Below are positions 1 to 33,181 of a stretch of DNA of 33,181 nt, piece after piece. The notes under the pieces are model-generated. The model had not been told where the DNA came from and did no database searches. It worked only from the letters and a program-made list of their open reading frames with translations. A program made the position numbers and the translations under genes. Each line of letters begins with the position of its first letter. Position 1 is the first letter of the stretch. Location of the stretch: contig JAAYMD010000002.1 in NCBI GenBank assembly GCA_012521575.1, positions 1 through 33,181 of the forward strand, given 5' to 3'. Source of the stretch: Mollicutes bacterium (GTDB lineage: Bacteria; Bacillota_I; Bacilli_A; RF39; UBA660).

Positions 1-17
1 ATAATTAATCAATTTAA

Positions 18-33
18 TGTTTCACGTGAAACA
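18..33. promoter_or_regulatory. parS: parS site (ParB/Spo0J binding), perfect TGTTTCACGTGAAACA within a 36-bp palindrome (8-43)
   Basis: Exact match to the canonical 16-bp parS palindrome. Confidence 0.93.
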
Positions 34-82
34 TTAAATTGATCTAGTATAATAATGTATAAAAATTTTTTTCGAGAAATAG

Positions 83-98
83 TGTTTCACGTGAAACA
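83..98. promoter_or_regulatory. parS: parS site, perfect 16-mer within a 28-bp palindrome (77-104)
   Basis: TGTTTCACGTGAAACA. Confidence 0.93.
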
Positions 99-278
99 CT
101 ATTTAGTGATACATAATTTAATATATAATTAAAAATTGTTATATAATTATAATATAAAAATTAATTGTTGTTTTTGCTGCCATATATTAAAATAAATTGA
201 TAAAATTAAATGTAGTTTTATAATTATTATATATTATAATGATTAATTCTAACTATTTATAATTATTATTTAAACCAA

Positions 279-294
279 TGTTTCACGTGAAACA
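279..294. promoter_or_regulatory. parS: parS site, perfect 16-mer within a 32-bp palindrome (271-302)
   Basis: TAAACCAATGTTTCACGTGAAACATTGGTTTA. Confidence 0.93.
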
Positions 295-397
295 TTGGTT
301 TATTTTTAAAATATTTTTATAAATAAAAGAAACAGTACATCATTAAATATCGTCGACGATTTGTTAAAATAAATTTTTTCATAATTAATCAATTTAA

Positions 398-413
398 TGT
401 TTCACGTGAAACA
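398..413. promoter_or_regulatory. parS: parS site, perfect 16-mer within a 36-bp palindrome
   Basis: Duplicate of the 18-33 site inside the 98-bp direct repeat. Confidence 0.93.
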
Positions 414-462
414 TTAAATTGATCTAGTATAATAATGTATAAAAATTTTTTTCGAGAAATAG

Positions 463-478
463 TGTTTCACGTGAAACA
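463..478. promoter_or_regulatory. parS: parS site, perfect 16-mer; the extended palindrome is lost on the right side
   Basis: TGTTTCACGTGAAACA. Confidence 0.93.
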
Positions 479-543
479 TTATAATAAATGTGAAAAAGTA
501 AGTAATTCTTGCTTTTTAAAAAAAAATGTTATATTATTAATTT

Positions 544-618
544 GGCACAACATATATAATCGAACCAGGTCAGGATCGGAAGATAGCAGCCTTAAGATTC
601 CCTATATGTGTGTGTCGC
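544..618 (+). ncRNA. ffs: Small (4.5S-type) signal recognition particle RNA
   Basis: Contains GTCAGGATCGGAAGATAGCAGCC (helix 8 core with GGAA tetraloop). ACATATA/TATATGT closing stem, T-run terminator from 619, and a plausible promoter TTGCTT (509) - 17 nt - TATTAT (532). Located next to tadA-dnaX, as in B. subtilis. Confidence 0.85.
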
Positions 619-647
619 TTTTTTTTTATAAAAAAAAGAGGTGTTGT

Positions 648-1091
648 ATGGAATATAAATATATGAAAATTGCACTTGAAGAAGCAAAAAAATCATTATT
701 ATTTGGTGATGTTCCTGTAGGCGCCGTTATTGTGAAAAATGGAAAAATAATTGCGAAATCACATAATAAAAGAGAAAAAAATAAAATAGCAACGTATCAT
801 GCTGAAATTTTAGTTATAGAAAAAGCGTGTAAAAAATTAAAAACATGGAGATTAGATGATTGTATATTATATGTAACACTTGAACCATGTTTGATGTGTT
901 ATGGCGCCATCATTCAATCTAGAATACCTAAGGTAGTATATGCCACTTCATCAGATAAGTATGGATTTTCACAAAAAATTAATAATGATATGATTAAAAA
1001 TATTAAAATTATAGATTTAGAAAAAATGTATGGTAATGAATCAAAAAAGATGTTGCGTGAATTTTTTGAAGATAAAAGAAATAAATTTTAA
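648..1091 (+). CDS. tadA: tRNA-specific adenosine deaminase TadA
   Basis: HAEI...PCLMC zinc-deaminase motif. Start placed at ATG 648 after an AGAGGTG RBS, because the upstream ORF extension overlaps the SRP RNA and a parS site. Confidence 0.92.
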   Translation: MEYKYMKIALEEAKKSLLFGDVPVGAVIVKNGKIIAKSHNKREKNKIATYHAEILVIEKACKKLKTWRLDDCILYVTLEPCLMCYGAIIQSRIPKVVYATSSDKYGFSQKINNDMIKNIKIIDLEKMYGNESKKMLREFFEDKRNKF

Positions 1092-1135
1092 AAAAACATT
1101 AGTGTGATGATATAATATTTAAATGAGGTGGAAAA

Positions 1136-2812
1136 ATGTATCAATCATTATATAGAAAATACAGGCCACAAAATTTTGATGAAGTCGTGGGACAAAAAAT
1201 AATTGTGAAAATTTTAAAAAATGAAATACGTAAAAAAAAGATAAATCATGCTTATTTATTTACAGGTCCACGTGGTACTGGTAAAACAAGTGTTGCCCAT
1301 ATTTTTGCTAAAACAGTAAATTGTACAAATTTGAATGATTATTTACCTTGTGGTACTTGTGTTAGTTGTACACAAATCAAAAACAAACAGAGTGTTGATA
1401 TTATAGAGATAGATGCAGCTTCAAATAATGGAGTTGATGAAATTAGAGAAATAAGAAGTAAAGTTTCCTTAATTCCGGCAACAAGTAAATATAAAGTATA
1501 TATAATTGATGAAGTGCACATGTTGACTATCGGAGCTTTTAATGCATTATTAAAAACATTAGAAGAACCACCTTCACATGTAATATTTATTTTAGCTACT
1601 ACTGAACCTCATAAAATACCAGAAACAATTTTATCTAGATGTCAGAGATTTGATTTTAAAAAAATAGATGATAAAAGTATGTTAGATAGATTGCTTTATA
1701 TTTCTGAAAAAGAAAATATAGATATTGAAAAAACTGCACTTGAAGAAATAATAAGATTTTCATCTGGTGGATTACGAGATGCAATAAGTTTATTAGAACA
1801 AGCAATAGTTTATAGTGACAATAAAATAACACTAGATGATGTTCATCAAATTAACGGAACTTTACCCCAATATCAATTAAAAGAATTAGTTATCAATATT
1901 TTGGATAAAAATTTAAATGAAATATTTAAATTAATTGAAAAATATGATAGTGAAGGGAAAAATTTTACGAAATTAGTGGAAGAAATAATATTATTTTTAA
2001 AAAATATAATACTTTATAAAAATATTCCTGATAGTTTGGATGATAATATTTCCCGGGAAATATATAATGATGAAAAATTTAATTTATCAAATGATGAAAT
2101 ATTAAAAATGATTTCAAAGATAAATAATTATTTAATAGAAATGAAAAATTATAACCATCCAAAATTACTTTTCGAATTATTAATGATAGCTCTAATAAGT
2201 AATGAAAAGAAAAATGTTTCAAATGAGAATAATGATAAGAAAAGTGATATAGAAATAAATGTAAATAAAAAGAATAAAAATTATAAAGATACTGTAAATA
2301 ATAATGAAAATATAACTAAATTCCAAAATAATGAAGATGGAGAGATGTTAAAAAAAATAATAAAAATACGTATTAATAATACTTTTGTAAAACCAAGTAA
2401 AATATTATTAAACAACATTAAAAAAGAAATAGAAGTTTTTAGAAAATATGTACTTGATGAAAAGTATGGAAAAATAGCAACCTTAATATTAGATGCAAAG
2501 ATAGCTGCTGCTAGTGAAAATAATTTAGTTTTTGTTTATTATAGTGAAGGAATGAAAAAAGCATTTAATCAAAATATTGTTGAAATAGAAAAATTTATAG
2601 AAAATAATTTGAAGAAAAAATATAAAGTAATTGCAGTTCACGAAGAAGAGTGGGCTGTATATCGTTCTGAATTCAAAAGTAAGACAAAAAAATATGAACC
2701 TATAGAAGAAACAAAAGAAATAGAAGAATTTTTAAATTTAGAAACACAAAAAAATGAAAAACAAAATGATATTGAATCTTTATTTAGTGATATTATAGAA
2801 TATAAAAATTAG
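1136..2812 (+). CDS. dnaX: DNA polymerase III subunit gamma/tau
   Basis: MYQSLYRKYRPQNFDEVVGQ, GPRGTGKTS Walker A, Cys cluster CGTCVSC, DEVHML. Confidence 0.97.
   Translation: MYQSLYRKYRPQNFDEVVGQKIIVKILKNEIRKKKINHAYLFTGPRGTGKTSVAHIFAKTVNCTNLNDYLPCGTCVSCTQIKNKQSVDIIEIDAASNNGVDEIREIRSKVSLIPATSKYKVYIIDEVHMLTIGAFNALLKTLEEPPSHVIFILATTEPHKIPETILSRCQRFDFKKIDDKSMLDRLLYISEKENIDIEKTALEEIIRFSSGGLRDAISLLEQAIVYSDNKITLDDVHQINGTLPQYQLKELVINILDKNLNEIFKLIEKYDSEGKNFTKLVEEIILFLKNIILYKNIPDSLDDNISREIYNDEKFNLSNDEILKMISKINNYLIEMKNYNHPKLLFELLMIALISNEKKNVSNENNDKKSDIEINVNKKNKNYKDTVNNNENITKFQNNEDGEMLKKIIKIRINNTFVKPSKILLNNIKKEIEVFRKYVLDEKYGKIATLILDAKIAAASENNLVFVYYSEGMKKAFNQNIVEIEKFIENNLKKKYKVIAVHEEEWAVYRSEFKSKTKKYEPIEETKEIEEFLNLETQKNEKQNDIESLFSDIIEYKN
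2047..2062. promoter_or_regulatory. Putative Noc-binding site (NBS) TATTTCCCGGGAAATA inside dnaX
   Basis: Perfect palindrome matching the B. subtilis Noc consensus ATTTCCCGGGAAAT; a second identical copy lies at 7005-7020. Confidence 0.8.
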
Positions 2813-2827
2813 AAAGGAGATAAAAAA

Positions 2828-3124
2828 ATGAATATGCAAAATATTTTAAAACAAGCTCAAAAAATTCAAAAAGAAATGATGGAAGAAAAGAAAAAAATTG
2901 ATGAAACGATTTTTAGTGAAAAAACATCATTGGTCAGTGTCGAAATGAAAGGGAATAAGGAGTTAGTAAGTGTTAAAATTTTAGCTGATGACCTAACAAA
3001 TGATGACATTGAAATGTTAGAAGATATGATTATGGTAGCAATTAACAATGTCATCAGAAAAATAGATGAGGAAACTGAAAAAAAATTAGGTAAATTTACA
3101 CAAGGAATGCCAGGATTATTCTAA
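2828..3124 (+). CDS. ebfC: YbaB/EbfC family nucleoid-associated protein
   Basis: Small protein between dnaX and recR; MQNILKQAQKIQKEM...G.MPGLF pattern; RBS AAAGGAG. Confidence 0.93.
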   Translation: MNMQNILKQAQKIQKEMMEEKKKIDETIFSEKTSLVSVEMKGNKELVSVKILADDLTNDDIEMLEDMIMVAINNVIRKIDEETEKKLGKFTQGMPGLF

Positions 3125-3723
3125 TGAACTACCCAGAAGTAATTAGAAACTTAATTGAATGTTTCAAAAAATTACCAGGTATTGGTGAAAAATCAGCTGA
3201 AAGATTAGCACTTGCTACATTAAAATTAGATGATGAGATTATTAATTTATTTTCTCAATCATTGAAGGACACAAAAACAAAAATAAAAAGATGCAATATT
3301 TGTAATAATTTATCAGAACAAGATAAGTGTGATATTTGTTTGGATGAAAATAGAAATAAAAAAATAATTTGTGTAGTTCAAGAACCAAAAAATGTTATAA
3401 TGATTGAAAAATCAAATAATTATAATGGTATGTATCATGTGATTGATAATTTAATTTCACCGTTAGATGGAATTAATCCATCAGATATAAACATTGGAGC
3501 TTTAAAACAAAGAATAGAAAAGGATAAAGTAGAAGAAGTAATAATTGCTTTAAAACAAAGTATTGAAGGAGAAACAACAACTCTTTATATTGCAAAAATT
3601 TTAGAAAATACAGGTGTAAAAATTACAAAAATCGCGCAAGGAATACCTTATGGAACAGATATGGAATATATAGATTATTTAACACTTGAAAAAGCTATTG
3701 AAGATAGAAAAGAAATTTCATAA
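3124..3723 (+). CDS. recR: Recombination protein RecR
   Basis: LPGIGEKSAERLA helix-hairpin-helix, Cys4 zinc motif, TOPRIM; start overlaps the ebfC stop. Confidence 0.96.
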   Translation: MNYPEVIRNLIECFKKLPGIGEKSAERLALATLKLDDEIINLFSQSLKDTKTKIKRCNICNNLSEQDKCDICLDENRNKKIICVVQEPKNVIMIEKSNNYNGMYHVIDNLISPLDGINPSDINIGALKQRIEKDKVEEVIIALKQSIEGETTTLYIAKILENTGVKITKIAQGIPYGTDMEYIDYLTLEKAIEDRKEIS

Positions 3724-3761
3724 GAATATAATGTCCTCATAATATATATCAGGAGGGCATT

Positions 3762-3950
3762 ATGTTAAAAAAATTTTTGGTATTATTTAAGAAAGTAATT
3801 TATAATACTTTTTTAATTTATTGTTATAATCTATTTGCTATATCGTTAAATTTAATAATACCTATAAATGTTATTACAGTTGGATTATTAACAATATTTG
3901 GATATCCAATGTTAATCTCTTTAATTGTTATTTTAATTTTAGTTTACTAA
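3762..3950 (+). CDS. BofA-like small membrane protein
   Basis: 62 aa, hydrophobic; IPINVITVGLLTIFGYPMLISLIVI resembles the BofA family motif; position right after recR matches recR-bofA synteny; AGGAGGG RBS. Confidence 0.7.
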   Translation: MLKKFLVLFKKVIYNTFLIYCYNLFAISLNLIIPINVITVGLLTIFGYPMLISLIVILILVY

Positions 3951-3962
3951 GGAGAAATAGAT

Positions 3963-4919
3963 ATGCTAGATAAATATATAAATGAACAACCAGTTGCATG
4001 TAAAATTTTAAAAAAAGCAATAGAAAAAAATAATATTTCACATGCATATTTATTTATTTCTAATCAATACTCAAAAACTATTAATTTAGTTTTAGATTTT
4101 GCAAAAGAAATCATTATAAAAGATATTGAAAATGATGATGAAAAGGAAGATGTTATTTATAAAATAGAAAACGGATTATATAATGATATATTAATTATTG
4201 ATACTGATGAAATTTGGATTAAAAAAGAAGAAATAGAAAAACTTCAAAGAGAATTTAGTAATAAATCATTATTAGGAAGAAAACGTATTTATATAATAAA
4301 TAATGCACACAAATTAAATAAATTTTCGGCTAATTCAATTTTAAAATTTTTAGAAGAGCCAGAAGATGATATTGTGGCACTATTAATAACAGATAATAAA
4401 TACCAATTGTTAGAAACAATAACTTCTAGATGTATAAATATTAATTTGATAGATGATAAAAATATTATAAAAAAATTTGAAGGTAATACTAAAGAAAAAA
4501 TTGCTTATATTTTACTTAATAATAAAGAGGAAATAGAAAAATTTATTCAAGATGAAAAAAAGGATAAAATTATAGAAGCAGTAATAAACTTTATAATTTA
4601 TTATGAAAGCAATAATAGTGATACATTGTTATATTTAAATAAACTTTTTCATGAACAAATTAAAGATAAAAAAGATATTCAAGTAGCGTTTGATATAATG
4701 ATATTATTTTATACAGATATTTTAAATAAATCTATGAATCGAGAAATTAATATATTTGAAGAATATGATAATGAAATAATAAAAATGTGTAATAAAAACA
4801 CCATTGAGCAAATATGTGAAAAAATAAAAATATTGATTGATTTAAAAGGAAAAATAAAATATAATTTAAACAGTAAATTGTTAATGGACAAGTTAGTAAT
4901 ATTGTTAGGAGTTGATTAA
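3963..4919 (+). CDS. holB: DNA polymerase III subunit delta'
   Basis: NISHAYLF, NAHKLNKFSANSILKFLEEPEDD...SRC; upstream of ricT as in Bacilli. Confidence 0.88.
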   Translation: MLDKYINEQPVACKILKKAIEKNNISHAYLFISNQYSKTINLVLDFAKEIIIKDIENDDEKEDVIYKIENGLYNDILIIDTDEIWIKKEEIEKLQREFSNKSLLGRKRIYIINNAHKLNKFSANSILKFLEEPEDDIVALLITDNKYQLLETITSRCININLIDDKNIIKKFEGNTKEKIAYILLNNKEEIEKFIQDEKKDKIIEAVINFIIYYESNNSDTLLYLNKLFHEQIKDKKDIQVAFDIMILFYTDILNKSMNREINIFEEYDNEIIKMCNKNTIEQICEKIKILIDLKGKIKYNLNSKLLMDKLVILLGVD

Positions 4920-5720
4920 ATGACAAAAGTAATTGGTGTAAGATTTAAGGAAGGAGGAAAAATATACTATTTTTCTCCAAATAAATTTAAATTAAAAAAA
5001 AGAATAACAGTTGTAGTTGAAACGGAACGAGGATTACAAATGGGATGGATTGCTACAGATCCATTAGAAATAGATGAATCTAAACTAGATTCACCGCTAC
5101 ATAATATAATTCGTATTGCTACAAAACAAGATTATAAAAAATATAAAAGAAATTTAGCAGATGCTCGTGAAGCGGTAAAGGTATGTAAAAAATTAGTTAA
5201 AAAAAATGGATTAAATATGATAATTTTAGATGCAAATTTTACTTTAGATCGCAATCAATTATTATTTCATTTTTTAGCTGATGGTCGTGTTGATTTTAGA
5301 AATCTTGCTAAAGATTTAGCAGCTATTTATAAAACTCGAATAGAACTAAGACAAATTGGTGTGCGAGATAAAGCTAAAATGATTGGTGGAATTGGTCATT
5401 GTGGTCGTATTTTATGCTGTAAAGCTTTTTTAAATAAATTTGAAAATATTAGTATAAATATGGCAAAAAATCAAAATTTATCATTAAACCCTTCAAAAGT
5501 AAATGGTGCTTGCGGAAGATTATTATGTTGTTTAAAATATGAAGATGAAAATTATAAATGTAGTCACGAAAAATTACCTAAAATTGGTTCTACAGTTCAA
5601 ACAGAACAAGGTGAGGGGTTAGTAGTAGCTGTTGATATTTTAGAAAAAAAATATAAAGTTGATGTACCAAATGTAGGAATAATAGAGGTGAAAGTAGAAG
5701 AAAATGAATGTTCTAAATGA
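4920..5720 (+). CDS. ricT: PSP1/RicT (YaaT) family protein
   Basis: GHCGRILCC...NGACGRLLCCLKYE cysteine motifs characteristic of YaaT. Confidence 0.93.
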   Translation: MTKVIGVRFKEGGKIYYFSPNKFKLKKRITVVVETERGLQMGWIATDPLEIDESKLDSPLHNIIRIATKQDYKKYKRNLADAREAVKVCKKLVKKNGLNMIILDANFTLDRNQLLFHFLADGRVDFRNLAKDLAAIYKTRIELRQIGVRDKAKMIGGIGHCGRILCCKAFLNKFENISINMAKNQNLSLNPSKVNGACGRLLCCLKYEDENYKCSHEKLPKIGSTVQTEQGEGLVVAVDILEKKYKVDVPNVGIIEVKVEENECSK

Positions 5721-6423
5721 TTTGGTGGGATATAAAAATTTAAAAATATATCAAAATACTGATATGTTTAAATTCTCTTTAGATTCTGTTCTTTTACCAA
5801 ATTTTGTGACAATTTCTGCTCGAACTAAAAAAATACTAGATATTGGATGTGGAAATGCTCCAATATCTTTGATTTTGACTACCAAAACTAAAGCTCATAT
5901 AACAGCAGTGGAAATTCAAAAAGAAGTTTGTGAATTAGCAAAAAAAACAGTAGAATATAATAAATTAGAAAACCAAATTACTGTTATAAATGATGATATT
6001 AATAATTTGTATAAAAAATTAGAAAGTGATGTATATGATGTAATTATTTGTAATCCTCCATATTTTAAAGTAAATTCAAATTCTAAATTAAATGAAAAAG
6101 AATATAAAGTCATTGCGCGACATGAATTATCACTTAATTTAGAAAATTTATTTAAGATAAGTCGAAAGTTATTAAAAAATAATGGTGTAATTGCCATAGT
6201 TCATCGTCCAGAACGTTTGGTAGAAATAATTGAGATAATGAAAAAAAATAATATAGAGCCTAAAAAAATCCAGTTTGTCTATCCAAAAAAGAATATTGAT
6301 GCAAATATATTGCTAATCGAAGGTAGAAAAAAGGGCAAACCAGGATTAAAAATTTTACCACCTATTTATGTTCATGAAGAAAGTGGTGAATATACACAAA
6401 ATATAAAAAAATATTTTGAATAG
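5704..6423 (+). CDS. tRNA1(Val) (adenine(37)-N6)-methyltransferase (YabB/TrmN6-like)
   Basis: SAM-MTase fold DIGCGNAPIS, NPPYF motif; synteny with ricT and rsmI. Confidence 0.9.
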   Translation: MNVLNDLVGYKNLKIYQNTDMFKFSLDSVLLPNFVTISARTKKILDIGCGNAPISLILTTKTKAHITAVEIQKEVCELAKKTVEYNKLENQITVINDDINNLYKKLESDVYDVIICNPPYFKVNSNSKLNEKEYKVIARHELSLNLENLFKISRKLLKNNGVIAIVHRPERLVEIIEIMKKNNIEPKKIQFVYPKKNIDANILLIEGRKKGKPGLKILPPIYVHEESGEYTQNIKKYFE

Positions 6424-6432
6424 AGGGATAAT

Positions 6433-7278
6433 ATGATTCAAAAAAGTTATAATAACACTCCTTCGTTATATTTAATACCAACACCAATAGGAAATTTAGA
6501 AGATATTACTTATAGAGCACTTAAAATATTAAAAGAGGTCGATGTAATATTTGCTGAGGATACAAGAGTTACAAAAAATTTATTAAATAAATTTAATATA
6601 GAAAATAAAAAAATAATATCTAATTATGAACATAATGAAATAAAAAATTGTGAAAAATTGTTAAAATATTTAAATGAAGGATATAATGTTGGATTAGTTA
6701 CTGATCGTGGTACCCCTGTTATTAGTGATCCAGGATATGTCTTAGTTAAAGTTGCACTTGAAAATAATTTTAATGTTATAGCCCTCCCTGGACCAACTGC
6801 ATTAATTCCTGCTTTAATTGTTTCAGGGTTAGAAACTTCTTCATTTTTATTTTATGGTTTTTTAAACAATAAAGAAGAAAAAAGAAAAAAAGAATTAGAA
6901 AAGTTAAAAAATTTAGAGTATACTTTGATTTTTTATGAATCACCGCAAAGAATTCAAAAAACTTTAAAAAATATGCTAGAAATATTTGGAGATCGAAAAA
7001 TAAGTATTTCCCGGGAAATAAGTAAACGTTATGAAACCGTATATAGGGGAATAATAAGTGAAATTATAAATACAATAAGTAATATAAAAGGTGAGTTAGT
7101 AATAGTTGTAGAAAAAAATAAAGAAAAAAATAATTATGAACATTTGACTATAATTGAACACGTGAATCTATATATTAAAGAAGGACTTAATCAGAAGGAA
7201 GCAATAAAAAAAGTAGCAGAAGATAGAAAAATAAGTAAAAGAGAAGTTTATGAAAAATATCATAAAATAAAAAAGTAG
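6433..7278 (+). CDS. rsmI: 16S rRNA (cytidine(1402)-2'-O)-methyltransferase
   Basis: LYLIPTPIGNLEDITYRALKIL, EDTR, TDRGTPVISDPG, ALPGPTA. Confidence 0.96.
   Translation: MIQKSYNNTPSLYLIPTPIGNLEDITYRALKILKEVDVIFAEDTRVTKNLLNKFNIENKKIISNYEHNEIKNCEKLLKYLNEGYNVGLVTDRGTPVISDPGYVLVKVALENNFNVIALPGPTALIPALIVSGLETSSFLFYGFLNNKEEKRKKELEKLKNLEYTLIFYESPQRIQKTLKNMLEIFGDRKISISREISKRYETVYRGIISEIINTISNIKGELVIVVEKNKEKNNYEHLTIIEHVNLYIKEGLNQKEAIKKVAEDRKISKREVYEKYHKIKK
7005..7020. promoter_or_regulatory. Putative Noc-binding site (NBS) TATTTCCCGGGAAATA inside rsmI
   Basis: Identical 16-bp palindrome to 2047-2062. Confidence 0.8.
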
Positions 7279-7285
7279 GTGAAAT

Positions 7286-7852
7286 ATGAGATTAATTGTA
7301 GGACTTGGAAATCCTGGTAAAGAATATGAAAAGACAAGACATAATATTGGTTTTATTTTACTTGATAAACTTGCTATTCATTATAATGTTTCGATAAATA
7401 AAGAAAAATTCGGTGGTATTTATGGTGAATTTTATTACAATAGTGAAAAAATAATACTTTTAAAACCTTATAAATATATCAACTTATCAGGAGAAGTTAT
7501 AAAAAATTTCGTTGACTATTTTAAAATAGATATTGATGATATTTTAATTATTTGTGATGACATGAATGTAAATATTGGTAATATAAAATTAAAGAGTAAA
7601 GGTTCATCTGGAGGACATAATGGCCTTAAAAATATTGAAATGCATCTAGGAACACAAAATTATAAAAGATTAAAAGTAGGAATTTCAAAAAATAATATGA
7701 TTGATGCTCGTGATTACGTTTTAGGTCAGTTTAGTAATGAAGATTATAAAAAAATTGAGGAAATAGCCAATTTGTTTTTGGAAATATTTAAAGATTATAT
7801 GGAAACTTCTTTTGACAATTTAATGAATAAATATAACAAAAAACAAAAATAG
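7286..7852 (+). CDS. pth: Peptidyl-tRNA hydrolase
   Basis: RLIVGLGNPGKEYEKTRHNIGF, GGHNGLKN. Confidence 0.97.
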   Translation: MRLIVGLGNPGKEYEKTRHNIGFILLDKLAIHYNVSINKEKFGGIYGEFYYNSEKIILLKPYKYINLSGEVIKNFVDYFKIDIDDILIICDDMNVNIGNIKLKSKGSSGGHNGLKNIEMHLGTQNYKRLKVGISKNNMIDARDYVLGQFSNEDYKKIEEIANLFLEIFKDYMETSFDNLMNKYNKKQK

Positions 7853-7865
7853 TGGCGGGGATAAT

Positions 7866-10800
7866 ATGGATAATTTTTTTAAAATTGATCCAAAAACAGA
7901 AGTAATTATTGGATTGAATAAAGAATTAAAATGTTTGTATGTATATAATAGATTTGTTCAAACAAATGAATCTATTGTTTTTTTAGTTAATTCATTATAT
8001 GAAGCGACAAACTTTTATCAAACTCTTCAAAATTATACAAATGATGTTTTGTTATTTCCGATGGATGATTTTTTAACAAGTGAAGCAATTGCGCTAAGTC
8101 CCGAATTAAAAAACACAAGATTAGAAACTATCAAATCTATAATTGAAAATGATAAAAAAATTGTTGTTACAAATTTAATGGGGTATTTAAGGTATCTACC
8201 ACACAAAAAAAAGTTTATAGATAATATATTTGAAATTGAAATAAATAAAGAATATAAAATATCAGAACTTGCTATTCATTTTGAAAAAATTGGTTATAAA
8301 CGTGAAGTAATAGTTAATAAAACTGGTGATTTTGCAGTTCGTGGATTTGTTTTAGATATTTTTCCAGTAGGGGAATTAAATGCTATTCGTATAGAATTTT
8401 GGGGAGATGTTGTAGAATCAATTCGCACATTTGATATTAACACACAAAAAACATTAAATACAATAAATAAAGTAATTATTTATCCTTATACTGAATTTTT
8501 AGTTGATGATAATGTTAATTTAGATTTAGTGACGCAAAAAGATTTAGTTAAATATATTAAACCTGTTAATATTTGTGATTTTTTTAAAAAATGTAAAGTA
8601 ATAGTTAATAATTATAATGATATTGAAGTAAGTTATAAATTATTACAAAATGAAGTTTTTAATTATCAACAAAGTATTGGTGTCAGTAATGTAAAATATT
8701 TTCATGATTTTTATGATTTAAAAAAAGAGTATTTGTATTTAATGGATTTTGATAATGATATTTTGAAATTAAAAAATAAAAAAATATATCATTCTAAAGA
8801 TATTGAACCATTTGGTAAAACTAAAGAAGAAATAAATGAACAATTAAATAAATATATAATTCAAAAGAAAACAGTAATTTTGTGTGTTTCTGACAAAAAT
8901 TTAGTGAATAAGTTAATAAATGAGTTGAATAATAAAAATATTGTTTTTACTTCTATAGGAGAAATAATTGAAAACAAAATAAATGTAATTGTAAAAAAAA
9001 TAAGTAGTGGTTTTCAATTTGAAAATATTGTTGTTATTAGTGAAAATGAGTTGTTTAAAAAGAAAAAAAATCTTCAAAATTATAAATCACGTTTTAAAAT
9101 TGGTACAAAAGTTAATGATTTAAATAAGATTAATATTGGTGATTATATAGTTCATGATTTATATGGAATTGGTAGATATTGTGGTATTAAAAAAATAAAG
9201 AAAAACGGTTTAGAAAAGGATTATTTATGGATAGAATATCGTGATAAAGATAGATTGTACATACCTGTTGAAAAAATAGAAACAATAAAAAAGTATTCAT
9301 CTAGTGAAGGAGTTGTTCCTAAACTTAATAAATTAGGTGGAACAGAATGGGCAAAAACAAAATTAAAAGTAAAAGAAAAAGTTAAAAAATTAGCATTTTC
9401 TCTTTTAGAATTATATGCTAAGAGGGAAGCGAGTGTTGGTTTTTCATTTGCTAAAGATGGTCCTGAACAATTAGAATTTGAAAAAGATTTCAAGTTTACT
9501 GATACAATTGATCAAGTCAAAGTTACTGAAGAGATAAAAAAAGATATGGAAAAACCTGTTCCAATGGATCGAATTTTATGTGGAGATGTAGGATTCGGAA
9601 AAACCGAAGTTGCTTTTCGGGCAATGTTTAAAGCTGTGATGTCTGGCAAACAAGTAGCAATGTTATGTCCTACTACAATTTTATCTAAACAACATTATGA
9701 TAATGCAATTGAAAGATTTAAAAATTTTGCAGTTAGAATTGAACTTTTAAATAGATTTGTTTCTAAAAAAAATCAAAAACAAATTTTAAATGATATTAAA
9801 GAAGGAAAAATAGATATTGTAATTGGTACGCATAGAATTCTTAGTGATGATATAGAATTTAAAGATTTAGGACTTTTGGTTATTGATGAAGAGCAACGCT
9901 TTGGAGTAAAACACAAAGAAAAAATAAAAAAATATAAAACTAGTATTGACGTGTTAACATTAACAGCAACCCCAATTCCCCGAACTTTACAAATGACTTT
10001 TACGGGAATTAGAAGTTTATCCCTTTTACAAACGCCACCTACCAATAGATACCCTGTTCAAACATATGTTATGGCTTATAATTCACAAATTATAAAAGAT
10101 GCAATATATAAAGAAAAATCGCGAAATGGTCAAGTTTTTGTTTTGTATAATAATATTGAAAATATGGAAGAAAAAGAAAAAGAAATTCAAAAATTAGTAC
10201 CAGATCTTAAAGTTGTATCTGCTCATGGTAAGATGTCTAAACATCAGTTAGAAAAAGTAATGTTAGATTTTTACAATTATGAATATGATGTGTTACTTTG
10301 TACAACAATCATTGAAACGGGTATTGATATTCCTAATGTTAATACGTTAATAATTATTGATGCTGATAGATTTGGTTTGGCACAATTATATCAAATTAGA
10401 GGTCGAGTAGGTAGAAGCGACAGAATAGCATACTGTTATTTAATGTATGATAATAAAAAAATATTGTCAGAGGTAGCAAAAAAAAGATTAAAAGTTATTA
10501 AGGAATTTACAGAACTAGGAAGTGGATTTTCGATTGCAATGCGTGACTTATCAATAAGAGGGGCAGGAGATATCCTAGGTACAGAACAAGCTGGTTTTAT
10601 AGATACTGTTGGAATAGAAATGTTTTTAAATATGTTAAATAATGAAATAAAAAAATTAAAAGGCGAACGAATAGAAGAAATTAAAGAAGAAGAAATGCAA
10701 CCACTTATTGAAGTAGATACATCTATTAGTGATGATTATGTGTCTGAAGAAGAGTTGAAAATTGAGATTCATTCAAAAATTAATACGATTGATTCATATG

Positions 10801-11150
10801 AAAAATTAATTGAAGTTAAAAATGAAATTGAAGATCGATTTGGGAAAATAGATGAAAAAATACTTATTTATATGTATGAAGAATGGTTTGAAAAACTAGC
10901 ACGCAAATTGAATATTAGTAAAGTAAAACAAACGAAAAATTTTGTAGAAATTGAATTACCTGAAGAATTAACTCAAAAAATAAAGATACAAAAATTATTT
11001 GTAGAAGCAAATAATATAACTAAAATGTTTAGATTTGGAATGAAAAGTAATAGATTAATTATTACACTTGATATGATGAAGCTAGAAAAGCATTTTATTT
11101 ATTACTTAATAGAACTTTTTACAATAATAGAAAAAGATTATACTAAATGA
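7866..11150 (+). CDS. mfd: Transcription-repair coupling factor
   Basis: 1094 aa; RID domain GDYIVHDLYGIGRYCGI, GDVGFGKTEVA, DEEQRFGV, RGRVGRS. Confidence 0.97.
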   Translation: MDNFFKIDPKTEVIIGLNKELKCLYVYNRFVQTNESIVFLVNSLYEATNFYQTLQNYTNDVLLFPMDDFLTSEAIALSPELKNTRLETIKSIIENDKKIVVTNLMGYLRYLPHKKKFIDNIFEIEINKEYKISELAIHFEKIGYKREVIVNKTGDFAVRGFVLDIFPVGELNAIRIEFWGDVVESIRTFDINTQKTLNTINKVIIYPYTEFLVDDNVNLDLVTQKDLVKYIKPVNICDFFKKCKVIVNNYNDIEVSYKLLQNEVFNYQQSIGVSNVKYFHDFYDLKKEYLYLMDFDNDILKLKNKKIYHSKDIEPFGKTKEEINEQLNKYIIQKKTVILCVSDKNLVNKLINELNNKNIVFTSIGEIIENKINVIVKKISSGFQFENIVVISENELFKKKKNLQNYKSRFKIGTKVNDLNKINIGDYIVHDLYGIGRYCGIKKIKKNGLEKDYLWIEYRDKDRLYIPVEKIETIKKYSSSEGVVPKLNKLGGTEWAKTKLKVKEKVKKLAFSLLELYAKREASVGFSFAKDGPEQLEFEKDFKFTDTIDQVKVTEEIKKDMEKPVPMDRILCGDVGFGKTEVAFRAMFKAVMSGKQVAMLCPTTILSKQHYDNAIERFKNFAVRIELLNRFVSKKNQKQILNDIKEGKIDIVIGTHRILSDDIEFKDLGLLVIDEEQRFGVKHKEKIKKYKTSIDVLTLTATPIPRTLQMTFTGIRSLSLLQTPPTNRYPVQTYVMAYNSQIIKDAIYKEKSRNGQVFVLYNNIENMEEKEKEIQKLVPDLKVVSAHGKMSKHQLEKVMLDFYNYEYDVLLCTTIIETGIDIPNVNTLIIIDADRFGLAQLYQIRGRVGRSDRIAYCYLMYDNKKILSEVAKKRLKVIKEFTELGSGFSIAMRDLSIRGAGDILGTEQAGFIDTVGIEMFLNMLNNEIKKLKGERIEEIKEEEMQPLIEVDTSISDDYVSEEELKIEIHSKINTIDSYEKLIEVKNEIEDRFGKIDEKILIYMYEEWFEKLARKLNISKVKQTKNFVEIELPEELTQKIKIQKLFVEANNITKMFRFGMKSNRLIITLDMMKLEKHFIYYLIELFTIIEKDYTK

Positions 11151-11164
11151 TAGTATAATCTTTT
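11132..11164. terminator. Bidirectional intrinsic terminator between convergent mfd and ppaC
   Basis: AAAAGATTATACTA-AATGA-TAGTATAATCTTTT, perfect 14-bp stem. Confidence 0.85.
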
Positions 11165-12785
11165 AAATTGCTTTTAATGTATTCATAATGTTAGGTACTA
11201 TTTGTTTTTTTCGTGACAAACAGTTAGGAATGAATGTCCATTGCTCAAAATTAGAAATTTTAAAAGCTTCACTAATTATCTCTTTTGCACTATCATTATA
11301 AATAACATAAGAACCCTTATTAAAAATATCTGTTACAAATAGTGCTAATACCTTAAAATTTCCTTTTTCCGCATTATTATTTATTAATTCAATGTAAGTA
11401 TTTAATTGTTTTTTAATGTCATTTGGATTAGTAGTAAATATTTGACCAATCCCAACTAGTTCTTCGTTAATAGTAAATTTTTTAAAATCACTATATAGTA
11501 TTTCTTCAGGTGTTTTACCTTCAAGTGATGATCCAGCTTCAAACATTTTTTTGGCAAAAGTAGTACTATCAACTTCTGCTATTTTACTCAATTCTTTTAA
11601 AGTAATTATATCTAATTCAGTAGTTGTTGGTGAAGTTAATAAAAGTGTGTCAGATATAATACCCGCCATCATTAAACCTGCAATTTTTTTATCGATTTTG
11701 ATATTATTTTCTTTATATAATTGATAAATTATAGTATTAGTACTTCCAACTGGCATATTTCGAAAATTAATAGGAACGGAAGTTCCAATTGATCCGACTT
11801 TATGATGATCAATAATTTCGATGATCTCTGCTTCTTCAAGGCCAAGCACGCTTTGATCTGCCTCATTATGGTCTACTAAAATTACTTTTTTGGGATTTTT
11901 TTCAGATAGATCAGATAAATTAATAATTCCTAAACATTGTCTTTTTTTATTGAGTACAGGGTAATTGCTATATTTTGTTTTATTAGCAACTTCGATAAAA
12001 TTTTCAACAGTATCCAGTTCATTAAAAGTAATGACATTTGATTTTTTGCTAATTATGTGGACGTAATTACACAAATGTATCATTTTTGCTACTTTAAAAG
12101 TGTCATAAGGAGTTTTTATAATATTAGTTCCGTTTTTCTTTGCTAATTGTAAGTGTTCATCTTTAATAATTGCATTGTTTGTCAAAATAATCAATTTAAC
12201 CCTATTATGTATTGCGTATTCATGTATACTATGGCGGTCACCAACGATCAAAATAGACTGATCATCTATCAAAACTTTATTGATAAATGTAGTGCTTCTA
12301 AAAGATGGTACAATTATTTTACCATTGATTTCTTCATCAAATTTTAAAACTTCTGTACCTTCTAATGTTTGTATAATATTATTGTACGAAGTACATAAAG
12401 TATAAATATCACCATTGATGTGATCTTTGGTTATATCTTTCATTGAAACTAAACCTTTAAAAACTTTATTTTCGTCTATCAGTGGTAAGTTGCTTATAAA
12501 ATTATCGCTCATATATTTATAAGCAGTATATATGGATTCATTTATATTTAAGAAAAAGTTTTTTTGATAATTAATATCTTTGATTTGTAATTTAACATCA
12601 TTTAAATATTCTGGTTGTTCAAAACCAAAATAATCTAAAACAAATTTAGTTTCTGAATTTATGTCGCCAAGCACTCTTGGAGAAGCATTTATGCCCTGTT
12701 TGATTTTTAAGTTTGCTAAAGCAATGGCAGCGGTTACACTATCAGTATCAGGAGAACGGTGTCCAAAAATATAAATTTTTTCCAA
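11163..12785 (-). CDS. ppaC: Manganese-dependent inorganic pyrophosphatase with CBS/DRTGG regulatory insert
   Basis: GHRSPDTDSVTAAIA, DHNEAD, DHHKVG DHH-family motifs with an inserted region carrying CBS-like repeats. A TTG start at 12785 with RBS GGAGGGA is more likely than the ORF-track ATG at 12809. Confidence 0.88.
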   Translation of the reverse strand: MEKIYIFGHRSPDTDSVTAAIALANLKIKQGINASPRVLGDINSETKFVLDYFGFEQPEYLNDVKLQIKDINYQKNFFLNINESIYTAYKYMSDNFISNLPLIDENKVFKGLVSMKDITKDHINGDIYTLCTSYNNIIQTLEGTEVLKFDEEINGKIIVPSFRSTTFINKVLIDDQSILIVGDRHSIHEYAIHNRVKLIILTNNAIIKDEHLQLAKKNGTNIIKTPYDTFKVAKMIHLCNYVHIISKKSNVITFNELDTVENFIEVANKTKYSNYPVLNKKRQCLGIINLSDLSEKNPKKVILVDHNEADQSVLGLEEAEIIEIIDHHKVGSIGTSVPINFRNMPVGSTNTIIYQLYKENNIKIDKKIAGLMMAGIISDTLLLTSPTTTELDIITLKELSKIAEVDSTTFAKKMFEAGSSLEGKTPEEILYSDFKKFTINEELVGIGQIFTTNPNDIKKQLNTYIELINNNAEKGNFKVLALFVTDIFNKGSYVIYNDSAKEIISEAFKISNFEQWTFIPNCLSRKKQIVPNIMNTLKAI

Positions 12786-12894
12786 GAAAATCACTCCCTC
12801 CGTGAACAATTTAAATTATATCATATTTATAAATTGCTGCAAGTATAAAATTTACATAATTAGACAAAATAAGTAAGTAGAAAGAGAGGTAAAA

Positions 12895-13428
12895 ATGAAA
12901 AGTACAGGTATAGTAAGAAGAATAGATGAAATGGGAAGAGTAGTTATTCCAAAAGAAATTAGAAAAACATTACGTATAAATAATAATGATAGCATAGAAA
13001 TATATGTAGAAGGAGAAGATAAAATAATTTTGAAAAAATATTCAGTATTAAAAAATATAAATGATTTTGCACAAAAATTTGCAGATGCAATGTATACTTT
13101 TGTTAAACATAATATTATTATAACCGATACTAAAGATATTATAGCTGTAGCGGGACTTAATAAAAAAGAATATTTACAACAACCTATTAGCGAATATTTA
13201 GAAAATGCGATATCCAGAAGAGAAAGCATTTTAGAAAAGTATGAAAAAGATTATGAATTAATTAAAGGAAAAAGCGAAAAAGGAACTTATACATTAGGTA
13301 CAATTATTACGAATGGAGATGCTGTTGGATTGGTAATAATAACAGCTAATAATGGAAAAATTACACCTGTTGAAGAAAAAATAGTAAAAATAGCTTCAGA
13401 ATTTTTAGGTAAATATCTTGAACAATAA
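12895..13428 (+). CDS. spoVT: SpoVT/AbrB family transition-state/sporulation regulator
   Basis: MKSTGIVRRIDEMGRVVIPKEIRKTLRI AbrB-type DNA-binding domain plus a GAF-like C-terminal domain; synteny mfd-spoVT. Confidence 0.88.
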   Translation: MKSTGIVRRIDEMGRVVIPKEIRKTLRINNNDSIEIYVEGEDKIILKKYSVLKNINDFAQKFADAMYTFVKHNIIITDTKDIIAVAGLNKKEYLQQPISEYLENAISRRESILEKYEKDYELIKGKSEKGTYTLGTIITNGDAVGLVIITANNGKITPVEEKIVKIASEFLGKYLEQ

Positions 13429-13446
13429 TAATAAGTATGCTATAAT
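13418..13446 (+). promoter_or_regulatory. Predicted sigmaA promoter for the T-box leader
   Basis: TTGAAC - 17 nt - TATAAT. Confidence 0.65.
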
Positions 13447-13452
13447 ATAGCA

Positions 13453-13699
13453 AAATTATTGTTCAAAGATGAAGAAGGAGAGAGAAATATTACTGCATTT
13501 ATAGAGACTTTGTGGTTGGTGGAAACAAAGATTGCGGTAATATTTTAATGGCTCTGGAGTCGCTTAATCGATATGTAGGTTAAGACGTATCCTTGCGTTA
13601 AAGGTTCGAGTGTATAGTAAAGTGTATAGTAATATTAAGCATTACTATAAATTAAGGTGGTACCGCGTCATCACGTCCTTAAATTGGATGTGATTTTTT
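13453..13699 (+). ncRNA. T-box riboswitch leader, probable Met specifier (ATG 13548-13550)
   Basis: T-box sequence AATTAAGGTGGTACCGCG (about 13650-13667), terminator hairpin TCACGTCC/GGATGTGA plus T-run, upstream Stem I-like region, downstream metG. Confidence 0.9.
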
Positions 13700-13715
13700 T
13701 ATTAGGAGGTGAAAA

Positions 13716-14210
13716 ATGAAAAGGGGCTTTGAAAAAATTAGTTTTTCACAATTCTGTAATGATATTGTAGATGATAAAAACCTTTATGAAGAGTATAAAT
13801 TACCATCACGAAGTACATTTCATAGTGCGGGATATGATTTTTTTGCTATTCAAGATATTGTTATAAAGCCTGGAGAGACTGTTAAAATTCCAACTGGTGT
13901 TAAAGCTTATATGGATTTTGATGAGATGTTGATGTTAATTGTTAGAAGTAGTACAGGGTTTAAGTATAACGTTAGATTAACCAATCAAGTTGGAATAATT
14001 GATAGTGATTATTATAATAATGAATCTAATGAAGGACATATTTGGATCAGCCTTCAAAACCATGGTGATAGTGAATTTGTAATTAAAAAAGGAGAAGCTT
14101 GTATTCAAGGTATATTTACAAAATTTTTATCTACAGATGATGACAATCTAATTAAAAAAGAAAGAAAAGGTGGATTTGGAAGTACAAATAGGAGGGATGA
14201 AAATGAATAA
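13716..14210 (+). CDS. dut: dUTP diphosphatase / dUTPase family
   Basis: RSSTGFKYNVRLTNQVGIIDSDYY and C-terminal RKGGFGSTN motifs. Confidence 0.88.
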   Translation: MKRGFEKISFSQFCNDIVDDKNLYEEYKLPSRSTFHSAGYDFFAIQDIVIKPGETVKIPTGVKAYMDFDEMLMLIVRSSTGFKYNVRLTNQVGIIDSDYYNNESNEGHIWISLQNHGDSEFVIKKGEACIQGIFTKFLSTDDDNLIKKERKGGFGSTNRRDENE

Positions 14211-15774
14211 AAGATTTAATATTTATACAGCTATAGCCTATACTTCAGGAAAACCTCATATAGGAAATACTTATGAAATAGTATTAGCGGATGCAATTGC
14301 AAGATATAAAAGATTATTGGGATATGATGTTTATTTTCAAACAGGTACTGATGAGCATGGACAAAAAATTGCTGAAAAAGCTAAACTAAATAATAAAAAA
14401 CCACAAGAATTTGTTGATGAAGTAGCGCAAATAGTAAAAGATATATGGGATATTATGAACACTAGTTATGATAGATTTGTTAGAACAACTGATCCTATTC
14501 ATAAAGAAAAAGTATCAAAAATTTTTGAAAAATTATATAAACAAGGAGATATTTATAAAGGTGTGTATGAAGGATTATATTGTACGCCATGCGAATCGTT
14601 TTTTACTGAGTCACAATTAGTTGATGGAAAATGTCCAGATTGTGGTCGGGAAGTAGTACCTACAAAAGAAGAAGCATATTTCTTTAAATTAAGTAAATAT
14701 GTTAAAAAATTAGAGGACCACATTAACAATAACAAAGATTTTATTGTTCCAGAAAGTAGAAAAAATGAAATTATTAATAACTTTATAAAACCAGGGTTGC
14801 AAGACCTTTGTGTATCAAGAACATCATTTGATTGGGGGGTACCAGTAACTTTTGATGACAAGCATGTTGTTTACGTTTGGATTGACGCTTTAAGCAACTA
14901 TATAACATTTCCTGGATACGACGTAGAAGGTAATCATGAACCAGAGTTTAAAAAATATTGGCCAGCCGATTTGCATGTTATCGGAAAGGATATTTTAAGA
15001 TTTCATGTAATTTATTGGCCAATTATATTGATGGCTTTAGATTTACCTTTACCAAAACAAATTTTTGGACACCCTTGGCTTTTATCAAGTGAGGAAAAAA
15101 TGAGCAAATCAAAAGGTAATATTATTTATGCTGATGATTTAGTTAATATATTTGGTGTTGATCCTGTAAGATATTACATGTTAAGTCAAATGCCTTATGC
15201 AAATGATGGAGTATTTACTTACGAATTATTTATTGATAAAATTAATGCTGAACTTGTTAATAATTTAGGAAATTTAATTAATAGAACAATAAATATGACA
15301 TATAAATTTTTAGACGGAATTGTTCCTGAACCTGTAAGATATGAAGAAATTGATCAGCAATTTATTGAATATGTAAAAAATCAAATAAAACAAGCAGATC
15401 AAAAAATGAATGAATACAAAGTTGCTGAGAGCTTAGATGCATTATTTGAAATTTTTGATAAAGCAAACAAATATATTGATGAGACAACCCCTTGGACTTT
15501 AGCAAAAAAAGAAGATGAACGAGATCGATTAGCAACTGTGATGTATAATTTATTAGAAAGTATCAGGATTGGAGCGGTTATATTGCAAGCTTTTTTACCT
15601 GATACAGCAGAAAGAATATTTAAACAATTGAATACAACAAATAAAACTTATGAGTCAATCTATGAATTTAATGGATTGAGTGCAGGAACTAAGTTAAAAA
15701 AACCTGAAATATTATTTGAACGTATAGATAAACAAAAAAAATTAGAAGAAATAAAAGATTTTAATAAAAAATAA
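14203..15774 (+). CDS. metG: Methionyl-tRNA synthetase
   Basis: IYTAIAYTSGKPHIGN, Zn site CTPC...CPDC, EEKMSKSKGN. Start after GGAGGG; overlaps the 3' end of dut. Confidence 0.96.
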   Translation: MNKRFNIYTAIAYTSGKPHIGNTYEIVLADAIARYKRLLGYDVYFQTGTDEHGQKIAEKAKLNNKKPQEFVDEVAQIVKDIWDIMNTSYDRFVRTTDPIHKEKVSKIFEKLYKQGDIYKGVYEGLYCTPCESFFTESQLVDGKCPDCGREVVPTKEEAYFFKLSKYVKKLEDHINNNKDFIVPESRKNEIINNFIKPGLQDLCVSRTSFDWGVPVTFDDKHVVYVWIDALSNYITFPGYDVEGNHEPEFKKYWPADLHVIGKDILRFHVIYWPIILMALDLPLPKQIFGHPWLLSSEEKMSKSKGNIIYADDLVNIFGVDPVRYYMLSQMPYANDGVFTYELFIDKINAELVNNLGNLINRTINMTYKFLDGIVPEPVRYEEIDQQFIEYVKNQIKQADQKMNEYKVAESLDALFEIFDKANKYIDETTPWTLAKKEDERDRLATVMYNLLESIRIGAVILQAFLPDTAERIFKQLNTTNKTYESIYEFNGLSAGTKLKKPEILFERIDKQKKLEEIKDFNKK

Positions 15775-15888
15775 TTTATTTTGTAAAATGTTGTAAATTG
15801 TCTGAAAAAAGTACTTAAAATTATTTGTTTTCCTAAAAATATTGTGATATATTAAGACTGTCGAAAAAAATTATGGAGAAAGGAAAAC

Positions 15889-16071
15889 ATGAATAATAAG
15901 GATAACAATGCAATAAGATGTGTAGCTGTTAGTTTTATGATTGCAATACAACTCACATTAGGCAGTATCCTTATAAATTTTTGTATTATTAAATTGTTGT
16001 ATCTATTATTTACAGTATTTATAGGCATTACTTATTTATATGTAAGTAAATATAAAAAAAGTTATACCTAA
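15889..16071 (+). CDS. Small two-TM hypothetical membrane protein
   Basis: 60 aa with two hydrophobic segments, GGAGAAAGGA RBS, own terminator downstream. Confidence 0.55.
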   Translation: MNNKDNNAIRCVAVSFMIAIQLTLGSILINFCIIKLLYLLFTVFIGITYLYVSKYKKSYT

Positions 16072-16089
16072 ATATGGTATAATTTTTTT
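16062..16089 (+). terminator. Intrinsic terminator
   Basis: TTATACC-TAAATAT-GGTATAA followed by T7. Confidence 0.65.
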
Positions 16090-16102
16090 GTGAGGTGAAA
16101 TA

Positions 16103-16867
16103 ATGATTATTGATACTCATAGTCATATATTTAAAGAATATTATAAAAATGTTGATGAAGTAATTAATAAAATGAAAAATAATATAATTATAGTATGTGG
16201 GACAAACTACAATAATAATAAAGAAGTAATAAAATTATGTAATAAATACAACAATGTTTATGGGACATTAGGTTTTCATCCTAATGAGTTAGAAGATTTT
16301 GAATATGAACACCTCAAAATAATAGAAGAAAATATTAATAATCCCAAAATTGTTGGAATAGGTGAAATTGGATTGGATTATCATTGGAATGATAATAACA
16401 AGGATTTCCAAAAAGAAATATTTGAAAAACAACTGGATTTGGCTAAGAAATATAAAAAAACGGTAGTTATTCACAGTCGTGATGCTTTTGAAGACACATA
16501 TAATATATTAAGTAGTAATAAATATAGAAATTTAAAAGTTATATTGCATTGTTACAGTTATGATTTAGAAAAAGCGCAAAAATTTATAAATTTAGGAATA
16601 ATGCTTGGAATAAGCGGAATTGTAACCTTTACTAGTGCAAAACAATTAAGAGAAGTTGTGAAAAAAATAGATTTAAAGCATTTATTAATTGAAACTGACA
16701 GTCCATATCTTGCACCTGTACCTTTTCGTGGTAAGAAAAATGAACCATTATATGTTAAACTTATTGCACAAAAAATCGCCGAAATAAAAAATATAAGTGT
16801 AGAGGATGTTTATCTTGCTACTACTAGTAATGCTATACATAAATTTGACTTAAAAATTGATTTATGA
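16103..16867 (+). CDS. tatD: TatD family hydrolase
   Basis: IDTHSHI, GEIGLDYHW, IHSRDAFEDT, ETDSPYLAPVPFRGKKNEP. Confidence 0.96.
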   Translation: MIIDTHSHIFKEYYKNVDEVINKMKNNIIIVCGTNYNNNKEVIKLCNKYNNVYGTLGFHPNELEDFEYEHLKIIEENINNPKIVGIGEIGLDYHWNDNNKDFQKEIFEKQLDLAKKYKKTVVIHSRDAFEDTYNILSSNKYRNLKVILHCYSYDLEKAQKFINLGIMLGISGIVTFTSAKQLREVVKKIDLKHLLIETDSPYLAPVPFRGKKNEPLYVKLIAQKIAEIKNISVEDVYLATTSNAIHKFDLKIDL

Positions 16868-16905
16868 TAAAATTTTTTTGCTAGGAATTAGTTGAGGTGA
16901 AATTT

Positions 16906-17607
16906 ATGAATCCATATTTACTACATTTTGTTGGTAAATGGGTAAGCCTATTAATTGTTTCTATAACATCGTTATTTGGAACAACTACCATCGAAAATGT
17001 AGAAAATATAAGCACAAACACTAATTTTGACAAAAGTGTAAACAGAATACATAAAATAGTTGAATATGAAACAATAATAAAAAGAAATCCTAAGTTACCA
17101 CAAAACACTAAAAAAGTTATTGTGGAAGGTCAAAATGGAATTATTTATGAAAACCCTAAATCTAATGAAATTGAAGTGCTTAGGGAAGTTGTAGATGAAG
17201 TAATCGAAATAGGTACTGGTCCTAATGGTAGTTTTGTTGGACGTTTAACAGGATATGGTGCTGATTGTAAGGGGTGTAGTGGCAATGTTGCCTGTCCCTC
17301 CCCTTTGAAGAAATATCACAATATATATGAAGATGGTATTTTTTATAATGATTCTGAATATGGTGAAGTTAGAATCCTTGCAGCAAGTCATAAAGTTTTT
17401 CCTTGTGGAACAATAATAGAAGTAACTCGTGAATCTGATGAACCGTTTATAGGTGTTGTTCTTGATACAGGTTCTGCTATGAGAAAAGCATTGGACGAAG
17501 AGGAAAAAATTCTTATTGATTTAGCATTTTCTTCTGAATCAGATCCAGAAGTATTCAAGACAACTAGTAACAATGTTAAATATGAAGTTTTACGTTGGGG
17601 ATGGTAG
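16906..17607 (+). CDS. YabE-like protein with C-terminal 3D domain (cell-wall associated)
   Basis: N-terminal hydrophobic segment, GRLTGYGADCKGCSG...ILAASHKVFPCGTIIEV...VLDTGSAM 3D-domain motif; position between tatD and ksgA. Confidence 0.82.
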   Translation: MNPYLLHFVGKWVSLLIVSITSLFGTTTIENVENISTNTNFDKSVNRIHKIVEYETIIKRNPKLPQNTKKVIVEGQNGIIYENPKSNEIEVLREVVDEVIEIGTGPNGSFVGRLTGYGADCKGCSGNVACPSPLKKYHNIYEDGIFYNDSEYGEVRILAASHKVFPCGTIIEVTRESDEPFIGVVLDTGSAMRKALDEEEKILIDLAFSSESDPEVFKTTSNNVKYEVLRWGW

Positions 17608-17629
17608 AAGACGTTTAGTCTTCTTTTTA
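17606..17629 (+). terminator. Intrinsic terminator
   Basis: AGAAGAC-GTTTA-GTCTTCT plus T-run. Confidence 0.7.
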
Positions 17630-17648
17630 ATTACAAAGGAGGATTTTT

Positions 17649-18485
17649 GTGGAATATTCGCCTAAAAAGTTGCTAGATGTATTAAATCGTAATAATTTTA
17701 AATTTAAAAAGAGATATGGACAAAATTTTATTATAGATGAAAATATAATTGATGCAATAATTAAAAAAAGTAATCTAGAATATGATTCATTAATTATTGA
17801 AATAGGACCTGGGAGTGGTGCGCTTACCAAAAAACTAGCACCTAACGCAAAAAATGTTTTATGCTATGAAATAGATTATACTTTAAAAAGTATATTAGAT
17901 GCTACACTTTATCAACATAATAATGTTAAAATAATATATGATGATTTTTTAAAAAGAGACGTCTTATCCGATATAAAAAACTACACTTATAAAAAACTAT
18001 ATGTTGTAGCTAATCTTCCTTATTATATTACAACACCAATTATTGTAAAAATAATAGAAGACAACCTTGATGTTGATAAAATAATAGTTATGGTTCAAAA
18101 AGAGGTAGGGGATCGTTTTCGTGCTAAACCGGGTACTAAGGAATATAATTCATTAACTATTTTTGTAAATTATTTTTTTGATGTAAAAAAAATTTTGGAC
18201 GTTAGTCGAAATGTATTTATTCCGAAACCTAACGTTGATAGTATTGTAGTACAATTTACTAAAAAAGACGATTTGATAACTTTAAAGAATAAAGATTTTT
18301 TCTTTAAGCTTGTCCAGGATTCATTTAGCCAAAAAAGAAAAAATATTAAAAATAATTTAAAAAAATATGATTTGGAAAAAATAGGAAAAGTTTTAAACAA
18401 ATACGGATTCGATTTATCAACTCGTGCTGAACAATTATCTTTAGAAGTATTTGTAGATATAGCAAATTCTTTGGTTGAAGGGTGA
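17649..18485 (+). CDS. ksgA: 16S rRNA (adenine(1518)-N6/adenine(1519)-N6)-dimethyltransferase
   Basis: KRYGQNFIIDENI, EIGPGSGALT, NLPYYITTPI. Confidence 0.96.
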   Translation: MEYSPKKLLDVLNRNNFKFKKRYGQNFIIDENIIDAIIKKSNLEYDSLIIEIGPGSGALTKKLAPNAKNVLCYEIDYTLKSILDATLYQHNNVKIIYDDFLKRDVLSDIKNYTYKKLYVVANLPYYITTPIIVKIIEDNLDVDKIIVMVQKEVGDRFRAKPGTKEYNSLTIFVNYFFDVKKILDVSRNVFIPKPNVDSIVVQFTKKDDLITLKNKDFFFKLVQDSFSQKRKNIKNNLKKYDLEKIGKVLNKYGFDLSTRAEQLSLEVFVDIANSLVEG

Positions 18486-18489
18486 TAAC

Positions 18490-19161
18490 GTGAATAGTAC
18501 ACAAACAATTTTAACTTACAATTCATGGGATGATATATTACAAGAAGAATACCATAAAGAGTATTTTAAAAAAATAATTCAATTTATAAAATCAGAATAT
18601 AAAACAAAACAAATTTGTCCAGAATATCAAAATGTTTTTCGTGCTTTAAAAATGACTGATTATTATGATGTTAAAGTTTTAATTTTAGGTCAAGATCCAT
18701 ACCATGGAGTTAATCAGGCACACGGCCTTTGTTTTTCCGTTGCTAATGATGTGCCAGCCCCTCCTTCATTGCAAAATATTTTCAAAGAATTAAAAAATGA
18801 TTTAGGGATAGAACGAACAAAAAATGATTTAAGCGACTGGGCACGGCAAGGTGTGTTATTGTTAAATGCTATTTTAACTGTAGAAAAAGATAAACCATTA
18901 TCCCATAAAAATATTGGATGGGAAAAATTTACCGATCGTGTAATAGATCTTTTAAACAAACGGAAAGAACCAGTAATTTTTGTTTTGTGGGGGAATTACG
19001 CAAAAAGTAAGAAACATTTGATTACCAATAAAAACCACATAATAATTGAAGGGGCACATCCTTCACCTTTATCTGCTAACCGTGGTTTTTTTGGAAGCAA
19101 ACCATTTTCTAAAATAAATACAGTTTTAATGAAAAATGGTAATAATCCTATAAAGTGGTAA
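18490..19161 (+). CDS. ung: Uracil-DNA glycosylase
   Basis: LGQDPYHGVNQAHGLCFSV, GAHPSPLSANRGFFG. Start uncertain (GTG 18490 or TTG 18475). Confidence 0.96.
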   Translation: MNSTQTILTYNSWDDILQEEYHKEYFKKIIQFIKSEYKTKQICPEYQNVFRALKMTDYYDVKVLILGQDPYHGVNQAHGLCFSVANDVPAPPSLQNIFKELKNDLGIERTKNDLSDWARQGVLLLNAILTVEKDKPLSHKNIGWEKFTDRVIDLLNKRKEPVIFVLWGNYAKSKKHLITNKNHIIIEGAHPSPLSANRGFFGSKPFSKINTVLMKNGNNPIKW

Positions 19162-19214
19162 TTAATCTTGATATAACAGTTTAAATGTAATAAAATGAAA
19201 ATAGGGGTGTTATA

Positions 19215-20540
19215 ATGGATGATGTTTATAACTATCTAATGAATGAAATAGATTTAAAATATGGAGATTCAATTGTTGTTGGGGTATCTGGTGGACCAGA
19301 TTCAATTGCTCTATTACACCTTTTAAGTCGATTAAAAAAAAGTTTAGATTTACAAGTAGTATGTGCCCATGTTCACCATAATATTAGAAAAGAAAGTGAT
19401 GAGGAAAAAAATTTTGTAGAGCGCTTTTGTGCTAATCACGGGATAATTTTTGAATGGTATAAAATAGAAAATTATGGTGATGATAATTTTCACAACGAGG
19501 CAAGAAGTAAAAGATATAGTTATTTTGCTGAAATAGTAAAAAAATATAATGCTAAATATCTTTTTACAGCCCATCATGGGGACGATTTAATAGAAACAAT
19601 ATTAATGCGAATAGTTAGAGGATCAACGTTAAAAGGGTATAGTGGTTTTTCAAAAATTGTTGATATGGGGGATTATACCATTATTAGACCTTTAATTAAT
19701 GTTACGAAAGATGAAATATATAAATATAATAAGAAAAACAATCTAAAATATGTTGAAGATAGTTCTAATTTCAAAGATGTTTATACGCGCAATCGTTTTA
19801 GAAAATATATTTTACCAGCGCTAAAAAAAGAAGATCAAAATGTTCATGAAAAATTTTATAAGTTTAGTACTACTTTATTAGAATATAATGAATATATCGA
19901 TAAGATTGTAGAAAAAAAATTAAAAAGAATATATGCTCAAAATGTTTTAAATATAGATGAATATTTAAAAGAAGAACGGATTATTAAGATGAAAATTATA
20001 TATTATATTTTAGAGCAAATTTATCAGGATGATTTAATGTTGATAACTGATAGACATGTGAATTTGATATACAACTTAATTCATTCAAATCGTGCAAGTG
20101 GTAAAATTTATTTACCAAATAATATAAGAGTAGTAAAGTCTTATAATAATTTAACAGTAATTGAAGAAAAATTAAAAAATAATGAGTATGAAATTGAATT
20201 GATCGATTATGTAAATTTACCGAATGGTAAAAATATTGAGTTTGTAACAGAAGCTAGTTCCAATAGTAATAATTATCTTCGACTTGATAGTAGTGAAATA
20301 ACTTTGCCATTACATGTGCGTTCCAAACAAAATGGTGATAAAATGTATGTCAAAGGAATGCTAGGTCGAAAAAAAATAAGTGATATTTTTATAGATGCAA
20401 AAATCCCTGTTGAAGAAAGAAAGTTGTGGCCTATAGTTGTTGATTCAGCTGGACAAATAGTTTGGGTGCCAGGATTAAAAAAATCTAAATTTGATAAATC
20501 AAAATCAGAAAAATATGATATAATACTTAAGTATTATTAG
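19215..20540 (+). CDS. tilS: tRNA(Ile)-lysidine synthetase
   Basis: VVGVSGGPDSIALLHLL PP-loop, HVHHNIR; tilS-ftsH synteny. Confidence 0.95.
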   Translation: MDDVYNYLMNEIDLKYGDSIVVGVSGGPDSIALLHLLSRLKKSLDLQVVCAHVHHNIRKESDEEKNFVERFCANHGIIFEWYKIENYGDDNFHNEARSKRYSYFAEIVKKYNAKYLFTAHHGDDLIETILMRIVRGSTLKGYSGFSKIVDMGDYTIIRPLINVTKDEIYKYNKKNNLKYVEDSSNFKDVYTRNRFRKYILPALKKEDQNVHEKFYKFSTTLLEYNEYIDKIVEKKLKRIYAQNVLNIDEYLKEERIIKMKIIYYILEQIYQDDLMLITDRHVNLIYNLIHSNRASGKIYLPNNIRVVKSYNNLTVIEEKLKNNEYEIELIDYVNLPNGKNIEFVTEASSNSNNYLRLDSSEITLPLHVRSKQNGDKMYVKGMLGRKKISDIFIDAKIPVEERKLWPIVVDSAGQIVWVPGLKKSKFDKSKSEKYDIILKYY

Positions 20541-20553
20541 GAAGGAGATTGAA

Positions 20554-22551
20554 ATGAACAAAAAATTTATAAAAAAAGGAATATATCCATACATAGTATT
20601 ATTTTTAATAATGTTTGGAATTTTATATTTATTTAGTAATGCTAATGTTAAAATAAATACATTAACTTACGATTCATTCATGGAAGAGATAAATAAAGGT
20701 GAAGTCAAAGAAATAGTTATAATTCCTCGAACTAGAGCTAATGTGTATGAAATAAAAGGAAAATTAAAAAGCTATGATGAAAATGAAAGTTTTGTTTTAA
20801 AAGTTCCTTTATCTAATGAAGTGGTTTCAAAAATCTTTCAAGCTGAGGAAGAGTATAATTTTAAGGTTGACACCAAAGTTGACCCAGAATCAGGTACTTT
20901 TTTATTATTTTTAGTAAATATTTTACCAATGTTATTATTAATTGTACTTGCATTTGCATTTATTAGAAAACAAGTTGGTTCTGCAAGTAGTTCAATGGAT
21001 TTTGGAAAAAGTCGCGCAAAATTAAGTTTAAATAATACTAAAGTAACTTTTGATGATGTTGCAGGATTAACAGAAGAAAAAGAAGAAGTTAGTGAATTAA
21101 TAGATTTTTTAAAAAATCCTAAACGATTCCAACGAATGGGAGCAAGAATACCTAAAGGAGTTTTATTAGTAGGACCTCCTGGAACTGGAAAAACGTTGCT
21201 TGCTCGAGCTGTTGCTGGAGAAGCTAGTGTGCCATTTTATTATATAAGTGGTTCTGATTTTGTTGAATTGTTTGTTGGTGTTGGTGCAAGTCGTGTAAGA
21301 GATATGTTTAAACAGGCTAAGCAAAATGCACCGTGTCTAATTTTTATCGATGAAATTGATGCTGTTGGTCGTCAAAGAGGAACTGGTTTAGGTGGCGGAC
21401 ATGATGAAAGAGAACAAACTTTAAACCAATTATTAACAGAAATGGATGGTTTTGGTACTAATGAAGGAATTATTATTATTGCAGCTACTAATCGTCCGGA
21501 TGTATTAGATCCTGCATTACTTCGTCCAGGTCGTTTTGATCGTCAAATTACAGTGAATTTGCCAGATGCTAAGGGACGTGAAGAGATATTAGCTGTTCAT
21601 GCTCGTGGCAAGAATTTTGCTAAAGATGTAAAACTTAATAATATTGCAAAGAGAACTGTAGGTTTTAGTGGTGCTGATTTAGAAAATTTATTAAATGAGG
21701 CTGCATTACTTGCTGTTCGTCGAAATAAAGATTATATTACTATGGAAGAAATTGATGAAGCTCATGATAGAGTGTTAATGGGACCGGCTAAAAAAACCAA
21801 AAAATATACTGAAAGTGAAAAAAGAATGGTTGCATACCATGAAGCAGGACATGTTGTTTTAGGTTTAAAATTAAATGATGCTAATATTGTTCAAAAAGTT
21901 ACAATAATTCCAAGAAGTTATGCAGGCGGTTATGCATTAATGTTACCAAAAGAAGAAAGATATACTGCAACCAAAAGGGAGCTTTTAGAAAGAATAGCAG
22001 GTCTTTTAGGTGGAAGAGTTGCAGAAGAAATAGTTTTTAATGAGATTACTACAGGTGCGCATAATGATTTTGAAAAGGCTACTAAAATTGCACGTGCTAT
22101 GGTTACTGAATATGGTATGAGTAGTCTTGGCCCTGTTCAATTTGAACATCAAGAATCAAGTGTGTTCTTGGGTCGAGATTATAATAAAATCAGAAATTTT
22201 TCAAATAAAGTTGCAGACCAAATTGATGAAGAGATTAGAAAAATTATTAGTGAGCAATATGAAGTAGCAAAGAAAATAATTAAAGATAATATGGATTTAT
22301 TAGAATTAATAGCGGAAACATTAATTGAACGTGAAACATTAACAAAAGAGCAAATAGAATATTTAGCAAAACATGGAAAAATGCCTGATGAAGATGATGA
22401 TAATGAAAATAATGAAAATTTAGAAAAATTAACAGTTGTAGAACTTCGTAATATAGCAAAAGAAAAAAATATTGCGGGGTATTTAAAAATGAATAAAAAA
22501 GAACTAATTGAAAAATTAAAAGAAAATAATGAAGAAGAGCAAAGTAATTAA
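20554..22551 (+). CDS. ftsH: ATP-dependent zinc metalloprotease FtsH with C-terminal Rho_N-like extension
   Basis: [23 protein letters not shown]; the C-terminus has [33 protein letters not shown]. Confidence 0.96.
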
Positions 22552-22563
22552 GCTCTTTTTTTA
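22535..22563 (+). terminator. Intrinsic terminator of ftsH
   Basis: AAGAGC...GCTCTT plus T-run. Confidence 0.7.
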
Positions 22564-22649
22564 TATTTATGATAAAAGTAGTAAAAAACATTTGCAATTA
22601 AATATTAATTTGGTTATAATAGTAATTGAAAGAATAAAGGAGGGGAAAA

Positions 22650-23378
22650 ATGGAAAATATAACTATTATTAATGCGAATAATGAATCTGTAAATGTTCGT
22701 GTTATTCGATATTTTGAATTAAACAATAACAATTATTTCATTTATTCGCTAAATGAAATTGATGATCAAAATTATGTGAAATTATATGCTGTTAAAGTTG
22801 AAAATCAAAATGGTGCATATGTTGGTTCTAGTATAGTAAATGAAGAAGAATGGAATGCGGTTAAAGAATTAATTAAAGTAATTATTAAGGGAAATAAAGA
22901 TGGAGTAGCGGAAGTTGCTGACTTAAATCATAATGAATTAGATTCATTAAGTGTAACAAATGCTCGTGCTTTTAAATTAGCTAGTCAATTAGCTGATTTA
23001 TTGGCGGCTAATAAAAAAATTGATACTCAAACACTACAACTTGAACCTGAATTAATTGCAAATGAACCAAATATTGCCCCTGAATCAAATAATGAGATGG
23101 AAACTGATAATATCGGTGAAATTCCATCAGTAGACGATGCAATATCAAATACTAATATGGAACCTTCAAAAGATTTACCAACTAATAGTGATAATGTTGG
23201 ATCATCAATTGAAACACCTGATTTTACACAAACAACAGTTAATGATACTTCAAATAAAAGAGAATATCAAAATGTTGAAGTGGAATATTATAAAAATTTA
23301 TATTTAAAAGAAAAACAAAAAAATGAAGAATTAACAAATAAAATAAATGAAATTAAAAAAATAATAGGTTTAGTATAA
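22650..23378 (+). CDS. DUF1292-like N-terminal domain protein with C-terminal coiled coil
   Basis: N-terminus ITIINANNESVNVRVIRYFELNNNNYFIY...VNEEEWNAV resembles the DUF1292 pattern; low-complexity linker; Lys/Glu-rich C-terminal heptads; AAAGGAGGGG RBS. Confidence 0.6.
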   Translation: MENITIINANNESVNVRVIRYFELNNNNYFIYSLNEIDDQNYVKLYAVKVENQNGAYVGSSIVNEEEWNAVKELIKVIIKGNKDGVAEVADLNHNELDSLSVTNARAFKLASQLADLLAANKKIDTQTLQLEPELIANEPNIAPESNNEMETDNIGEIPSVDDAISNTNMEPSKDLPTNSDNVGSSIETPDFTQTTVNDTSNKREYQNVEVEYYKNLYLKEKQKNEELTNKINEIKKIIGLV

Positions 23379-23380
23379 AC

Positions 23381-23423
23381 CATAAAAAAATAGAATTGTT
23401 AAAAATCAATTCTATTTTTTATG
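23381..23423. terminator. Bidirectional intrinsic terminator between convergent genes
   Basis: CATAAAAAAATAGAATTG / CAATTCTATTTTTTATG. Confidence 0.8.
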
Positions 23424-23888
23424 TGCTAGTCTACTAGCAGCAGAAGAAGCAATTGCGCATACAATATCATCAAGGAAAGTATGGCATTGTTTTTTCTCTT
23501 TTCCTAATTTATCAAGTTTACCAATTATTCCGTATTTTACTTTGTCAAGATAACCAAAATTTGTAAAAGCTATCGAGCCATATATATTAACAATACTCAA
23601 TGGTAAAATTTCATCGATACCATAAAGTGAATCATCGTTTTTAATAATAGAATTAATCGGTTCATCTAATAAATTTTTTTCTACAGCTTCATCAATTGCA
23701 ATTGCTGTTAAAACAGCGTTAATAACTTCTCTTTTTGCTATAACATTAGAAACACTATCAATGCAATCTTCTATGGTAAGTTTATCAAAATATTTATATT
23801 GTAATTTATACACAATCTCGGCAATATCTTTAATTTCAACTCCTCTTTCTTTTAATCTTTTAATTGCTATGGTTTTTAAACTACTCAT
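23412..23888 (-). CDS. Phosphatidylglycerophosphatase A-like (YutG family)
   Basis: RLKERGV, DEILPLSIVNIYGSIAFTNFGYLDK, LDDIVCAIAS; start at ATG 23888 after TAGGAGG, so the ORF-track N-terminal extension is rejected. Confidence 0.8.
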   Translation of the reverse strand: MSSLKTIAIKRLKERGVEIKDIAEIVYKLQYKYFDKLTIEDCIDSVSNVIAKREVINAVLTAIAIDEAVEKNLLDEPINSIIKNDDSLYGIDEILPLSIVNIYGSIAFTNFGYLDKVKYGIIGKLDKLGKEKKQCHTFLDDIVCAIASSAASRLAHKK

Positions 23889-23945
23889 TTTTAACCTCCT
23901 ATCATAAAAAAATAATAATTTCATAAAATTAGTTGAGGTGAATAT

Positions 23946-24860
23946 ATGAAAAATACGATAAACTATTTTTATAATCTTTATCCGGAAAATATTCACCAAA
24001 ACGAAAAGCAATATAAATTTAAAATAAATAATAATAAATATGTTTTTTTACCTTGCTACCGACCTGAAAATGAAATAAAAGAATTGCAAATATTAAGTGC
24101 AACATTGTTTTCTCAAGGAATATATTTTCATCAAATCATTTCAAACAAAGATTCATCAGTGGTAACATTTGTTAATAATATTCCTTATGTTTTACTACAA
24201 ATTTATATAGATGATAACCGTCAAGTAACATTTGAAGATTTAATTTGGTTTTCCAAAATAAAAATACCTTTAACTAATGAATTATTAAAAAAAGATAAAT
24301 GGTTTTTACTTTGGAGTGAAAAAATAGATTATTTCGAATATCAGGTCAATCAATTTGGAAAATCATTTCCGCTAATAAGAGAAAGTTTTAGTTATTTTGT
24401 TGGTTTAGCAGAAATAGGTATAAGTTTTTTAAAAAATAACAATACTAGTAATGAAAAAACTTTATCATTATCACACGGTCGAATTAAAAGCGAAAATACA
24501 CTATTTGATTTATATAACCCATTAAATTTTATTATAGATAGTAAGATACGAAATTTTTGCGAATACTTTAAAGATTATTTTTTTAAAGGAAATAATATAG
24601 CTGAAGATTTTTTTTATTATATATCAACACTTGGCCTAAATTATACAGATTATATATTATTATATGCAAGAATGCTTTTTCCAACCTTTTATTTTGATAT
24701 TTATGAGCTTATAATTCATGGATATATACCAGAAAAAGAGTTACTTAAAATTATTCAAAAAGTAGATGAGTATGAAGTGTTTTTAAAAAGATTGCACAAT
24801 TATTTAAAACAATTTGTTGCAATCCCTGATATAGAATGGTTATCTAAAATAAATACTTAA
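23946..24860 (+). CDS. YutH/CotS-like (spore coat-associated kinase-fold) protein
   Basis: APH/CotS-like motif LSHGRIKSENTLFD...NFIIDSKIRNF; flanked by yutG-like and yutI-like genes as in B. subtilis. Confidence 0.6.
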   Translation: MKNTINYFYNLYPENIHQNEKQYKFKINNNKYVFLPCYRPENEIKELQILSATLFSQGIYFHQIISNKDSSVVTFVNNIPYVLLQIYIDDNRQVTFEDLIWFSKIKIPLTNELLKKDKWFLLWSEKIDYFEYQVNQFGKSFPLIRESFSYFVGLAEIGISFLKNNNTSNEKTLSLSHGRIKSENTLFDLYNPLNFIIDSKIRNFCEYFKDYFFKGNNIAEDFFYYISTLGLNYTDYILLYARMLFPTFYFDIYELIIHGYIPEKELLKIIQKVDEYEVFLKRLHNYLKQFVAIPDIEWLSKINT

Positions 24861-25087
24861 CTAATATTTTTAACTTCTTTTATTTCTGGTATTTCATTTT
24901 TAATAGCTGTTTCTATGACTTCTTTTAGTGTAATATTAACCATTTGGCAACCTGAACATGTTCCTAACAATTTTATATATACAATATTATCTTCCAACTT
25001 TATAAATTCAATATTTCCTCCATCACTCATCAAAAAAGGTCTTATCTCGTCAATGATTTTAATTACTTTTTCTTCGATTTTTTTCAT
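24857..25087 (-). CDS. NifU C-terminal domain Fe-S scaffold (YutI-like)
   Basis: IRPFLMSDGGNIEFI...LGTCSGCQM. Confidence 0.93.
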   Translation of the reverse strand: MKKIEEKVIKIIDEIRPFLMSDGGNIEFIKLEDNIVYIKLLGTCSGCQMVNITLKEVIETAIKNEIPEIKEVKNIS

Positions 25088-25184
25088 AAAAATACCTCCA
25101 ACAATATTATATAGTAATACTTTTAATTAGTAAACAGTTTTTGAAAAAGGACAACGTATGTTATAATAAATTTGAGGTGTAATA

Positions 25185-25565
25185 ATGACAAAATATAAAA
25201 AAGGCAAGATAGTTAAAGGGGCGGTTACAGGAATAGAATCTTATGGCATTTTTGTATCGTTAGATGAATTTTACAGTGGTTTAATACACATATCAGAAAT
25301 TTCTCATGATTATGTAAAAAATATAAATGATTATGTTAATATTGGCGATATAATATATGTAGAAATTTTGGATGTAGATGAGAAATTAGCACAATTAAAA
25401 TTAAGTATAAAGAATATAAATTATAAGGGTACTAATAATTTTAAAAAAAGAAAAATTAAAGAAACAAAATCTGGATTTAAAACTTTAAAAGAAAAATTAC
25501 CATTTTGGATAAAAGAAAATATCAGAAAAAAATTAAATGTTATTGACAAAAAGAAATTTAAGTGA
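25185..25565 (+). CDS. S1 RNA-binding domain protein (YugI/CvfD, GSP13-like)
   Basis: KGKIVKGAVTGIESYGIFVSLDEFYSGLIHISEIS plus basic tail. Confidence 0.85.
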   Translation: MTKYKKGKIVKGAVTGIESYGIFVSLDEFYSGLIHISEISHDYVKNINDYVNIGDIIYVEILDVDEKLAQLKLSIKNINYKGTNNFKKRKIKETKSGFKTLKEKLPFWIKENIRKKLNVIDKKKFK

Positions 25566-25591
25566 TATATTATTAAACGTCTAGAGGTTTT

Positions 25592-25668
25592 GGGCGATTA
25601 GCTCAGTTGGTTAGAGTACCTGCCTTACAAGCAGGGGGTCGTAAGTTCGAGTCTTACATCGCCCACCA
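25592..25668 (+). tRNA. tRNA-Val (TAC)
   Basis: Cloverleaf, loop CTTACAA, encoded CCA. Confidence 0.95.
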
Positions 25669-25669
25669 T

Positions 25670-25745
<76 letters not shown>

Positions 25746-25748
25746 CTT

Positions 25749-25834
25749 GGAGGGATAGCGAAGTGGTCAAACGCGGCAGACTGTAAATCTGTTCCCTTTC
25801 GGGTTCGATGGTTCAAATCCATCTCCCTCCACCA
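25749..25834 (+). tRNA. tRNA-Tyr (GTA)
   Basis: Class II tRNA with long variable arm, loop CTGTAAA, CCA. Confidence 0.95.
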
Positions 25835-25847
25835 TTAATTATTATAT

Positions 25848-25922
25848 TGCCTCGTAGCCAAGCGGTAAGGCACCACACTTTGACTGTGGCATTCGCTAGT
25901 TCGAATCTAGCCGAGGCAGCCA
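25848..25922 (+). tRNA. tRNA-Gln (TTG)
   Basis: Loop CTTTGAC, acceptor TGCCTCG/CGAGGCA, CCA. Confidence 0.94.
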
Positions 25923-25929
25923 TTTTTAT

Positions 25930-26005
25930 GTCCCGTTAGCTCAGTCGGTAGAGCACTTGACTTTTAATCAAGGGGTCACAAGTTCGATTCTTGTACGGGA
26001 CACCA
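25930..26005 (+). tRNA. tRNA-Lys (TTT)
   Basis: Loop CTTTTAA, acceptor GTCCCGT/ACGGGAC, CCA. Confidence 0.95.
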
Positions 26006-26006
26006 T

Positions 26007-26098
26007 GTGCCTGAGTGGCGGAACAGGTAGACGCACAGGACTTAAAATCCTGGGAGATGAATAATCTCGTGCCGGTTCAACTCCGGCCTTAGGCACCA
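26007..26098 (+). tRNA. tRNA-Leu (TAA)
   Basis: Class II, loop CTTAAAA, CCA. Confidence 0.94.
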
Positions 26099-26107
26099 TT
26101 ATTTTAT

Positions 26108-26200
26108 GGAGAAGTACCCAAGTCTGGTTGAAGGGGCCGGTCTTGAAAACCGGGAGGTCGGTAACACGACGCGGGGGTTCGAATCCCTCCTTCTCCGCCA
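26108..26200 (+). tRNA. tRNA-Ser (TGA)
   Basis: Class II, loop CTTGAAA, CCA. Confidence 0.95.
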
Positions 26201-26215
26201 TAATTAGTATTACAT

Positions 26216-26292
<77 letters not shown>

Positions 26293-26296
26293 TTTT

Positions 26297-26372
26297 GGTC
26301 CCGTGGTGTAGGGGTTAACATGCCTGCCTGTCACGCAGGAGATCGCGAGTTCAAATCTCGTCGGGACCGCCA
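26297..26372 (+). tRNA. tRNA-Asp (GTC)
   Basis: Loop CTGTCAC, CCA. Confidence 0.95.
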
Positions 26373-26376
26373 TTAT

Positions 26377-26452
<76 letters not shown>

Positions 26453-26474
26453 TTTATAATATTAAACTTGAGTC

Positions 26475-26551
26475 GCGCCCGTAGCTCAACTGGATAGAGC
26501 GTTTGACTACGGATCAAAAGGTTATGGGTTCGATTCCTGTCGGGCGCACCA
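26475..26551 (+). tRNA. tRNA-Arg (ACG)
   Basis: Loop CTACGGA, acceptor GCGCCCG/CGGGCGC, CCA. Confidence 0.95.
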
Positions 26552-26556
26552 GAAAA

Positions 26557-26633
26557 CGGGAAGTAGCACAACTTGGTAGTGCACCTGGTTTGGGACCAGG
26601 GGGTTGCAGGTTCAAATCCTGTCTTCCCGACCA
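26557..26633 (+). tRNA. tRNA-Pro (TGG)
   Basis: Loop TTTGGGA, acceptor CGGGAAG, CCA. Confidence 0.95.
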
Positions 26634-26636
26634 TTT

Positions 26637-26713
26637 GGGGAATTAGCTCAGCTGGCTAGAGCACCTGCTTTGCAAGCAGGGGGTCATCGGTTCAAGTCCG
26701 ATATTCTCCACCA
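26637..26713 (+). tRNA. tRNA-Ala (TGC)
   Basis: Loop TTTGCAA, acceptor GGGGAAT, CCA. Confidence 0.95.
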
Positions 26714-26799
26714 TATGAAAAAAACTCGCATCGAGTTAATAATATAAATAATTCGTAGAATTAATTATTATAGTTTTTAAAATTAAATAATAATCTAAC

Positions 26800-26828
26800 A
26801 GGGGGACTAAATGTTTTTCCCTTTTTTT
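26800..26828 (+). terminator. Probable terminator of the tRNA operon
   Basis: AGGGGGA-CTAAATGTT-TTTCCCT (G-U containing stem) followed by a T-run. Confidence 0.5.
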
Positions 26829-27083
26829 ATTATTTTTTATTTAATATTAAGAAAAATAATCTGTATAAAATAACGGTAATAATAGAGCTTAATAATTCAA
26901 AATAATTACATTTTCCATTGCATTGTAAATGTTCATTATCTATTTTACAATCAATCACTGAATCAAAATTTTATTTTTGATTCGTAAAAAATAGTTATAA
27001 TTTTATAAAAATAGTTGTGATTTTTTTCAAATTATGATAGTATTAAGTTAAATTTACTGAACGCTAACAAAGGGGTGTTTTAT

Positions 27084-27791
27084 ATGGTGAATTTTGTTGT
27101 GTGTGATGATAGCAAAGAAATTCTTAATAGTGTTAATAACATTATTGACGAAGAAATGATGAAAAATAAAATATCATATAATAAACACCTTTATCAGGAA
27201 TATGATACAGATTTTATTAAATTAATGAAATCAAAATTACCAGGTCGTATTTATATATTAGATATAGAAACGCCAAAAAATTCGGGAATAGATATTGCTA
27301 GAAAAATTAGAGAACATGATGTTGAAAGTATAATTATTTTTTTAACTACACATGATCATTTAGGATATATTGTTTTGAAAAGTGATTTTTTGTTTCTATC
27401 TTTTATTAATAAATATGATAATTATAAAGAGAATTTGCGCAAATCAATTAGGCGTGCTTTGAAATTGCTTGGAACTAAACCAGTTGTAAGATTTGAAGAT
27501 AGGGGTGCGATATATACTATCCCCATAAATGATATATTGTATATTACAAGAGATAATATTGAGAGAAAAATTGTTATAACTACAGACTATTCAAAGTATA
27601 GTGTTAATAAAACTTTATGTGACATGCTTGAAATGTTAGGGGATACTTTCAAACAATCACATCGTTCGTGTATTGTTAACACTAACAGGATATTAGCGGT
27701 TGATACGGTAAAGAAAAAAATTATTTTTGATAATGGAACGGAAATTGATTTGTTAAGTACTAAATATAAAAATGAGGTAATTGCAAAATGA
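27084..27791 (+). CDS. agrA: AgrA-like response regulator (receiver plus LytTR DNA-binding domain)
   Basis: VVCDDSKE, YILDIETPKNSGIDIARKIR, C-terminal FEDRGAIYTIPINDILYITRDN...FKQSHRSCIVNTNRI LytTR motif; AAAGGGGTG RBS, ATG 27084. Confidence 0.9.
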   Translation: MVNFVVCDDSKEILNSVNNIIDEEMMKNKISYNKHLYQEYDTDFIKLMKSKLPGRIYILDIETPKNSGIDIARKIREHDVESIIIFLTTHDHLGYIVLKSDFLFLSFINKYDNYKENLRKSIRRALKLLGTKPVVRFEDRGAIYTIPINDILYITRDNIERKIVITTDYSKYSVNKTLCDMLEMLGDTFKQSHRSCIVNTNRILAVDTVKKKIIFDNGTEIDLLSTKYKNEVIAK

Positions 27792-29089
27792 TGCTGCTTA
27801 TTAATAGTATTATTATTTCAATTGCTGGTTTTGTTGTGTCTGCTAAAATTTTTGGCAAAACTATTGAATGGAGATGCAAAAAATATCAGTTAATTATATT
27901 AATATTTATTTTTACAATTCAATTATCATATATTATTACTCCTCATTTTTTACGTGTATTATTTAATTATGTTGTATTTTTTGTTTTAAATTTAGTATAC
28001 TATAATAAAAAAATTTTTGAAGTAATGTTGAATAGTTTTTTTGTATTTATCATAACTTTTATTTCTGAAGTTATAACCGGAATGATAACTATTTACGTTT
28101 TTAACATTGATATTTCGCAGTTGTTAAATTCATACGAGGACCAATTTTTTACAAATGTTTTTATTGCAATTATTATGGTATCATTTACACATTTATTAAA
28201 ATCGTTAAAATTTTTTAAATTTCTTGCAGAAGTAGTTGAAATGATAAAATTTCATGAAGTAATACCTTTATTAATAATTATCATTTTTAGTTATGCCGCT
28301 TCTTTTTATTATTTTTACTTTCAAATAATAGGACTAACAACGTTGGCTTTAAGTACAGTAATGATTTTTGTTATATGTATTTTAATAATGATTTTATTGA
28401 AAGAAAAAAACATTAATGTACGTCTTAAAAAAGAATATGAAACTTTAATTTATAATTTAAATGAATATGAAAAAATTTTAGAAAAATATCGTATGACAAA
28501 TCATGAAAATCTTAACAATTTTATTATTATTAAAGGAATGATTGAGGATAATAGAAAAGAAGTGATTAAATATATAGATGAGATTATTAAATTAAAAAAA
28601 CATGATGATAATGAATTATTATTTAAAACTAAAAAATTACCCACTGGTGGACTTCAAGGGTTGATTTATCAAAAAATGTTAATTATGAAAGAAAAAGGTG
28701 TTGTTTTTAATCTACAAATTAGTAAAAATGTAGAGATTGACAAAATAATGAAAATTGATTTTGAAACAAAAAAAGATTTGTGTTTAATAGTAGGAGTATT
28801 TATTGATAATGCAATCGAAGCTGTAATTAATCTAGAGAAAAAAATTGTAGGTATATATGTTTATATGGATGATGAAGATGAAAATTTTTGTTTTTCTATT
28901 TCTAATAATTTTTCTGGCTTTATTGATTTAGAAAAAATAGATAATATCGGTTATTCTAGTAAAGGAACTGGTAGAGGTTATGGTCTTAGTTTAGTTAAAA
29001 AAATTGTGAATAATAATGGACTAATAACAGTAAATAGGGAAATAATTGGAGATATGTTTAAACAGACGATAAAAATAAAAATAAATTAA
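27788..29089 (+). CDS. agrC: AgrC-like membrane sensor histidine kinase
   Basis: About six hydrophobic segments, H-box-like MTNHENLNNF, N-box DNAIEA, GYSSKGTGRGYGLSLVKKIV; overlaps the agrA stop by 4 nt. Confidence 0.88.
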   Translation: MMLLINSIIISIAGFVVSAKIFGKTIEWRCKKYQLIILIFIFTIQLSYIITPHFLRVLFNYVVFFVLNLVYYNKKIFEVMLNSFFVFIITFISEVITGMITIYVFNIDISQLLNSYEDQFFTNVFIAIIMVSFTHLLKSLKFFKFLAEVVEMIKFHEVIPLLIIIIFSYAASFYYFYFQIIGLTTLALSTVMIFVICILIMILLKEKNINVRLKKEYETLIYNLNEYEKILEKYRMTNHENLNNFIIIKGMIEDNRKEVIKYIDEIIKLKKHDDNELLFKTKKLPTGGLQGLIYQKMLIMKEKGVVFNLQISKNVEIDKIMKIDFETKKDLCLIVGVFIDNAIEAVINLEKKIVGIYVYMDDEDENFCFSISNNFSGFIDLEKIDNIGYSSKGTGRGYGLSLVKKIVNNNGLITVNREIIGDMFKQTIKIKIN

Positions 29090-29164
29090 ATTAATCAAAA
29101 AAATAGAAATAAGATCTAATACAATCAAGAAAAGATAAATCAATATTATTGAAACACACAAAAA

Positions 29165-29194
29165 AAGAAGTACATTTAAATAAATATACTTCTT
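29165..29194. terminator. Second hairpin (possible agrBD terminator, minus strand)
   Basis: AAGAAGTA...TACTTCTT with flanking A-run (T-run on the minus strand). Confidence 0.55.
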
Positions 29195-29197
29195 AAT

Positions 29198-29222
29198 TGT
29201 AGGGGTGACCTACATTTTTTTT
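29198..29222 (+). terminator. Intrinsic terminator downstream of agrC
   Basis: TGTAGG-GGTGA-CCTACA followed by T8. Confidence 0.7.
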
Positions 29223-29343
29223 ATTTTATTAGATGTTCTGGCATTTCCGGTTCATCTAACCATAAAATTACACAAGCTGTACTAAGTGAGTTTGCTGCAA
29301 TGTAACCAACGGCACTTAAAATTTTAGCTACAACTATCCCCAT
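29221..29343 (-). CDS. agrD: AgrD-like autoinducing peptide precursor (40 aa, not in ORF track)
   Basis: Translation MGIVVAKILSAVGYIAANSLSTACVILWLDEPEMPEHLIK: N-terminal amphipathic/hydrophobic leader, single Cys, acidic Pro-containing tail DEPEMPEHL like staphylococcal AgrD; AAAGGAGG RBS; start overlaps the agrB 3' end. Confidence 0.88.
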   Translation of the reverse strand: MGIVVAKILSAVGYIAANSLSTACVILWLDEPEMPEHLIK

Positions 29344-29942
29344 GCTATCCTCCTTTCTAACGCATTATTATAAGGTTGTTTAAATATATAATAACTAAGT
29401 GGACTAATTAAAAATGTTTGAACGATAGTCACACTAGTTATTGCATTAGTTAAAAACATATTATTTGATAAAAAGATGATTATAAGATATATCATTAAGA
29501 CATTTAAAGATAATATTTTATATATTAGTCGTCTTTTTTTGCTAATAATTGGTCTTTTTTTAGTATCAGCAGGGGCATATTTTATAAATAGCAGAGCACA
29601 AATTAAAATAACAATAATTTTTACTATTTTGGTTATGGTAACTAATGTACATAAATAGGTAATACCTATAAAAATAATTGTTGAGCCTACTAAACAACTT
29701 AAACTGTTATTGGCATGTAGTCCAAAAGAAAACATTCTAAGAAAATTGTATAATATAACAATTATCAATAATTCTTTAAAGATTTCTAAATAGATGGCTA
29801 TTGCAAAAATGATTATGGTTTTAGTAATTGTTAGATAAATACCTTCTAATCCATATCTAATAGTTTTTAGTTGAATTTCAGTGTAATTAGGAAAAGATTT
29901 GCTTATGAATTTTATTAAATTGTCTAAAATGTAATTTTTCAT
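29334..29942 (-). CDS. agrB: AgrB-like membrane cysteine endopeptidase (accessory gene regulator B)
   Basis: 202 aa polytopic membrane protein; RMFSFGLHANNSLSCLVGS carries the AgrB catalytic His...Cys motif; YAPADTKKRPI motif typical of AgrB. Confidence 0.93.
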   Translation of the reverse strand: MKNYILDNLIKFISKSFPNYTEIQLKTIRYGLEGIYLTITKTIIIFAIAIYLEIFKELLIIVILYNFLRMFSFGLHANNSLSCLVGSTIIFIGITYLCTLVTITKIVKIIVILICALLFIKYAPADTKKRPIISKKRRLIYKILSLNVLMIYLIIIFLSNNMFLTNAITSVTIVQTFLISPLSYYIFKQPYNNALERRIAWG

Positions 29943-29999
29943 ACTACCATCACATCCCGGACCAATTATACAACAATTTTTTTAATAATTTTTATAGAT

Positions 30000-30029
30000 T
30001 GTCTAAAATGGTCGTTTTTATGTCTAAAA
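30000..30029 (-). promoter_or_regulatory. Putative AgrA/LytTR binding repeats upstream of agrBD
   Basis: Minus strand TTTTAGACA-N12-TTTTAGACA; downstream -10 TATAAT (29970..29965) without a good -35. Confidence 0.65.
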
Positions 30030-30250
30030 CGTATAAATTAAATAAAAATTTCAAAATTTTAGGTATTATAGACATAAATAACTATATTTTAAGATATATT
30101 TTTTAAAATTATAAAAAAACATAGTAAAATATTCATTGGAAAATTAAGCATATTATGATTAAGAAATGTCGAATTTTGATGTTCATATTTAATTGCTTAT
30201 CTTACCATTTGATTGTATATTAGTATTATAAAAAGAATTAGAAGGGAGAG

Positions 30251-30469
30251 GTGTGTGTGAGAGGTAAAGTAAAATGGTTTAATAATGACAAAGGTTTTGG
30301 CTTTATTGAATATAAAGACGGTGAAGATATCTTTGTTCATTATTCAGCTATTTTATCGCCAGGCTATAAGACCTTAGTTGAAGGACAGTATGTCGAATTT
30401 GAACTTGTCCGAACTGATAAGGGATTACAAGCTAAAAATGTAGTTGAAATAAAAACTGCTCTTGTGTAG
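30251..30469 (+). CDS. Cold shock protein (CspA family)
   Basis: [30 protein letters not shown]. Start may be GTG 30251 or GTG 30257. Confidence 0.95.
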
Positions 30470-30529
30470 TAGTTTTTTTGTTTGTTTATCATTGATACTA
30501 TGGTATAATTAAGTTAGGAGGTAGATTAA

Positions 30530-31072
30530 ATGATTTTAAATATTAGAGGAGATAAGTTAGAAATAACTCCTGCAATAAAAAGTTACATTGAAGAAAAAAT
30601 AGGGCGTTTAGATAAGTATTTGGAAAACCCTGAAAATATAACAGCTAATATAATTGCAAGAGTTCGTGGTATAGAACAGATTGTTGAAGTAACAATTAGA
30701 TTAAAAAAAGTAATATTACGTGCTGAAGAAACACACAAAGATTTATATGCAGCAATAGATTTAGTTAGTGAAAAATTAGAACGACAAATCCTTAAAAATA
30801 AAACAAGAATGAGTAGGAAACATAATACTAGTTTGGTAAAAGATATGAACATTAATTTTGATTTGCATAAAATAGAAAATGAGGAAAAAGATGAAGGAAA
30901 AATTGTAAAAAGAAAAACGATTGAAATGAAACCAATGAGTGAAGAAGAAGCCATTTTGCAATTAAATTTAATTGATCATGATTTCTTTGTTTATAAAGAT
31001 GCTGATACTAATCAAATTTGTGTTTTATATAAAAGAAAAGATAATAATTATGGAGTAATAACTACAGAATAG
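30530..31072 (+). CDS. hpf: Long-form ribosome hibernation promoting factor
   Basis: N-terminal S30AE domain plus C-terminal KPMSEEEAILQLNLIDHDFFVYKDADTNQICVLYKRKDNNYGVI; upstream of secA. Confidence 0.95.
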   Translation: MILNIRGDKLEITPAIKSYIEEKIGRLDKYLENPENITANIIARVRGIEQIVEVTIRLKKVILRAEETHKDLYAAIDLVSEKLERQILKNKTRMSRKHNTSLVKDMNINFDLHKIENEEKDEGKIVKRKTIEMKPMSEEEAILQLNLIDHDFFVYKDADTNQICVLYKRKDNNYGVITTE

Positions 31073-31091
31073 GCCAACCTTTGGTCTTTTT
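31072..31091 (+). terminator. Intrinsic terminator of hpf
   Basis: GGCCAA-CCT-TTGGTC followed by T5. Confidence 0.65.
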
Positions 31092-31167
31092 AATTTAAAA
31101 TTAAACTTTTACTGTTATTTTACAGATTTTTTTGATAAAATAAATATTAAGAAAAGAGGAAGATAAC

Positions 31168-33181
31168 ATGAAATTTTTAAGACAGATATTTGATCATGAA
31201 TATAAAGAATTAGAAAGATTTAAAAAAATAGCTAATGAAATAGATAAATTAGATGAAAAAATGAGTAACATGACAGATGAAGAATTAAAAAACCAAACAA
31301 AAATATTTAAGGAACGCTTAGCCAATGGTGAAACGTTAGAAGATATTTTAGTTGAGGCTTTTGCTGTAGTGCGAGAGGCTGCATACCGTGTTATTGGAGA
31401 AAAGCCGTATTATGTTCAATTACTTGGAGGATTAGCAATTCATTATGGAAATATTGCTGAAATGAAAACAGGTGAAGGTAAAACTTTAACTTCAACAATG
31501 CCTGCTTATTTAAATGCGTTAACTGGAGAAGGTGTTCATATTGTAACAGTTAACGAATATTTAGCTGAACGTGATGCGAATTGGATGGGAGAGATTTATC
31601 GCTTTTTAGGACTAACAGTTGCGGTTAATCATCGTGATTTATCACCTGCTGAAAAAAAAGCAGCATACAATTGTGATATACTTTATTCTACAAATAATGA
31701 AATCGGGTTTGATTATTTAAGAGACAATATGGTTGTAAAAGCGGAAGATAGAGTTCAACGACCTTTAAATTTTGTTATTATTGATGAAGTTGATTCAGTT
31801 TTAATTGACGAAGCTAGAACGCCGCTTATTATTTCAGGAGGATTTTTACAATCTACTAATCTATATATTCAAGCTGATCGGTTTGTTAAAACTTTAAAAG
31901 AAAATAATGGTTATATTTTTGACGAAAAAACCAAAAGTGTCGCACTTGATGCTCATGGTATAAAAGTGGCTGAAAAAGAGTTTGGTTTAGAGAATTTATT
32001 TGATATAGAAAATACTACAGTGGTACATCATATTAATCAGGCGCTTCGTGCCAATTATGCAATGAAAAAGGATGTTGATTATGTAGTTTCAGATGGAAAA
32101 GTTATTATTGTTGATCAATTCACTGGTCGCTTAATGCATGGTAGAACATATTCTGATGGTTTGCATCAAGCAATTGAAGCTAAAGAAAATGTTGAAATTA
32201 CAAGTGAAACTAAGACACTAGCAACAATTACTTTCCAAAATTTATTTAGAATGTATAAAAAAATATCAGGGATGACAGGAACTGCTAAAACAGAGGAAGA
32301 AGAATTCAGAGAAATTTATAACATGTATGTTATTGAAATTCCAACTAACTTACCTGTTATTAGAAAAGATTATGATGATTTAATATTTGCAACTAAAAAA
32401 GGTAAATTCAAAGCTATTGTTGCAGAAATTAAAGAACGAAATAAAAAAGGACAACCGGTATTGGTAGGTACAATTTCTGTTGAAACAAGTGAATACTTAA
32501 GTTCATTATTAAAAAAAGAAGGTATAGCGCATGAAGTTTTAAATGCCAAAAATCATGCAAGAGAAGCAGAAATAATTGCTAAAGCTGGTCAAAAAGGTGC
32601 TGTTACAATTGCAACTAACATGGCAGGCCGTGGAACTGATATTAAATTAGGTGAAGAAGTTAAAGAATTAGGCGGCCTTTGTGTTATTGGTACAGAAAGG
32701 CATGAATCACGACGAATTGACAACCAACTGAGAGGTCGTGCAGGTCGACAAGGAGATCCTGGAATGTCACAATTTTGTATATCATTCGAAGATGAATTAA
32801 TGGTTCGTTTTGGTACAGAGCGTGCGAAAGCGTTGCTTGAGAAAGTAGGGTTTGATGGTGATTCATCATTGCGAAGCCCAATGTTTGCTAAAACCATTGA
32901 ATCTGCTCAAAGAAGGGTTGAAGGTAATAACTTTGATATTCGAAAAACTTTATTACAATATGATGATGTTATAAATAAACAAAGAATGATTATATATGAA
33001 AAACGAAATGAAATCTTGGATGCTAATTCAATATATGAAATGATTCTTGATAGCTTTGTGAATTACGTTGATGAACTTGTAATGAGTCATCTTGTAGAAA
33101 CTAATGTTTTAACAGAAAAAGATTTATCCGAAATACTAGAAGCAGTTAATACCAATTTGTTAAAACAATCAATTTCAATAG
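31168..33181 (+). CDS. secA: Preprotein translocase ATPase SecA (3' end outside the window)
   Basis: Read from ATG 31168 (RBS AGAGGAAG): [26 protein letters not shown]...[20 protein letters not shown]...; open to the window end, hence missing from the ORF track. Confidence 0.95.

Follow-up and report, generated by a model that had tools for sequence, protein, structure and literature searches.

The question that this locus raises is whether the short open reading frame (ORF) that follows agrB on the minus strand of the window (the whole stretch of 33,181 nucleotides that was analysed) encodes the precursor of an Agr quorum-sensing signal and, if so, which cyclic peptide would be made from it and which genes that peptide would control. 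We have read from the sequence the gene and its operon, the catalytic residues of AgrB, the operators, the single LytTR protein, and the spacing between the ring-closing residue and the conserved tail of the precursor. The elements of the locus are the following:

29221..29343, minus strand: agrD, precursor of 40 residues (MGIVVAKILSAVGYIAANSLSTACVILWLDEPEMPEHLIK), from the ORF translation, profile matches and relatives
29349..29356, minus strand: ribosome-binding site of agrD (AAAGGAGG), within the 3' end of agrB
29334..29942, minus strand: agrB, membrane peptidase/cyclase of 202 residues (PF04647, 112 bits)
27075..27791, plus strand: agrA, response regulator with a LytTR domain (PF04397, 54.7 bits; PF00072, 32 bits)
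27788..29089, plus strand: agrC, membrane sensor kinase with a C-terminal GHKL ATPase (PF14501, 43.4 bits; synteny)
29198..29214, plus strand: terminator-like hairpin and T run for agrAC, where the two operons converge
adjoining this hairpin: a second inverted repeat (AAGAAGTA...TACTTCTT)

Re-reading of the minus strand returns exactly the frame and the translation that the initial annotation had given, with an ATG start at position 29343 and an overlap of 10 nucleotides with the end of agrB; the ribosome-binding site claimed ahead of agrD is likewise found, at 29356..29349. The precursor has the AgrD architecture, i.e. an amphipathic leader, a Cys core and an acidic, Pro-containing tail, as seen in the sequence and in the alignment with relatives; it scores 28.2 bits against NCBIfam TIGR04223, above the cutoff of 19, and 20.5 bits against the older staphylococcal model of Pfam (AgrD, PF05931), slightly below the cutoff of 22.7. 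The description of the gene as unannotated holds in that it is shorter than the length required by the ORF track, but the standard AgrD model does recognise the peptide. The copies from the same genus, matched by tblastn with E-values down to 4e-16, are 55-65% identical to it, with invariant Cys, W, L, DEP and second Pro. The window genome (936 kb, 98% complete) has one AgrB and one AgrD in total, while in the same GTDB family, represented by draft metagenome assemblies, AgrB is detected in 238 of 386 genomes and in 110 of 150 genera. Of 134 loci from this family, nearly all have an AgrD-like ORF immediately 3' of agrB, those that lack it being mostly interrupted by the end of the contig or region; the small-ORF homology search in relatives that had been proposed finds both the ORF and its ring-closing residue conserved. 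A chance small ORF is ruled out by this family-wide conservation and by the profile match, and the stretch 29221..29343 is confirmed to encode a genuine AgrD, the precursor of the Agr quorum-sensing signal. None of the solved structures that were compared by sequence with AgrB and AgrD is similar to them.

The set of catalytic residues in AgrB (R69, G74, H76 and C83, equivalent to R70, G75, H77 and C84, which are essential in Staphylococcus aureus) is kept in essentially all family members. The agrA and agrC genes overlap, and their operon is convergent with the agrB-agrD operon, a layout that recurs across the family in loci with a long enough flank. AgrC scores 49.9 bits against the AgrC-like model NF046015, under its equivalog cutoff, and the true start of agrA is probably the ATG at 27084, since the relatives begin with MVNF. 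Elsewhere in the window, 13 tRNA genes are clustered at 25592-26713 (plus strand), antisense to which lies a probably spurious minus-strand ORF of 176 residues (26104-26634). Upstream of agrB and divergent from it, we have recognised by eye a cold-shock-like gene (30251-30469, plus strand); a single TTCGACA-like box (30173-30167, minus strand) is located between the two.

The region upstream of agrB contains two further elements:

30000..30029, minus strand: LytTR-type operator (TTTTAGACA-N12-TTTTAGACA), predicted AgrA site
29965..29970, minus strand: -10 hexamer of the agrB promoter (TATAAT), 29 bp after the operator

Known LytTR promoters carry 9-bp repeats that are 12 bp apart and end roughly 10 bp ahead of the -35 element (PMC6193735); at agrB, direct repeats of 9 bp with about 12 bp between them precede the putatively autoinduced promoter, and AgrA is predicted to bind there. 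Direct repeats with the corresponding 21-bp spacing occur at nine loci among 129 agrB upstream regions, compared with zero to three at other spacings and about one in shuffled sequences. The relaxed motif TTTNRRACA-N12-TTTNRRACA, scanned in four genomes of the window genus, has ten exact matches, all of them at agrB, at comK or at the tad pilus operon of one genome (G167); when one mismatch is allowed, there are 12, 6, 12 and 7 matches per genome, and the pattern in reverse gives 1, 0, 5 and 1. The matches at agrB arise partly by construction, because the agrB promoters of these genomes served to define the motif, while those at comK and tad do not; weaker matches elsewhere in the genome are mostly intragenic and have been discarded. 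In each of the four genomes, AgrA is the sole LytTR protein above the cutoff, and we predict that it binds the agrB operator and thereby drives autoinduction. Upstream of the tad (Flp) pilus operon, LytTR-type operators form a tandem array of six or more copies (L238 4709-4983, minus strand; a genome of the window genus).

The matches at comK, which itself is situated between dnaN and recF, are located between dnaN and comK:

C23:52525-52554, plus strand, and C23:52458-52487, minus strand (L236 3526-3555 and 3459-3488): comK operators of the window genome, by motif match
L237 3258-3287 and L239 4029-4058: comK operators of same-genus relatives, by motif match

An operator with the 21-bp repeat precedes comK in all three same-genus genomes with a readable comK promoter, the sequence of the fourth ending before it, and the distance to a -10-like hexamer (28-29 bp) is the same as at agrB; in the window genome, the site departs from the motif at one position and is adjoined by an exact, oppositely oriented copy. 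ComK scores 139-146 bits against PF06338 in the window genus, where ComEC is also present. On these grounds, a route from the autoinducing peptide (AIP) through AgrC and AgrA to comK is predicted for the window genus. It might be objected that some factor different from AgrA binds the comK operator, or that the repeat there arose by chance, with Agr and competence having no link: the operator is confined to one genus, the comK repeats of other genera differ, and in S. aureus, where earlier work has connected Agr with competence indirectly and with conflicting results (PMC9072672, PMC10182052), one study has found comG unaffected by deletion of agrA (PMC10182052). We consider this objection rather doubtful, since agrB and comK have the same motif at the same spacing to the -10 element, the operator recurs in every readable genome of the genus, and no second LytTR protein is found there.

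Beyond the window genus, 21-bp repeats show no enrichment at comK (64 genomes with agr compared with 28 without), and the comK promoters carry TTCGACA boxes spaced by 10 or 20 bp, the 20-bp repeats being the enriched ones, whether agr is present or not; a family-wide link between Agr and comK is rejected on these two findings, and the proposed link is limited to the window genus. In other genera (e.g. L296, L259 and L271), tandem TTCGACA(A) boxes occur at 10-bp steps upstream of comK and resemble Spo0A boxes.

As for the signal itself, the codons concerned are the following:

29257..29274, minus strand: predicted six-residue ring Cys24-Val-Ile-Leu-Trp-Leu29, from the anchor spacing of the family
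29224..29256, minus strand: conserved acidic tail DEPEMPEHLIK (P1' to P11'), from the family alignment

The initial annotation had placed the core correctly and had named both possible rings, taking five residues as normal and six as atypical, a ranking against which the anchor spacing speaks; it had also noted a Cys-to-Pro distance that exceeds the usual one by a residue, which is true for the window AgrD and for nearly the whole family. In a first pass over 129 family AgrDs, [C/S]-x5 precedes the acidic pair in 118, and the second residue of the pair (P2') is Glu in every one of them; P6' is Pro in 98 of the 118, P9' is L, M, F or I in 117, and P-x-x-P mostly comes after the P2' Glu, which defines the anchor [D/E]-E-P-x-x-P. 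The other 11 include three with C-x5-EEP and one with an early Cys (same spacing, missed by the script), five with C-x6 and two that are cut off. Distinct ring sequences number 113 among the 118, and hypervariable rings next to a near-invariant anchor are what one would expect if the signal diversifies while its processing site stays fixed. In the wider set of 154 family loci with AgrB, the nucleophile is located exactly six residues before [D/E]E in 146 (135 Cys, 7 Thr and 4 Ser), while six loci have a seven-residue and two a five-residue spacing, all with Cys; six DEEE-tailed sequences, scored as seven by the script, have been counted as six by hand. The resulting figure of 95% is valid for the present sample, since its loci have been chosen mainly by the similarity of their AgrB to that of the window, and more distant AgrBs show greater variation in spacing.

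Five residues separate Cys from the anchor in the window AgrD, as they do in 95% of the sampled family loci, whereas four do so in other families of Bacilli, whose AgrDs mostly show [C/S]-x4 before [Y/H/N/G]-[E/Q]-[P/E] and would give five-residue rings under the same anchor rule; the four residues between Cys and a P1'-Glu/Gln-Pro anchor that characterise a LamD-like precursor are thus absent from the window AgrD. In one relative (L170), Y-E-P replaces D-E-P, i.e. the P1'-P3' form of the five-residue AgrDs of other Bacilli. AgrB of S. aureus cleaves between M32 and D33, and both D33 and E34 are essential (PMC10196373). Laid on DEPEMPEHL, this register assigns P1' to Asp, P2' to Glu and P9' to Leu. 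In S. aureus, the residue at P9', Leu41, is likewise needed in the tail. A six-residue ring is favoured because the cut before Asp puts Glu at P2' and, by the same rule, yields the five-residue rings of other Bacilli; we favour the thiolactone CVILWL as the product, through a putative cut before Asp30, and the LamD-like pentapeptide CVILW is set aside as first choice by the anchor rule. A six-residue ring is known from Clostridium acetobutylicum ([CVLVTL]) and six-membered rings have been predicted in related clostridia (PMC12312760, PMC10301443), so that the window peptide would represent a family-wide variant and not a new class; given these precedents and the anchor rule, the likeness to LamD (CVGIW) to which attention had been drawn is probably superficial.

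The residues at positions -3 to -1 ahead of the ring are conserved as S-x-[AG] in the family alignment and may point to N-terminal processing close to Cys. This conservation bears on the reading in which the peptide is further trimmed or rearranged, e.g. through an S-to-N acyl shift that would give a homodetic ring if Cys were N-terminal, as thiolactone AIPs without a tail rearrange spontaneously (PMC11297923); we regard such a rearrangement, with which the six-residue ring is compatible, as unlikely. Quite improbable is a normal five-residue CVILW, cut before Leu29 as in LamD, the residue inserted in the family then belonging to the tail: most characterised AIPs have such a ring and the CV..W core resembles CVGIW (PMC12312760), and Leu at P1' is chemically possible because bulky P1' residues occur in other AgrDs, but the universal Glu would move from P2' to P3' behind a variable hydrophobic P1' (I, L, F, V, M or A), and the relatives with five- or seven-residue spacing retain the same anchor, their length varying on the Cys side and not on the tail side.

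The ring-closing residue is itself variable in the family. In seven AgrDs (L203, L349, L350, L351, L352, L354 and L170), Thr replaces Cys while the distance to the DEP/YEP anchor stays the same; these AgrDs belong to one genus (six species, beside one Cys species) and to one long-branch genome (L170); their rings, TYWFIF, TIWLVW, TWWFVY, TVWFFF, TWWFFW, TIWFVY and THIWFF, are followed by [D/Y]-E-P. All seven score above the AgrD model cutoff and follow an agrB in which Arg, Gly, His and Cys are preserved, and natural six-residue Thr-lactone AIPs are their likely products; no described Thr AIP has been found in the literature searched, a search that left most subscription papers outside. Ser replaces Cys in four relatives (L054, L077, L122 and L177, with SWxGWF and SAWLLL), for which six-residue lactones are predicted. 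On the AgrB tree of 161 rows, obtained by a short search and with long branches that leave deep placements uncertain, ring size and ring-closing residue need five changes each, with six residues and Cys as the background state; within the family, the seven-residue state was acquired at least twice and the five-residue state once, and Ser occurs in two places. Some genomes carry two or three agrD copies with differing predicted rings (L083, L078 and L362/L363), possibly for multiple signals or for signal switching.

It is probable that AgrD gives rise to a six-residue thiolactone that is sensed by AgrC/AgrA and induces agrBD and, in the genus, comK. From the comparisons above we infer the cut site, the ring chemistry, the sensing, the binding of AgrA and the competence output: AgrB, with His76 and Cys83 as catalytic residues, would cut AgrD before Asp30 and take off the acidic tail; Cys24 would attack the new C-terminus and close the ring, which would retain 0-2 exocyclic residues on its N-terminal side (e.g. 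TA); once released, the peptide would be sensed by AgrC, AgrC would phosphorylate AgrA, and AgrA, bound to its 21-bp direct-repeat operator, would turn on agrBD, i.e. autoinduction, as well as comK, the master regulator of competence, in the window genus.

For the joint reading, i.e. six-residue AIPs as the family default, Thr-lactones in one branch and AgrA-driven comK in the window genus, the chances appear evenly balanced. If true, a cyclic-peptide quorum signal would be wired directly to the competence master regulator in uncultured, small-genome Bacilli, and a real comK operator would mean that Agr controls DNA uptake there, a link that in S. aureus has so far been disputed and no more than indirect (PMC9072672, PMC10182052). 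The specificity of AIPs depends on both ring size and ring-closing residue; a natural series of five, six and seven residues and of Cys, Ser and Thr, sharing one AgrB fold and a constant cut-site anchor, makes the measuring of ring size by AgrB directly testable, and the predicted rings are targets for synthetic peptides in organisms that are not yet culturable. The Thr relatives and the comK operator are the more surprising parts, AgrD itself being a recognisable family member.

Among known systems, AgrBDCA of S. aureus shares with the window locus the AgrD architecture, the AgrB catalytic residues, D-E at P1'-P2', a membrane AgrC kinase, a LytTR-type AgrA and an operator upstream of the signal operon; it differs in its ring (five residues, compared with the six predicted here), in its operator sequence (TTTNRRACA here) and in its layout, the window having two convergent operons with gene orders A-C and B-D. 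The Agr system of C. acetobutylicum shares the precursor family and has the six-residue ring that is predicted here, its [CVLVTL], used as a synthetic peptide (R6T0), being Leu-terminal like CVILWL (PMC12312760, PMC10301443); it belongs to Clostridia, with agrBD and agrCA in separate operons and an associated LanM-like gene. LamBDCA of Lactiplantibacillus plantarum shares the AgrD family and the Cys-Val...Trp core, but has a five-residue ring (CVGIW), while the window AgrD has an extra hydrophobic residue before the acidic tail. Lastly, the Ser-lactone AIPs (GBAP of Enterococcus faecalis, S. intermedius group) have a hydroxyl in place of Cys, as the four Ser relatives do, whereas the hydroxyl-type relatives of the window AgrD keep six residues and seven of them use Thr.
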